The notes under the pieces are model-generated. The model was given only the letters and a program-made list of their open reading frames with translations, was not told where the DNA came from and did no database searches. 64,000 nucleotides of DNA from Betaproteobacteria bacterium (lineage in GTDB: Bacteria > Pseudomonadota > Gammaproteobacteria > Burkholderiales > Ga0077523), in contig WGLR01000012.1 in NCBI GenBank assembly GCA_016125475.1, positions 171,231 through 235,230 of the forward strand, read 5' to 3'. Shown here in pieces: positions 1 through 64,000 of this stretch. Made by a program: the position numbers and the translations under genes. The first letter of the stretch is position 1; each line of letters opens with the position of its first letter.

Positions 1-75
1 ACGGTGGATGCCGCGCGTGACCCCGTCCGGGTCGCGCCGGGGGCATTGGTGTCGCGAACACACGCACACGCTGCC

Positions 76-780
76 TCATGGGGCGAGCAGACGCACGAGT
101 TCGGGGTCGTCGCGAAGGGTTTCGGACGGTCCCTCGAGCGCGATGTGACCGCGATCCATGACATAGCAGTACCGAGAGACACGCAATGCGAGCTTCACAT
201 GCTGCTCCACGATCAGGATCGCGATTTCCCGGGAGAGTTGCTCGAGCCTCTGCGCGATTTCCTCGATCACGCCGTGCCAGACGCCTTCGGTCGGCTCGTC
301 GAGCATGAGCAGGTGTGGTCGCGCAAGCAGTGCCCGACTGATCGCGAGCATCTTTCTCTCCCCGCCGGAAAGCGTCCCGGCCTTCTGAGTGAGCCTCTGT
401 CCGAGACGCGGGAACAGATCCAGCATCTCGTCGATTCGCTGCCGGCCCGTACGATCACCCATCGCGCCGACGAGGAGGTTCTCCCTGACCGTGAGACTGC
501 CGAAGATGGCCTGTTCCTGAGGCACGTGGCCAAGCCCCCTGCGCACGCGCTTCTCGGTTGCCATGCGGGTGCAGTCCCTGCCTTCGAAACGCACGGTCCC
601 GCGCGACGGGCGCAGGTCGCCCGCGAGCGTCCGGAGAAGCGTCGTCTTTCCGGCGCCATTGCGGCCGAGAATCGCCACGCCCCCACGGCCGGGAACCTTC
701 AGCGAGACGCCGAACAGCGCCTGGCTCCTCCCGTAGTGCGTGACGATGTCTTCCGCCTGGAGCAGAACGTCTTCAGACAT
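76..780 (-). CDS. ABC transporter ATP-binding protein, LivF/UrtE type
   Basis: Walker A GRNGAGKTT, signature LSGGERKM, Walker B LLMLDEPTEG; start MSEDVLLQ within the 76-804 ORF; last gene of a transporter operon. Confidence 0.9.
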   Translation of the reverse strand: MSEDVLLQAEDIVTHYGRSQALFGVSLKVPGRGGVAILGRNGAGKTTLLRTLAGDLRPSRGTVRFEGRDCTRMATEKRVRRGLGHVPQEQAIFGSLTVRENLLVGAMGDRTGRQRIDEMLDLFPRLGQRLTQKAGTLSGGERKMLAISRALLARPHLLMLDEPTEGVWHGVIEEIAQRLEQLSREIAILIVEQHVKLALRVSRYCYVMDRGHIALEGPSETLRDDPELVRLLAP

Positions 781-1507
781 TGGCGAGGTAAGCCTCCTTG
801 ACACGTTCGTCCTTCTGCACCTCCGCCGTCGATCCCGTCGCGACGACCCTGCCCTGATCGAGCACGGTGAGCGAGTCGCAGATGTCGCGGATGAAGTCGA
901 GATCGTGCTCGACGATGAGAAGGGAGCAGTGGGACCGGATGGGGGCGAGGAGCTCGCCGGTGGCCCGACGCTCCTGCGGGCTCATGCCGGCCGTCGGCTC
1001 GTCGAGAAGCAGCACCTTGGGTTCCCGCGCGAGCGCAATCGCTATCTCCAGCCACTGCTGCTGACCGTGCGACAGCACGCCTGCGAGGTCGTCCCTGCGG
1101 TCGTCGAGCCGGAAACGCTCGAGGAAAGCCATGACCTTCTCGTCGAGTCGTCGTCGGGAGCTCGAGAAAATCTGGGCGGCCATGGACTCGCCGGCCTGCA
1201 CGGAGAGCAGCACGTTGTCGTACACCGACAGTTCGGGGAAGATCGCGGTGATCTGGAACTTCAGGCTCAGTCCGGCGCGCGAGCGAGTCGGAGACGTCGC
1301 GCGGGTGATGTCCTGGCCCGCCAGCACGATCGAGCCCGACGTCGCGAATTCGGCGCCTGCGATGCACTTGAGCAGCGTGCTCTTGCCCGAGCCGTTCGGT
1401 CCGATGAGACCGTGAAACTCGTTCGCCCTGACATACAGATCGACGCCGTCGAGCGCCGCGAGCGACCCGTAGACCTTCGAGATCGCCCGCGCTTCAAGCA
1501 GCTTCAT
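773..1507 (-). CDS. ABC transporter ATP-binding protein, LivG/UrtD type
   Basis: Walker A GPNGSGKST, LSHGQQQWLEIA, LLLDEPTAGMSPQE; start MKLLEARAISKVYG. Confidence 0.9.
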   Translation of the reverse strand: MKLLEARAISKVYGSLAALDGVDLYVRANEFHGLIGPNGSGKSTLLKCIAGAEFATSGSIVLAGQDITRATSPTRSRAGLSLKFQITAIFPELSVYDNVLLSVQAGESMAAQIFSSSRRRLDEKVMAFLERFRLDDRRDDLAGVLSHGQQQWLEIAIALAREPKVLLLDEPTAGMSPQERRATGELLAPIRSHCSLLIVEHDLDFIRDICDSLTVLDQGRVVATGSTAEVQKDERVKEAYLANV

Positions 1508-2558
1508 GTCTCGTCCCGGCAACGGGATCTGCGGCCTGCTTCGGACGCCCGAACGACCCGACACGCTCACGATCACTGACCAGAAGGCCCATGATCCCGG
1601 TCGGACGGAACATGACGAGCGCGAGCAGCAGGAGGCCCAGCACGATGGGCCAGCCCGTCTCCCAGTACTGGGAGAGTGCGTAGCTCATGATCTCGATGAG
1701 GCCGACGCCGATGATCGGCCCGATCAGAGTGCCTACCCCACCGAACAGTGCGTACAGGACCACCTGCGTGGAGAGCACCGGTCCGAGCTGCCCCGGCCCC
1801 ATGAACCCTTCGTGAAACGCGTACATGCCGCCGGCCGTGCCGGCGATGAGTCCGCCCAGCGAGAACACGACACCCTTGTAGTTCTGGACCCGGTAACCGA
1901 GAAACGCGATGCGGCTCTCCTGCTGCCGGATACCCGCGAGAACGAGCCCGAACTGCGATCGCATGAGAAGCCGCACGAGCACGTAAACCGTGGCGAGGAT
2001 TCCGAGCGCCATGAAATAGAACAGGATGCCTTCCTCGATCTCGACCCCGCCGATCGTCAGGCGGGGCAGCGACGAGATGCCGTTCTGTCCGCCCACGTAC
2101 GACCAGCCGCGTGCAAGACGCTCGACGACGTAGGAGCCGGTGAGCGTCCCGAGTGCGACGAACACCACGGTGGTCGGGCGTCGGCCGAGGATGACGATGA
2201 TCGCGAGCACGAGTGCGCTCAGGAGGCCCGTCACGGCAGCAGTCGGGAGCAGGACCAGGACCGAGGTGACATCGAGTTTCGTGGCGATCAGCGCAGCCGT
2301 GTAGCCCGCCACGCCGAAGAACAGAGCCTGGCCGAAGCTCATGATTCCGCCGAAGCCCCAGACCATGTCGAACGAGATCGCGAGCAGCCCCAGTATGAGC
2401 ACCTTGGTCGCGAAGAGGATCCAGAAATCCTCCACGAGCCAGGGCAGGGGAATGGCTGCGACGAGAAGGGCGATCTCGATCCACGGGAGCACCCGACGGT
2501 AGGCCGGGGCACGTTGCCTACCGCCGGAATTCTCTTGCATGAGGGGCATCGTTCCCAT
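1494..2558 (-). CDS. ABC transporter permease, LivM/UrtC type
   Basis: Multi-TM protein with FDMVWGFGGIMSFGQALFFGVAGY motif typical of LivM permeases; overlaps the downstream ATPase gene. Confidence 0.88.
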   Translation of the reverse strand: MGTMPLMQENSGGRQRAPAYRRVLPWIEIALLVAAIPLPWLVEDFWILFATKVLILGLLAISFDMVWGFGGIMSFGQALFFGVAGYTAALIATKLDVTSVLVLLPTAAVTGLLSALVLAIIVILGRRPTTVVFVALGTLTGSYVVERLARGWSYVGGQNGISSLPRLTIGGVEIEEGILFYFMALGILATVYVLVRLLMRSQFGLVLAGIRQQESRIAFLGYRVQNYKGVVFSLGGLIAGTAGGMYAFHEGFMGPGQLGPVLSTQVVLYALFGGVGTLIGPIIGVGLIEIMSYALSQYWETGWPIVLGLLLLALVMFRPTGIMGLLVSDRERVGSFGRPKQAADPVAGTRHEAA

Positions 2559-2602
2559 GAGTCGTCACAGGGGTCGACAGGACGGACGAGGCGCTGGCCG
2601 TG

Positions 2603-3835
2603 CTACAGGCACTCGCGCGGGTCGACCAGCCCCTTGCTCTTCTCGACGATCTCGTAGGTTCCTTTCCTGGCCACCGCCGTGTACATGTTCATGCGCACAT
2701 GCATCGTGCCGGGCACGACCTCGCATGGCCCGCCGAGGCCATCGGCGAGCCTTGCGTGATCCAGCGCCTCCGACACGGCGTCTCGCCTGACGCTCTTCGC
2801 GCCCTTGACGGCTTCCGCCCACAGATTGAGGCCACGCCACATGCCGGTGGCCGCACTGCCTGCCGTCAGCGGATTCTTGGTTCCGTACAGCCTGGTGTAC
2901 TTGTCCTGAACCTGATTGCCGAACGGGTCGTTCACGGCCTTGAAATAGTCGAGGCAGCTCGCGAGGCCCTCGATCTCGTGTGCAGGCGTGATGTTCAGCG
3001 CATTCTCGTCATAGTAGACGCAGGCGAGCCGGCCCCCCTTCTTCGAGAATCCCGCCTCGTAGAGCTGCTTGAACAGGGCGGCGACTCCTGGCGGAATGGT
3101 CGTGTTGAACACCACGTTGACCCCGCTCGACATGATCTTGTTGACCGTCGCGCTGTAGTCGTTGTGGTCGACCGGGAAGTATTCCTCGCCGACGACTTCG
3201 CCGCCGTGCGACTCGATCACCTTGCGGGCGTACTTGTTCAGCACGTGCGGCCACACGTAGTCGGCGGAGGGCAGATAGAACTTCTTGCCGCCGTTCCTGA
3301 TGAGCCAGGGTATGAAGGTGTCGCACTGCTGTGCGGGCGTCGGGCCGGTGCAATAGAGGTACTTCGTGCATTCCAGACCTTCATAGAGCTGCGGATAGAT
3401 GTAGAGCGTCCTCCCGCGGTGCACGATCGTGTCCTTGATCGCATTGCGCATCGAGCTCGTGATCCCGCCCAGGACCACGTCCACGCGATCCTTCTGCACG
3501 AGCTCGCGCACGCGTGTGACGGCGAGCTGCTCGTTCGTGGCCGTATCCTTGAGGATCATCTGCAAGGGGCGCCCCAGCAGACCGCCCGCCGCGTTCATTT
3601 CGTCGATGACCATCCTGGCCACCTGAGAGTTGGGAATGCCCCCCCAGCTGATCGGGCCCGTGAGATCCGTCGCGATGCCCACCTTGATGGGAGCTGCAGC
3701 CCATGCTCCTCGCGGATTCAGGATCCACGTGCCCGCACCAGCGGCGGTCATGCCTGCGAGCACGCCTGCCCGCTGCAGAAACAGACGGCGCTCGTAGGAC
3801 CGAACGCGTCCTGCCACCTCGTCTCGTTGCGACAT
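2603..3835 (-). CDS. Periplasmic substrate-binding protein, urea/short-chain amide type (UrtA/AmiC-like)
   Basis: N-terminal export signal then APIKVGIATDLTGPISWGG, LGRPLQMILKDTATN, YPQLYEGLECTKYLYCTGPTPAQQ; lies between the permease genes. Confidence 0.85.
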   Translation of the reverse strand: MSQRDEVAGRVRSYERRLFLQRAGVLAGMTAAGAGTWILNPRGAWAAAPIKVGIATDLTGPISWGGIPNSQVARMVIDEMNAAGGLLGRPLQMILKDTATNEQLAVTRVRELVQKDRVDVVLGGITSSMRNAIKDTIVHRGRTLYIYPQLYEGLECTKYLYCTGPTPAQQCDTFIPWLIRNGGKKFYLPSADYVWPHVLNKYARKVIESHGGEVVGEEYFPVDHNDYSATVNKIMSSGVNVVFNTTIPPGVAALFKQLYEAGFSKKGGRLACVYYDENALNITPAHEIEGLASCLDYFKAVNDPFGNQVQDKYTRLYGTKNPLTAGSAATGMWRGLNLWAEAVKGAKSVRRDAVSEALDHARLADGLGGPCEVVPGTMHVRMNMYTAVARKGTYEIVEKSKGLVDPRECL

Positions 3836-3837
3836 GT

Positions 3838-4692
3838 TCAACTCCTCCATCTGGAAAGTAGACCTTCGGGACGAAACTTGACGATGACGATTGCGATGAG
3901 GAACACCAGAAGATTTGCGACCACGGGCTTGATCACCCAGGGCAGGGCCGCGCTGGTCGCGCCGACCAGCGCGGCGCCCGCGACCGAACCCTCGAAGCTG
4001 CCCATGCCCCCGAGCATCACGGCGAGAAACGATTTGATGAGAAACGGCACGCCCAGATCGGCATTCAGCGAATAGATCGGCACCATGAGTCCGCCTGCGA
4101 GACCCGCGAGACCCGCGCCCAGGGCGAACGTGGCGGCGTACACGCGAGACGTCGAGATTCCCGACGCGCGTGCGAGCGCGGGATTCTCGAGCGACGCGCG
4201 CATCTGCAGCCCGAACCGCGTCCGCACGAGCAGCAGATAACACCCGACCATGACCACCACGGTGATCACGATCACGGCAGAGCGCCATTTCGAGATGGAG
4301 AAGTGTCCGAGGCCGAACGATCCGACGAGCGGGGCACTCACGTTGTAGAACTGACCCCCGAGCAGGCCACGCACCCCTTCACGCAGCACGAGCGCGATCG
4401 CGTAGGTGCCCAGCATGGCGACGACGGGCGCCGCATAGAACCGGCGGATGACGAGCCGCTCGAGCACGAGTCCGACGATCGCAACGCACAATGGAGCGAG
4501 CAACATGCCGAACCAGGAAGGCATGCCGGTGCCTTCCACGAGGTAGACGGTGTACGCACCCAGGAGCACGAATTCGCCGTGCGCGAAATTGAAGATGCCC
4601 ATCATGCTGGCGATGATGCCCAGCCCGAGCACGACGAGGACGAAGATCGCGCTGTATGCAGCCACATCGAAGACGAACGGAACGACGTCCAT
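3838..4692 (-). CDS. ABC transporter permease, LivH/UrtB type
   Basis: MGIFNFAHGEFVLLGAY and GLAGGLMVPIYSLNADLG motifs of LivH permeases; start MDVVPF. Confidence 0.88.
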   Translation of the reverse strand: MDVVPFVFDVAAYSAIFVLVVLGLGIIASMMGIFNFAHGEFVLLGAYTVYLVEGTGMPSWFGMLLAPLCVAIVGLVLERLVIRRFYAAPVVAMLGTYAIALVLREGVRGLLGGQFYNVSAPLVGSFGLGHFSISKWRSAVIVITVVVMVGCYLLLVRTRFGLQMRASLENPALARASGISTSRVYAATFALGAGLAGLAGGLMVPIYSLNADLGVPFLIKSFLAVMLGGMGSFEGSVAGAALVGATSAALPWVIKPVVANLLVFLIAIVIVKFRPEGLLSRWRS

Positions 4693-5114
4693 TGACTCCT
4701 CACGACTGGCAAACGTGTACACGACGGATCGCAGATTGCGTGCCTGTCGGTGCCGTGCGACCTGGAAGTGCCTAACTCATGGAATCGCCGGAAATATTTT
4801 CCCGTGAACGGAAGGCATTCCGGTCAGGGAAGGCAGCGGCGGCGCCCGTCCGACGCGCAGCGGTCCGCGCCCATGCACCGATCTGGCGCGAGAGAGGATA
4901 AGGCTCCCTGTCGAACCGGTACAAGCGGAAACGTTTGCGCATCGCAGTATCGGATCGTCGGGGGCGCGTGGTGCAGGACGGGTAGTCCGCGTGCCATCCT
5001 CTCCGCGTGACGGGCAGCTGGCCGCCGCCTTCGTACTGCGGTTGCGCACTGCGTCATCGCTGTCCCGATCGCGTGGTCGAGTCGTGACCCCGCGACGCCC
5101 GGCGGGACATCCCG

Positions 5115-5576
5115 CTAGCCCAGCTCGGACGATCCTGTGCCGTGGGGCGGGGTGTGCTCCCGGGCACTCAGGAGGGAAGCGCCCGTGTGCACCATCATTC
5201 CGAGGAGCATGGCGGGCAGGAAGATCCACGTCTCCCAGGACGACATCCCGATGGTGGCGATCGCACTGCCGGGGCAGTACCCGGCGAGTCCCCAGCCGAC
5301 CCCGAAAAGTGCCGTGCCGGTGACGAGCCGTCCGTCCACGGCCGTCGCGCCCGGGAGGAGGAAACGGTCGGCCAGCAGGGGGCGATCTCGTCGCAGAACC
5401 TTGCGGAACGCGATGGCCGTCACCGTCACGGCACTTCCGAGGACGAAAAGCAGGCTGGGATCCCACGCGCCCCCGACGTCGAGGAACGCGAGCACCCGGT
5501 TCGGGTCGGTCATGGATGCGAGCGCCAGGCCACCGCCGAAGAGCAGACCGGACGCGAATGCCGCCAGAGCTCTCAT
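5115..5576 (-). CDS. YeeE/YedE family (DUF6691-like) membrane protein, half-size
   Basis: FASGLLFGGGLALASMTDP..VLAFLD, GWGLAGYCPGSAIATIG. Confidence 0.8.
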   Translation of the reverse strand: MRALAAFASGLLFGGGLALASMTDPNRVLAFLDVGGAWDPSLLFVLGSAVTVTAIAFRKVLRRDRPLLADRFLLPGATAVDGRLVTGTALFGVGWGLAGYCPGSAIATIGMSSWETWIFLPAMLLGMMVHTGASLLSAREHTPPHGTGSSELG

Positions 5577-5579
5577 GAT

Positions 5580-6011
5580 TCAGGCGACTCCGAACACATG
5601 GCGCACGGTGAACGTCGTCGCGATGGCCGTCGCGAGGAATATCGCCGTCGCGACGGCCGACCGGGGCGACAGGCGGCCGAGACCACAGACCCCGTGGCCG
5701 CTCGTGCAGCCACTTCCGAGCGACGCCCCGAAGCCGACGAGGAGGCCGCCCGCCGTGAGCAGGCCCGCAGGGAAATCGGGGCGATCCGTGTGCACCGTCC
5801 CTGTCAGGGACGAGAAAACGAACGCACCGAGAATGGTTCCGGCGACGAAATACACGCGCCAGGCCGCATCACCGCGGGGGCCTTCGAGCAGACCCGACAC
5901 GATGTGGCTTGCCCCCGCGATGCGTCCGTTGCAGAGCAGCAGCAGGGCTGCAGCCGCACCGATCATCGCACCGCCGGCCAGCGCCGGAAAATAAGGAAAA
6001 GATTGCAACAT
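5580..6011 (-). CDS. YeeE/YedE family membrane protein, half-size
   Basis: Start MLQSFPYFPALAGGAMIGAAAALLLLCNGRIAG; GFGASLGSGCTSGHGVCGLGRLSPRS motif; stop 3 nt upstream of the partner ORF. Confidence 0.8.
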   Translation of the reverse strand: MLQSFPYFPALAGGAMIGAAAALLLLCNGRIAGASHIVSGLLEGPRGDAAWRVYFVAGTILGAFVFSSLTGTVHTDRPDFPAGLLTAGGLLVGFGASLGSGCTSGHGVCGLGRLSPRSAVATAIFLATAIATTFTVRHVFGVA

Positions 6012-6278
6012 TTCTCGTGACGCACGTTCCCATCGGACAGTCGGCAGCGTAGCCGAGCCACCGGGCCCGGCCAATCGGCGTATTTCGATATCGATATGCC
6101 AATCCGTTGTATCGCCCGGCCCGCTGCCGTCCGTGCATCCGAAACGGGCCTGCACGCGTATGAGTTCCTGGACGCGACGGACGGATCGCGACACGTGCGC
6201 ATCGCCGCCTTGCCGTGACCCCGTTGCGTATCCCGGCTAGACTGCCTCCGATACACAGGAACGGACACAGGACACTCC

Positions 6279-7247
6279 ATGCACGCCACGCTGCCTCTCC
6301 TCGAAACATCCGACTTTCCGGAGATTCGTCGTCACAAGCTCGTCACGCTGCAGGTCAATGTCGGTTATCGCTGCAACCAGGCCTGTCTGCACTGCCACGT
6401 GAACGCGAGCCCGGATCGCAAGGAGATGATGGGCGCCGAGGTCGCCGAAGAGGTGCTCGACTACCTTCGCGCGTCCGGTGCCGAGGTGCTCGACATCACC
6501 GGCGGCGCGCCGGAGCTCAATCCCCACTTCCGGCGCCTCGTCGAAGCGGCGCGCGGGATGGGGAGGCACGTGATCGACCGGTGCAACCTCACGATCCTCA
6601 CGGAACCGGGTCAGGATGACCTCGCAGGGTTCCTGGCCCGCCACGGTGTCGAGGTCATCGCGTCGTTGCCCTGCTACACGGAGGAACTCGTCGATCGGCA
6701 GCGCGGCAAGGGCGTCTACGAGCGAAGCATCGCTGGCATCAGGCGTCTGAATGCACTCGGCTACGGTGACCCGGACTCGGGGCTCGAACTCAATCTCGTC
6801 TACAACCCTCAGGGGCCGTCCCTGCCGCCTGCCCAGGACGCACTCGAGGAAGACTACCGCCGGGTCCTCGGCGAGAACTTCGGCATCCGTTTCAATCGTC
6901 TGTTCACGCTTGCGAACATGCCGATCCAGCGGTTCGGCTCCACGCTCGTGAGCAAGGGCCAGTTCGACGACTACATGCGTCTGCTCAAGAGCAGTGCGCG
7001 GCCCGAGAACCTCGCGTCGGTGATGTGCCGCACGCTCGTGTCGGTCGACTGGCAGGGCTACGTCTACGACTGCGACTTCAACCAGATGCTCGGACTGCCG
7101 CTCGCGATCGCAGGCAGGCCCAAGGTCCGGCTGCCGGAACTCATCCGGCACGACCTCGCGGGCAACCCGATCGCCGTGGCCGACCACTGTTACGGGTGCA
7201 CCGCCGGACAGGGGTCGAGCTGCGGCGGTGCCCTGAAGTCCGCCTAG
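6279..7247 (+). CDS. arsS: Arsenosugar biosynthesis radical SAM protein ArsS-like
   Basis: CNQACLHCHVNASPDRKEMM radical SAM CxxxCxxC; C-terminal CYGCTAGQGSSCGG typical of the ArsS family (cysteine variant). Confidence 0.85.
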   Translation: MHATLPLLETSDFPEIRRHKLVTLQVNVGYRCNQACLHCHVNASPDRKEMMGAEVAEEVLDYLRASGAEVLDITGGAPELNPHFRRLVEAARGMGRHVIDRCNLTILTEPGQDDLAGFLARHGVEVIASLPCYTEELVDRQRGKGVYERSIAGIRRLNALGYGDPDSGLELNLVYNPQGPSLPPAQDALEEDYRRVLGENFGIRFNRLFTLANMPIQRFGSTLVSKGQFDDYMRLLKSSARPENLASVMCRTLVSVDWQGYVYDCDFNQMLGLPLAIAGRPKVRLPELIRHDLAGNPIAVADHCYGCTAGQGSSCGGALKSA

Positions 7248-7254
7248 GATCTCC

Positions 7255-8184
7255 ATGGCTCGGGAGCAGCCCGGACGCGCCTGTCCCCTTCACTACCGGT
7301 ACGCTCCAGAGTCGTTCGCGGCCGCGCCGTCGATCGGCACCGACGTGCTCTACGTCGTCGGCGGGCTGTACGGCAATCCGTTCGCGCTCGATGCAGTGCT
7401 CGCACTCGCGGCCCGGGAACGCACCGAACCGCTCATCGTCTTCAACGGCGACTTCCACTGGTTCGATGTCGATCCCGGGGTTTTCGAACGCGTCGACCGC
7501 GCCGTCTCGCACCACGAGCGGTTGCGCGGCAATGTCGAGACGGAACTCGCCGGGGACGACGATGCGGCGGGGTGCGGCTGCGCATACCCCGAGTGGGTCG
7601 GCGACGCCGAAGTCGATCGGTCCAACAGGATCCTGCTGCGCCTGCGCGATGCCGCGCGGCGGTTTCCGGCCCGTCTCGAGGCGCTTGCCGCACTGCCGAT
7701 GTGGCGCGTCGCGGACGTCGGTGGAATCCGCATCGGCATCGTCCACGGCGACGCGTGGTCGCTGTCGGGCTGGGCGTTCTCGCAGGAGCGTCTCGCGGAT
7801 GACCCGAGGGCGGTCCAGCGCGCCATTCACGCGGCGGGTGTGCACGTGTTCGCGTCGTCGCACACGTGCCTGCCCGTGCTTCTGAACACGCACGCTGGCG
7901 TGCTCGTCAACAACGGCGCGGCGGGCATGCCGAACTTCACGGGAACTCGGTTCGGCATCATCACGCGCATCGCGACCCGGGATGCCCCGGAGCCTGCTCT
8001 CTATGGCGTCGAACGCGACGGCGTGCGTATCGAAGCCCTGCCATTGCACTACGACGCGCCCGCGTGGATCGAGCTCTTCGACGCGCAGTGGCCTCCGGGC
8101 TCCCCCGCGCAAATTTCCTATCGGGAACGAATCGTTTCGGGCCCGCGCTACGTACAACACCAGGCAATGCGAACCGTCGGCTGA
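7255..8184 (+). CDS. Metallophosphoesterase-like protein
   Basis: VVGGLYGNPFALDAV, IVFNGDFHWFD, GIVHGDAWSL, ASSHTCLP; 7 nt after arsS stop. Confidence 0.7.
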   Translation: MAREQPGRACPLHYRYAPESFAAAPSIGTDVLYVVGGLYGNPFALDAVLALAARERTEPLIVFNGDFHWFDVDPGVFERVDRAVSHHERLRGNVETELAGDDDAAGCGCAYPEWVGDAEVDRSNRILLRLRDAARRFPARLEALAALPMWRVADVGGIRIGIVHGDAWSLSGWAFSQERLADDPRAVQRAIHAAGVHVFASSHTCLPVLLNTHAGVLVNNGAAGMPNFTGTRFGIITRIATRDAPEPALYGVERDGVRIEALPLHYDAPAWIELFDAQWPPGSPAQISYRERIVSGPRYVQHQAMRTVG

Positions 8185-8209
8185 ACGGGCCGGCAGCCCT
8201 GGAGAGGAC

Positions 8210-10357
8210 ATGAAAAAGAGCAAGCTGCTTGTGCTGGTGGCCGTCGTGGCCGTGATCGTGCTGTTCTTCGCACTCGATCTCGGCCGCTTCTTCAGTCTCG
8301 ACTACCTCAAGAGTCAGCAGGATTCCTTCGCGGCGTACTACCACGATCACACCGTCGTCACGCTCGCCGTGTACTTCCTCGTGTACGTCGCCGTCACCGG
8401 CCTGTCCCTTCCCGGCGCGACGGTCCTCACGCTTGCCGCCGGTGCGCTGTTCGGGCTCGTCACGGGCACGATCGTCGTGTCGTTCGCGTCGACGGTCGGC
8501 GCGACCACTGCATTCCTCGCGAGCCGGTTCCTGTTTCGTTCCGCGGTACAGGAACGGTTCGGAGACCGTCTCAGGACGGTCAACGCAGGCGTCGAGCGGG
8601 AGGGGCCTTTCTACCTCCTCACGCTGCGTCTGGTGCCCGTCGTGCCGTTCTTCGTGATCAACCTCGTCATGGGGCTGACGGCCATGAAGGCGCGTACCTT
8701 CTACTGGGTGAGCCAGGTCGGCATGTTCGCGGGTACGGTGGCCTACGTGAACGCCGGGACGCAACTGGGCAGGATCGAAACGCTGCGCGACGTCGCGTCC
8801 CCGGCGCTCATCGGCTCTCTCGTGGCGCTGGGCTTCCTCCCGCTCGTTCTCAAGAAGCTCGTCGAGTTCATCAAGGCACGCAAGGTCTACGCGGGCTGGA
8901 ACAGGCCGAAGCGATTCGACCGGAACCTCGTCGTGATCGGCGCCGGGTCGGCGGGCCTCGTGTCCGCGTACATCGCGGCCGCCGTCAGGGCAAAGGTCAC
9001 CCTGATCGAGAAGCACCGCATGGGCGGGGACTGCCTGAACACGGGGTGCGTGCCGTCGAAGGCGCTGATCAGGTCCGCCAAGTTCCTTTCGCACGTGCAG
9101 CGCTGCCGGGAATTCGGCATCCGTGGCGCGAGTGCGGAGTTCGACTTCGGCGAGGTCATGGCGCGCGTGCAGCGCGTCGTCTCCGAGGTGGCTCCGCACG
9201 ATTCCGTGGAGCGCTATACGGGACTCGGCGTCGAGTGCCTCCAGGGCGAGGCGACGATCACGTCACCGTGGACAGTGGACGTCCGCACGTCGACGGGGAC
9301 TCGCACGCTCACGACCCGTTCCATCGTCGTCGCGGCGGGTGCGCGGCCATTCGTGCCCCCGATCCCCGGCATCGAGGAAACCGGCTACCTGACCTCGGAC
9401 ACGCTCTGGGACATTCGCGAGCTTCCGGCGCGCCTGGTCGTGCTCGGTGGCGGGCCGATCGGTTGCGAACTCGCGCAGGCCTTTGCGCGCTTCGGCTCGA
9501 AGGTGACGCAGGTCGAGATGCTCCCGCGGATCATGATGCGCGAGGATCCCGAGATCTCGGACATGGTCATGGCGCGCTTCCGTGCGGAGGGCGTGGACGT
9601 GCTCGTGAATCACAAGGCCGCACGATTCGCGTTCGAGGGCGGCGAGAAGGTGCTCTACGCCGAGACGGAAGGCCGGGAAGTGAGGATCGCGTTCGACCAG
9701 CTGATCTGTGCGGTGGGGCGGGTCGCGAACACGACGGGCTACGGACTCGAGACGCTCGGGATTCCGACCACGAAGGCGCGCACGGTGGAAGTGAATGCCT
9801 TCATGGCCACGAAATTCCCGAACATCTTCGCGTGCGGCGACGTCGCGGGTCCGTATCAGTTCACGCACACGGCCGCACATACGGCGTGGTACGCGTCGGT
9901 CAACGCGCTCTTCGGCCGGTTCAGGAAGTTCCGCGCTGATTTCTCGGTGATCCCGTGGGCGACCTTCACGGAGCCGGAAGTCGCGCGTGTCGGCCTGAAC
10001 GAGACGGAGGCGCGGGAGAAGGGCGTCGCGTACGAGGTCACGACCTACGGCATGGACGACCTGGACCGTGCCATCGCGGACGGCGAGGCCCACGGCGTCG
10101 TGAAGGTGCTCACGGTGCCGGGGAAGGACAGGATCCTTGGCGTGACGATCGTGGGCGAGCACGCCGGCGATCTCATCGCCGAGTTCGTGGCCGCGATGCG
10201 CCATCGCATCGGTCTGAACAGGATCCTCGGGACCATCCACATCTACCCGACGCTCGCCGAGGCGAACAAGTACGCTGCGGGCAACTGGAAGAAGGCGCAC
10301 GCACCGGAGGCCGCATTGAACTGGCTCGCGCGCTATCACGCCTGGCAGCGCGGCTGA
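8210..10357 (+). CDS. Fusion of TVP38/TMEM64 (VTT) membrane domain and mercuric-reductase-like FAD disulfide oxidoreductase
   Basis: N-terminal TM domain with TGLSLPGATVLTLAAGALFG; C-terminal VVIGAGSAGLVSAYIAA, GGDCLNTGCVPSKALI, FACGDVAGPYQFTHTAAH. Confidence 0.88.
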   Translation: MKKSKLLVLVAVVAVIVLFFALDLGRFFSLDYLKSQQDSFAAYYHDHTVVTLAVYFLVYVAVTGLSLPGATVLTLAAGALFGLVTGTIVVSFASTVGATTAFLASRFLFRSAVQERFGDRLRTVNAGVEREGPFYLLTLRLVPVVPFFVINLVMGLTAMKARTFYWVSQVGMFAGTVAYVNAGTQLGRIETLRDVASPALIGSLVALGFLPLVLKKLVEFIKARKVYAGWNRPKRFDRNLVVIGAGSAGLVSAYIAAAVRAKVTLIEKHRMGGDCLNTGCVPSKALIRSAKFLSHVQRCREFGIRGASAEFDFGEVMARVQRVVSEVAPHDSVERYTGLGVECLQGEATITSPWTVDVRTSTGTRTLTTRSIVVAAGARPFVPPIPGIEETGYLTSDTLWDIRELPARLVVLGGGPIGCELAQAFARFGSKVTQVEMLPRIMMREDPEISDMVMARFRAEGVDVLVNHKAARFAFEGGEKVLYAETEGREVRIAFDQLICAVGRVANTTGYGLETLGIPTTKARTVEVNAFMATKFPNIFACGDVAGPYQFTHTAAHTAWYASVNALFGRFRKFRADFSVIPWATFTEPEVARVGLNETEAREKGVAYEVTTYGMDDLDRAIADGEAHGVVKVLTVPGKDRILGVTIVGEHAGDLIAEFVAAMRHRIGLNRILGTIHIYPTLAEANKYAAGNWKKAHAPEAALNWLARYHAWQRG

Positions 10358-10522
10358 TTCCGGTCCCCACCTGATTATTCGCGCGACGGCGGTGTCGTGT
10401 TCGACGCCCCCGCCGGGTGGGTGAACGAACGGATGCTGACCGAAGTCTATTCGGGCGTGCAGCCGATGAGCCCAGAGACCCGGGGCGCGACGCCTACCTC
10501 CATCACCCGAACAGGAGTCACG

Positions 10523-11323
10523 ATGTTCAAGAAGCTTGCGTTCGCCATCCTGCTCGCCATCGTTTCCACGGCGGCGTCCGCGTTCGATCACTCCCACGCC
10601 GCCTGGACGGCGCTGCTGAAGAAGCACGTGGTCCTTCTGGACGGCGGCAACGCGTCCCGGGTGGACTATTACGGTTTCGCCACGGACATGCCGGCGCTGC
10701 AGCGCTATCTGGATTCACTGACCGCCGTGTCCCGATCCGAGTACGACGGCTGGACGAAGCCGCAGCGGCTCGCGTTCCTGATCAACGCCTACAACGCGTT
10801 CACGATCGACAAGGTCCTGATGCGCTATCCCGACCTCGAGTCCATCCGGGACTTCGGTCGCTTTTTCGGGAACCCCTGGAAAGACAGGTTCTTCACGCTC
10901 TTCGGCGAATCGGAGAATCTGGACGGCATCGAACAGGGCCTCATCCGTGCACCGGGCGTGTTCGATGAACCGCGAATCCATTTCGCGGTGAACTGCGCGT
11001 CGATCGGTTGTCCGATGCTGCGCGAGGAAGCCTATGTGGCCGCGAGGCTCGATGCCCAGCTCGAGGAGCAGACCCGACGCTTTCTGTCGGACCGTTCGCG
11101 CAACCGCTACCGCGACGGCAGGCTCGAGGTCTCGAAGATCTTCGACTGGTATGCCAAGGATTTCGAAGCGGGTCACCACGGCATCACGTCGGTGCGGCAG
11201 TTTCTCGCCAGGTATGCGGACCTTCTTGCGGATTCCGACGCCGGCCGCGCCGCGGTTCGCGCGCAGAAGGCCGAGATCGACTATCTGGATTACGACTGGT
11301 CCCTCAACGACGTCAAGCACTGA
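10523..11323 (+). CDS. DUF547 domain secreted protein
   Basis: Signal peptide MFKKLAFAILLAIVSTAASA; LAFLINAYNAFTIDKVL and IHFAVNCASIGCPML motifs. Confidence 0.85.
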   Translation: MFKKLAFAILLAIVSTAASAFDHSHAAWTALLKKHVVLLDGGNASRVDYYGFATDMPALQRYLDSLTAVSRSEYDGWTKPQRLAFLINAYNAFTIDKVLMRYPDLESIRDFGRFFGNPWKDRFFTLFGESENLDGIEQGLIRAPGVFDEPRIHFAVNCASIGCPMLREEAYVAARLDAQLEEQTRRFLSDRSRNRYRDGRLEVSKIFDWYAKDFEAGHHGITSVRQFLARYADLLADSDAGRAAVRAQKAEIDYLDYDWSLNDVKH

Positions 11324-11398
11324 CGTCCGGGAGGTACACCCACGAAGGGACGGGAGGTCTCCTGTCGTTGTCGTTCGACCCGTCCCGGGCGGGATCTC

Positions 11399-11659
11399 CT
11401 ACATCTGGCCGAAGCGACGCTTCGCGGCCGCGACGCACTTCGCCTTCTGCTCGTCACCGAGCGAATCGCACTTCTTCAAGGCGGCCATGTAGGCGTCCTT
11501 CGAGGTGCTCTGGTTCTGGGTGGACTGATCCTGCGACTCGGTCGAATTGGTCGCGTTGTCCTGACCCTGCTGTTGCGAGTCGGTGTCCGCCGCGAATGCC
11601 ACGCCGCCGAGGGCGAGACCAAGGAACAGTGCGCTGAATGCTGCAACGAGCTTCGTCAT
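11399..11659 (-). CDS. Small secreted Gln/Ser/Asn-rich protein with C-terminal two-Cys motif
   Basis: Signal peptide ending AFA; low-complexity DSQQQGQDNATNSTESQDQSTQNQS; C-terminal KKCDSLGDEQKAKCVAAAKRRFG. Confidence 0.65.
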   Translation of the reverse strand: MTKLVAAFSALFLGLALGGVAFAADTDSQQQGQDNATNSTESQDQSTQNQSTSKDAYMAALKKCDSLGDEQKAKCVAAAKRRFGQM

Positions 11660-11997
11660 GGTGTTACCTCACTGTAGGTGTTCGGTAAGTGATGGCGCCC
11701 GCGAGACGCGACATTCGAACAGCGGGTGGTTACACGGCGAAAGTGCGTCTGGCACCCGTCGTCGTGGCCTGCGTCTCGTCGTGCGTTTGCGGGGTCGTTT
11801 CTCGTCGTCCGTCTCGCGACGGTCCGCGATCGACGCCCCTGGTCATGCGATCCGCATGTTCCGGGCCAGAGAGGGGTTCTGACGGTCTGCAGGAGCGCAC
11901 TGCCCCGGCATCGAGGCAGTGGTGAACGACTGGCTGTACCGGGCCTCGCTCGCAGGGCACGCGAGGGTCGTGAACGCGTGCCGCGTGATCGTGCGGC

Positions 11998-13353
11998 TCA
12001 GCTCCGAAGCGAGGCGTGCGAGAGGATCTCGATCGCGCGCTGCAACTGGGGATCCGCGGTGTCGACCCCCGATTTCGGCAGGGAACTGTTGTCGATCGGC
12101 GTCGCTTCGACCCCGGCGCTTGTGTGCGTGCGGTCGACGACGTCGTGAATCTGCGCCGGATCCGTCGCTGGCACGGCACTGGCGTCCGCGGAGCGGATCG
12201 TTCCATCGACGATCACGTCCGGCCGGATCCCCTTGCCATCGATCGCCCGGCCCGCCGGGGTGAGATAGCGTGCCGTGGTGAGCTTGAGCGCCGTGCCATC
12301 GCCCAGCGGGATGACGACCTGGACCGAGCCCTTGCCGAAGGTCTGCGTTCCCACGACGGTCGCCCGCTTGTGATCCTGCAGGGCGCCCGTGAGAATCTCG
12401 GCCGCGGAGGCCGATCCGCCGTTGACGAGAACGACCATCGGAATCGAGCGGAGTGCCGCCAGTGACGCGGCATGATCGTAGGCGTCGTCGGACGCATCGG
12501 GATCGCGCGGCGCGTACAGCGTCATGTTGGCCTGTCGCGATGCGCCCTGCGTCGTGACGACCAGTGTGTTGGACGGCAGAAACAGGCCCGCCACGTCGAC
12601 TGCCGCGGTCATCAGGCCACCGGGATTGTCCCGGAGATCCAGGACGAGGCCCGTGACGAGCGCGCCGCGCGTCGCCACGATGTTGCCGAGGGACGACGCA
12701 GTCTCGACGGGTGTGCGTCGGGTGAACTGGCGAATTCGTATGTAAGCATAGGCGGAATCGAGGAAATCGGCTTGCACGCTGGGGGGGTGGATGGTGGCGC
12801 GGACGAGCGACACGACGCGGGGCAGGGAATCCCCGCCCCGAATGATGGTCACTGTCACGGGGGTGTCCGGCCTGCCGCGCGCGCGCTCGACCGCCTGGTC
12901 CAGCGTCATGCCTGCAACGTCCACGCCGTCGATCTTCGCGATGAGGTCGCCGGCGCGGATTCCGCCGTCATGGGCCGGTGTGCCGGGTCGGACGCGAACG
13001 ATCTCGATGAACCGCCCCGCCTTCCGCACCTCGATGCCGATGCCACCGAACCGTCCGACCGTCTGCTGCTGCAGCAGACGGTATTCGTCGGCATCGAGGA
13101 ACATCGAGTGGGGGTCGAGCGACGTGAGTATGCTGTGGATCGCGGCCGCGTACAGCTTCTCCTCGTTGACGGGATCCACGTACCGTCCCTTTATCGCGTC
13201 GACGATGCGTCCGAATGCGGCGAGCCGCGCGATGTCGGGAGAGGAGGCCGCCTCGTCGGCGCCATGTGCCGCGGCTGCGCCGATCAGAAGGGCGGTCGCG
13301 AGAATGCGGAGAGCCTGGCGGCCGAAGGTGCGGGTGAGTCTGACGATTTCCAT
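11998..13353 (-). CDS. S41 family C-terminal processing peptidase (CtpA-like) with PDZ domain
   Basis: Signal peptide; PDZ GGIRAGDLIAKIDGVDV; LVLDLRDNPGGLM; VLVNGGSASAAEILTGALQDHKRATVVGTQTFGKGSVQ. Confidence 0.92.
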   Translation of the reverse strand: MEIVRLTRTFGRQALRILATALLIGAAAAHGADEAASSPDIARLAAFGRIVDAIKGRYVDPVNEEKLYAAAIHSILTSLDPHSMFLDADEYRLLQQQTVGRFGGIGIEVRKAGRFIEIVRVRPGTPAHDGGIRAGDLIAKIDGVDVAGMTLDQAVERARGRPDTPVTVTIIRGGDSLPRVVSLVRATIHPPSVQADFLDSAYAYIRIRQFTRRTPVETASSLGNIVATRGALVTGLVLDLRDNPGGLMTAAVDVAGLFLPSNTLVVTTQGASRQANMTLYAPRDPDASDDAYDHAASLAALRSIPMVVLVNGGSASAAEILTGALQDHKRATVVGTQTFGKGSVQVVIPLGDGTALKLTTARYLTPAGRAIDGKGIRPDVIVDGTIRSADASAVPATDPAQIHDVVDRTHTSAGVEATPIDNSSLPKSGVDTADPQLQRAIEILSHASLRS

Positions 13354-13739
13354 GTGTGCTGCCGTTCGTGAATGGGGGCCGGTGCGCGGATACGCTGTCC
13401 CGTTCATCGTTACGGATCTTCCCTTCCGGACTTGAGGCCGGGCACGCACATGGTAGCCCGGACCGGCGCAATTCGCTGCCCCGCAAGGGAAAACGCGGAT
13501 CATGCCTTGTGGTGTACAGCGTTGTGTAACGTTTTTTCGTGCATGTTTCGGGCTGGCCCGCCACGTGAGTCCTCACGCACGTGGCATGAAAGCATCCGTG
13601 CCGCAGGAGCGCGCGGCCGAGTGCCTGACGTCGGGCGATGCGCGCGGGCGGGCCACCCGTCCCGCGTGGCTCGTCGCTTATACTCGTCGCGCAGTCATGA
13701 TGACGACGAATGCTGCGATTGCCTGCGGGAGGAACATCA

Positions 13740-14330
13740 ATGGAACGCACGAGCGAACGTGCGCGCGAGGTCGACGCCGCCATGGCGGACATCCGCGCAA
13801 TCGAGGAACGCGACGGGGTGACACGGGAGAGCATCGCCGCGATCCGGGCGCGGCTGCTGCAACTGGCTGCCCGCACGGATCTGTTCACGCCGGAGGATTT
13901 TCCGCCCCCGGGCGAGGGCGATGCGCGCAACTCGTGTCTGTACCGGCTCCACGAGGACGAGCAGCACAGATTCGCCTTGTACGCGAACTCGACGAGCGGC
14001 AAGCGTTCGTCGCCGCCGCACAACCACACGACGTGGGCAGTGATCGTCGGCGTGTCGGGTGGCGACGAACTGAACCGGTTCTACGACCGGACCGACGACG
14101 GCGGCGTGCGCGAGAAGGGGCAGGCCGTCGTACGTGCGGGTACGGGCGTCGCGTTCATGCCCGACGACATCCACTCGATCCACATCGAGGCACCCGTGCT
14201 GAACTTCCACCTCTACGGCCTCGGTCTCGAACAGCTCACGCGCCGTGAGTACTACAAGCCCGCGGAGCACGCGTGGTCGGTCTTTCCGCCGCACTCGGAC
14301 ATCCGCGAAGCCAGGCCGGGGCGGTCGTGA
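13740..14330 (+). CDS. Cysteine dioxygenase family protein (thiol dioxygenase)
   Basis: Cupin metal motif PPHNHTTWAVIVGVSG..E and downstream DDIHSIHIE; size and fold-type motifs of CDO proteins. Confidence 0.75.
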   Translation: MERTSERAREVDAAMADIRAIEERDGVTRESIAAIRARLLQLAARTDLFTPEDFPPPGEGDARNSCLYRLHEDEQHRFALYANSTSGKRSSPPHNHTTWAVIVGVSGGDELNRFYDRTDDGGVREKGQAVVRAGTGVAFMPDDIHSIHIEAPVLNFHLYGLGLEQLTRREYYKPAEHAWSVFPPHSDIREARPGRS

Positions 14331-15934
14331 GCGGTCGCATCGATCCCGTCACCCTGCGGGCGTGGCTGCTCGACGGTCACGAGCTCGCGTTGCTGGATGT
14401 GCGGGAACAGGGTGTCCACTATCGGGGCCACCCCTTTTTCGCGTGCTCCCTGCCGCTTTCCCGCCTCGAACTCATGGTGACCGATCTCGTGCCCAGACCG
14501 TCCGTCCGCCTGGTGCTGCTGGACGGTGGCGACGGGGAAGCGCTGGCCGACCGGGCCGCGTCGAAGCTCGCGGCGCTCGGCTATTCGGACGTCTGGATTC
14601 TGGAAGGGGGTTGTCGCGCCTGGGCTGCGGACGGGGGCGAGCTGTTCAGCGGCGTGAACGTTCCGTCGAAGGCGTTCGGCGAATTCGTGGAGCACCACTT
14701 CGACACGCCCCGCATGCCGCCTGCGGACGTACGGCGCATCGCCGGCTCCGGACGGAAGGTCGTGATCCTCGATTCGCGCCCGTTCGCGGAATATCACCGC
14801 ATGAACATTCCCGGCGGGATCGACGTCCCGGGCGCCGAACTCGCGTACCGGGTCCACGATCTCGCGCCCGACCCCGACACGCTCGTCGTCGTGAACTGCG
14901 CGGGCCGCACGCGCAGCATCATCGGCTGTCAGTCGCTCCGCAACGCGGGCATTCCGAACGAGGTCGTCGCGCTGAAGGACGGCACGATGGGCTGGGACCT
15001 GGCGGGCTTCGAATGTGAACGTGGTGCCACGCGCGTCGCACCGCCGCCTTCGCCGGCCGGACTGGCCAGGGCGCGGCAGGCCGCCGAGCGCGTGGCCAAG
15101 CGCTTCCAGGTCAGGTTCGTCACGCGGGAGATCGCGCAGGCGTGGCTCCGGGACGCTACCCGGACGACCTTCCTGCTCGACGTCCGCTCGCGGGAAGAGT
15201 ACGAGCTGGAGCACATCGACGGCTCGCGCCACGCACCAGGCGGACAGGTGGTTCAGGCCACGGACGAGTACGTGGGCGTCCGAAATGGCCGCGTGATCCT
15301 CGTGGATCCCGCGCGCGTGCGCGCGGTGATGACCGCTTCGTGGCTCAACCAGATGGGATGGGACGACGTGCACGTGCTCGAACCGGACGGCAGCACCGGA
15401 TTCGAGGGCTGGACCACGGTGAACGGGCCGCGGAGCGCGCCCGTCGCAGGTGGCCTGCCGCCCTGCCGGACGATCGATCCGGAATCGCTGGCGTCGCGGC
15501 TTGGCGAACCGGGTGTCGACGTCGTCGATCTCGCGACGAGTCTGAAGTACCGCGACCGTCACGTGCCGGGCGCATGGTGGGCCGTCCGCGCCCGCCTGGA
15601 AGAAGCCCGGGCGCACGTGCGGGAGGCGCGAATGCTCGTCCTCACATCGGAAGACGGCATCCTCGCGATGCTGGCCGCCCCCGAGGCCGCCGCGCTCTGG
15701 CCTGACGCAGCGGTGAGCGTGCTGGCCGGCGGCAATGCCGGCTGGGTTTCGAAGGGACTGGATACGGAAACGGGCATCGCGCGCACGACCACGTCGACGG
15801 ACGACGTCTGGTACAAGCCCTACGACCACGCGAAGGACTACGAGAAGTACGCGCGCGAGTACCTGACGTGGGAGGTGGCGCTCGTCGAGCAGATCCGGCG
15901 CGATCCGACGATCCGCTTCAGGTCCTACGACTGA
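14327..15934 (+). CDS. Tandem (four-module) rhodanese-like protein
   Basis: Four rhodanese-like modules; module 2 has VVNCAGRTRSIIG active loop; GTG start overlaps the stop of the dioxygenase ORF. Confidence 0.8.
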   Translation: MSGRIDPVTLRAWLLDGHELALLDVREQGVHYRGHPFFACSLPLSRLELMVTDLVPRPSVRLVLLDGGDGEALADRAASKLAALGYSDVWILEGGCRAWAADGGELFSGVNVPSKAFGEFVEHHFDTPRMPPADVRRIAGSGRKVVILDSRPFAEYHRMNIPGGIDVPGAELAYRVHDLAPDPDTLVVVNCAGRTRSIIGCQSLRNAGIPNEVVALKDGTMGWDLAGFECERGATRVAPPPSPAGLARARQAAERVAKRFQVRFVTREIAQAWLRDATRTTFLLDVRSREEYELEHIDGSRHAPGGQVVQATDEYVGVRNGRVILVDPARVRAVMTASWLNQMGWDDVHVLEPDGSTGFEGWTTVNGPRSAPVAGGLPPCRTIDPESLASRLGEPGVDVVDLATSLKYRDRHVPGAWWAVRARLEEARAHVREARMLVLTSEDGILAMLAAPEAAALWPDAAVSVLAGGNAGWVSKGLDTETGIARTTTSTDDVWYKPYDHAKDYEKYAREYLTWEVALVEQIRRDPTIRFRSYD

Positions 15935-16016
15935 TGCCCGACGCGGCCGGTGCGCCGTAGCCGAGTCCCCGTTGGTATGCTGTCCGGTCGCGTTCACATG
16001 CAGGGGGGTACCGCCA

Positions 16017-16849
16017 TGACTTCTTCCCGCGCCAGGTCGCTTCCACACGCGGAGACCGTCACGGATGCCGGCGCGTCGCACCCGTGGCTCACGATGGTTC
16101 ACGGCGCTTCCCAGCACGGTGGGCTTTTCAGCGCGCAGATCGACGCGTTCCGTGCCGACTACCGTCTGTTGCTCGTCGACCTGCCGGGGCACGGCGGCTC
16201 GGCCTCCATGCCGGGCCCCTATGGCCTGGTCGAATACACGCGTGCGGTCCTCGCGGCGATCGACGCGGCCGGTGTCGAACGCACGCACTTCTGGGGGACC
16301 CACACGGGTGCGGGCGTGGGTCTGCGGCTCGCGGCCGCGCACCGCGGAATGATCGCGTCGCTGGTTCTCGAAGGTGCCGTGCTGCCGGGTGTGGAGATGC
16401 CGTACGTGGGTGCGGCGATCGCGCGAGCCCGGGCGACCGCGCGTGAGCAGGGGATGCAGGCAGCGCGCGAAGAGTGGTTCCGCGAGTCGCGCTGGTTCGA
16501 CGTGATGCGAGCCCGGCCCGACGAGTGCCGCGCCCGTGCGCACCGGGATCTCCTCGCCGGTTTCGAAGGCCGCCCCTGGCTCGACGAGACGCCGGCCGAG
16601 ACCGTTCCTTCGATCCGGCCGGATCTCCCCCGCATCGTGCAGCCGGTGCTGCTCGTGAACGGCGAGCACGATCTCGACGAATTCCTGCAGGCGGCCACCG
16701 AACTCGAAGCCACATTGCCGCACGTCGAACGCGTCTCCGTCCCGCACGCGGGCGGGTTTCCGCTCTGGGAGTACCCGCTCGAAGTGAACCGGATCGTGAA
16801 GGCGTTCCTCGACCGCCAGCCCCACCCGGACCAGCGGGGCGGGCGATGA
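16017..16849 (+). CDS. Alpha/beta hydrolase fold protein
   Basis: MVHGASQHGGLF, LLVDLPGHGGSA, WGTHTGAGVGLRLA, PVLLVNGEHD, VPHAGGFPLWEYP. Confidence 0.8.
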
Positions 16850-16883
16850 CGATCCTGTATTCCGTTCACCGAAGCGACCCTTG

Positions 16884-17198
16884 ATGCGTCGACGTCCGCA
16901 GCTTGTCGCGTCCACGGTACTCGCCGTGCTGCTGCAGGGCTGCGTGTTCGTCCCGAGGACCGTCGAGAGATACGATCCGGGGTGCCGCATCGTGGAGCGG
17001 CACATGGAACTCGAAGCCGTGCAGATCGCGTCGATCCAGAGCTGCAGCAACAGCGACTGCGGATTTGCGCTTGCCCTCGTCGGTGCGACGGCGGCCACGA
17101 GCGCGGTCGTCTCCGGCAGCATCGTGATCGTCGGCAACGTCGTCTACTGGTTCGAGAAGCAGGGCCAGTGCACGCGCGAAACCGAGCCTCCGTCCTGA
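16884..17198 (+). CDS. Small putative lipoprotein
   Basis: Lipobox-like VLLQGC; hydrophobic C-terminal segment. Confidence 0.5.
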   Translation: MRRRPQLVASTVLAVLLQGCVFVPRTVERYDPGCRIVERHMELEAVQIASIQSCSNSDCGFALALVGATAATSAVVSGSIVIVGNVVYWFEKQGQCTRETEPPS

Positions 17199-17279
17199 CT
17201 GGCCGGCATGGGTATCGTCGTGCCGTCCGCTGCCGGCGGAAATTTGCCCCGCATGCAGCGGACACAATAGACTCGGTCC

Positions 17280-17681
17280 ATGAAGCGACCATTCGCCAGC
17301 AACGAGTATCTCGTCATCTCGCGGGGCCAGTGGGACGAGACCGCCTCGAAGGCCGATCTCCAGAGGGCGATCGACGACTTCTACGTCTGGTACGAGCGCA
17401 ATCTTGAGTGCGGCGTGATGAAACCCGGCAGCCGCCTCGCCGTGGATCGCCGGATCGTCTCGCGCGGTGCGATCACGGACGGCCCGTTTCCCGAGACGAA
17501 GGAACTCGTCGGAGGCTTCTGGTTCATCGTCGCGGACAGTCTCGACGAGGCTGCGGCCCTCGCGGCCGGGAATCCCTGTCTGGCCTTCGGGCTCACGCTG
17601 GAGATCCGCCCGCTCGAGGACGAGCGCGCGAGCGCGTCGGCGGTGACGAACGAAACGCCTGCCCGGTGGCGCCGCGAATGA
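17280..17681 (+). CDS. YCII-related (DGPF-type) protein
   Basis: ITDGPFPETKELVGGFWFIVADSLDEAAALA. Confidence 0.65.
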   Translation: MKRPFASNEYLVISRGQWDETASKADLQRAIDDFYVWYERNLECGVMKPGSRLAVDRRIVSRGAITDGPFPETKELVGGFWFIVADSLDEAAALAAGNPCLAFGLTLEIRPLEDERASASAVTNETPARWRRE

Positions 17682-18217
17682 TCCTTCCCGGACGAGGTGC
17701 ACGGATCCTGGCCTGCCGTGCGGAGCGCGCATTCGTGTTTCACTGCCTGCTGCTTGCCTCGATGCTCGCGCTCGCGGGATGCGCGACGGGCAGCAGCACG
17801 GCCGGCGGTCATGGCCGGATCACCACCCCGAAGATCGTGGGGCTCGACGCGCCACGCGCGCCGTGGGTCGACGAGATCGAACTGCGCCTGCGGCAGGGCG
17901 GGTTCAGTGTCGTACGGGGCGTGGGTCGACCGTATCGCGAGGATGCACCGGGTGGGACCGGAGCGACCGGCTTCCACGAATCGATGACCCGCTACGTGCT
18001 GGTCCTCGACGGTCGTGCGTCGCTCGAGCCGTCGAGCCGGTGCTTCGGTCGCGTCTTTCGCTTCGACTACCTGAATGCCCGGCTCGTCGACACGCGCACC
18101 GACGACATGCTTTTCAGCCTCTGGGACTCCGGTTACTCGGAAGACTGTTCACCGTTCAGGGGACGATTGTTCTCCGAACTCCTCGACGGCATTCAGGACG
18201 CCTGGCCGGCACGCTAG
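17678..18217 (+). CDS. Putative lipoprotein, unknown function
   Basis: Hydrophobic LLLASMLALAGC lipobox; start overlaps upstream stop. Confidence 0.5.
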   Translation: MILPGRGARILACRAERAFVFHCLLLASMLALAGCATGSSTAGGHGRITTPKIVGLDAPRAPWVDEIELRLRQGGFSVVRGVGRPYREDAPGGTGATGFHESMTRYVLVLDGRASLEPSSRCFGRVFRFDYLNARLVDTRTDDMLFSLWDSGYSEDCSPFRGRLFSELLDGIQDAWPAR

Positions 18218-18432
18218 GCGTCCCGCCCGCCCGGTTCCCGCCGTCGCGAGCGCGCACCGAATCGGTGACCGCGCGCGGCCGACCGCACCACCTGCGGTCA
18301 TAAGGGCAACAGCCGGTTCCAGATAAGAACTACTCATTATCGCTTTCGCCCCGTCGTTGCTAGATTTTCTCCATCGAAGCCGTTCGACTTCCTCAACCAT
18401 CCGGGGCCCGAAGGGTCGCGGATCTCTTGGAG

Positions 18433-19788
18433 ATGCACGCGATGGGGACTGAGACAACGACGCCAGCGACGGGGATCGAGAAGGCCGACGCTGCCGATAC
18501 GACTGTGGATCGATCGAAGAGATCGCTTCTGAAAGGTGCCGCCGCGACCGCGGGTGTAGCCGGTGCACAGGCCATAACGGGCTTTCCGCTGATCTGGGCA
18601 CAGGAGATCAAGGACATCGAGCTCCGGCACGTGGGTGTGTCGTACTCGGTCGTGAAAGCGATCGGTGATCAGGCGTCGAAGGACCTCGGTTTCAAGGTCA
18701 CGATGCAGAACCTCGACACGTCGGCGGCGATCAACCGGTTCGTGACGCAGCCCAATTCGGTCGACATCGCGGACGTTGAGGGATGGCAGGCCAAGCTCGC
18801 GACGAAGCGCGGGGTCCTTCAGGGGATCGAGCGCAGGCGCATCAAGGAATTCGACAACATCCTCCCGATCTTCACGCGCGGCGAGATCGGAGGGAAAGTC
18901 GTCTCGCGCCAGGGCATTTCGCCCTACGAGGCCATGTACATCACGAAGCCGGACGCCACCGACCTGCACGAGGGCGTCACCGACTGGATGACGTTCCTGC
19001 CGCAGGTCTACAACGCCGACTCCATCGGATATCGCCCGGATCTCATCAAGCATCCGGTCACCGAATGGAAGGAACTCATCAACCCGAAGTTCAAGGGCAA
19101 GGCCGCGATTCTCGACGTGCCGGCAATCGGCATCATGGATGCCGCCCTGTGCTTCGAGAGCGCCGGTGAGATCAAGTACGGCAACAAGGGCAACATGACG
19201 CGCAAGGAGATCGACTTCACGATCGACCGGCTCATCGAGCTCAAGCGACAGGGACACTTCCGGGCGACGTGGACGACATTCGACCAGTCGGTACAGCTCA
19301 TGGCGGCGGGCGAGGTGATCATCCAGTCGATGTGGTCCCCGGCCGTCGCCGCGGTCCGCGTGAAGGGGATGCCCTGCATCTATGCACCCGTGAACATCAA
19401 GAACGGGCGGGAGGGCTACCGCGGATGGTGCAACGGCATGGCGCTCATGCGGCACCTGTCCGGCAAGAAACTCGAGGCTGCCTACGAATATCTGAACTGG
19501 TACCTGTCGGGATGGCAGGGCGCGTTCGTCGCCCGCTACGGCTACTACAGTCCGGTCCCGTCGACGGCGAAGAAGAACCTCTCGCCGAACGAGTGGGCCT
19601 ACTGGTACGAGGGCAAACCCTCGAAGGACGTGATTCTCGACCCGTACGGCGTTCCCATGGAAAAGGCGGGCGCCCTCCGGGATGGCGGCTCGTTCATGGA
19701 GCGGGTCACGAACATCTCGTGCTGGAACACGCTCATGGACGAGGCGCAGTACATGAACAAGCGCTGGAACGACTTCAAGTCCGCGTGA
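18433..19788 (+). CDS. Extracellular solute-binding protein, PotD/iron(III)-polyamine type
   Basis: Tat-like RSKRSLLKGAAATAGVAGA leader; PotD-type fold sequence with WKELINPKFKGKAAILD; first gene of an ABC operon. Confidence 0.82.
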   Translation: MHAMGTETTTPATGIEKADAADTTVDRSKRSLLKGAAATAGVAGAQAITGFPLIWAQEIKDIELRHVGVSYSVVKAIGDQASKDLGFKVTMQNLDTSAAINRFVTQPNSVDIADVEGWQAKLATKRGVLQGIERRRIKEFDNILPIFTRGEIGGKVVSRQGISPYEAMYITKPDATDLHEGVTDWMTFLPQVYNADSIGYRPDLIKHPVTEWKELINPKFKGKAAILDVPAIGIMDAALCFESAGEIKYGNKGNMTRKEIDFTIDRLIELKRQGHFRATWTTFDQSVQLMAAGEVIIQSMWSPAVAAVRVKGMPCIYAPVNIKNGREGYRGWCNGMALMRHLSGKKLEAAYEYLNWYLSGWQGAFVARYGYYSPVPSTAKKNLSPNEWAYWYEGKPSKDVILDPYGVPMEKAGALRDGGSFMERVTNISCWNTLMDEAQYMNKRWNDFKSA

Positions 19789-19877
19789 CGAGACCTGTCT
19801 CCGGCCGTCTTCGTGCGGGCGCCTTCCGGCCCCCCGCATGACGACGGCGCCCCGAACGCTGCCAACTACGGACGACC

Positions 19878-20741
19878 ATGAGTGCACGATCGAACACCGC
19901 CGGCTGGCTCTACGTGTCTCCGCTCGTCGCGGTACTGATTCCGTTCTTCCTCGTGCCCATCGTCGTCGTGCTCGTTGCGAGCTTCCTCGAGCACGACGGT
20001 TATGGCGGCATGATCGCGCACTTCACGCTCGAGAACTACAAGGATCTGTTCACCTCGGAGCTCACGCTCCGTCTCTATCTCGGAACGATCAAGTTCGCGC
20101 TGCTCACGTGGATCGGCACTCTTCTGATCGGATTCTGGATTGCGTATTTCCTCGTCTTCCACGTGCGCAACCAGCTCCTGGCGATCGGTCTCTTCCTGTT
20201 GTGCACCGTGCCGTTCTGGACCTCGAACATCATCCGCATGATTTCGTGGATCCCGCTCCTCGGAAAGCAGGGCCTCGTGAACTCCGTGCTGATGTCCACC
20301 GGCGTGATCGACCGGCCGCTCGCGTTCCTGCTCTTCTCGGACTTCGCGGTCGTCACGGCGTACATTCACCAGCTCACGATCTTCATGATCGTTCCGCTGT
20401 TCAACTCGATGTCCCGGATCGACAAGCGGACGATCGAAGCCGCGCGCGATGCCGGGGCGAGTCGCTTCGAGATCGTCCGGTACATCGTCCTGCCGATGAG
20501 CCGGACCGGCATCGCCCTCGGCTCGATATTCGTCCTCTCCATCGTGATGGGAGACTTCTTCGTCGTGAAGGTGATGAGCGGAGGGGGTTCCGCCTCGATC
20601 GTCTCGGCGCTGTTCGAGGACATCTCGGTCCTGCAGTATCCGCCCGCGGCTGCAAGCGCAGTGGTTCTCCTCGTTGTCGTCGTGATCATGATCGCGGCGA
20701 TCCTGCGGACCGTCGACATTCGCAAGGAGCTCGGCAGATGA
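19878..20741 (+). CDS. ABC transporter permease, PotB type
   Basis: Multi-TM; EAARDAGASRFEIVRYIVLPMSRTGI EAA loop. Confidence 0.88.
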   Translation: MSARSNTAGWLYVSPLVAVLIPFFLVPIVVVLVASFLEHDGYGGMIAHFTLENYKDLFTSELTLRLYLGTIKFALLTWIGTLLIGFWIAYFLVFHVRNQLLAIGLFLLCTVPFWTSNIIRMISWIPLLGKQGLVNSVLMSTGVIDRPLAFLLFSDFAVVTAYIHQLTIFMIVPLFNSMSRIDKRTIEAARDAGASRFEIVRYIVLPMSRTGIALGSIFVLSIVMGDFFVVKVMSGGGSASIVSALFEDISVLQYPPAAASAVVLLVVVVIMIAAILRTVDIRKELGR

Positions 20742-21634
20742 ACGGGACTCAGGTCGTCGAGGGGGCGCGACGCGCTCCGGCACGCGCACGCGTCCGCTCC
20801 CATGACGATGAGCGGCGTCGGCCGTGGACCTTCTGGGTGCTCGCGACCGTTTTCGTCGCCTACGTGCTCGCACTGTACGGCCCCATGCTGTGCATCTACG
20901 TGCTGTCCCTGCAGGACATTCGGGGTGGCCTGGTATTTCCGATGAAGGGACTTTCGCTGCACTGGTTCGTCGACCTGTTCACACAGGTCAGGACCGGTGA
21001 CGTGAAGGGCGGGTTCGAGCGTTCCATCACGCTCGCGCTCGTCGTGACCGTTCTCACCGTCGTCGGGTCGTTCCTCGCAGGGCTGGGATTCCGTGCGCGC
21101 TTCCGCGGCGACGGAATCGTGTTCTACGTGATGGTCGGCAGCCTCGTCGCGCCCGGGCTCGTACTCGGGATCGGCATCGGTCTGCTGTTCCAGTATCTCG
21201 GCATCGAACCTCACTGGTACACGTCCGCGCTGGGCGCACACCTCAGCTGGACGCTGCCGTTTGGCGTCCTCGTCATGTTTGCCGTGCTTTCCCGCTTCGA
21301 TTCGGCCTGGGAAGAGGCTGCGCGGGACCTAGGGGCGTCGCACTGGCAGACGATCCGGTGGGTCGTGATTCCGGTTCTCGCGCCCGGCCTCGTGGCTGTC
21401 GCGCTGTTCGGCTTCACGCTTTCCTACGACGAGTTTGCCCGAACGCTCCAGACGTCCGGTTCGCTCAACACGCTACCGCTCGAGATCTGGAGCATGACGC
21501 TCAACGTGACTTCACCGTCGCTCTATGCGCTCGGCACGGTCACGACCATCGCTTCATTCGTGATCATCGGCGCCTCGCTGGGCGTCATCGCGTGGCTGCA
21601 GCGGCGCCGGGCCCGGCGGCTGCCCGCAAACTGA
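20738..21634 (+). CDS. ABC transporter permease, PotC type
   Basis: Multi-TM; EAARDLGASHWQTIRWVVIPVLAPGL; overlaps upstream gene. Confidence 0.88.
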   Translation: MNGTQVVEGARRAPARARVRSHDDERRRPWTFWVLATVFVAYVLALYGPMLCIYVLSLQDIRGGLVFPMKGLSLHWFVDLFTQVRTGDVKGGFERSITLALVVTVLTVVGSFLAGLGFRARFRGDGIVFYVMVGSLVAPGLVLGIGIGLLFQYLGIEPHWYTSALGAHLSWTLPFGVLVMFAVLSRFDSAWEEAARDLGASHWQTIRWVVIPVLAPGLVAVALFGFTLSYDEFARTLQTSGSLNTLPLEIWSMTLNVTSPSLYALGTVTTIASFVIIGASLGVIAWLQRRRARRLPAN

Positions 21635-21647
21635 GGGAGTCGAGCAA

Positions 21648-22748
21648 GTGGCTATCGAGAAGGGCGACATCGAGCTCGCGGGGGTCTACAAGCGGTTCGG
21701 CGATTTCACGGCCGTCGACGGCGTGAACCTCAGGATCCCCGACGGCGCCTACTGCTGCTTTCTCGGCCCCTCCGGCTGCGGCAAGACGACGATCCTCCGC
21801 ATGATCGCCGGCCACGAGGATCCGACGGGCGGCGAGATTCTGATCGGCGGCCAGAACGTCGTCGGCCTGCCGCCCGTCGCGCGTCGCACCGCGATGATGT
21901 TCCAGTCCTACGCGCTCTTCCCTCACCTGAGCGTGCGCGACAACGTCGCCTTTGCGCTACGTGTCCGTGGCATGTCCCGCGCGGACAGGTACCGCGTCGC
22001 CGATGCCATGCTCGAACGCGTCCGGATCACGGAACTGGCAAACCGGCTTCCCGGGCAGCTGTCCGGCGGACAGCAGCAGCGCGTTGCGCTCGCGCGTGCG
22101 GCGATCACCGAGCCGAAGGTTCTCCTGCTCGACGAGCCGCTCTCGGCGCTGGACGAGCAGCTGCGCATCCAGATGCGCACGGAGCTGAGGCGCATGCAGC
22201 GCGACCTCGGCATCACCTTCGTGCACGTGACGCACACCCAGCTCGAGGCGATCGCCCTGGCCGACGTGGTCGTCGTGATGGAGAAGGGGAAGATCCGGCA
22301 GGCCGCCCGGGCGCGGGACGTGTACGCGCGTCCCAGGGACCGGTACGTCGCCGAATTCCTGGGCGGGCAGAACGTATTCAGGTGCCGGGTCGAGTCGGTG
22401 AACGGGCGCAGCGTGGTCGTGAGCGGTGTGGACATGAGCGGCATCGAGGTGCCGGTCGAGGCACCCGGGCGCATCGCGAGCGGGCAGAACGTCGACCTCG
22501 CCATTCGCCGGGACGACATCCGGCTCCACAGGACACCACCTTCTCAGGGCGCCGACTGGAACTCGATCGGCGCGCGGATCCAGGCGATCGAGTACCAGGG
22601 TGCGTTCGTGAAGGTGATCATGGAGAACGTCGGAGACACCGAGTTCGTCGTCTACGTCCCCGAGAGAGAGTTCTTCGAGGAGCCGTTCGAGGTCGGAGAG
22701 TCCGTGGTCGCGAGCTGGCACGCGGAACGCGCGCTGCTGCTCGCATGA
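21648..22748 (+). CDS. ABC transporter ATP-binding protein, PotA type with TOBE domain
   Basis: GPSGCGKTT, LSGGQQQRVALARA, LLLDEPLSALD; C-terminal TOBE-like region. Confidence 0.93.
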   Translation: MAIEKGDIELAGVYKRFGDFTAVDGVNLRIPDGAYCCFLGPSGCGKTTILRMIAGHEDPTGGEILIGGQNVVGLPPVARRTAMMFQSYALFPHLSVRDNVAFALRVRGMSRADRYRVADAMLERVRITELANRLPGQLSGGQQQRVALARAAITEPKVLLLDEPLSALDEQLRIQMRTELRRMQRDLGITFVHVTHTQLEAIALADVVVVMEKGKIRQAARARDVYARPRDRYVAEFLGGQNVFRCRVESVNGRSVVVSGVDMSGIEVPVEAPGRIASGQNVDLAIRRDDIRLHRTPPSQGADWNSIGARIQAIEYQGAFVKVIMENVGDTEFVVYVPEREFFEEPFEVGESVVASWHAERALLLA

Positions 22749-22767
22749 GGAATCAAAGGAGCCATCC

Positions 22768-23253
22768 GTGAAAGTGAACATCACTGTCAATGACCGGGCC
22801 GTCACGGCGGACGTGCCGGGTCACGAGCTGCTGTCCGATTTTCTGCGGGATCGTCTCGGCCTCACCGGGACGCACGTGGGTTGTGACACGAGTCAGTGTG
22901 GCGCCTGTGTCGTGCACGTGAACGGTGCTTCGGTGAAGTCGTGCGCGACGCTCGCCTGTGCGCTGGACGGTGCCACCGTGCGAACGATAGAAGGATTGTC
23001 CGCCCCGGGCTCACTGCATCCGATGCAGAAGGCATTTCACGAGAATCACGGACTGCAGTGCGGCTTCTGCACGCCGGGCATGATCATGAGTGCCGTCGAC
23101 TTCGCGACCGTGACGCCGGCTCCGACGGCCGAGGCAGCTCGGCGGTGGCTGGAGGGGAACCTCTGCCGCTGCACCGGCTATCAGAACATCGTGGCCGCTG
23201 TTCTGGCCGGTTCGGCTGCCATGCAAACCACCGAGGGAGCTCGATCCACATGA
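22768..23253 (+). CDS. (2Fe-2S) small subunit of xanthine dehydrogenase/CO dehydrogenase family hydroxylase (CoxS-like)
   Basis: [16 protein letters not shown] and [12 protein letters not shown]...[10 protein letters not shown]. Confidence 0.93.
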
Positions 23254-25637
23254 CGCAAGCCACAGGCATCGGCGCATCCCTGCGCCGCAAGGAGGACATG
23301 CGGTTCCTGACGGGGCACGGGAACTACGTGTCCGATGTGTCCCTGCCGAACATGACCCTGGCCGTCATCGTGCGCTCGCCGCACGCGCACGCCCGGATCA
23401 TCGGCATCGACGTGTCCGAGGCGCGGAAGATGCCGGGAGTCGTGGCGGTCTTCACCGGAGCGGATCTGGTGGCTGACGGCGTCGGCGGGCTGCCCTGTGC
23501 GTGGCCCGTGACCGGCAAGAAGGGTACGGCGACGAAGGAGCCCGCGCATCCGCCGCTCGCGGTCGGCAAGGTTCGTCACGTCGGTGACCCGGTCGCCATC
23601 GTGATCGCCGAATCGCTCGTCGAGGCCCGGAATGCGGCCGAGGCCGTGACGGTGGACTACGAGGTCCTGCCGGCCGTCGTGGGCGTGCTCGATGCGCTGA
23701 AGCCCGGTGCGCCCGTCGTATTCGACGATATCCCGGACAATGTGTGCGTCGACTGGGAAGTCGGGGACGCCCTGGCCACCGAGCGCGCCTTCTCGAAGGC
23801 GGCGCACGTGTCGCGCATCAGCCTCGTCAACAATCGTCTCGTCGGCAATCCGATGGAGCCGCGCGCCGCCGTGGCGGACTTCGAGGCCGCGCGCGGGAAG
23901 TACACCCTCTGGACCACCAGCCAGTTTCCGCACATCGTGAAGCTGCTCATGGGCAATTTCGTGCTGCACATTCCCCAGCACAAGTTGCGCGTCGTTTCCC
24001 CCGACGTGGGCGGCGGCTTCGGCGTGAAGCAGTTCCACTATGCCGAGGAGGCACTCGTCACCTGGGCAGCAGGCAGGCTTGGCCGTCCCGTGAAATGGGT
24101 CTGCGAACGCAGCGAAGGCTTCCTGTCGGACGCGCACGGTCGGGACCACGTCTCCGAAGCCGAGCTCGCGCTGGACGAGAACGGCAGATTCCTCGGGCTG
24201 CGCGTGCGAACGGTCGCGAACATGGGGGGCTACCTCTCGACGTTCGGTCCGAACATCCCGACCAACCTCTACGGCCTCCTGCTCGCGGGTGTCTACACGA
24301 CTCCCGCCATCTACTGCGAGGTCAAGGCCGTCTTCACGAACACGCTGCCCGTGGATGCCTACCGGGGCGCCGGACGGCCGGAAGCCACGTTCCTGCTCGA
24401 ACGGCTCGTCGACGTCGCCGCCACGGAGATGGGGATCGACAGGGCGGAGATCCGGCGCCGGAACATGATCCCGGGCGACGCCTACCCCTATCAGACACCG
24501 GTGATGCTGCAGTACGACAGCGGCGACCCGGCAGGCTGCCTCGACAAGGCGCTCGAAGCTGCCGGGTGGAACGCATTCGCCGAGCGCCGCAAGGCGTCCC
24601 TCGAGAAGGGAAAGCTTCGCGGCATCGGGCTCGTCACCTACATCGAGGCCTGCGGACTGGCGCCTTCCCGCATCGCGACGAGACTCGGCGCGCGGGGCGG
24701 TCTGTTCGAGAGCGCGACGGTCCGGGTGCACCCCACCGGACAGGTGACGGTGCTGATGGGTACGCACAGTCACGGTCAGGGGCACGAGACGACCTGCTCC
24801 CAGATCGTGTCGCAGAGGCTCGGCATCCCGGCCGAGAACGTCGAGGTGGTATTCGGCGACACGGACCGGGTCCAGTTCGGTCTGGGCACGTACGGCTCGC
24901 GCTCCGCCGCCGTGGGCGGTTCGGCGCTTGCGAAGGCGACCGCGAAGGTGGTGACGAAGGGCACGAAGATCGCGGCGCACATGCTCGAGGCTGCCGAGGA
25001 GGACATCTCCTTCGAGGACGGAAGGTTCTCGGTGTCCGGCACCGACCTGTCGAAGACGTTCGAGGAGGTCGCGCTCATGGCCCACTATCCGACGGACTAT
25101 CCCCTCGAAGTGCTCGAGCCGGGTCTCGAGGAGCAGGCGTTCTACGATCCGGTGAACTTCACGTTTCCCTGCGGTGCGCACGTCGCCGAAGTCGAGATCG
25201 ACCCCGAAACTGGCGTGGTGGAACTGCTGCGCTACGTGGCCGTCGACGACGTCGGTACCGTGATCAACCCGATGATCGTCGAAGGCCAGATTCACGGCGG
25301 CGTGGTGCAGGGCATCGGCCAGGCACTGTTCGAGGACTGCGTGTACGACGAATCGTCCGGGCAGCTTCTGTCGGGTTCCTTCATGGACTACTGCATGCCC
25401 CGGGCGGATCACGTGCCGCCCATCGAAGTCCATACTCACAGCACGCCGTGCACGCATAACGAACTCGGCGTGAAGGGGTGCGGCGAGGTCGGCACGATCG
25501 CGTCGCCGGCCACCGTGATCAACGCGGTCGTCGACGCGCTCTCGCATCTCGGCGTGAAGCACGTCGACATGCCGGCATCCCCGAGTCGCGTCTGGCGGCT
25601 CATCGCGAACGCGGGCTTTTCACCGGCCCGGTCATGA
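23250..25637 (+). CDS. Molybdopterin-binding large subunit of xanthine dehydrogenase family (CoxL form II-like)
   Basis: GxGxxLRRKEDxRFLTGxGxYV start, [45 protein letters not shown]. Confidence 0.93.
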
Positions 25638-25662
25638 CCTGTCAGGAGGCTGAGGCGAGACC

Positions 25663-26475
25663 ATGAGGACTTTCGAATACGAACGGCCGTCCACGCTGGA
25701 CTCCGTGTCGGCAGCGCTCGCGTCCGACCGCGATGTTCGCGTGCTCGCCGGCGGCATGACACTGATCCCGTCGATGAAGATGCGGCTCGCGACGCCGGAC
25801 ACGATCGTCGATCTCGGCGGCATTCCGGAACTCGTCGGCGTCACTGCGGACGACGAAGTCGTGGCGATAGGCGCGATGACCACGCACGCCCGTGTGGCAG
25901 GTTCGGAGGAGGTGCGTCGCTCGATTCCGGCACTCGCGGAACTCGCGGGTGCGATCGGGGACCCGCAGGTCCGCAATCGGGGCACGATCGGCGGATCGGT
26001 GGCCAACAACGATCCTGCCTCGGACTACCCTGCGGCGCTGCTCGCCCTGAACGCAACCGTGCACACGAACCGGCGGTCGGTTCCGGCGGCGTCCTTCTTC
26101 ACCGGCATGTTCGAGACGGCGCTCGACGTGGGGGAGATCGTCACCAGAGTGTCGTTTCCGGTTCCCCTGTCGGCCGCGTACGAGAAGTTCCGAAGCCCCG
26201 CGTCCCGCTATGCACTCGTGGGTGTCTTCGTCGCGGTCACCCGGGAAGGCGTGCGGGTCGCGGTCACGGGTGCGGCACCCTGCGTGTTCCGTGCGACCAC
26301 GATCGAGTCGACGCTTGCCGAACGCTTCGGACCCGACGCGCTGGAGAATTTCCGGTTCCCCCGCGAGGGCCTGAACGACGACATGCACGGCGACGCCGCG
26401 TACCGGGCCCATCTCGTGACCGTTCTTGCACGCAAGGCCGTCGGCCGCATCGTGGCGTCGTCCGGAAGCCGGTGA
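25663..26475 (+). CDS. FAD-binding medium subunit (CoxM-like)
   Basis: VLAGGMTLIPSMKMRLATPDTIVDLGGI, AIGDPQVRNRGTIGGSVANNDPASDYPA. Confidence 0.93.
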   Translation: MRTFEYERPSTLDSVSAALASDRDVRVLAGGMTLIPSMKMRLATPDTIVDLGGIPELVGVTADDEVVAIGAMTTHARVAGSEEVRRSIPALAELAGAIGDPQVRNRGTIGGSVANNDPASDYPAALLALNATVHTNRRSVPAASFFTGMFETALDVGEIVTRVSFPVPLSAAYEKFRSPASRYALVGVFVAVTREGVRVAVTGAAPCVFRATTIESTLAERFGPDALENFRFPREGLNDDMHGDAAYRAHLVTVLARKAVGRIVASSGSR

Positions 26476-27935
26476 TGGACGATCCCGTCTCGAAGGCGGC
26501 GCGCCCCAACCCGATCGGCGAGCTGGCGAGGCTGTCGGCCGTCGAGATGCTCGGAGGCTTTCGCAGCCGGCAGTTCTCGCCGTCCGAGGTGATCGCGGAG
26601 GTGATCGCCGCCCTCGAGGCAACCAACGCCCGGTGCAACGTGGTCGTGACGCCGATGTACGAGTCGGCCATTGCGGCGGCGCGCGCTGCGACGGATGCCT
26701 GGATGCGCGGCGAGGCGGGACCACTCGCTGGTGTGCCGGTCACCGTGAAGGACCTCATCTTCGTCGCGAACGTCCCCGCACGCGGGGGTTCTCCCGTTCT
26801 GGAGAACTTCGTGCCGGACACCGACGCGGCGGTGGTTGCCCGGGTACGCGAGGCGGGCGGGTTGCTCACCTGCAAGACGACGACGTGCGAATCCGGCTAC
26901 AAGCTCACGGCGGACAGCCCGGTGACGGGTATCACGCGCAATCCCTGGCACCTGGGGCGCACGAGTGGCGGATCGAGCGGCGGGGCCGCAGCAGCGGTCG
27001 CTGCCGGTTGTGGACCGCTCGCGCTCGGTACCGACGGCGTCGGGTCGATTCGCGTGCCGTCCTCCTTCTGCGGGGTGTTCGGAATCAAGCCTACATTCGG
27101 TCTGGTCTCGCGCGCCCCGGGATTCTCGCCGCCGGCGTGGGCGTCCCTCGCTCACACCGGGCCCATCGCGCGCACCGTGGAAGATGCGGCGCTTCTGCTC
27201 GAGGTCATCGCGGGTCCCGACGTTCGCGATCCGGCGAGCCTTCCGGTCGGCCCCGCACGATACCGGGCCACGACCGGCACGCTCTCCGGTCTGCGTGTCG
27301 CGTCCTCTGTCGACCTCGGCTACGCACCCGTGTCGCCGGACGTGAGGGAGGCGTTCGCCCGGGCGCTCCGGACGCTTGAGAGTCTCGAGGCGGACCTGGT
27401 CGACTCCCGCTTCGCCGTCGACGCGGAAATCCTCCAGACCACCATCCTTCCCATTGCCTATACGGAACAGGCGGCGGCAGCCGAAGGGCGAGACGCCGCC
27501 GGCATGCAGCGGTCCGACCCGGACTACGCGGGCATCGTCGCTCGCGGGCGAGAGTTTCGTGGCACGGAATACATCCTGGCGCAGTACCGCCGGAACGGCC
27601 TCCGCAACCAGTTCGCGCAGCTGTTCGCGAACGCCGATGTCCTGGTGACGCCGACGGTTGCCGTGACAGCCTTCGCGGCCGGGGCACTGGGCGTCGATCA
27701 GATCGAGGGCCGCCTCGTCGACCGCCATCTCGGATGGTCGCCCTTCTCGTGGCCGATCAATCTGGTGGGCCTGCCCGCCGCGACGATACCGGTCGGCTTC
27801 GACGGCGACGGCCTGCCGATCGGGCTCCAGATCGTCGCCCCGTGGCTCCACGAGCAGACGATCTTCCGCGTCGCGGCGGCGATCGAGGCTGCACTGCCGC
27901 AGGATCCGCGGTGGCCCGCATTCAGACCTGCGTAG
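26475..27935 (+). CDS. Amidase (amidase signature family)
   Basis: LAGVPVTVKDL, GRTSGGSSGGAAAAVAAGCGPLALGTDGVGSIRVPSSFCG; ATGA-type overlap with upstream stop. Confidence 0.9.
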   Translation: MDDPVSKAARPNPIGELARLSAVEMLGGFRSRQFSPSEVIAEVIAALEATNARCNVVVTPMYESAIAAARAATDAWMRGEAGPLAGVPVTVKDLIFVANVPARGGSPVLENFVPDTDAAVVARVREAGGLLTCKTTTCESGYKLTADSPVTGITRNPWHLGRTSGGSSGGAAAAVAAGCGPLALGTDGVGSIRVPSSFCGVFGIKPTFGLVSRAPGFSPPAWASLAHTGPIARTVEDAALLLEVIAGPDVRDPASLPVGPARYRATTGTLSGLRVASSVDLGYAPVSPDVREAFARALRTLESLEADLVDSRFAVDAEILQTTILPIAYTEQAAAAEGRDAAGMQRSDPDYAGIVARGREFRGTEYILAQYRRNGLRNQFAQLFANADVLVTPTVAVTAFAAGALGVDQIEGRLVDRHLGWSPFSWPINLVGLPAATIPVGFDGDGLPIGLQIVAPWLHEQTIFRVAAAIEAALPQDPRWPAFRPA

Positions 27936-28827
27936 ATTCGCGCAGATGGGGCGTTTCCGATTGAGGAGTCCTGTCCGCGAGATTGTGCGCGAGGTAGTCG
28001 TACAGCGCAGTGGCGGCCGCGGACATCGGGCCCGACGCACGGTAGAGCAGGAGTTCCACCCTGGGCAGCGGCGGGAAGTAGTCCTGGACGCCGAGCGCCC
28101 GCATGCCGTGCACGAGTGCGCTCCGGCACAGCACGGTCACGGCGATTCCGCCGAATACCGCCGCCTGAAGCCCGCCCACGCTTTCGCTCGTGCACGCAAT
28201 GCGCCACTTGCGCCCTGCCTGCTCGAGACCTTCGATCGCATAGTCGCGATAGATGTTGCCGGGGGGCAGGAGCGCGAGTGGTACCGGTTCGGCACGGTGC
28301 ACGTCGTGGCCTTCACCCATCACCCAGATGAGCTGTTCCTGTCGCACGACCTGGCCACCCGAGAAACCGGGCATGCGCGTGACGAGAGCGATGTCCACCT
28401 CGCCACGCTGGACGAGCGAGACGAGCGGCGTGGACAGGCTGCAGCGCAGTTCGACCTGGATGCGCGGGAACGCTTTCCGGAACAGTGCGAGCACGCCGGG
28501 CAGCAGGAACGCTGCATACAGATCCGGCGTGCCGAGCACGACATGACCCTCGATGTCCGTCGAGGCCAGCTGTGCGTGGAGTTCGTCGTGCAACCGCAGG
28601 ATCGCGCGTGCATAGGAAAGGACGATGTTGCCTTCGTCGGTGAGGACGGGCTTGCGGCTGTCGGGTTCGAAGAGCACCCGTCCGGTGAGGTCCTCGAGGC
28701 GCTTCATCTGGAGCGTGATGGCGGGCTGCGTGCGCCCGAGGCGCCGAGCGGTCTCGCTGATGCTGCCGGTCTCCACGACGGAGAGAAACGAGCGCAGAAC
28801 GCGCATGTCGACGCTGAAGAAGGCCAT
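27922..28827 (-). CDS. LysR family transcriptional regulator
   Basis: VLRSFLSVVETGSISETARRLGRTQPAITLQMKRLEDLTGRVLFE N-terminal HTH; substrate-binding domain. Confidence 0.92.
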   Translation of the reverse strand: MAFFSVDMRVLRSFLSVVETGSISETARRLGRTQPAITLQMKRLEDLTGRVLFEPDSRKPVLTDEGNIVLSYARAILRLHDELHAQLASTDIEGHVVLGTPDLYAAFLLPGVLALFRKAFPRIQVELRCSLSTPLVSLVQRGEVDIALVTRMPGFSGGQVVRQEQLIWVMGEGHDVHRAEPVPLALLPPGNIYRDYAIEGLEQAGRKWRIACTSESVGGLQAAVFGGIAVTVLCRSALVHGMRALGVQDYFPPLPRVELLLYRASGPMSAAATALYDYLAHNLADRTPQSETPHLRESTQV

Positions 28828-29107
28828 GTTTGCGCTGTGAGCCTCGACGAGACGAATCCCGGGACCGGCAGCCATGCAATTTGCGTGCGTGCGCGATCCA
28901 CCGCGCCTCCATCGGGTCAGGGATTGCCGCGATCGTTCCTGTCCGGGGGAGAATTCGGGAACGGTGTCCGCGCGCGACGCGCGAGCAGGCGTGACGTGGT
29001 GCCCGTCACGCGGCATTGCGCTCCGCGCCGGTGCGGCGTGTTCCCTGAAATGGTGCGGGTCGCCGGAAACGCCGGGCTTCGCACGTCGTTTCCTGGCGGC
29101 TGCCTTC

Positions 29108-30028
29108 ATGCCTTCGTCCGATCCTGACGACCCCGGGCAGCTGTCCGTCACCACGCCGCAGGACGTACGCGACTGTCTTCTGCAGGAGGACTACCTCGCG
29201 GACGAGGCACTCGTGTCCGCGGTGTTCCTCGCCGTCCGCCTGCAAAGGCCGCTGCTTCTCGAAGGCGACCCGGGCGTCGGCAAGACGGAAGTCGCGCGTG
29301 CGCTTGCGAGAGGGCTCGGCCGGGAATTCATCCGCTTGCAGTGCTTCGAGGGACTGGGCCTGGCGGACGCCGTCTACGAATGGAATCATGCCCGACAGAT
29401 CATGGCGGTCCGTCTCGCGGAGATCGGCGGGGAAGCGGCGGGAGTCAGTGAGGAGTCGGTCTACTCCGAGCGTTTCCTGCTGCGCCGTCCCGTGCTGCGC
29501 GCGCTCGAGGGCCGACCCGGCCGTGCACCTGTCCTGCTGATAGACGAGATCGACCGTGCCGACGCACCGTTCGAGGCCTTTCTGCTCGAGGTGCTCGCGG
29601 ACTTCCAGGTCACGATCCCCGAATTCGGAATCGTCCGTGCCCAGGAGCCGCCGATCGTCGTCCTGACGTCCAACCGGACGCGCGACGTACACGATGCACT
29701 GAAGCGACGGGCGCTCTATCACTGGGTCGATCATCCCGATCCGGAGAGAGAACTCGCGATACTTGCACGCAAGGTGCCGGATGCCGATGCCGTTCTCGCC
29801 GCCGAGGTCGTCCGTTTCGCGCACCGGTTGCGCACGATGGATCTCCAGAAGCCGCCAGGCATCGCCGAATCCATCGACTGGCTCCGTGCGTTGATCCTGC
29901 TGGGTTGCACGCGACTCGATGCGCGCACGATCACGTTGTCGCTCGGGGCCCTGCTGAAGTCGCAGGAGGACGTGGCCGCCGTTCGCGCCATTCCGTGGGG
30001 CGACCTGCTCGCGTCAGGGCAGCCGTGA
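29108..30028 (+). CDS. MoxR family AAA ATPase (CoxD-like)
   Basis: LLLEGDPGVGKTEVARALA, LLIDEIDRADAPFEAFLLEVL, VVLTSNRTRDVHDALKRRALYHWVD. Confidence 0.88.
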   Translation: MPSSDPDDPGQLSVTTPQDVRDCLLQEDYLADEALVSAVFLAVRLQRPLLLEGDPGVGKTEVARALARGLGREFIRLQCFEGLGLADAVYEWNHARQIMAVRLAEIGGEAAGVSEESVYSERFLLRRPVLRALEGRPGRAPVLLIDEIDRADAPFEAFLLEVLADFQVTIPEFGIVRAQEPPIVVLTSNRTRDVHDALKRRALYHWVDHPDPERELAILARKVPDADAVLAAEVVRFAHRLRTMDLQKPPGIAESIDWLRALILLGCTRLDARTITLSLGALLKSQEDVAAVRAIPWGDLLASGQP

Positions 30029-31173
30029 GCTTCCTGGCCGCACTGTCGGGTTTCGTGGATGCATTGCGGGCTGCGGGCATTCCCGTCGGGGTGGACCGCA
30101 CGATCCTCGCGGTTCGCGCCCTCGAGGCGTGCGCCGACATGGACCGCGAACGTGTCAGGCAGGCGCTGCGCGTCACACTCGTCAGGCGGAAGGAGGATCT
30201 CGAGACGTTCGACGTGACGTTCGCACGATACTGGAGGGCCGGCCGTTTTCCGCCCGCCGAGGAGTCGGATCCGGTCCCGGCAGGTGCGGACGAGTCCGCG
30301 GCGACGCGTTCCGAGTCCGGCGCAGAGCAGGTGCGCGCGCGGGCGCTCGGGATGGGTGCGAAGGACGAGAAGGACCCGATGGATGGCGGGGTCGCGGATG
30401 CGGCCGGGACGGCGTCGGCCCGGGAGCATCTGCGACACCGGGATTTCGCGACGATGGACGCCGCCCAGATGGCCGAAGCCGAGCGCCAGATCGAGGCACT
30501 CGGCATCCTTCTCGCGCCCGTGAGGTGCCACCGTCTGGTGCCCGATCCGCGCGGACCACGGATCGACATGCGCGCAACGTTGCGGGCGAGTCTGCGCGCG
30601 GGTGGAGATTGCGCGACCCTCGCGCGATGCGGCGCAGGCGCGCGGCCCCCGGCACTCGTCGTGCTCTGCGACGTGTCCGGATCGATGCAGCGATACGCTC
30701 GTCCGATGCTCGCGCTCATGCGCGCGGCCGTTCGAAGGCTCGACACCGTTCACTGTTTCGTGTTCGGCACGCGACTCTCTGACGTCACGCGCAGTCTTGC
30801 GCGCCGTCAGACGTCGGATGCCGCGGCCGCCCTGGCGCAGCAGGTACGCGACCATTCGGGAGGAACCCGCATCGGCGCATGCCTGCGCGAGTTCAACCGT
30901 CGCTGGGCGGGTCGTCTGCTGAGCTCGCGTGCGACGGTGCTCCTGGTGACGGACGGGCTCGAACGCGGGGATCAGACGATGCTCGGCCTCGAAGCCGCAC
31001 GACTGCGTCGATCGTGTCGCAGGATCGTATGGCTCAATCCGCTGTTGCGGTTCGAAGGGTTTGCCCCCCTTCAGGCCGGCGTTCGCGCCCTGTTGCCCTG
31101 CACCGACATGCTTCTGGCCACGCACGACCTGGCCAGTGTCGAGGCCGCCTTGCGCGCGCTTGCGTCGAGGTGA
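30025..31173 (+). CDS. VWA domain protein (CoxE-like)
   Basis: VVLCDVSGSMQRYARPM MIDAS DxSxS; overlaps MoxR gene stop. Confidence 0.88.
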   Translation: MSFLAALSGFVDALRAAGIPVGVDRTILAVRALEACADMDRERVRQALRVTLVRRKEDLETFDVTFARYWRAGRFPPAEESDPVPAGADESAATRSESGAEQVRARALGMGAKDEKDPMDGGVADAAGTASAREHLRHRDFATMDAAQMAEAERQIEALGILLAPVRCHRLVPDPRGPRIDMRATLRASLRAGGDCATLARCGAGARPPALVVLCDVSGSMQRYARPMLALMRAAVRRLDTVHCFVFGTRLSDVTRSLARRQTSDAAAALAQQVRDHSGGTRIGACLREFNRRWAGRLLSSRATVLLVTDGLERGDQTMLGLEAARLRRSCRRIVWLNPLLRFEGFAPLQAGVRALLPCTDMLLATHDLASVEAALRALASR

Positions 31174-31221
31174 GTGCCGGACGCGACGGATCCGCACCCG
31201 ACACCGCGGGATTCGTCCGCG

Positions 31222-32121
31222 TCACTCTCCGGCCGGGGCAGCCGTGCGCACCGCGAGCGACGGGCGTGAAGTTGCCGAACGGATGTTCAGCCACGCGCCC
31301 GCGCAGAGGATGGCGGCACCGAGCAGGACCCAGCCGTCGAGCTTTTCGCCATAGAAGAAGTAGCCGACGACGGCAATGAGCGGCAGGCGCAGGAAGTCCA
31401 TAGGCACGACCACCGTCGCGTCGGCGAGCTGGAACGCCCGGGTCATGCAGTAGTGCGCGAGCAGCGCGGCGACGCCGACGAGCACGACCCAGGGCCACGC
31501 GTGTGCGGTTGGCCAGGACCAGTCCGGCAGCGCCAGGACGAGCCCGAGCGGGAGCTGGATCGCGGTCATGTAGAACAGGATCACGATGGGCGGATCGGTC
31601 GCCGTGAGCCGCTTCGTGAGCATGTGCGCGATCGCGTAGGCGAGCGCACTCGCGAGCACGGCGATCGCGCCGGCGTGCACGACCTCGAAGCCGGGGCGCA
31701 GCACGACGAGCGTACCCGTGAACCCGATCGCGACGACGAGCGCGCGCGTCGGCGTCATGCGTTCGCCGAGGATGAACGGCGCGAGCAGCGCGGTCCAGAT
31801 CGGCATCGTGAACTCCAGTGCGAACACCTGCGTGAGCGGGATCAGCACGATGCCGTAGAACCACCCGTACTGCCCCGCGAAGTGGATCACGTTGCGCAGC
31901 AGCTGCGTGCCCGGTGCCGGCGTACGGAGTCGATGCCAGCCGAGGCGGTGCATCAGCGACCCCACGACCACGAGACCGACGATGCTCCGGAAGAACAGCA
32001 CCTGGAACGTCGAGAGTTCGTGGCCGAGTTCGCGACCCGAGATGGCCATCGCCATGAAGCTCGCCATCGCGCCCGCCATCCAGAATGCCGCCCGGATCGT
32101 GGGCGCCGGCGTCGTCCGCAT
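31222..32121 (-). CDS. EamA/DMT family transporter
   Basis: About ten hydrophobic segments, FAGQYGWFYGIVLIPLTQVFALEFTMPIWTALLAPFILGERMTPTRALVVAIGFTGTLVVLRPG. Confidence 0.88.
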   Translation of the reverse strand: MRTTPAPTIRAAFWMAGAMASFMAMAISGRELGHELSTFQVLFFRSIVGLVVVGSLMHRLGWHRLRTPAPGTQLLRNVIHFAGQYGWFYGIVLIPLTQVFALEFTMPIWTALLAPFILGERMTPTRALVVAIGFTGTLVVLRPGFEVVHAGAIAVLASALAYAIAHMLTKRLTATDPPIVILFYMTAIQLPLGLVLALPDWSWPTAHAWPWVVLVGVAALLAHYCMTRAFQLADATVVVPMDFLRLPLIAVVGYFFYGEKLDGWVLLGAAILCAGAWLNIRSATSRPSLAVRTAAPAGE

Positions 32122-32129
32122 GCGGCGGG

Positions 32130-32579
32130 TCAGAGTTCGAGAGCGTCGCTGTGCGCGACCTGCGTCGGATCATCGCGCCAGATGCGCGGATCCGCGTCGA
32201 CGTAGAGTTCGATCCAGTTGTCGTCCGGGTCGCGCAGGTACAGGGACTGGGAGACGTGGTGGTCGGCGATCCGGTCCACGGTCACGCCGAGCCTGCGGAG
32301 ATGCGCGTGCGCCGCACGCAGCGCCTCGAGGTCGTTCCCGATCCGGAATGCGACGTGGGCGAGCCCCGGCGCGTCGTCCGGTGCGGCCGCAGCGTCCGGC
32401 CGCGTCTGCATCAGGGCGAGATCGTGGTGATTGCCCGTGAATGCGAAGAAGGCGATCGGGAAACCCTGGATGACTTCGCGCGCGACGACGGGCAGGCCCA
32501 GCACGCCCGTGTAGAAGGCGATCGAGCGCTCGAGGTCGCGGACCTTGAGGACGACGTGGCCGAGGGCCTGGATCTGCAT
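32130..32579 (-). CDS. VOC family (glyoxalase/dioxygenase-like) protein
   Basis: LGHVVLKVRDLERSIAFYTGVLGLPVV, YLRDPDDNWIELYVD. Confidence 0.88.
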   Translation of the reverse strand: MQIQALGHVVLKVRDLERSIAFYTGVLGLPVVAREVIQGFPIAFFAFTGNHHDLALMQTRPDAAAAPDDAPGLAHVAFRIGNDLEALRAAHAHLRRLGVTVDRIADHHVSQSLYLRDPDDNWIELYVDADPRIWRDDPTQVAHSDALEL

Positions 32580-32674
32580 CGCGGTGCCATCGCGTGTCGG
32601 AATCTGGAAGCCCGAATGATGCCACCGCGTCCGACGGCGCGCATCCGCACGAATCGCACCGTCGGGCAGCGGTT

Positions 32675-33640
32675 TCAGCGCCCCGGCTTCTTCCCGGTCG
32701 TCGTCCTGCGGGGAGCGCGTTTCGCCGGCGCTGCGGCCCGTTTCGCGCCCGGTGCGCTGCGCCCCTTGCGGCCGGTCGCGCGGGACCGTGTGGCGGGAGC
32801 GGGAGGCTCGAGCGTGCGCGGGGCGTCCTCGACCCGCTCGATGAACGCGTTGCTGACCCATCCCTCGACGTCCGTCGGTCCGTCGACCTCGACCTTGCTC
32901 CACCGCTCCCCCGATTCGACGAGCAGCAGGGTCGTGCCCTTCCTGAGCGCGGGCGCGACGGTCTCGAAGGACGCGCCCGGTCCCTTGCGGATGTTCAGGG
33001 ACGACGCCGTGACGACGAACTTCTCGGGCGCATCCTCTTCCCGACCCATGGCGCGCGAGCGGATCGACGGGAGCGGAAACGCCGGACCAGGGTCGGTCTT
33101 GCGCGTGGGGGCGATGTCCTCGTGGCCGATGACGTCCTCCAGACCGTACGCCGCCACGAGCAGTTCGGCGAGCTCGAGTGCGCGCGCGATCTGCGGCTCG
33201 GTGTAGGCGTGCCACGGGCGGATGCCCCCTCCGTGCTTGTGCTCCGCCAGCATGACCTCGCTGTCGGGATACGAGCGGCCGAACCACGCGACGAACCTGT
33301 CGCCCACGCGGTTCAGGGCCCCCGCGTTGTCCATCTCGATCCCGATCGACCAGTTGTTCAGCCCCACGAGCCCGTTCCACTGGCTCACGCCGGCATGCCA
33401 GGTGACCACGTCGAACGGGGCGAGCTGCACGATCGTGCCGTCGCGCCCGAGCACGACGTGTGCGGAGGCATTGCCGCGAGGCTTGCGCGTGCAGAGCGAT
33501 TCCACGGAACTCTCGAGCGAGCTGCCGGCCGTGAAATGGAAAACGAGATAGCGCGCACGCAGCGCACCGCCGTGGTTCGGCGTCTCGCGGAAGCTCACCC
33601 TGTCGCCGACCAGACGGTGATTCTCGATCCTCAGCATCAT
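32675..33640 (-). CDS. N-acetylmuramoyl-L-alanine amidase (Amidase_2) with SH3b domain and cationic C-terminal tail
   Basis: YLVFHFTAG, NNWSIGIEMDN, VIGHEDIAPTRKTDPGPAFPL; SH3 SLNIRKGPGASFETV; Lys/Arg/Ala-rich tail; GGGAGG-like RBS before ATG at 33640. Confidence 0.85.
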   Translation of the reverse strand: MMLRIENHRLVGDRVSFRETPNHGGALRARYLVFHFTAGSSLESSVESLCTRKPRGNASAHVVLGRDGTIVQLAPFDVVTWHAGVSQWNGLVGLNNWSIGIEMDNAGALNRVGDRFVAWFGRSYPDSEVMLAEHKHGGGIRPWHAYTEPQIARALELAELLVAAYGLEDVIGHEDIAPTRKTDPGPAFPLPSIRSRAMGREEDAPEKFVVTASSLNIRKGPGASFETVAPALRKGTTLLLVESGERWSKVEVDGPTDVEGWVSNAFIERVEDAPRTLEPPAPATRSRATGRKGRSAPGAKRAAAPAKRAPRRTTTGKKPGR

Positions 33641-33695
33641 GACCTCCCGGTGGTGTGGAGCCACACGGCTCCGGTTTGAGTGCCGCGGCGCCCGC

Positions 33696-34778
33696 TCACG
33701 AACCTTCGGAACGCAGGTGGCGGGCGACCATCTCGACGAGCTCGACCGGACGCCACGTGAGGCCCCGCGCGCCGGCGCCCGCGGCTTCCGCGCGCCGGAC
33801 TGCCGCGCGCTGCGCGTCGAGGGCGCCGCAGTAGACCAGCGTCGGCACGTCCGGGTACGCGGCGTGGACCGCCTCGAGCAGGTGCAGCCCCTCGGGCCGG
33901 CCCGGTACCGCCGGATCCGGACGCTCCCAGTCCGTGATCACGAGCCCGACTCCCCCGCGTTCGAGTGCACGGAGGGCGGACACGGTGGACGTCGCGGTCT
34001 CGACCTCGATCTGCATGGCGTGGAGTGTCGCGATCTCGCGCACGTTGTTGTCCGGGCGATCGTCGACCCAGAGAACCCGTCCGGGGGCCGGCATGTTCAT
34101 GAGCGATTCGCCGACGGCACTCGCCTGTCGCCGTTCCGGAGCAGGTTCGCCGCGCGAGGCCTGTGCGGCTTCGAGGCGTTGCACGAAGCGGTTCACGACC
34201 TGCTCGCTGTCGCCACCGCCGTCGCGCGAGGCCACCACGTGCGGAGCCGACGGCGAGGACACCGCGCCGCCGACCGGACCGTCCGGCGCGCCAGGCGGGC
34301 TTCCTCCCGGAGGGGGCGGGGCGCGGTCCACCAGCCGCCGGACGACCGCACGCACGCCCCGGGCCACGCTCGTCCAGGCGGCATCGCGGTCGGGCCAGGC
34401 CGTCACGGGCTTCATGCCTTCCGGCAGACCCTGGAGGCGCGCGAACGGGGCGTCCTCCCAGATGACGTCCCGCACGATCACGGGAATGGCCACGGTCTCG
34501 CCCGCGTCGTGTCGCTCGAGCGCGCGGGTCATCTCCTTGCCCCAGCAGTAATCCGAGTCGATGAAGTCGGCGCTCACCAGGAACAGGACGAGATCGGCGC
34601 GTTCGAGGGCGTCGCTGATCTCGCCGGCCCAGTCTTCGCCGGCGACGATGTGGCGATCGTGCCAGGACCTGAGCACGCCGCGGCGCTCGAGAATCTTCAG
34701 GTGCGCCTCGAGTTCCTCGCGCAGGGGTTCGTCCTCGTGCGCGTAGCTGTAGAAGAGATCGACCGCGGCGTCCGTCAT
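33696..34778 (-). CDS. TIR domain protein with C-terminal response-regulator-receiver-like domain
   Basis: TIR: DLFYSYAHEDEPLREELEAHLKILERRG, GEISDALERADLVLFLVSADFIDSDYCWGKEMTRALER; Pro/Gly-rich linker; receiver-like RVLWVDDRPDNN...GLVITDWER...GLHLLEAVHAAYPDVPTLVYCG. Confidence 0.85.
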   Translation of the reverse strand: MTDAAVDLFYSYAHEDEPLREELEAHLKILERRGVLRSWHDRHIVAGEDWAGEISDALERADLVLFLVSADFIDSDYCWGKEMTRALERHDAGETVAIPVIVRDVIWEDAPFARLQGLPEGMKPVTAWPDRDAAWTSVARGVRAVVRRLVDRAPPPPGGSPPGAPDGPVGGAVSSPSAPHVVASRDGGGDSEQVVNRFVQRLEAAQASRGEPAPERRQASAVGESLMNMPAPGRVLWVDDRPDNNVREIATLHAMQIEVETATSTVSALRALERGGVGLVITDWERPDPAVPGRPEGLHLLEAVHAAYPDVPTLVYCGALDAQRAAVRRAEAAGAGARGLTWRPVELVEMVARHLRSEGS

Positions 34779-34908
34779 CGCTGATCCTTTCACGGCTCCC
34801 GGACAGCCCGCCCATCGACCCGATGACGGTGCCATGTGTGCGCCGATGCGGGCATACTGTCAAAGGGGCCCCGGGGCGTCAACGACCTGTCCTTCCGATC
34901 GTGCGAGC

Positions 34909-35598
34909 ATGCTATCCATCGTGATTCCGGCGCTTGACGAAGCGCAACATCTGGCCGAGCGCCTCGCGTCACTCGCGCCATTCCGCGCGCGCGGTTGCGA
35001 GATCGTCCTGGTGGACGGCGGGAGCCGGGACGCGACCGTCGAGATCGCGCGGGATCACTGTGACCGCGTGCTGCGCGCGCCGGCGGGACGCGCGTCGCAG
35101 ATGAACGCGGGTGCGCACGCCGCACGCGGAGAAACGCTGCTCTTCCTGCACGCGGATACCGTGCTTCCGGATGCCGCCGACCGCCTGGTCACGGATGCCC
35201 TCGCGACGGGCCGCCACGTGTGGGGACGTTTCGATGTCCGCATCGCGGGACGTTCCAGGTGGTTCGTCGTGATCGCGGCGATGATGAATGCGCGCTCGCG
35301 CCTGACGGGCGTGGCCACGGGCGATCAGGCGATCTTCTGCACGCGTGAGGCGTTCCGGCGTGCGGGTGGCTATCCGGACATCGCACTCATGGAGGACGTC
35401 GCGTTCTCGAAGCGCATGCGCGGATTCTCGCGCCCTGCGTGCCTGCCTGCGCGGGTCCGGACATCGGGGCGCCGCTGGGAACGCGATGGCGTATGGCACA
35501 CGATCCTGCTCATGTGGCGGCTGCGGCTCGCCTACTTCCTCGGGGTCGACCCGGGCGCGCTCGCGCGACAGTACCGGAGTCACCGTGGAGGAGACTGA
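34909..35598 (+). CDS. Family 2 glycosyltransferase of the arsenosugar-associated type (TIGR04283-like)
   Basis: MLSIVIPALDEAQHLAERLASL, VLVDGGSRDATVEIA, GRASQMNAGAHAARGETLLFLHADTVLP, GDQAIFCTREAFRRAGGYPDIALMEDV. Confidence 0.85.
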   Translation: MLSIVIPALDEAQHLAERLASLAPFRARGCEIVLVDGGSRDATVEIARDHCDRVLRAPAGRASQMNAGAHAARGETLLFLHADTVLPDAADRLVTDALATGRHVWGRFDVRIAGRSRWFVVIAAMMNARSRLTGVATGDQAIFCTREAFRRAGGYPDIALMEDVAFSKRMRGFSRPACLPARVRTSGRRWERDGVWHTILLMWRLRLAYFLGVDPGALARQYRSHRGGD

Positions 35599-35684
35599 GG
35601 AATACGGCGACGGCGCCTTCGCCGCGGAACTCGAGGCTGCCGCGACGACTCTTTACTGCGGCCCCGCAAAGCGTTGATGCCCTG

Positions 35685-35708
35685 CCGACATACCGACATA
35701 CCGACATG
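35685..35708. repeat. Tandem octamer CCGACATA x3 (third copy CCGACATG) overlapping a start codon
   Basis: Read directly: ccgacata ccgacata ccgacatg; ATG at 35706. Confidence 0.9.
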
Positions 35709-36410
35709 CCCACAGACGATTCCAGCCCGTTTTCCGTGGCCGCGCTCGTGTTCGCGAAGGCTCCGGAACCGGGTGCCGTGAAGACGCGACTTGCACCCCT
35801 CCTCGGGGATGGGGGTGCGGCCGTGCTCGCGGCGCGGCTCGCGCGCCGCACGATCGGAGTCGTGACGAAGGCGTCGTTCGCGTCGACCACCCTCTGCTGT
35901 GCACCCGACGAGACACACGCCTTCTTCGCACTGTGCGAGCGGCAGTTCGCGGCGACTCTCGTGGGCCAGGGCGACGGAGATCTCGGGGCACGCATGCACC
36001 GTGCGTTCGTGCGTGCACTGACGCGGCACGATGCCGCAGTGCTCGTCGGCACGGACATTCCGGCAATGGATCCGTCGGACCTCGACGCGGCGGGCGCCGC
36101 GTTGCGGGCGGGAGCCGATGCGGTGCTCGGCCCGGCCAGTGATGGCGGCTACTGGCTGATCGGCCTGCGCCGCCCCGACGTTTCCGTGTTCGAGGGCATC
36201 GAATGGAGCGCGCCCTCGGTTCTCGCCGCGACACGCGAGCGCATGACGCGGCTGGGCTGGCGCGTCGCCGAGGTTCCGACACGCGCCGATGTCGACCGGC
36301 CCGAGGACGTCGCCCGTCTCGCGGCGGATGGCGCGACCGCCGCACTCGTGTCGGACCTGCTCGCGGCCGCATCGCGATCGCGTACGTCCAACGGGAGAGG
36401 ATCCCCGTGA
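35706..36410 (+). CDS. Glycosyltransferase of the arsenosugar-associated type (DUF2064/TIGR04282-like)
   Basis: ALVFAKAPEPGAVKTRLAPLLG, VLVGTDIPAMDPSDLDAA, DAVLGPASDGGYWLIGLR. Confidence 0.85.
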   Translation: MPTDDSSPFSVAALVFAKAPEPGAVKTRLAPLLGDGGAAVLAARLARRTIGVVTKASFASTTLCCAPDETHAFFALCERQFAATLVGQGDGDLGARMHRAFVRALTRHDAAVLVGTDIPAMDPSDLDAAGAALRAGADAVLGPASDGGYWLIGLRRPDVSVFEGIEWSAPSVLAATRERMTRLGWRVAEVPTRADVDRPEDVARLAADGATAALVSDLLAAASRSRTSNGRGSP

Positions 36411-37525
36411 AGCGGCTCGTACTCGCGGGGGGCGGTCACGCACACGTCGAGGTACTGCGGCGTTTCGGCGAGGAACCCGAGGACGACGCGGAAGTCGTGC
36501 TCGTGAGCCCGGAAGCGGGCACACCCTATTCGGGCATGCTGCCGGGGCTGGTCGCCGGGCACTACACGTGGGACCAGTGTCACATCGATCTCGATGTGCT
36601 CGCCGCCTTCGCGCGGGCACGCTTCTACCGCACCCGCGTGACGGACATCGCGGCCGACGAGCGGCAGGTGACGCTCGCGGACGGCTCCCGGCTCGGCTAC
36701 GACGTGCTGTCGGTCGACACGGGTTCGACACCGCCGCTCGATGCCATATCCGGGGCGGACACCGTCGGCACCGCGGTCAAGCCCGTGTCCGGCTTTCTCG
36801 ATGCGTGGCGTGCCCTGCTGGCGCGCCCGCCTTCGGGCACTCCGCGCATCGTCGTCGTGGGCGGCGGGGCAGGGGGCGTCGAGATCGCGCTCGCGATGGA
36901 CCATCGCTGGCGGACCGAACGGGCACGGAAACCCGCCATGGAAATTCTCGCGGCAGGGGACACGCTCCTGCCCGGTCACGCGCGCCGTGTCGTCTCCCGA
37001 CTGACGCGGGCACTCGACTCGCGGGGCATCGGCTGGCGCACCGGGTGCGCGGCCGATTCGGCCACGGCTTCCGGTGTCCGTCTGGCCGACGGTTCGGAGG
37101 TACCCGCCGACTGGCTGGTCTGGGCCACGGGGGCGAGACCGGCGAGCTGGTTGCGGGCCAGCGGTCTCGCGCTCGACGAGCGCGGATTCGTGAGCGTCGA
37201 TACCTGTCTGCGCTCGGTGTCGCACGAGGAGGTTTTCGGTGCCGGGGACGTCATCAGCATCCAGGGGCATCCGCGCCCCAGATCGGGTGTCTTTGCCGTG
37301 CGGCAGGGCCCGCCGCTCGCGGAGAACCTGCGCCGGACGCTGCGCGGGGCCCCCCTGGTCCGGCACGTTCCACAGCGGGTGGCGCTCTCGCTGATCAGCA
37401 CGGGGGACCGGCACGCGATCGCGTCCTGGCGCGGGCTCGCGCTGGAGGGGGACTGGGTCTGGCGCTGGAAGGACTGGATCGACCGACGCTTCATGGCGCG
37501 CTACGCGGTGTCCGGCACGCGCTGA
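36407..37525 (+). CDS. FAD-dependent pyridine nucleotide-disulfide oxidoreductase family protein, SelD-associated type
   Basis: MKRLVLAGGGHAHVEVLRRFG, TPYSGMLPGLVAGHYTWDQCHIDL, GTAVKPVSGFL, VVVGGGAGGVEIALAMDHR, VWRWKDWIDRRFM. Confidence 0.82.
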   Translation: MKRLVLAGGGHAHVEVLRRFGEEPEDDAEVVLVSPEAGTPYSGMLPGLVAGHYTWDQCHIDLDVLAAFARARFYRTRVTDIAADERQVTLADGSRLGYDVLSVDTGSTPPLDAISGADTVGTAVKPVSGFLDAWRALLARPPSGTPRIVVVGGGAGGVEIALAMDHRWRTERARKPAMEILAAGDTLLPGHARRVVSRLTRALDSRGIGWRTGCAADSATASGVRLADGSEVPADWLVWATGARPASWLRASGLALDERGFVSVDTCLRSVSHEEVFGAGDVISIQGHPRPRSGVFAVRQGPPLAENLRRTLRGAPLVRHVPQRVALSLISTGDRHAIASWRGLALEGDWVWRWKDWIDRRFMARYAVSGTR

Positions 37526-37638
37526 CGCCGCGGGGGCTTTCCCCGTCGTGCCAAGGGTGATCCGGGCAACACGACCGGGCGCCCGGCAAGCGCGGCTGTC
37601 CGAAGGTCGCGCTCAAGCCGGCCGGTCCGGCAGCCGTT

Positions 37639-40425
37639 ATGAGTCCGGTCGCTCCAGGCAGATCGGACTTGAAGCACTCCACCTCTCCCCGTTACTCCCG
37701 GTACCGTGGCCTGCATCTCGGCCTTCGCATCCGGTACGTGCTCGTCTTCGTCGCGCTCGCGGTGATCCCGCTGGGCATCGCGCTGGCTTTCCTCGTGCGC
37801 GGTGCGGCGGACCGCACGATGGCCGAAGCCGACCAGCGCATTCGCGCCGGCCTGGACCTCCGCATGCAGGCCGTGGCCGACGAGGTGCAGGGGATCCGGC
37901 GCGACCTGCAGCTCGTGTCCGCGATGCTCGGGCCCGAGGGGCGGCGCGAACTGCCGCCGGATGGACGAACGACGACCGGCCCGCTGTCCGCGGAAGAAGT
38001 GGAGCGCACGCTTCGGGATTTCCTGGACAGTCGCGAGGGGATCGTCTCGATCCGCTTCGCGGACCCGGCCGGGCGTGAACGCGTGCGGCTTCAGGCCGCA
38101 TCCGACGGCATCCGCGCCGTCGCGCCCGAGATGCTCGAAGACATCGCCGGCAGCGAGGCCTTCTCGCAGGCGCGAGACCTGACCCGCGGCAGTGCCTACG
38201 TCTCCGACATCCTCCCCGACGGCACGGATCTTCGCATGTCGATGCCGGTCTACGGGCGGGACCGTCTGGCGGGCGTGATCGTGCTCGACGTGCGGCCGGA
38301 CTTCGTCCGTCTCGCCAGACCCGGGAGCGAGCAGTTCGTGCTCGCTTCCGCGGACGGACGCTACCTGCTTCATGACGGCGATTCGCGGGGTCCCGCGCGG
38401 ACGATGCAGGACGACTGGCACGGGCTGGACCTCGCCCGCACGCACCTGGGCGAACTCGTGCGAGACGGGGACCGCACGCTGTACGTCAAGGCGTTCAACA
38501 TCAATGGCGGCGGCGTGCCGCGCGTGTGGCTCGCGGGCCTCGTCGAGCAGAGTGGCGAGTTCACCGCGGCCGCGGATGCCCTGCGCCACGGGTTCGTGCT
38601 GTTCGGCGGTGCCGTCGCACTCGTCGCGGCACTGCTGGCACTGCTCGCCGCGAACCGTGTGAGCGGGCCGCTCGTGGCCCTCGTCGATGCATCGCGGCGG
38701 ATCCAGGCCGGCGACAACTCGGTGCGGCTCAACGCCCGTCATCTCGGCGACCTGCGCGAGGTGGCGCGCTCGTTCAACGGCATGCTCGACGCGCTCACGC
38801 GCAAGAACGCCGAACTCGTGCGCGCCAAGGAAGTCGCCGAGTCGACCACGCGCACGAAGTCCGAATTCCTCGCGAACATGAGCCACGAGGTCCGCACGCC
38901 GATGAACGGTGTGCTCGGCATGCTGGAGCTGCTGGAACAGTCGCGCCTCGCGGCCACCGAGCGGGGATTCGTTCGCACCGCGAGGCAGTCTGCGGAGGCG
39001 CTGCTCTCGATCCTGAACGACATCCTGGACTTCTCCAGAATGGAGGCGGGAAAGCTGCATCTCGAATCGATCGACTTCGACCTGCGCGAACTGGCCGAGG
39101 ACGTGACCGCGCTGCTCGCGAAGCAGGCACACACGAAGGGCGTGGAACTCCTCTGCATCGTCTCGGGTGACGCACCGCTCGCGGTCCGTGGCGATCCGAC
39201 GAGACTGCGTCAGGTGCTCGTGAATCTGGTCGGCAACGCACTCAAGTTCACCCACAGGGGCGAGGTTGCGCTGAGCGTGCGAGGCGAAGCACCTCGGGCT
39301 CAGGGGGTGCCGGTGCACGTCGAGGTGCGGGACACGGGAATCGGCATGTCGCCGGAGGTGCTCGGTCGTCTGTTTCAGCCGTTCACGCAGGCCGACTCGT
39401 CGACCACGCGACGGTTCGGCGGTACGGGCCTGGGGCTCGCGATCACGCGTCAGCTGGTCTCGCTGATGGGAGGCACGATCGAGGTCCGCAGCGTGGAGGG
39501 CCAGGGAAGCACGTTCTCGTTCACGCTCGTGCTGCCGGCGGGTGACGGCACCGAGCGCGGGCACGTCACCGGCACGGCGCTTTCCGGTCTGCGCGCACTC
39601 GTGATCGACGACAACGCGACCAATCGCTCGATCATCGAACACAACGTCGCGTCCTGGGGCATGACCAGCACCTCCGTTGCCGGAGGCAGCGAGGGGCTCG
39701 ACGCGCTGCGCGATGCGAGAAAGGCCGGCGTGCACTACGACGTGATCCTGCTCGACCACCAGATGCCCGGGATGGACGGGCTGGAGTTCTCGCGCCGTGT
39801 CGCCCGGGAACCGGACTTCCGGAGCATTCCGCGTGTGCTGCTGAGTTCGAGCGGGATACTTCCCGCCGACGAGGCGTTCGCCGCCGGGATCGCGGGCAGC
39901 CTCGCGAAGCCGGTGCGGGCCCGGTACCTGTACGAAGCCGTCGCGTCCGCGACGGGCCGGCACGACGCGCACGAGGCGGACGCCCCGGCCGCGGCCCCGC
40001 CCGTCCTGCGGCGTGCCGGCCGGGTGCTGCTCGTCGAGGACAACCCCGTCAACCAGAAGGTCGCGGTCGTCACGCTCCGGCGACTCGGCTACGAGGTGCA
40101 GCTCGCGGAGAACGGAGTCCAGGCCCTTGCGGCGGTCTCGCAGGCGCCGTTCGACCTCGTGCTGATGGACTGTCAGATGCCCCAGATGGACGGCTTCGCG
40201 GCGACGCGTGCACTGCGGGAGCGGGAGCGGGTCGAGCGGCGCACGCGCATGCCGATCATCGCGCTCACCGCCAACGCCTTCGACGCCGATCGCGCGCAGT
40301 GCGAGGCGGCCGGCATGGACGACTTCCTCACGAAGCCGTTCAGACAGGAGCAGCTTCGGGCGACCCTCGATCGGTGGCTGATACCCGGCAGCGCTGGACG
40401 GAGCGGCCAGACGGTCGCCGGCTGA
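37639..40425 (+). CDS. Hybrid sensor histidine kinase with two receiver domains
   Basis: TM segment; HAMP-like region; H-box FLANMSHEVRTPMNGVLGM; HATPase GTGLGLAITRQLVSLMGG; receivers RALVIDDNATNRS...LLDHQMPGMDG and RVLLVEDNPVNQKV...LMDCQMPQMDG. Confidence 0.93.
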   Translation: MSPVAPGRSDLKHSTSPRYSRYRGLHLGLRIRYVLVFVALAVIPLGIALAFLVRGAADRTMAEADQRIRAGLDLRMQAVADEVQGIRRDLQLVSAMLGPEGRRELPPDGRTTTGPLSAEEVERTLRDFLDSREGIVSIRFADPAGRERVRLQAASDGIRAVAPEMLEDIAGSEAFSQARDLTRGSAYVSDILPDGTDLRMSMPVYGRDRLAGVIVLDVRPDFVRLARPGSEQFVLASADGRYLLHDGDSRGPARTMQDDWHGLDLARTHLGELVRDGDRTLYVKAFNINGGGVPRVWLAGLVEQSGEFTAAADALRHGFVLFGGAVALVAALLALLAANRVSGPLVALVDASRRIQAGDNSVRLNARHLGDLREVARSFNGMLDALTRKNAELVRAKEVAESTTRTKSEFLANMSHEVRTPMNGVLGMLELLEQSRLAATERGFVRTARQSAEALLSILNDILDFSRMEAGKLHLESIDFDLRELAEDVTALLAKQAHTKGVELLCIVSGDAPLAVRGDPTRLRQVLVNLVGNALKFTHRGEVALSVRGEAPRAQGVPVHVEVRDTGIGMSPEVLGRLFQPFTQADSSTTRRFGGTGLGLAITRQLVSLMGGTIEVRSVEGQGSTFSFTLVLPAGDGTERGHVTGTALSGLRALVIDDNATNRSIIEHNVASWGMTSTSVAGGSEGLDALRDARKAGVHYDVILLDHQMPGMDGLEFSRRVAREPDFRSIPRVLLSSSGILPADEAFAAGIAGSLAKPVRARYLYEAVASATGRHDAHEADAPAAAPPVLRRAGRVLLVEDNPVNQKVAVVTLRRLGYEVQLAENGVQALAAVSQAPFDLVLMDCQMPQMDGFAATRALRERERVERRTRMPIIALTANAFDADRAQCEAAGMDDFLTKPFRQEQLRATLDRWLIPGSAGRSGQTVAG

Positions 40426-40437
40426 CCGATGGCCCGG

Positions 40438-40986
40438 TCAGAACATGGGCTTCGTCGCGGCCAGGTTGTAGCGCTCGATGCCCGAGACAATCTCGGCCCT
40501 GGCTTCGTCCGGGCCGACCCAGCCCTCGACGCGCACCCACTTGCCGGGTTCCAGATCCTTGTAGTGCTCGAAGAAGTGCGAGATGCGTGCCATCACGAGT
40601 TCCGGGAGATCCCGCGGGGTTTCGACGTCCCGATAGAGACTGGAAAGCTTGTCTATCGGCACCGCGAGCACCTTGGTGTCCTCGCCGGCCTCGTCGTTCA
40701 TCTTGAGCATGCCGACGGGGCGGCAGCGCACCACCACGCCCGAGATCAGCGGCACCGGGGACAGCACGAGCACGTCGACGGGGTCGCCGTCACCCGAGAG
40801 CGTGTGCGGGATGTATCCGTAGTTGCACGGGTAGTGCATCGCCGTCGACATGAAGCGGTCGACGAACATCGCGCCGGTATCCTTGTCGACCTCGTACTTG
40901 ATGGGGTCGGCGTTCATCGGGATCTCGATGATCACGTTGCAGTCGTTCGGGATGTCTCGTCCGGGACCTACGCGGTCGAGGTTCAT
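40438..40986 (-). CDS. ppa: Inorganic pyrophosphatase
   Basis: [49 protein letters not shown]. Confidence 0.95.
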
Positions 40987-41074
40987 GTTGGATCTTCCGT
41001 TGGATGAAAGCCGGTATTATAGGTAGCCCCTCCGCGGCGACTCCCCGCGGGCCCCAGAATCCGACTGCACGACC

Positions 41075-42211
41075 ATGTTTTCCGAGACACGATCGATAGA
41101 TTCCGCGTTCGCCTACGCCCACGCCGCTTCGCCCCACTGGCGTATAGCGGCCGCCGAATGCCTCGAACAGCTGGGCCGGGTGTCGCCGCGCGCGAACGTC
41201 GGCTTCGTGTATCTCACGGACGTGTACGCGTCACGCACGCAGGAAATCCTCGAACTCCTCCGGATGCGCACGGGCATCGAGCACTGGGTCGGGACCGTCG
41301 GCCTCGGCATCTGCGCCACGGGGCAGGAATATCTCGACGAAGGTGCGATGGCACTCATGCTCGGCGCGTTCGAGCCCGGCACCTTCCGCGTCCTGTCCCA
41401 GCTTCGTGGCCCCGGGGATCTCGCGCGCGATCCGCTGAGTGTCGGTGGCGTACCCGGAAATTTCGCGGTCGTGCACGCCGATCCCCGCAACGGCCGGGTG
41501 CCGGCCCTGGTGCGCGAACTGTCGCGAAGGCTCGAGAGCGGCTACGTGGTCGGCGGGCTGTCCAGTTCCCGGTCCTCGCATCCCCAGGTCGCGGACGGCG
41601 TGAACGAGGGCGGACTCTCGGGAATCGTCTTCACCGACCAGGTCATCGTGAGCACCCGTCTCACGCAGGGTTGCACGCCGCTCGGCGACGTGCACACCGT
41701 CACGCAGAGCCGTCGCAACGTGCTGATCGAGATCGATGGCCGGCCCGCACTGGATGTCCTGCGCGAGGACGCGGCGCTGGAGACCGACCGGGATCTCGAC
41801 AGCGTCGGCGGCCAGTTCTTCGCGGCGTTGCCGGTCACGAACGACGACCCGGGCGACTACACGGTGCGCAACGTCGTCGGGCTCGATTCCGAGCGCGGTC
41901 TCGTCGCCGTCGGCGACCTGGTCGATGCCGGGGCCAAGCTCATGTTCTGCCGGCGTGACCGCCGCTCTGCCGTGGAGGACATGTCGCGCATGCTCGACAG
42001 CATCAAGAGCGGTCTGTTCACGAGGCCCAAGGGAGCGCTCTACTTCTCCTGTCTCGGACGCGGCGCCAGCCTGTTCGGCGAGGTGTCGCGCGAGGTGCAG
42101 ATGATTCGCGAGGGGCTCGGCGACATTCCGCTCGTGGGGTTCTCGTGCAACGGGGAGATCTCCCACAACCGCCTCTACGGGTACACCGGCGTGCTCACGC
42201 TGTTCCTCTGA
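41075..42211 (+). CDS. FIST N/C domain sensory protein
   Basis: FIST-type sequence: VVGGLSSSR, GVNEGGLSGIVF, LTQGCTPLGDVHTVT, IREGLGDIPLVGFSCNGEISHNRLYGYTGVLTLF. Confidence 0.8.
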   Translation: MFSETRSIDSAFAYAHAASPHWRIAAAECLEQLGRVSPRANVGFVYLTDVYASRTQEILELLRMRTGIEHWVGTVGLGICATGQEYLDEGAMALMLGAFEPGTFRVLSQLRGPGDLARDPLSVGGVPGNFAVVHADPRNGRVPALVRELSRRLESGYVVGGLSSSRSSHPQVADGVNEGGLSGIVFTDQVIVSTRLTQGCTPLGDVHTVTQSRRNVLIEIDGRPALDVLREDAALETDRDLDSVGGQFFAALPVTNDDPGDYTVRNVVGLDSERGLVAVGDLVDAGAKLMFCRRDRRSAVEDMSRMLDSIKSGLFTRPKGALYFSCLGRGASLFGEVSREVQMIREGLGDIPLVGFSCNGEISHNRLYGYTGVLTLFL

Positions 42212-42309
42212 GGGACCGGGACGATGATTCCGGTGTGTCGGGGTGCCGCTGACACGGCGGATTTCGTTGCCCCGGCACTGCGCACGCGCGCATCTACGGA
42301 GTGGACCCG

Positions 42310-43896
42310 ATGAAGACCGATCCGACCAGGTTTCCGCAATTCATCTCGGCGCTCGCCGCGCTGCGTGGTTTCGGGGAAACCGACCGTGCGGAGGTCTGGC
42401 ACCAGAGGCTCGCATTCAGTTTCGAGGACATCGTGGCGCTCGAGTCCGCACTGCCGGCCGTCGATCCGCTCGTGGCGCCCCCGCTTCCCCAGACCGGTTT
42501 TTCCGTGATGCGCCGACCGGCCGGGGTGGTCGCGCAGGGCGGCGCGACAGCGCTGGCGGGACGGGTCCGGCGTGGCCAGATCGCCGCGAAGACGATCGCG
42601 GAGCAGGCGCTGTCCGCGGCACGGGACTGGAAGACGGCGAACATGTTCGTTTCCCTGCGCGACGACGACGTGCGCGCGCAGGCTGCCGGAATCGACGCGA
42701 TGGTCGCCCAGGGCGGCGACCCCGGGATGCTGGCGGGCGTGCCGTTCGCGATCAAGGACCTCATGCCCGTCCGGGGCTACCCCATGACGGGTGGCACGTT
42801 CGCGCGCACGGCCCGCGTGATGGAACACGATGCACCGCTCGTGGCACGGCTGCGACGTGCCGGCGCGATCATCTTCGGTGCGACCAACCTGCACGAACTC
42901 GCCTACGGCGTCACGAGCGAGAACCCGCACTTCGGAGCCGTCGCGAATCCGCGCTTCGCGGGCCGTGTCCCGGGCGGATCGAGCGGCGGTTCGGCGGCCG
43001 CCGTCGCGGCCGGCATCGTGCCGCTCGCGATCGGCACCGACACCGGCGGTTCCATCCGCATCCCGGCTGCATGCTGCGGAATCGTGGGCTTCAAGCCGAG
43101 CTACGGGGTCGTGGACAAGAGCGAGGTGTTGCCGCTCGCGTGGTCCCTGGACCACGCGGGGCCGCTCGCTGCGTGCGTGGACGACGCGGCGCTCGCGTTC
43201 GAGGTGCTGGCGGGTCTGCCCGAAGGTGCCGCGGGCGGACTGCCGGAGCGTCCTCCGGCGTTCGTGATGCTGCGCGGGATGTTCGACGAACACGTCGAGC
43301 CCGGTGTCGCGCGCTGCATGGCGGCGCTCGAATCGGCATGGCGAGCCGCGGGTGCACGGGTCACCGCGGCGGCGGTGGATGCGCTCCGGCTCGCGGGGGC
43401 GGCACAGCTCGTGACGCTCGCGACCGAGGCGGCCGAGGCGCACGCCGATCTGCTCCTGGGCGACGCCACGGGACTCGGGGACGACGTCCGCCTGCGGCTG
43501 GAGATCGGTCAGTGCTTCCTCGCGTCCGACTACGTCAAGGCACAGCGCATCCGGCGCGAAGCGTGCGACGCGCTCCTGGGCGCGCTCGGTGACGCGGACG
43601 TGCTGGTCACGCCAACGCTTCCGTGCGCCCCGCCCGAGGCCGGGCAGACGATGATGACCGTCGGCGGACGAGCGCTGCCCGTGGCGGGCATGCTGACCCG
43701 GTTCACCTCGCCGTTCAACATGACCGGACTGCCTGCCCTTTCGGTGCCCTGCGGCTTCGACGACCAGGGACTTCCCGTGAGCGTGCAGATCGTCGGGCGC
43801 AGGGGGCACGATGCGCGTGTGCTGGCCATCGGGCGCTGGATCGAGAACCTCGTGGCGCCCGATCCCGTCCACGCATTCGTTGCCGATGACGAATAG
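42310..43896 (+). CDS. Amidase (amidase signature family)
   Basis: LAGVPFAIKDLM, GRVPGGSSGGSAAAVAAGIVPLAIGTDTGGSIRIPAACCGIVGFKPSYG. Confidence 0.9.
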   Translation: MKTDPTRFPQFISALAALRGFGETDRAEVWHQRLAFSFEDIVALESALPAVDPLVAPPLPQTGFSVMRRPAGVVAQGGATALAGRVRRGQIAAKTIAEQALSAARDWKTANMFVSLRDDDVRAQAAGIDAMVAQGGDPGMLAGVPFAIKDLMPVRGYPMTGGTFARTARVMEHDAPLVARLRRAGAIIFGATNLHELAYGVTSENPHFGAVANPRFAGRVPGGSSGGSAAAVAAGIVPLAIGTDTGGSIRIPAACCGIVGFKPSYGVVDKSEVLPLAWSLDHAGPLAACVDDAALAFEVLAGLPEGAAGGLPERPPAFVMLRGMFDEHVEPGVARCMAALESAWRAAGARVTAAAVDALRLAGAAQLVTLATEAAEAHADLLLGDATGLGDDVRLRLEIGQCFLASDYVKAQRIRREACDALLGALGDADVLVTPTLPCAPPEAGQTMMTVGGRALPVAGMLTRFTSPFNMTGLPALSVPCGFDDQGLPVSVQIVGRRGHDARVLAIGRWIENLVAPDPVHAFVADDE

Positions 43897-44683
43897 TCCC
43901 GCGCCGGTGCGGTTCGACGACGACCGCGCGGCCCGGCAGGTCGAGGCCTGCTACCTCACGCCGGATGTCGTCGCGCATCGGGACGCCGTCATCGACCGGG
44001 CAGGACCCCGGCCAGGCGAGCACGTGATCGACGTGGGGTCCGGTCCGGGGCTGCTCGTGCACGCCCTGGCACGTGCCGTCGCGCCCGCGGGGCGGGTGCT
44101 CGGTGTCGATGCGTCACCGAACATGGTCGCCATGGGGCGACGTCGCTGCGAAGGCCTGTCCGGCGTCAGCTTCGAGATCGCGGATGCGGGCCGGCTGCCG
44201 GCCGCCGACGCGAGTTCCGACCTGCTCACCTGCACACAGGTGCTGGAATACGTTCGGGACGTGGAGGGCGCGCTCGCGGAATTCCGTCGCGTGCTGCGGC
44301 CCCGTGGCCGGACCCTGATCATGGATACGGACTGGGCGTCGTGCGTGTGGCGCTCCGGCGACGACGACAGGATGCGCCGGATGCTGGCGGCCTGGGACAC
44401 GCACTGTCCGCAACCCCGGCTGCCGCGGATGCTGCCGTCATTGCTCGCCGAAGCCGGTTTCGAGGTGACGCGTGCGGAAGTGCTGGTGCTGCTCACGGTC
44501 GGACACAGCGAGAACTCGTTCGTCGCCGGCATGGAGGACGTGCTCGCCCGACATGCCGTGCGTACGAAGGCGATGAGCGCGGAAGAAGCGTCTGCGTGGC
44601 GCGCGGATCTCGCGGCGCTCGGTGCCGCGGGTCGGTACTTCTTCAGTCTGAACCGCTACGTGTTCGTCGCGGAACGCTCCTGA
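43886..44683 (+). CDS. Class I SAM-dependent methyltransferase
   Basis: VIDVGSGPGLLVHALARAVAPAGRVLGVDASPNMV, LTCTQVLEYVRDVEGALAEFRRVLRPRGRTLIMDTDW; overlaps upstream amidase end. Confidence 0.82.
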   Translation: MTNSPAPVRFDDDRAARQVEACYLTPDVVAHRDAVIDRAGPRPGEHVIDVGSGPGLLVHALARAVAPAGRVLGVDASPNMVAMGRRRCEGLSGVSFEIADAGRLPAADASSDLLTCTQVLEYVRDVEGALAEFRRVLRPRGRTLIMDTDWASCVWRSGDDDRMRRMLAAWDTHCPQPRLPRMLPSLLAEAGFEVTRAEVLVLLTVGHSENSFVAGMEDVLARHAVRTKAMSAEEASAWRADLAALGAAGRYFFSLNRYVFVAERS

Positions 44684-44706
44684 CGCGGACGGGTTCCTCG
44701 TCAGAG

Positions 44707-44735
44707 CCTGCCCAAGTGTCGTATCCTTGGGCAGG
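44707..44735. repeat. Perfect inverted repeat, 10-bp stem (CCTGCCCAAG / CTTGGGCAGG), 9-nt loop
   Basis: Read directly: cctgcccaag tgtcgtatc cttgggcagg; 24 nt after methyltransferase stop; no T-tract. Confidence 0.6.
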
Positions 44736-44937
44736 AAAGAAGTTCCGAACAGTTCGCGTGGTCGCGACGCGGGGCCGGGCCCCGCAGGTCGCTCCGGAAT
44801 CCCGAACGGGGTACGCCCGCCGCGGTCAGCCCGGCGATCGTCGCGACTGCCCTGACCGCGACGCCGGCCATGTGCGGGCGATCTGACATCCCCGTTTCGC
44901 GCCTCAGAGACGACGCGAGGCCGGTCGGCCGGCCGAC

Positions 44938-45369
44938 ATGCTAGGAGCGTTTTCGCTGATGACAGCACCGAGAGTATGGCTCGGTACCGATGGAATCGTG
45001 CACGTCGACTACAGTTCCGTCGGCGTCCTGAACCTGGCAGCGGTCAAGGCCGAGCTCGAGTTCAGACGTTCGCTCGTGCCGGGCAAACAGCTCGTCATGG
45101 CCCGTCTGCCGGGCATCTGGCGCGTCGACGTCGACGCCGCGACCTTCCTTGCCACGTCGGAAGTCACCCGGCACACGCTCGCGGAGGCGGGCGTGGTGCA
45201 GTCGAGTCTGGGCATCGCCGCGCTGCGCGTGTTCGAGCTCTATCACCCGCCACCGTTTCCGTTCCGGATCTTCGGTTCCGACGAGGATGCCAAGGAGTGG
45301 CTCCTCAATCTCGAGGTGGGCGGCGGTTCGGCGGACTCCCAACACTCCACGCTGAGGACCTACTGGTGA
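44938..45369 (+). CDS. Small STAS/SpoIIAA-like (DUF7793-like) protein
   Basis: Pattern ADAAT-like RVDVDAATFLATSEVTRHTLAEAGVVQSSLGIAALRVFELYHPPPFPFRIFGSDEDAKEWLL resembles STAS-like small proteins. Confidence 0.5.
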   Translation: MLGAFSLMTAPRVWLGTDGIVHVDYSSVGVLNLAAVKAELEFRRSLVPGKQLVMARLPGIWRVDVDAATFLATSEVTRHTLAEAGVVQSSLGIAALRVFELYHPPPFPFRIFGSDEDAKEWLLNLEVGGGSADSQHSTLRTYW

Positions 45370-46118
45370 CGGTTTCCTTCCGCAGTCGGCTGCGTTCCGG
45401 TGACGTGCTCGTCGGTGCGCTCCTGCAGATGCCTCTGCCCGAGGTGGCCGAACTGTTCGTCACCGCGGGCTACGACTGGCTGTTCCTCGATCTCGAGCAC
45501 TCCCCGATGGCGCCGCGCGACGCACTGAATCTCCTCCTCGCGGCCGACGCGCGCGTACCCTGCGTGGTGCGCGTGCCCTGGAACGACGAGGCCTCGCTCA
45601 AGAAGGTTCTCGACCTCGGGGCGACCGGCGTCATCGTGCCGCTCGTGAATTCCGCCGAGGACGCGCGGCTCGCCGTGGGCCGGTGCAAGTATCCGCCCGA
45701 GGGGTTCCGCAGCGTGGGCATCACGCGTGCGCAGCGGTTCGATCTCGACTTCGACGACTACATGCGCCGTGCCAACGACGAGATCGCGGTGATCGTGCAG
45801 ATCGAGCACGTTGCCGCCGTGCGCAACATCGACGAGATTCTCGACGTGCCGGGCATCGACGGCGTGTTCGTGGGGCCGTTCGACCTGTCGGGCAGCATGG
45901 ACAAGCCAGGCCGGATCAACGATGCGGAGGTCCAGGCCGCGATCGCGGAAATCGTGCAGGCGTGCACGAAGCGCGACATCGCTCTCTGTGCTTACGCACA
46001 CACCCCCGCCCACGCCCGCACCTACATGAAGCTCGGCTATCGCGTGATCGGACTGTGCACCGATTACATTCTGCTTGCACGCGCCGCGAGCGCGTCGCTC
46101 AAGGAGGTCAAGACCTGA
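45366..46118 (+). CDS. HpcH/HpaI family aldolase
   Basis: GYDWLFLDLEHSPMAPRDALNLL, VRVPWNDEASLKKVLDLGATGVIVPLVNSAEDA, VIVQIEHVAAVRNIDEIL, GVFVGPFDLSGSM. Confidence 0.92.
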   Translation: MTVSFRSRLRSGDVLVGALLQMPLPEVAELFVTAGYDWLFLDLEHSPMAPRDALNLLLAADARVPCVVRVPWNDEASLKKVLDLGATGVIVPLVNSAEDARLAVGRCKYPPEGFRSVGITRAQRFDLDFDDYMRRANDEIAVIVQIEHVAAVRNIDEILDVPGIDGVFVGPFDLSGSMDKPGRINDAEVQAAIAEIVQACTKRDIALCAYAHTPAHARTYMKLGYRVIGLCTDYILLARAASASLKEVKT

Positions 46119-46933
46119 TGTTCTCGAAGTGGACGACACGTTTCCTTCTCGCGCTGCTCGCGAGTGCCGCGTTCGGATTCACGGGGCCGGTCGCGTGCGC
46201 GCAGTCCGACGAGGAACTCGCGCGGGAACTCGCGGATCCTCTCTCGACGCTGATGCGGCTGCCCCTGCGGCTCGACTGGGACCGCAAGATCGGCCCCGTG
46301 CGTGATGGCGATCGCTTCTCGCTGCGTGCGCTGCCCGTAGTGCCGGTCGACCTGAACAGCGAGTGGAATCTCGTCTCACGCACGGATCTGGCGCTCGTCG
46401 CGCAGTCCGACGTCACGCCGCGGGCGGGCAGTCAGTTCGGACTGGGCGACCTGACGGAGTCGCTGCTCTTCACGCCCAAGACTGCCACCGTTGCCGGGTT
46501 GTCCTGGGGCGTGGGCCCTGCCTTCCTGCTTCCGACGGGGACGGACTCGCGCCTTTCCGCGAAGAAGTGGGGTCTGGGCCCGGCCGGTGCGCTGGTCGGT
46601 GCCGTCGGCCGCTGGCAGTACGGCGTCGTGGGCCACCACATCTGGTCGGTTGCGGGCGACGGCAATCGTCGCGACGTGAGCACGACTTCACTGCAGCCGT
46701 TCCTGAGCTACACGACCCGCGACGCCTGGACCTTCGGGATCGAGGCGGAATCGAGTTTCGACTGGGAAACGCGCCGCGGCACGCTACCCGTCGCGCTCAC
46801 CGCGAACCGGGTCACGCTCATCGGCAATCACCGCTACGGGATCGGCGGCGCACTGCGACACTACCTCGACTCGCCGGACAGCGGGCCGCACGGCTGGGCA
46901 TTCACCGCGAACTTCACGCTCATGTTCCAGTGA
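46118..46933 (+). CDS. Putative outer-membrane/transporter-like protein
   Basis: Signal peptide; beta-rich amphipathic sequence ending in aromatic FTLMFQ. Confidence 0.6.
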   Translation: MFSKWTTRFLLALLASAAFGFTGPVACAQSDEELARELADPLSTLMRLPLRLDWDRKIGPVRDGDRFSLRALPVVPVDLNSEWNLVSRTDLALVAQSDVTPRAGSQFGLGDLTESLLFTPKTATVAGLSWGVGPAFLLPTGTDSRLSAKKWGLGPAGALVGAVGRWQYGVVGHHIWSVAGDGNRRDVSTTSLQPFLSYTTRDAWTFGIEAESSFDWETRRGTLPVALTANRVTLIGNHRYGIGGALRHYLDSPDSGPHGWAFTANFTLMFQ

Positions 46934-46940
46934 TCCAGCC

Positions 46941-47723
46941 TCACGGCACGAGCACCATTTCCGTCGTGCCGATGCCGTCGACGGTGAAGCGGTAGCGTTC
47001 GCCGGCAGACGGAAAGCGGGTGGTCACGAGGCTCCCGGTCGAGACGATCTCCCCGGCCCGCAGAGTCTCGCCGCGCTGGCTCAAGTGATTCGCGAGCCAG
47101 CGCAGCGGCTCGAACGGATGACCGAGCACCGCCCGTCCGTGACCCTCGTCGATCTTCTCGCCGTTGCACTCGACCACGCCACGCGCCGCCGCGAGATCCG
47201 GCCACTCGTGCACGAAATCCCCGAGCACGATGCCCTCGTTCCACGAGTTGTCCGCGACGAGCGACAGGTGATCGAGGGGATACGGGGAATTGCGGTCGTC
47301 GATCACCTCGAAAGCCGGGGCCACCGCGCTCACTGCAGCCGTGACGTCCGCGAGGGAGTAGGGTTGCACGCGAGGCGCGAGATCCCGGCCGACACGCACG
47401 CAGATCTCGAACTCGAGTCCCATGTGGACGAGATCGCCGAGCCGTCTCGTGATGCCGCTGTGCTGGCGCCGGCTCGCGAGCACCACGCCCGGCACGGGAT
47501 GATCCACCCCGCACATCTGCTGCATGCGCGGGGAGGTGAGGCCGATCTTGTATCCGACCCGCGGTCCGTGGATGGGGATCAGCCGCTCGACGAGCGCCGC
47601 CTGGATGGCATAGGCGCCTTCGAGATCCGTGGCGCCGCAATCCCGCGCGAACGGCACGAGGTCACGCTTCTCCAGATGATCCCGGAGCAACTTGTCCGCG
47701 CAGGCTTCATAGCGTGCATCCAT
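46941..47723 (-). CDS. 2-keto-4-pentenoate hydratase/fumarylacetoacetate hydrolase family protein
   Basis: GYKIGLTSPRMQQMCGVDHPVPGVVLASR, GLEFEICVRVGRDL, PAFEVIDDR, RAGEIVSTGSLVTT. Confidence 0.88.
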   Translation of the reverse strand: MDARYEACADKLLRDHLEKRDLVPFARDCGATDLEGAYAIQAALVERLIPIHGPRVGYKIGLTSPRMQQMCGVDHPVPGVVLASRRQHSGITRRLGDLVHMGLEFEICVRVGRDLAPRVQPYSLADVTAAVSAVAPAFEVIDDRNSPYPLDHLSLVADNSWNEGIVLGDFVHEWPDLAAARGVVECNGEKIDEGHGRAVLGHPFEPLRWLANHLSQRGETLRAGEIVSTGSLVTTRFPSAGERYRFTVDGIGTTEMVLVP

Positions 47724-47751
47724 GATCGTTCCGCTCCCCCGCTCGTCGATA

Positions 47752-49785
47752 ATGGCGGATCATAGCCTGCTCACGCGCCCGACGATGCCGGATCCGGACA
47801 GCCGCCACGAACAGATCGACTGGGTCGAAGGTCAGCCCTACTCGCGCCGCTTCGGCGACGTGTACTTCTCGCGCGCGAGCGGACTCGTCGAGAGCACGCA
47901 CGTCTTCCTCGCGGGCAACGATCTCGACCGGCGGTTTGCCCGGCTGACACCCGGGGGATCGTTCGCCATCGGCGAGATCGGCTTCGGCACCGGGCTCAAC
48001 TTCCTCAACGCGTGGCAGCTCTTCGATCGCCGCGCGCCGGCGGGCGCCCGACTGCATTTCGTGAGCACGGAGCTGCACCCGCTCGCGCCCGAGGACCTCG
48101 CGCGCGCCCTCGCACTGTGGCCCTCGCTCGCACGCGAGGCCGGCGAGCTCCGTGCGCAGTACGGTGCACTGCCTCCCGCGTTCCACCGGTTCGTCTTCGA
48201 CGGCGGGCGGGTCGTCCTCACGCTGCTCGTCGGGGACGCACGCGTGACGCTGCCCCGTCTGGACGGCACGATCGACGCGTGGTTCCTCGACGGCTTCGCC
48301 CCGTCACGCAATCCCGAGCTCTGGGGCACGTCGTTGCTGGAGGCCGTGGCTCGAAGCTCCCGTGTCGGAACGACCTGCGCGACGTATTCCGTGGCGGGGC
48401 TCGTGAGACGGACGCTCGTGTCCGTGGGCTTTCGCGTGGAGAAGACGCCGGGGTTCGGGACCAAGCGCGAGATGCTGCGGGGAACCTGCGCCGAACCACC
48501 GCGCACGGCACTCTGCGATCCGTGGCTTGCGAGACCACCCGCAACGACGGGCCGTGATCACGCGGTAGTCGTCGGAGGCGGCCTGGCAGGGACCGCCGTC
48601 GCCGCCAGTCTCGCGGCGCGTGGCACGTCGGTCACGCTGCTCGAGCGCCGGTCGACCCTCGCGGCCGAGGCCTCCGGCAATCCCCAGGGGGTCTTCCACA
48701 TCAGACCCTCGCCGCACGGCACGGCGCTCACCGATCTCGTGCTCGCGGGGGCGGGGCTCGGACTGCGCGAAACCGCGCGGCTGCTCGCCGGCCGGGAGGA
48801 TGCCTGGTCGCGCTGCGGCGTTCTCGCGCTCGCGAGCGATGCCGCCGACGCCGAGCGGCAGGAACGCCTCGCACGGCTCGGCTGGCCGCGGACGTTCGTG
48901 CACGCGGTGGATGCACGCGAGGCCGCCGCCATCGCAGGGGTGGATCTGCCGGGCGGCGGCCTGTTCTATCCCGACTCCGGCTGGGGGAGTCCGCCTATGC
49001 TGTGCGAGGCGCTCGTGCGCAGTCCCCGCATCGCGGTCCGGACCCTCGCGAGCGCCGTCACGCTTCGGCGTGACGACACGGGGACGTGGCGCGTGTCCGA
49101 CGCCGAAGGTCACGAGCTCGCGCGTGCGCCGGTGGTCGTGGTCTGTGCCGCGAACGACGTGCGGCGGATCGATCTGCTCGAACATCTGCCTCTGAAGGTG
49201 ATACGCGGACAGATCAGCTACGTGCCGGCGACGCCGGCGAGCGCGCGCCTGAGGACCGTGCTGTGCGGTGACAGCTATGTCGCCCCCGCTCGGGACGGCA
49301 TCCACTGTGCGGGTGCCACGTTCGGCATCCGGGACGAGGGCACGGACGTCCGGACCGAGGATCACGCCGAGAACCTTGCCGCACTGGAACGGCTTGCCCC
49401 GGCCCTTGCCGACGCGATGGGAACATCCGCGCTGGACCCGGCGTCGCTCGGCGGGCGGGCGGCGCTGCGATGCGTCGCACCGGACTACCTGCCCGTCGTC
49501 GGTCCGGTCTGCGACGCGCGCGCGTTCCGCGAGCGCTATGCCGCGCTCTCGCAGGACGCGCGGACAGGCTTCACCGGCGATGCGCCGTGGCTGGCGGGGC
49601 TGCACGTGTCGACCGCCCACGGTTCGCGTGGCCTGGTGTCCACGCTCGTCGCGGCGGAGACTGTCGCGGCGGTGATCCACGACGAGCCGATGCCGCTGCC
49701 GGCGGACGTCGTCGCGGCGCTGTCACCATCCCGGTTTCTCGCGCGCGCGCTGAAACGCCGGACAGCCGGGGGCGGGTCCTCGTGA
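47752..49785 (+). CDS. mnmC: Bifunctional tRNA 5-methylaminomethyl-2-thiouridine methyltransferase/FAD-dependent demodification enzyme
   Basis: PYSRRFGDVYFSRASGLVESTHVFLAGNDL, FAIGEIGFGTGLNFLNAW, DAWFLDGFAPSRNPELW, then FAD domain AVVVGGGLAGTAVAASLAARG. Confidence 0.93.
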   Translation: MADHSLLTRPTMPDPDSRHEQIDWVEGQPYSRRFGDVYFSRASGLVESTHVFLAGNDLDRRFARLTPGGSFAIGEIGFGTGLNFLNAWQLFDRRAPAGARLHFVSTELHPLAPEDLARALALWPSLAREAGELRAQYGALPPAFHRFVFDGGRVVLTLLVGDARVTLPRLDGTIDAWFLDGFAPSRNPELWGTSLLEAVARSSRVGTTCATYSVAGLVRRTLVSVGFRVEKTPGFGTKREMLRGTCAEPPRTALCDPWLARPPATTGRDHAVVVGGGLAGTAVAASLAARGTSVTLLERRSTLAAEASGNPQGVFHIRPSPHGTALTDLVLAGAGLGLRETARLLAGREDAWSRCGVLALASDAADAERQERLARLGWPRTFVHAVDAREAAAIAGVDLPGGGLFYPDSGWGSPPMLCEALVRSPRIAVRTLASAVTLRRDDTGTWRVSDAEGHELARAPVVVVCAANDVRRIDLLEHLPLKVIRGQISYVPATPASARLRTVLCGDSYVAPARDGIHCAGATFGIRDEGTDVRTEDHAENLAALERLAPALADAMGTSALDPASLGGRAALRCVAPDYLPVVGPVCDARAFRERYAALSQDARTGFTGDAPWLAGLHVSTAHGSRGLVSTLVAAETVAAVIHDEPMPLPADVVAALSPSRFLARALKRRTAGGGSS

Positions 49786-49831
49786 GCGTGTCCACGCGCG
49801 GTGGTAGAGTCCGCGCGACGGCAGAGGAAGC

Positions 49832-50971
49832 ATGCGCAGCGACTTTCTGATCATCGGGGCCGGTATCGCGGGTGCGTCCGCAGGGTACTTCCTCGCGTCA
49901 CGGGCACGCGTGCTCGTGCTCGAGCGCGAGTCGCAGCCCGGCTACCACACGACCGGTCGCTCGGCGGCACTGTTCGCCGAGAGCTATGGCACGCCGCAGG
50001 TCCGGGCGCTCACGGCGGCGAGCCGAGCATTCTTCGAACGACCTCCCGGGGGATTCGCGGCAGGCCCTGTCCTGTCCGGGCGGGGAGCGCTCTTCGTGGG
50101 GGATGCGGGCCAGGTTCCGGCACTCGATGCGCTCCACGCGGCATTGCAGGGTGTCTGCACCGGGGGGCGGCGGCTGAGCCCCGACGAGGCTCTCGCGCGT
50201 GTTCCCGTGCTCGCACGCGAACGACTCGCGGGGGGTGTCCTCGATCCGCTCGCCGCGGACATGGACGTCCACACGCTTCACCAGGGCTACCTGCGAGGGT
50301 TGCGCGACCGGGGAGGAGAGGTCCTCTGCAACGTGGACGCGCAGGTCATCGAACGCACGCGCGGACTCTGGCGCGCACGCGTGGACGGGGAGGTGTTCGA
50401 GGCCCCGGTGCTCGTGAATGCAGCCGGAGCATGGTGCGACGTCGTTGCGCGTCGTGCGGGCGTCGTCCCGCTCGGCCTCGTGCCGAAACGACGCAGCGCG
50501 TTCACGTTCCGTGCACCGGAGGGGGTGGATTTCGGTGACTGGCCCGCCGTGATCGGTGTGGACGAGTCGTTCTACTTCAAGCCCGACGCGGGCCAGCTCA
50601 TGGGCTCGCCCGCCAATGCGGACCCCGTCGAACCGCACGACGTCCAGGCCGAGGAGGAGGACGTCGCGACCGGCATCCTGCGAATCGAGCAGGCGACGAC
50701 ACTGAGAATCCGGCGACCGTCGCATACGTGGGCGGGCCTGCGCTCGTTCGTCGGGGACGGCGATCTCGTGGGCGGCTTCGATCCTCGGGCCGAAGGATTC
50801 TTCTGGTGCGCCGCGCAGGGCGGCTACGGTATCCAGACGAGTGCCGCGATGGGCGAGGTCTGTGCCGCACTCGCACTCGGGCAACCGGTTCCGGAGCGCA
50901 TTCGCGACTTCGGCGTGACGGCGGCGATGCTCGCACCGGATCGGGACACTCTGAACGGAAAGGAGACGTGA
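49832..50971 (+). CDS. FAD-dependent oxidoreductase, D-amino acid dehydrogenase/glycine oxidase-like
   Basis: DFLIIGAGIAGASAGYFLA, LVLERESQPGYHTTGRSAALFAE, VNAAGAWCDVVARRAGV, GYGIQTSAAMGE. Confidence 0.87.
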   Translation: MRSDFLIIGAGIAGASAGYFLASRARVLVLERESQPGYHTTGRSAALFAESYGTPQVRALTAASRAFFERPPGGFAAGPVLSGRGALFVGDAGQVPALDALHAALQGVCTGGRRLSPDEALARVPVLARERLAGGVLDPLAADMDVHTLHQGYLRGLRDRGGEVLCNVDAQVIERTRGLWRARVDGEVFEAPVLVNAAGAWCDVVARRAGVVPLGLVPKRRSAFTFRAPEGVDFGDWPAVIGVDESFYFKPDAGQLMGSPANADPVEPHDVQAEEEDVATGILRIEQATTLRIRRPSHTWAGLRSFVGDGDLVGGFDPRAEGFFWCAAQGGYGIQTSAAMGEVCAALALGQPVPERIRDFGVTAAMLAPDRDTLNGKET

Positions 50972-50976
50972 CAGGC

Positions 50977-51981
50977 ATGCCGCGCACGACGTGGAGACGG
51001 GGACTTCTTCTGGCGGCCATGGCCCTGCAATTCGCGGCAGCCGGCACGACGTTCGCCGAGACGGCCCGGGACTGCAGGAAGCTCGAGGATGCCGCCGAGC
51101 GACTCGCGTGTTACGACCGCGTGACGGCCACCGAGCGTTCGAGGGAGGAACCCCCGGTGCAGCCCGGGACGGGCCTGCGGCGCCCGCTGCTGTCGGACAT
51201 CTGGGAGATCAGCTCCGACCAGACTCGCCGCGTGCTCAAGATCCGCTCGCACCACGTGAACTACTTCCTGCCGGTCCGCTATTCGACATCGCCGGGTGCC
51301 GTCGCGCACTCGCCGACCCTCGGCGACACGGCGATCGATCCGGTCGCGTCGAACGAGGCCAAGTTCCAGATCTCCATCAAGACGAGGATCCTGCAGGGGC
51401 TGCTCGACGACCGGCTGGATGTCTGGCTGGGCTACACGCAGCAGGCGCACTGGCAGGTCTACTCGAATTCCGCTCCGTTTCGCGAAGTGAACTTCGAGCC
51501 CGAGATCATGGCACTCTGGCGCGTGAACCGGGAGCTCTCCTGGATGACGTGGCGTTTCGTCAACTTCGGTCTCGTCCACCAGTCGAACGGCAAGGGCGGC
51601 CCCCTGTCGCGCAGCTGGAACCGCGTGTATGCCCAGTTCGGTTTCGAGCGCGGCGACCGCTATGGCCTGCTCGTGCGACCGTGGTGGCGCATCCCGGAGG
51701 CCGCGTCGACCGACAACAATCCCGACATGTCGAGCTACTACGGTCGCATGGACGTCACGGGCCTCGTGCGTCTCGAGGACAACGCGTTCGAGGTCGTGCT
51801 GCGCAACAACCTGAGCGTGCGGGACAACCGCGGGGCGATCACGCTGAGCTGGTTCTTCCCCATGTACAAGGGGCTGAAGGGCTACCTCCAACTGTTCAAC
51901 GGCTACGGAGAATCGCTGATCGACTACAACCGCTCGCAGACGACGCTCGGGCTCGGGTTCGCGGTCGTGGACTGGATGTGA
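50977..51981 (+). CDS. pldA: Outer membrane phospholipase A1
   Basis: Signal peptide; VNYFLPVRYS, KFQISIKTRIL, VHQSNGKGGPLSRSWNRVYAQFGFERGD active-site region. Confidence 0.9.
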   Translation: MPRTTWRRGLLLAAMALQFAAAGTTFAETARDCRKLEDAAERLACYDRVTATERSREEPPVQPGTGLRRPLLSDIWEISSDQTRRVLKIRSHHVNYFLPVRYSTSPGAVAHSPTLGDTAIDPVASNEAKFQISIKTRILQGLLDDRLDVWLGYTQQAHWQVYSNSAPFREVNFEPEIMALWRVNRELSWMTWRFVNFGLVHQSNGKGGPLSRSWNRVYAQFGFERGDRYGLLVRPWWRIPEAASTDNNPDMSSYYGRMDVTGLVRLEDNAFEVVLRNNLSVRDNRGAITLSWFFPMYKGLKGYLQLFNGYGESLIDYNRSQTTLGLGFAVVDWM

Positions 51982-52003
51982 ACGATTCGAGGTTCGAGGT
52001 GCA

Positions 52004-52024
52004 GGGTTCGGGGTTCGGGGTTCG
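52004..52024. repeat. Tandem heptamer, three perfect GGGTTCG copies
   Basis: Read directly: gggttcg gggttcg gggttcg, preceded by degenerate ttcgaggttcgaggtgca. Confidence 0.9.
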
Positions 52025-52087
52025 GGGCGCTAGTTCCTCGCGACCGCGTTTGGCATACTCGCCTTCACGTCTTCCATCCGATCTCCC

Positions 52088-52543
52088 ATGCCTCGTCCTC
52101 CTGATCGCGATCCGGTTCCAGGTGTGCCGCTCTGGCTCGGGGCCGGCGGACTCGTCCCGTTCGTCGTGCTCACGGGAGCGCTCTGGGTCGCGCCGCCCGA
52201 ATATCATCCATTTCTGGTCGACTGGCTGCGAACCTATGCGGCCGTGATCCTGTCCTTCATTGGTGCGGTGCACTGGGGTATCGCCCTCACGCACCCGGCC
52301 ATGAACGAGCACGACCGGTCCGTGGTGATGAGCTGGAGCGTCGTGCCCGCGCTCGTCGCCTGGATCGGCATGTTGATGCAGCTGCGAACGGGGCTCGCGC
52401 TAACGGCCGCGATGTTCGTCGTGCACTACACGATGGATCGCCAGCTCGCGGCGCGTTTCCCGTTGCCGGAGTGGTACATGCGGCTGCGCGGTGGCCTCAC
52501 CGCGGTGGTGGTCGTCTGCCTCGCGTTCGCTGCGGTCCGATGA
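52088..52543 (+). CDS. DUF3429 family membrane protein
   Basis: LGAGGLVPFVVL, YAAVILSFIGAVHWGIALTHP, MSWSVVPALVAWIGML. Confidence 0.8.
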   Translation: MPRPPDRDPVPGVPLWLGAGGLVPFVVLTGALWVAPPEYHPFLVDWLRTYAAVILSFIGAVHWGIALTHPAMNEHDRSVVMSWSVVPALVAWIGMLMQLRTGLALTAAMFVVHYTMDRQLAARFPLPEWYMRLRGGLTAVVVVCLAFAAVR

Positions 52544-52547
52544 AGGA

Positions 52548-53471
52548 ATGATCGACATGGAAACGAAGACGCTCAAACGCCTCACGCGGCTCATCGCACC
52601 CTACCGGATCGACGACGGGAAGAAGTTCAAGCTGAAGCACGTGGATCCCGGCGACACGGGCGGCCTCGGGAGTGAATACAAGGACGAGGCATCGGAATGG
52701 CTGCAGCAGACCATAGGCTGGCTCGCCGAGGAACAGGAGAAGCTCTTCGCGCAGGACAAGTGGGCGGTTCTGCTCATCTTCCAGGCCATGGATGCCGCGG
52801 GCAAGGACAGCACCATCAAGCACGTGATGTCGGGCATCAACCCCCAGGGCTGCGAGGTGACGTCGTTCAAGGTGCCCACGAGCAACGAGATCGATCACGA
52901 CTTCCTGTGGCGCACCAACCGGCGACTGCCCGAACGCGGCCGCATCGGGATATTCAACCGTTCCTATTACGAGGAAGTCCTCGTCGTTCGCGTGCATCCC
53001 GACATCCTCGTGAGGCAGAAGCTTCCGCGCGGTCTCATCACGAAGAAGATCTGGAAGGAGCGCTACGAGGACATCTCGGCGTACGAGCGCTATCTCACGC
53101 GAAACGGCGTGGCGATCCGCAAGTTCTTCCTGCATGTCTCGCAGGAGGAGCAGCGCCGGCGTTTCCTGGAGCGGATCGACGACCAGGAGAAGAACTGGAA
53201 GTTCTCCGCCCAGGACGTGCGCGAGCGCGAACACTGGGACGACTACATGCGTGCCTTCGAGGACGCGATCCGCGCGACGGCCACGCCTCACGCGCCTTGG
53301 TTCGTCGTGCCTGCCGACAACAAGTGGTTCACTCGCATCGTGGTCGCGGGTGCGATCGTCGAACTCATGGAAGGTCTCGGGCTCCGCTACCCCGTGCTCG
53401 CGGACGAGCAGCGCGCGGAACTCCTCACGATGAGGCAGCGGCTCGTGCCGCGCAAGCGCAACCGATCCTGA
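52548..53471 (+). CDS. Polyphosphate kinase 2 family protein
   Basis: LLIFQAMDAAGKDSTIKHVMSGINPQGCEVTSFKVPTSNEIDHDFLWRTNRRLPERGRIGIFNRSYYEEVLVVRVHP. Confidence 0.93.
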   Translation: MIDMETKTLKRLTRLIAPYRIDDGKKFKLKHVDPGDTGGLGSEYKDEASEWLQQTIGWLAEEQEKLFAQDKWAVLLIFQAMDAAGKDSTIKHVMSGINPQGCEVTSFKVPTSNEIDHDFLWRTNRRLPERGRIGIFNRSYYEEVLVVRVHPDILVRQKLPRGLITKKIWKERYEDISAYERYLTRNGVAIRKFFLHVSQEEQRRRFLERIDDQEKNWKFSAQDVREREHWDDYMRAFEDAIRATATPHAPWFVVPADNKWFTRIVVAGAIVELMEGLGLRYPVLADEQRAELLTMRQRLVPRKRNRS

Positions 53472-53482
53472 CAGGACATCCC

Positions 53483-54418
53483 ATGCGGCACCAGAAGTTC
53501 CGGCAGCTTCTCGACAAGTGCGACGGCTTCGAGGCGATCCCCACTGCCGTGGTGCACCCCTGCGAGGATCACGCGCTCGCAGGCGCGATGGCCGCGGCGG
53601 ACCGGGGCCTCATCGTCCCGATCCTCGTGGGGCCCGAGCATCGGGTTCGCGATGCCGCGCAGACGGCCGGCGTGTCGCTCGACGACGTGCGGCTGGTGGA
53701 TACGCCTCACAGTCACGCCTCTGCCGCCAAGGCGGTCGAACTGGTCAGGCTCGGCGAGGCCGAGGCGCTCATGAAGGGCAGCCTGCACACCGACGAGCTC
53801 ATGGGGGCCGTCGTCGCGCACGAGACGGGTCTGCGGACCGGGCGCCGCATCAGTCACTGCTTTCTCATGGACGTGCCGTCGCACGACGAACTCGTCATCA
53901 TCTCGGACGCCGCGGTCAACATCGCTCCCACGCTCGAGGAGAAGGTGGACATCGTGCAGAACGCGATCGACCTCGCGCGCGTGCTCGGGTTCGCGGAGCC
54001 CCGTGTCGCCGTGCTTTCCGCGACCGAGACGGTCAACCCGAAGATCCTGTCCACCGTCGAGGCCGCGGCCCTCTGCAAGATGGTCGATCGCGGACAGATA
54101 ACGGGTGCGCTGATCGACGGGCCGCTCGCGCTCGACAACGCGATCAGTCTCGCGGCCGCGGAGATCAAGCAGATCCATTCCCCCGTGGCAGGCCGTGCGA
54201 ACGTGCTGATCGTGCCGGATCTCGAAGCGGGCAACATGCTCGCGAAGAGTCTGTCGTTCATGGCCGATGCGGATGCTGCGGGAATCGTGCTGGGAGCAAG
54301 GGTCCCCGTCGTGCTCACGAGCCGTGCGGACCCCGTGATGGCCCGGCTCGCGTCGTGCGCGATCGCGGCGTTGCTCGCCCAGGCCCGACGCGAGGGCATG
54401 GGGCGGTCGGTGCCCTAG
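53483..54418 (+). CDS. Phosphate acetyl/butyryltransferase
   Basis: LVGPEHRVRDAA, ALMKGSLHTDELMGAVV, SHCFLMDVPSHDELVIISDAAVNIAPTLEEKVDIVQNA, IDGPLALDNAIS. Confidence 0.9.
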   Translation: MRHQKFRQLLDKCDGFEAIPTAVVHPCEDHALAGAMAAADRGLIVPILVGPEHRVRDAAQTAGVSLDDVRLVDTPHSHASAAKAVELVRLGEAEALMKGSLHTDELMGAVVAHETGLRTGRRISHCFLMDVPSHDELVIISDAAVNIAPTLEEKVDIVQNAIDLARVLGFAEPRVAVLSATETVNPKILSTVEAAALCKMVDRGQITGALIDGPLALDNAISLAAAEIKQIHSPVAGRANVLIVPDLEAGNMLAKSLSFMADADAAGIVLGARVPVVLTSRADPVMARLASCAIAALLAQARREGMGRSVP

Positions 54419-54447
54419 GCGGACGGACCAGCACCCGGGAGTGGCCG

Positions 54448-55620
54448 ATGACCGATTCGATTCTCGTGCTGAACGCGGGCTCCTCCAGCCTCAAGTTCTC
54501 GGTCTTCGCGCGAGAGGCGGACGCGCTGCGGCTGCGTTCGCACGGTCAGATCGAGGGGCTCACGACCGACTCGCACTTCGTGGCGCACGATGCGGACGGC
54601 GCCGTCGTCGCGGAGAGAAGCTTCTCCGGGGCGATCGGTCACGAGCGTGCCACCGGTTTTCTCCTGGACCACTACCTGGACACGCCCGGGACGACGCTGC
54701 GCGCCGTCGGCCATCGCGTCGTTCACGGAGGAACGGAATACGCGGCGCCCGTGCGCCTCGACGCGGGCGTCATCCACGCGCTGGAGGCGCTGATTCCGCT
54801 CGCACCCCTGCACCAGCCGCACAATCTCGCGCCGATCCGCGTGCTGCACGAGCGCGTGCCCGACATCCCGCAGGTCGCGTGCTTCGACACGGCCTTCCAT
54901 CGCACGCAGCCCGAGATCGCGCAGGCCTTCGCGCTGCCGCCGAAGATCGAGCGGCACGGGGTCCACCGATACGGCTTCCACGGTCTTTCCTACGAGTTCA
55001 TCGCGCGCCGGCTGCCGGAGGTCGACGCCGTGGCCGCGCGCGGCCGGACGGTCGTGTTGCATCTCGGCAACGGTGCGAGCATGTGTGCGCTGGTCGGTGG
55101 ACGCAGTGTCGCGACCACCATGGGATTTACGGCGCTCGAGGGCCTGCCCATGGGCACGCGCTGCGGCAGCCTGGATCCCGGGGTGGTGCTCTTCATGCAG
55201 CAACAGCTCGGATTGAGCGTGAGCGAGGTCGAGCACGTGCTCTATCACGAGTCCGGGCTGCTCGGCGTCTCGGGAGTCTCGAGCGACATGCGTTCGCTGG
55301 AGTCGAGCGACGACCCGCGCGCGAAGCGCGCGATCGACCTCCTCGTCTACCGCATCGGGCGGGAACTCGGCTCCCTCGCCGCGGCCGCGGGCGGGCTCGA
55401 CGCGATCGTGTTCACGGCGGGCATCGGCGAGAACAGCGCGAGGCTGCGGGAAGCCGTGTGCAGGCAGGCGCGCTGGATCGGCGTCGAGCTCGATCCGGCC
55501 GCGAACGCGCGCCAGGGGCCTCGGATTTCCACGGATGGCAGCGGGGTGGGGGTCTGGGTGATTCCGACCGACGAGGAACGCATGATCGCGCAGCACACCG
55601 ACGATCTCGTCGCGACGTGA
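54448..55620 (+). CDS. ackA: Acetate kinase
   Basis: ILVLNAGSSSLKFSVF, GHRVVHGG, CFDTAFHRTQPEIAQAFALP, YGFHGLSYEFIARRLPE, HLGNGASMCALVGGRSVATTMGFTALEGLPMGTRCGSLDPG. Confidence 0.95.
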   Translation: MTDSILVLNAGSSSLKFSVFAREADALRLRSHGQIEGLTTDSHFVAHDADGAVVAERSFSGAIGHERATGFLLDHYLDTPGTTLRAVGHRVVHGGTEYAAPVRLDAGVIHALEALIPLAPLHQPHNLAPIRVLHERVPDIPQVACFDTAFHRTQPEIAQAFALPPKIERHGVHRYGFHGLSYEFIARRLPEVDAVAARGRTVVLHLGNGASMCALVGGRSVATTMGFTALEGLPMGTRCGSLDPGVVLFMQQQLGLSVSEVEHVLYHESGLLGVSGVSSDMRSLESSDDPRAKRAIDLLVYRIGRELGSLAAAAGGLDAIVFTAGIGENSARLREAVCRQARWIGVELDPAANARQGPRISTDGSGVGVWVIPTDEERMIAQHTDDLVAT

Positions 55621-56933
55621 GTCCGCTCACGGTACTGCGCGGGCCGGCCGCGTTCTTCCGTTCCGACCCGTTTGACGGTTCCGTCGGAGAAGCCCTCGGC
55701 TACGACGCGGACGCGCTGATCGCGCTGCAGGACGGTCGCATCACGCACTTCGGCCCTGCGGCTGCCGTGGGGCCGGAGCTGCCTCGCGACGCCACGGTGG
55801 AACACGTCCCCGACTCGCTCATCGTGCCGGGGTTCGTCGACTGCCACGTGCACTTCGCCCAGCTCGGGATCGTCGGCGCGTGCGGACACCAGCTGCTCGA
55901 ATGGCTCACGCGACACACGTTCCCGGCCGAGCAGGCCTTCGAGGACCGGGGGCACGCGAGCAACGTCGCGCGGCGCTTCGTCGCGGAACTCCTCGCGAAC
56001 GGCACGACGACCGCCGTGGTCTACGGCACCGTGCACGGCCATTCGGTCGATGCACTCTTCGAGGCCGCGGGCGGAACCGGGCTGCGCATCGTCGCCGGCA
56101 AGGCACTCATGGACCGCAACGCCCCCGAGCAACTCCGCGACACGGCGCAGTCCGGCTACGACGACTCGAAGCGGCTCATCGAGCGCTGGCACGGACGGGG
56201 GCGGTTCGGCTACGCGGTCACGCCCCGGTTCGTGGCGACGAGCACGCCCGAGCAGCTGGACACCGCACGCGCGCTGCGCCAGGAGTTCCCGGGCGTCTGG
56301 CTGCAGTCGCACGTGGCGGAGAACACTGCCGAGGTGGCGTGGGTGCGCACGCTGTTTCCGGAGGCGGCCGACTACGTGGACGTGCTCGACCGGTTCGGGC
56401 TGCTCGGGCCGCGTGCGATCCACGGCCACGGCATACACCTTTCCGACCGGGAACGCCGCCGTCTCGCGGACACCGGATCGGCGATCGCGCACTGTCCGAC
56501 GTCGAATCTCTTCCTCGGCAGCGGCCTGTTCGACCTCGCGGCCGCGAAGGCCGTCGAGCCGCGTGTCGAGGTCGGGCTCGCGACCGACGTGGGGGCGGGC
56601 ACGAGCCTGTCCATGCTGAAGACGATGGGGGCCGCCTATCAGGTCGCGCAGCTGCGCGACCACGCCGTATCGCCGTCGCAGCTCCTGTGGCTCGCGACCG
56701 CGGGTGCCGCCCGGGCGCTCGGCGCGGAACGCGAGACGGGCAATCTCGGCACCGGTCTCGACGCGGACGTGGTCGTGCTGGACCCGAAGGCCACGCCGCT
56801 TCTCGCGTGGCGGTGTGCGCAGGCGGACGGTGCGGAGCAGCTGCTCGGCGTGCTGCTCACGATGGGGGACGACCGTTGCGTGCGCACCGTGTTCGCGGGC
56901 GGGCACCGTCACGACCGGCCCGGGTCAGCGTGA
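55617..56933 (+). CDS. guaD: Guanine deaminase
   Basis: SLIVPGFVDCHVHFAQLGIVGACGHQLLEWLTRHTFPAE, QSHVAENTAEVAWV, AIHGHGIHLSDRERRRLADTGSAIAHCPTSNLFLGSGLFDL. Confidence 0.92.
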   Translation: MSPLTVLRGPAAFFRSDPFDGSVGEALGYDADALIALQDGRITHFGPAAAVGPELPRDATVEHVPDSLIVPGFVDCHVHFAQLGIVGACGHQLLEWLTRHTFPAEQAFEDRGHASNVARRFVAELLANGTTTAVVYGTVHGHSVDALFEAAGGTGLRIVAGKALMDRNAPEQLRDTAQSGYDDSKRLIERWHGRGRFGYAVTPRFVATSTPEQLDTARALRQEFPGVWLQSHVAENTAEVAWVRTLFPEAADYVDVLDRFGLLGPRAIHGHGIHLSDRERRRLADTGSAIAHCPTSNLFLGSGLFDLAAAKAVEPRVEVGLATDVGAGTSLSMLKTMGAAYQVAQLRDHAVSPSQLLWLATAGAARALGAERETGNLGTGLDADVVVLDPKATPLLAWRCAQADGAEQLLGVLLTMGDDRCVRTVFAGGHRHDRPGSA

Positions 56934-57815
56934 CGGCCCCGGCCGGTAGTAGTTCACGAGTTCGTTGTTGTCGCGGTCGCCGAGACCGTCCGCCACCATC
57001 TTCCTGAAGATCTCCGTGACGCCCGCCGTGACCGGCATCGGCGCGCCGACGCCGCGAGCGAGGTCGTGCACGAGTTCGAGGTCCTTGATCATGAGCGACG
57101 CGCGACCCGTGATCGAGAATTCCGAGGCGACCATCTTCGGAAACATTTCCTGGAGCTGTTTCGAGTCGGCGCGTCCACCCGACAGGGCGTCGGGAATCTT
57201 CGCGGCGTCGATCCCCGCGCGCTCCGCGAGTCCGCAGGCCTCGGCGAGCACCGCGAGGCCCGTCGCGACGAGTACCTGGTTGATCATCTTCGTCGACTGG
57301 CCTGCGCCGGTGGGGCCCATCAGGGTCGCGCGTCCGGCCAGGGCGTCCCAGATCGGCCGCGCACGGTCGAAGTCATCCTGGGCGCCTCCGATCATCACGG
57401 CCATGCGCCCTTCGCGCGCGGCGGGCGCACCGCCGGAGATCGGCGCATCGAGCCAGCGCATGCCGCACGCCGCCTCGAGACGTTCCGCCATCGACCGTGC
57501 CTGCGGCGCGGCGCACGTCGACATGTCGATGAGGATCTTGTCGGCAGCACCCGCCGAGGCCACGCCGCCTTCACCGAACACCACCTGCTCGACCGCGGTG
57601 CCGTCGGTGATGCACGTGATCACGAAGCCGGACGCGCGCGTCAGTTCCGCAGGATTCGCGGCCTCGGTCGCGCCGGCGTCCACGAGGGGCGCGAGTTTCG
57701 TGCGGTCGCGATTCCATACGTAGGTCCGGAAACCGCAGTCGATGAGACGGCGCATGATCGCGCTCCCGAGCACACCTGCGCCGATGCACCCGACCGATGG
57801 AAGTTCGTTCGTCAT
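56925..57815 (-). CDS. 3-hydroxyisobutyrate dehydrogenase-like NAD(P)-dependent oxidoreductase
   Basis: VGCIGAGVLGSAIMRRLIDCGF, DAPISGGAPAAREGRMAVMIGG, GPTGAGQSTKMINQVL. Confidence 0.9.
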   Translation of the reverse strand: MTNELPSVGCIGAGVLGSAIMRRLIDCGFRTYVWNRDRTKLAPLVDAGATEAANPAELTRASGFVITCITDGTAVEQVVFGEGGVASAGAADKILIDMSTCAAPQARSMAERLEAACGMRWLDAPISGGAPAAREGRMAVMIGGAQDDFDRARPIWDALAGRATLMGPTGAGQSTKMINQVLVATGLAVLAEACGLAERAGIDAAKIPDALSGGRADSKQLQEMFPKMVASEFSITGRASLMIKDLELVHDLARGVGAPMPVTAGVTEIFRKMVADGLGDRDNNELVNYYRPGPSR

Positions 57816-57952
57816 TGTTCACCTCGAAAGATGGAATCGCCGGGCCGGAAATTTCGCGGCGGTGTTTCGACAATCGGTGACCCGGATCCGGGTGTCAAGC
57901 GGTCGCGGCGCGCGCAGGGAGGCGTGTAAGATGACTCGCCCCCACCCCGACC

Positions 57953-57973
57953 CTCCCCCGCGTCGCGGGGGAG
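57953..57973. repeat. Perfect hairpin, 10-bp stem with 1-nt spacer (CTCCCCCGCG T CGCGGGGGAG); REP-like
   Basis: Read directly within CCCCCACCCCGACCCTCCCCCGCGTCGCGGGGGAGGGGGC; lies between divergent genes. Confidence 0.75.
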
Positions 57974-58005
57974 GGGGCTTCGTGCGCTGACGCGGGGGCA
58001 GTGTG

Positions 58006-58033
58006 CCCCGAACCCCGAACCCCGAACCCCGAA
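58006..58033. repeat. Tandem heptamer, four perfect CCCCGAA copies
   Basis: Read directly: ccccgaa ccccgaa ccccgaa ccccgaa, immediately before the GTG at 58037. Confidence 0.92.
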
Positions 58034-58036
58034 CCC

Positions 58037-58387
58037 GTGCTCCAGTATGTCCTGAAGGTCGCCATCACGGCGATCGTGGTGGTCGCGGTCGCGGAGACCG
58101 CGAAGCGGTCCACTGTCTGGGCGGCGCTCGTCGCGTCGCTGCCGCTCACGTCCCTGCTCGCATTCGTCTGGATGCATCTCGACGGCGCGACGTCGGAGCA
58201 GATTGCCTCCCTGTCGTCCGGCATCCTGTGGCTCGTCGTCCCGTCCCTGCTCTTCTTCATCGCGCTGCCCGTGCTGCTGCGGGCGGGGTGGCCCTTCTGG
58301 CCGAGCATGCTCGCGTCGTCCGCCGTGACAGCGGCCGCGTATCTGGCGACGCTGTGGGCGTTTCATCGCTGGGGGGCGGGAGGCTAG
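58037..58387 (+). CDS. DUF3147-like small membrane protein
   Basis: LQYVLKVAITAIVVVAVAETAKRSTVWAALVASLPLTSLLAFVWMH; GTG start assumed. Confidence 0.7.
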   Translation: MLQYVLKVAITAIVVVAVAETAKRSTVWAALVASLPLTSLLAFVWMHLDGATSEQIASLSSGILWLVVPSLLFFIALPVLLRAGWPFWPSMLASSAVTAAAYLATLWAFHRWGAGG

Positions 58388-58418
58388 CCGGACCGCAGCC
58401 GGCAATGGGTGCATCGAA

Positions 58419-58976
58419 ATGAGGTGGCGAGGCGTTCACCACGTGGAGGTCCCGGTTCTCGAGTACGAACGGTCGATCGCGTTCTTCGACGGCATGTTCG
58501 CGTGGCTGGGTTACCGGTCGACCTACTCCATGGCCCGGTTTCCGTTCTTCCACAGCTACATCGGCGTACAGCCCGCGCAGTCGGGTCCGGTGCCGAGGCA
58601 CGCCGATCACGCAACGGGGCGCCACCGCATCGCGCTCCGGGCCCGGAGCCGTCGCAAGGTCGACGATTTCCATCGCGAATTCCTGCTCCCCAACGGAGTC
58701 GTCGTGACGGACGAGCCGGCCGAGTATCCGGTCTACACGCCGGGCTACTACGCGGTGTTCTTCGACGATCCGTTCGCCGGCATCCACTTCGAACTCGGTC
58801 ACACGCCCATGGTGCCATCGCCCGCCGCATTGCTGCGATGGCGGAAGGCGCCGACATCCGTCTGGCGCAGCCGGCCGCAATGGCGGGTGGCGCCCTGGAA
58901 ACAGGCGATGCGCGACCTGCCTTCCCGGAACCGACGTTCCGGGAGGTTCGGGCGCGGCAGGGACGAGTCGGGTTGA
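58419..58976 (+). CDS. VOC family protein
   Basis: GVHHVEVPVLEYERSIAFFDGMFAWLGY, YYAVFFDDPFAGIHFEL. Confidence 0.8.
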   Translation: MRWRGVHHVEVPVLEYERSIAFFDGMFAWLGYRSTYSMARFPFFHSYIGVQPAQSGPVPRHADHATGRHRIALRARSRRKVDDFHREFLLPNGVVVTDEPAEYPVYTPGYYAVFFDDPFAGIHFELGHTPMVPSPAALLRWRKAPTSVWRSRPQWRVAPWKQAMRDLPSRNRRSGRFGRGRDESG

Positions 58977-59058
58977 CAGTCTTTCCACGGGTCCCGATCC
59001 TTCCGTCGTCGAGAATCGCGCGTCCGTCGACGCGACACCACATCGGGAGGCACGTGGC

Positions 59059-59547
59059 ATGGAGACGATCGAGGTACGACTGCGCGGGCTGGGGCTCGCG
59101 CTGCCCGCGGCACCGCAGATGCCACCGGGCGTGCGTCTGCCTTTCCCGTGGGTCAGGGTGGTCGGATGTCGCGCGCTGATATCGGGGCACGGTCCGACGC
59201 TGGCCGACGGGTCCCTGGCGCGTCCGCTCGGCAAGGTCGGGGCGGAGGTGTCGCTCGACCAGGCTCGCGAAGCGGCACGACTGACGGGTCTCGCGATCCT
59301 GGGGAGTCTCGCGCGCGAACTCGGGACGCTCGAGCGCGTCGCGTGCTGGACACGAGTCTTCGGCATGGTGAATTCCGCACCGGGGTTCAACCGTCAACCG
59401 GCCGTGATCAACGGCTTTTCGGAGCTCATCCTCGATGTCTTCGGCCCCGAGCGCGGCGCGCACGCGCGCAGTGCGGTCGGGATGGCCGGACTCCCCTTCG
59501 ACATTCCGGTGGAGATCGAGGGCGAGGTGGAACTGCATCCGGCGTGA
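59059..59547 (+). CDS. RidA family protein
   Basis: RALISGHGPTLADGS, LGTLERVACWTRVFGMVNSAPGFNRQPAVINGFSELILDVFGPERGAHARSAVGMAGLP. Confidence 0.85.
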   Translation: METIEVRLRGLGLALPAAPQMPPGVRLPFPWVRVVGCRALISGHGPTLADGSLARPLGKVGAEVSLDQAREAARLTGLAILGSLARELGTLERVACWTRVFGMVNSAPGFNRQPAVINGFSELILDVFGPERGAHARSAVGMAGLPFDIPVEIEGEVELHPA

Positions 59548-59588
59548 CGTACCGTCCCGCCGCAACTTCATCGCAGGGAGGACGACAC

Positions 59589-60101
59589 ATGCCGGTCATT
59601 GCCGGTTCTTTCGATCCCGCCGCCGTCGAGTGGCGCCGCGTCACCGATCCGGCCTGTACGACGTTCCGGGTCGACTTCGAGTACAGCCTTCTCGGCTACG
59701 ATCTTCCAGGGGGCCGGCTCGACATGCTGCTCCGCTATGGCAGACACGGTCACTGCAGGCCGCACCGTCACGTCGCGTCGACGGTCACGCTCGTGCTGGA
59801 AGGCGAGCAGTTCCTGACGGAAATGCACCCGGACGGGACGACGCGATCCATTCACCGGCGCATGGGCGACTACGCACTCGCACCGCGGGACGCGCTCCCG
59901 CACGACGAACACGGCGGCGAACATGGCGGAACCATCCTGCTGTCGATGACGGCGCCGGACGGAATCCTGTTCGAGTATTTCGACGAGAACTTCGCGAACG
60001 GCTGGACGCTGTCGATCACCGATTACGTGGAGAGCTGGACGAAAGGGATCCCGTACGGGACCGCTCCGCGCGGTCCCGGCCTGGCGATGGCGCGGGCGTG
60101 A
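59589..60101 (+). CDS. Cupin domain protein
   Basis: CRPHRHVASTVTLVLEGEQFLTE, LPHDEHGGEHGGTILLSM. Confidence 0.75.
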   Translation: MPVIAGSFDPAAVEWRRVTDPACTTFRVDFEYSLLGYDLPGGRLDMLLRYGRHGHCRPHRHVASTVTLVLEGEQFLTEMHPDGTTRSIHRRMGDYALAPRDALPHDEHGGEHGGTILLSMTAPDGILFEYFDENFANGWTLSITDYVESWTKGIPYGTAPRGPGLAMARA

Positions 60102-60105
60102 GCGG

Positions 60106-60588
60106 ATGTCGTCCGTGATCCGCATCGGGCTCATCTCGGACACGCACGGACTGCTTCGCGCCGAGGCGAAGGCATTCCTGCGAGGCTGCGCACACATCGT
60201 CCACGGCGGCGACATCGGGGACGCATCGATCCTCGAGGAACTCGCCGGGATCGCTCCCGTCACCGCGGTGCGGGGCAACAACGACCGGGGCGCATGGGCC
60301 GACGCACTCGCCGACACCGAACTCGTGCACATCGGCGGCGAGTATCTGTACGTGCTGCACGACATCGCCGAACTCGACATCGATCCACTTGCGGCGGGCG
60401 TCGGGGTGGTGGTGACGGGGCACTCCCACGTTCCGCGCGTCGAGCAACGCGATGGCGTGCTCTACGTGAACCCGGGGAGTGCCGGGCCGCGACGCTTTCG
60501 GCTTCCCGTCACGATCGGGGAACTCTACGTCGATGGTGGCCGGCTCTCTGCCCGCACCGTCGCTCTTCTGAATCCGGACTCCGCCTGA
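60106..60588 (+). CDS. YfcE/MJ0936-type metallophosphoesterase
   Basis: IGLISDTHGLLR, IVHGGDIGD, AVRGNNDRG, VVTGHSHVPRV, YVNPGSAGPRRF. Confidence 0.92.
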   Translation: MSSVIRIGLISDTHGLLRAEAKAFLRGCAHIVHGGDIGDASILEELAGIAPVTAVRGNNDRGAWADALADTELVHIGGEYLYVLHDIAELDIDPLAAGVGVVVTGHSHVPRVEQRDGVLYVNPGSAGPRRFRLPVTIGELYVDGGRLSARTVALLNPDSA

Positions 60589-60919
60589 ATGTCGTCGTGG
60601 CGAACGGGCCCGGTCCCGACGACTTCGATGGCCGGGCGAGAGGCCCTCCTGGTGATCCGGTCACAAACTCCTGTCCTCCGAGGGAAAAGCCGAGTAGGCT
60701 GACTGTCAGTGGCCGTTGCGCCAGTCACTGGACGGGCGACCGGCCGTGGCAGGACGCCAGGCTCGGCCGCACGCCGGCACGAAGGTGGCGGATCATCCGC
60801 GTCGCAGAACGCGAGCGCATCCGTCTGTCCGACGGCCCGTTGTCTATTCTCCGCATCGTGGCGAGCGGCGGTATCACGGCCTCTCGACGTTGCTTTCCTC
60901 TCCGCACCGCGAGGTGATC

Positions 60920-61189
60920 ATGAATGTAGCAGCCTGGGTCCTCACTGGAATCATCGCGGGCCTCATCGCCAACCGGCTCCTGAACGAAGGTTCGAAGCAC
61001 GGAAGGACCATATACATCGTACTCGGTGTGTTCGGCGCACTGGCCGGCGTGCAGTTGCTCTCTCCGGCGCGTGATCCGAACATGGTCGATCGGGAAACGT
61101 TCAACATGCTTCTGCTCATGTATTCCGCCATCGGCGCCGGAGTGCTGCTTTTCGTGGGCAATTTCGTTCGCGAGAAGTTCTTCCCCTGA
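60920..61189 (+). CDS. Small transglycosylase-associated/GlsB-like membrane protein
   Basis: WVLTGIIAGLIANRLL, IVLGVFGALAGVQLL; two TM segments. Confidence 0.55.
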   Translation: MNVAAWVLTGIIAGLIANRLLNEGSKHGRTIYIVLGVFGALAGVQLLSPARDPNMVDRETFNMLLLMYSAIGAGVLLFVGNFVREKFFP

Positions 61190-61208
61190 TCGACCGGACA
61201 CTCCGCGC

Positions 61209-61556
61209 ATGCGCACCAGGGGAAATCCCGATGCACTGACGCTCGACGAGTTCGAGCGCGAGTTGCTGCAGTTCACTCAGCGCCGACCGTTCGTGCCAGT
61301 CGCGAATCCGCTCGAACACGTCGTCAGGCTGATCGCGACAGGTCCTGCGCTCCCGGGTTCCCGACTGCTCCTGCGTGTGCTCGTCGCACTGGCCGCGCGC
61401 AGGGGGGAATTCCGCTATGCGGAGGTCGGTGCGCTCGATTCGGAAGCGATCTCGACCGTCGTGCAGTTGATGCAGTCGCGCCGGACGGGTTCCCTGCCGG
61501 ACAATGTCTGGGCGCTCGCGGTCGAGAACGCGAGAACCTCTCTGGCAGCCCCCTGA
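61209..61556 (+). CDS. Hypothetical small protein
   Basis: Open frame after the membrane protein; no recognised motif. Confidence 0.4.
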   Translation: MRTRGNPDALTLDEFERELLQFTQRRPFVPVANPLEHVVRLIATGPALPGSRLLLRVLVALAARRGEFRYAEVGALDSEAISTVVQLMQSRRTGSLPDNVWALAVENARTSLAAP

Positions 61557-61600
61557 GACGCCCGCGGACCGAAATCCGGTCGCGTCGTCCCGCCTCATGA

Positions 61601-62119
61601 TCAGCCCGTGAAGTGCACACGGCGGCGCTGCTGCGGCGGCCGCGAGACATGTTCCAGTGGCAGCTGATGCGTCGCCTTGATCGTCGTGAGCGCGATGCTG
61701 GTCTTGACCTGGGCGACACCGGGCAGCGTGAGCAGCCGTTTCATCATGAGATCGGAAAACGTCGCGAGGTCCGGAGTCACGATCCTCAGCATGTAGTCCG
61801 CCTCGCCGGTCACCGCGAAACATTCGAGCACTTCCGGCATCGCGGCCACCTCCCGTTCGAATTCCGCCGGACGCGTCCTGTCGTGACGTTCGAGCACGAT
61901 CTGGGCATAGGCCGACACGCCCAACCCGAGTGCCTGCGCATCGAGCAGTGCAGCGTAGCCGGCGACGACACCTGCTTCCTCGAGCCGTTGAACCCGCCGA
62001 CTGATCTGTGAGGGCGACAGGTTCACGCGCTCGCCCAGTGCCGCATTCGTGGCGTGTCCGTCCTGCTGCAGCGCCGCCAGGAGCCGGATGTCGTACCGGT
62101 CGATGTTGATCGCGTTCAT
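61601..62119 (-). CDS. Lrp/AsnC family transcriptional regulator
   Basis: DRYDIRLLAALQQDGHATNAALGERVNLSPSQISRRVQRLEEAGVV; FAVTGEADYMLRIVTPDL. Confidence 0.93.
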   Translation of the reverse strand: MNAINIDRYDIRLLAALQQDGHATNAALGERVNLSPSQISRRVQRLEEAGVVAGYAALLDAQALGLGVSAYAQIVLERHDRTRPAEFEREVAAMPEVLECFAVTGEADYMLRIVTPDLATFSDLMMKRLLTLPGVAQVKTSIALTTIKATHQLPLEHVSRPPQQRRRVHFTG

Positions 62120-62133
62120 GGATACACCTCCTG

Positions 62134-62150
62134 ATGCACGATGTGTGCAT
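62134..62150. promoter_or_regulatory. Inverted repeat ATGCAC-N5-GTGCAT, candidate operator in the lrp/hpd divergent region
   Basis: Read directly: atgcac gatgt gtgcat, 14 nt upstream of the lrp-like ATG. Confidence 0.4.
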
Positions 62151-62328
62151 ATCGTAGGCCGGTTCCGGAGCTGTTCGAATCCATCTTGCACGGCCATGCA
62201 GCAATAATTCCCTCGATCATCACTGGTCGCGGGACCTCGCTCGCGGCCGGGATGTCGAATCAGGAGGGACGTCCGTGCCTGCCGGCGTGGTGTCCCCACA
62301 CGGAACGAATCAGGCTGGAGGTGGTGCC

Positions 62329-63408
62329 ATGACCGACATTTTCGACAATCCGATGGGACTGGAGGGCTTCGAGTTCGTCGAGTTCGCGTCGCCGACGCCG
62401 GGCGTACTGGAACCCGTCTTCGAGCGCCTCGGCTTCACGAAGGTGGCGGTCCACCGATCGAAGGACGTGATGCTCTACCGGCAGGGCGACATCAACTTCA
62501 TCATCAACCGCGAGCCCCGCAGTGCCGCGGCGTACTTCGCGGCGGAGCACGGCCCCTCGGCGTGCGGAATGGCCTTCCGCGTGCGCGACTCGCATCGGGC
62601 ATTCGCGCGCGCGCTCGAACTCGGTGCCCAGCCCGTTGAGATGCCCACCGGGCCCATGGAACTGAGACTCCCGGCGATACGGGGCATCGGCGGGGCGCCG
62701 CTCTATCTCATCGACCGGTTCGGTGACGGGTCGTCCATCTATGACATCGACTTCCGCTTTCTCGACGGTGTCGACCGACACCCCTTCGGACACGGACTGA
62801 GGCTCGTGGATCATCTCACCCACAACGTGTATCGCGGCCGCATGGCTCACTGGGGCGCGTTCTACGAACGTATGTTCAATTTCCGGGAGATCCGGCATTT
62901 CGACATCAGGGGCGAATACACCGGGCTCAGTTCGAAGGCGATGACCGCGCCGGACGGAAGGATCAGGATCCCGCTGAACGAAGAGGCACCGAAGTCCGCC
63001 GGTCAGATCGAGGAGTTCCTGATGAAGTTCGGGGGCGAGGGCATCCAGCACATCGCGTTGCTGACCGACGATCTGATCGCGACGGTCGACGGGCTTCGCG
63101 CGAGCGGTGTTCCCCTCATGTCGCCGCCGCCGGCCACGTACTACGAAATGCTGCCCGAGCGGCTGCCCGGTCACGCCGTCGACGCGGGCGCGCTGCAGAC
63201 GCGAGGCATCCTGATCGACGGGACGACTTCCGGCGGGCGCGCGAGGTTGCTGCTCCAGATCTTCTCGGAATGCCTGCTCGGGCCGGTGTTCTTCGAGTTC
63301 ATCGAGCGCCGGGGGGACGACGGATTCGGCGAGGGCAACTTCAGGGCGCTCTTCGAATCGATGGAGCGCGACCAGATGCGACGCGGCACGATCGATGCCG
63401 TGCACTGA
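62329..63408 (+). CDS. hpd: 4-hydroxyphenylpyruvate dioxygenase
   Basis: [112 protein letters not shown]. Confidence 0.95.
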
Positions 63409-63453
63409 CACTGCCACGCCGGACGTGCCGCGCGCCTCGCGCGTCCGAACGGA

Positions 63454-63867
63454 TCACTGCGTGAGGTCGGCGGCGTGCCTGCGCGCGATCGCGATTTCGG
63501 AAGGAGTGAGCAGGTATCCGGGTCGCCGCCCGCCCATCAGCAGACCGAACGTGGTCTGCGTCGACTTGTTCGGGTGTTTCAGCCCGAGCGCGTGACCCAG
63601 TTCGTGCGCGATGGTCCGGCTGAGGGATCCGGTCCGGAACGGGGGCGATTCGGTCAGCTGAAACTTCTCCGGCGGGCGGCGGGCGTGCGAGGACTTGTCG
63701 CTCCACTCGCCGACGAAGATGCGGCGCAGGCGCCGCCTCGTGTTTCCCTGCGAGGCCTCGCCGAGGTAGGGCACGAGATGGATGTCGATCGCGCCTGAGT
63801 CGTTTCCGGAAACGTCCACGAGGCGCTCGAGACTGCGAATGCGGGCGGCGTCGGACCGGCCTGTCAT
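63454..63867 (-). CDS. Metzincin-like zinc metalloprotease (possibly N-terminally incomplete)
   Basis: TIAHELGHALGLKHPNKS (HExxHxxGxxH) with downstream FGLLMGG Met-turn-like segment. Confidence 0.7.
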   Translation of the reverse strand: MTGRSDAARIRSLERLVDVSGNDSGAIDIHLVPYLGEASQGNTRRRLRRIFVGEWSDKSSHARRPPEKFQLTESPPFRTGSLSRTIAHELGHALGLKHPNKSTQTTFGLLMGGRRPGYLLTPSEIAIARRHAADLTQ

Positions 63868-64000
63868 TTTCAGAAGACGACCGCACCAATCAGCGCGGTT
63901 TGAAGCCTGTTGTGCATAGGGCTCCTGACAGCCAGATATCAGGACTCATCTGCACGAAACTCGTCTATGCTCAATACTCGTGTGCACCAAAGCGAGGTGA

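Follow-up and report, generated by a model that had tools for sequence, protein, structure and literature searches.

A TIR-pseudoreceiver gene beside an endolysin-like amidase gene: probably a lineage-specific juxtaposition

Do a TIR protein and a peptidoglycan amidase encoded one behind the other on the same strand act together, or are their genes neighbours by accident? The question is raised by a 64,000-nucleotide stretch of a Betaproteobacteria bacterium genome (contig WGLR01000012.1 of assembly GCA_016125475.1, positions 171,231 to 235,230; hereafter the window), in which an initial annotation had proposed a two-gene defence or lysis module. We favour, with a probability of roughly 0.6, a lineage-specific and most likely chance juxtaposition, in which the TIR gene was inserted beside an amidase gene inherited within the genus.

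Two intact genes with conserved catalytic residues

The first gene encodes the protein that we call TIR-REC, with the following features:

33696..34778, minus strand: TIR-pseudoreceiver (TIR-REC) gene, 360 aa; ATG at 34778, stop at 33696, frame intact
34458..34754, minus strand: TIR_2 domain, residues 9-107 (Pfam PF13676, 3.1e-15)
34533..34535, minus strand: codon for E82, the putative catalytic Glu, in SDYCWGKEM, invariant in 22 aligned homologs
34215..34325, minus strand: disordered Pro/Gly-rich linker, about residues 152-188 (pLDDT <50 at residues 159-188)
33735..34076, minus strand: receiver-like domain, residues 235-348 (Pfam Response_reg 1.3e-5, CheY-type Foldseek matches, residue conservation)

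The protein combines a TIR fold with the conserved catalytic Glu of the TIR NADase/cyclase family, and the invariance of E82 among the 22 homologs bears out the initial reading of this residue; TIR-REC is a TIR-type protein, with NAD cleavage as its probable activity. The PADLOC ThsB model PDLC00420 matches at 3.7e-54 over residues 7-151, the TIR part only. In an AlphaFold model built from 22 homologs (mean pLDDT 87), the N-terminal domain is predicted with confidence, residues 159-188 form a disordered linker, and the C-terminal domain has CheY-type receivers as its Foldseek matches, in agreement with a Response_reg match that by itself (1.3e-5) lies below the Pfam gathering cut-off; the receiver-like label given at the outset is upheld by both kinds of search. 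Within this domain the acidic pair D239 and D240 and the acceptor D283 are present, and the usual Thr/Ser (here Y316-C317) and Lys are missing, both family-wide, so that the full residue set of a receiver is lacking. Because the Asp residues are kept but the phosphotransfer Thr/Ser and Lys are gone, we refer to the domain as a pseudoreceiver. The genuine matches in a PDB sequence search are the TIR domains of Cat1 and AbTIR, and CheY; designed PPR proteins, which head that search, are repeat artefacts. Close to the gene, at 37639-40425 of the window, lies a gene for a hybrid histidine kinase with a dCache sensor, a HAMP domain and two receiver domains.

Assignment of TIR-REC to a conflict/defence-type family is supported by the ThsB match and by homologs that adjoin caspase, CHAT, patatin and nSTAND genes. 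Within the family, the protein of the window forms the longest branch of the tree (3.6 changes per site) and deviates at more near-invariant positions than any other member (15 of 109 columns). These features, together with the lack of a partner nearby, would suit a passenger gene under relaxed constraint and with no present role; we consider this very improbable, given that the frame is open, GC3 is of coding type and the catalytic-type residues are all kept, and that another family member (L029) also deviates at 11 positions.

The second gene encodes the amidase:

32675..33640, minus strand: leaderless endolysin-like N-acetylmuramoyl-L-alanine amidase, 321 aa; ATG at 33640, stop at 32675, intact
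33083..33559, minus strand: Amidase_2 domain, residues 28-186 (Pfam 1.3e-25); Zn ligands H35, H173 and D183, plus E102
32837..33004, minus strand: SH3_3 domain, residues 213-268 (Pfam 4.8e-7)
32678..32794, minus strand: Ala/Pro-rich basic C-terminal tail, about residues 283-321 (from the amidase alignment)

Here, too, the initial description of the protein was accurate. The aligned amidases all share the Zn ligands H35, H173 and D183, along with E102 and K181, which gives the protein the His, His, Asp and catalytic Glu of Amidase_2/endolysin-type enzymes and supports its designation as endolysin-like at the level of sequence; no signal peptide is evident by inspection, in keeping with a leaderless protein. 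Its architecture, which is the same in congeners that lack the TIR gene, includes no ligand-sensing domain beyond SH3_3. The basic C-terminal tail is common to the congeners and to G059, a genome of another family of the order, and is missing from patatin-linked relatives. The gene does not lie in a recognisable phage lysis cassette: no holin adjoins it and its neighbours are chromosomal metabolic genes.

Gene order in congeners and the case for an insertion

The arrangement of the two genes with their divergent neighbour is as follows:

33641..33695, minus strand: 55 nt separating the TIR gene from the amidase gene; a GGAGCC-GTGT-GGCTCC hairpin lacking a T run, followed by a GGGAGG ribosome-binding site
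34779..34911, minus strand: spacer from the glycosyltransferase gene to the TIR gene, with a GTATGC core at 34852-34857
34912..35598, plus strand: gene of a family 2 glycosyltransferase, which in congeners G002, G005 and G006 directly adjoins the amidase gene in divergent orientation

In these three congeners the amidase is 70-72% identical to that of the window and diverges from the same glycosyltransferase gene, with start codons ~60 nt apart and no TIR gene between them. TIR-REC itself is absent from all 11 congeners searched; this absence and the TIR-less gene order together indicate that the TIR gene probably came in by insertion, separating the glycosyltransferase gene from the amidase gene. 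In G005 and G006 the amidase is present and TIR-REC and the CHAT protein described below are both absent, showing that the amidase persists alone.

Further, no amidase homolog was found near TIR relatives in 60 loci of bacterial and archaeal genomes, and no second instance of the pair came to light, within or beyond close relatives. The proposal of a conserved two-gene module is therefore unsupported. What finds support in the broader suggestion of TIR-based defence joined to lysis are its parts, a conflict-type TIR family and an endolysin-like amidase, and not their conserved pairing. A dedicated abortive module, in which NAD loss or a TIR-made messenger would act through the amidase to cause lysis, is correspondingly unlikely in our view. 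It would account for the shared strand, the 55-nt distance and two intact active sites, and it has a counterpart of sorts in type IV Thoeris, where, according to a passage in PMC12847820, a TIR messenger switches on a caspase-like hydrolase, the TIR domain here being ThsB-like. Against it stand the lack of a second pair and an amidase that has no ligand sensor beyond SH3_3 and looks the same where the TIR gene is missing. Among the proteins encoded beside the TIR gene (the Amidase_2-SH3 amidase, glyoxalase-type, EamA and glycosyltransferase proteins), no Thoeris messenger-sensing effector was recognised.

The surroundings of other amidase relatives are varied. Relatives adjoin patatins in G654, G739 and G463, a papain-type protease in G577 and a GTA-type holin in G364 (probably also in G917, by similarity of its neighbour), and further ones lie in prophage-like surroundings. 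Such variety points to a versatile family, in which being neighbours says little about function by itself. In G463 (locus L158 4909-8700, contig C3) the amidase relative shares one strand with genes for a class 3 lipase and a patatin phospholipase, and amidase-patatin neighbours also occur at L154 and L160. In G305 (L127 5778-12154, contig C6) a relative is flanked by genes for an AAA ATPase and an eCIS_core protein, in the style of a contractile-injection cluster.

If the favoured juxtaposition is correct, a horizontally mobile TIR-pseudoreceiver gene would have inserted between the glycosyltransferase gene and the divergent, genus-inherited amidase gene, probably downstream of the old promoter of the latter. 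Congeners without the TIR gene have a GTATGC core upstream of their amidase gene; in the window this core is found beside the glycosyltransferase gene, beyond the TIR gene, in a promoter-region match of only ~10 bp. Since the TIR gene would have come to lie between the amidase gene and the promoter region of the latter, both genes may now be read on one transcript. A GGGAGG motif precedes the tandem ATGs of the amidase; a terminator scan found nothing terminator-like in the 55-nt gap and one weak site within the amidase gene, RNA folding of 33641-33695 was no better than that of shuffled sequences, and a sigma-70 promoter scan found no promoter.

Several observations weigh on the other side. 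The 55-nt same-strand spacing confirmed here fits cotranscription. Flanking repeats that might mark the insertion of the TIR gene were sought, and only chance-level short repeats were found; the gene has the same composition as its surroundings (GC 0.72, GC3 0.86), so that a compositional sign of recent transfer is absent. The short promoter match and an operon in G059 described below also count against the favoured reading. Whatever its origin, the TIR protein may cleave or convert NAD+ in an E82-dependent manner during a conflict response, possibly against phages, with the phosphotransfer-defective receiver domain restraining or triggering the TIR domain. The amidase, as a predicted zinc enzyme, would cut the MurNAc-L-Ala bond, for which it would need a route across the membrane or would use cytosolic muropeptides as substrate.

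CHAT partners and wall hydrolases

Full-length relatives of TIR-REC, 36-46% identical, occur in Thauera (commonly), Nitrospira, Thiotrichaceae and Burkholderiales. Many family members are solo, for example in Thauera; adjacent partners, where present, are a caspase (Peptidase_C14), a ~1,900-aa CHAT protein, a patatin (at two loci together with a TPR-S protein) or an nSTAND-WD40 protein. The ~1,900-aa protein, which carries a DUF7379/LCAT-type hydrolase together with CHAT and TPR-S domains, adjoins TIR-REC in five loci, several of them also with a caspase, and TIR-REC lies directly beside a caspase gene in L005 and L023.

Tabulated across genomes, the statistical partner of the TIR family is this CHAT/DUF7379 protein and not the amidase for which co-occurrence had been envisaged. 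Of 26 genomes with TIR-REC, 21 encode the CHAT protein, versus 7 of 149 genomes of the order (Fisher p 9e-17); counted by genus, the figures are 10 of 13 with TIR-REC versus 5 of 90 (p 3e-8). These p-values are indicative because the genome sets compared are taxonomically unlike, with Thauera over-represented. It also occurs in four of the 11 congeners without TIR-REC and so does not depend on the latter. The caspase-CHAT pathway is thus more likely than the amidase to be the functional partner of the TIR protein. Around the window genes, a caspase and a CHAT gene are both absent; the genome encodes its CHAT protein on contig C10, unlinked to the TIR gene and with no partner adjoining. This solo DUF7379/CHAT protein of ~2,000 aa (L124 6444-12998, G000:C10) lacks a caspase and is separated from flagellar genes by a few others.

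The closest amidase outside the genus, 61% identical, is that of G059, where a same-strand operon encodes a kinase, a caspase, the amidase, a CHAT protein and a TIR-membrane protein, with ~40-nt gaps flanking the amidase gene. At this locus (L107 1714-11841, G059:C1) the kinase is a Ser/Thr kinase with a Usp domain, the amidase an Amidase_2-SH3 protein and the CHAT protein a giant of DUF7379/CHAT/TPR-S type. The caspases of G059 and L023 are 69-71% identical, and in L023 the slot between caspase and CHAT is taken by TIR-REC. This operon suggests that the meeting of TIR with amidase may not be chance, and through it a link between a TIR conflict protein and wall lysis may exist.

Other hydrolases also lie near CHAT genes. 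In congener G002, a CHAT gene is followed by genes for a GH108 muramidase carrying a peptidoglycan-binding domain, a TIR protein and an nSTAND-like protein, all on one strand (L203 2174-11869, G002:C10), and G008, G009 and G499 have an M15 peptidase gene that faces CHAT without being in the same operon. The M15 genes L206 5246-6007, L207 5100-5804 and L227 8510-9223, which face caspase-CHAT or CHAT genes, comprise two that are 91% identical in congeners and one in another family. All three hydrolase types, Amidase_2, GH108 and M15, match phage endolysin families. Altogether, a peptidoglycan hydrolase lies next to CHAT in five of 29 loci, which had not been picked for wall enzymes except for G059 (found via its amidase), the pattern having been noticed afterwards; no wall hydrolase adjoins CHAT at three annotated plasmid loci that served as a later, out-of-sample check.

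On this basis, TIR-REC and the amidase could be accessories of a scattered caspase-CHAT/DUF7379 conflict system, with the amidase as wall-lysis effector and the CHAT core on another contig. The G059 operon, the occupation of the same slot by TIR-REC beside the similar L023 caspase, the hydrolases adjoining CHAT elsewhere and the CHAT gene of the window's own genome would all agree with it; however, G005 and G006 keep the amidase with neither TIR-REC nor CHAT, hydrolases are found at a minority of the 29 CHAT loci and at none of the plasmid ones, and the M15 genes face the CHAT gene instead of sharing an operon with it. We regard a scattered system as possible but doubtful, and give slightly less credence still to the more specific proposal that unrelated endolysin-type hydrolases form an exchangeable lysis arm of caspase-CHAT, in the slot of TIR-REC, of which the window pair would be a stripped and relocated piece.

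We therefore retain the juxtaposition as the preferred reading. The pair itself, seemingly an older gene with an insertion next to it, then matters little; more worth following are the association of TIR-REC with CHAT across genomes and the endolysin-type hydrolases in or beside caspase-CHAT operons. The strong co-occurrence of the giant CHAT/DUF7379 protein with the TIR-pseudoreceiver family may also explain orphan copies, and if phage-lysin-type hydrolases at caspase-CHAT operons are confirmed, wall lysis would be an execution step of caspase-based bacterial immunity.

Relation to known systems

A literature search for a defence pair of TIR and peptidoglycan amidase returned no relevant paper, and a text search for "amidase" in PMC7159879 and PMC8195603 gave no match. 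The amidase of the window is ~30-41% identical to phage lysins over the full amidase and SH3 parts (PHROG 1794 amidase, 1e-35) and shares its Zn site with the Amidase_2 enzymes AmiD and AmpD; it differs from all of these in being chromosomal and genus-inherited, without an adjoining holin and with a basic C-terminal tail.

The TIR domain of TIR-REC belongs to the same sequence group as Thoeris ThsB, with the invariant Glu, but TIR-REC adds the receiver-like C-terminal domain, and no ThsA-type effector (SIR2-SLOG or TM-macro) was recognised adjoining it. In type IV Thoeris, a TIR messenger activates a caspase-like protease (Rousset 2025, as cited in a passage of PMC12847820), and the TIR-REC homologs of L005 and L023, directly beside a caspase gene, resemble this arrangement; TIR-REC operons differ by the additional DUF7379/CHAT/TPR-S protein, and the window by having no adjacent caspase.

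Similar in their range of components are the conflict systems of Kaur 2020 (PMC7159879), with TIR, caspase and receiver domains among their parts and with lysozyme- and papain-like wall-attacking effectors predicted in a related class, and of Kaur 2021 (PMC8195603), where stand-alone receivers are suggested to be nucleotide-responsive switches. A locus in G027 (L112 6466-12732, contig C28), where the gene for a TIR protein is followed by that of a MoxR-like ATPase and by one of very large size, resembles MoxR-vWA conflict systems. TIR, caspase, alpha/beta-hydrolase, nSTAND and stand-alone receiver components are common to the Kaur systems and those described here, whereas the core is DUF7379/CHAT here and MoxR-vWA there, and of this set the window carries TIR-REC only.
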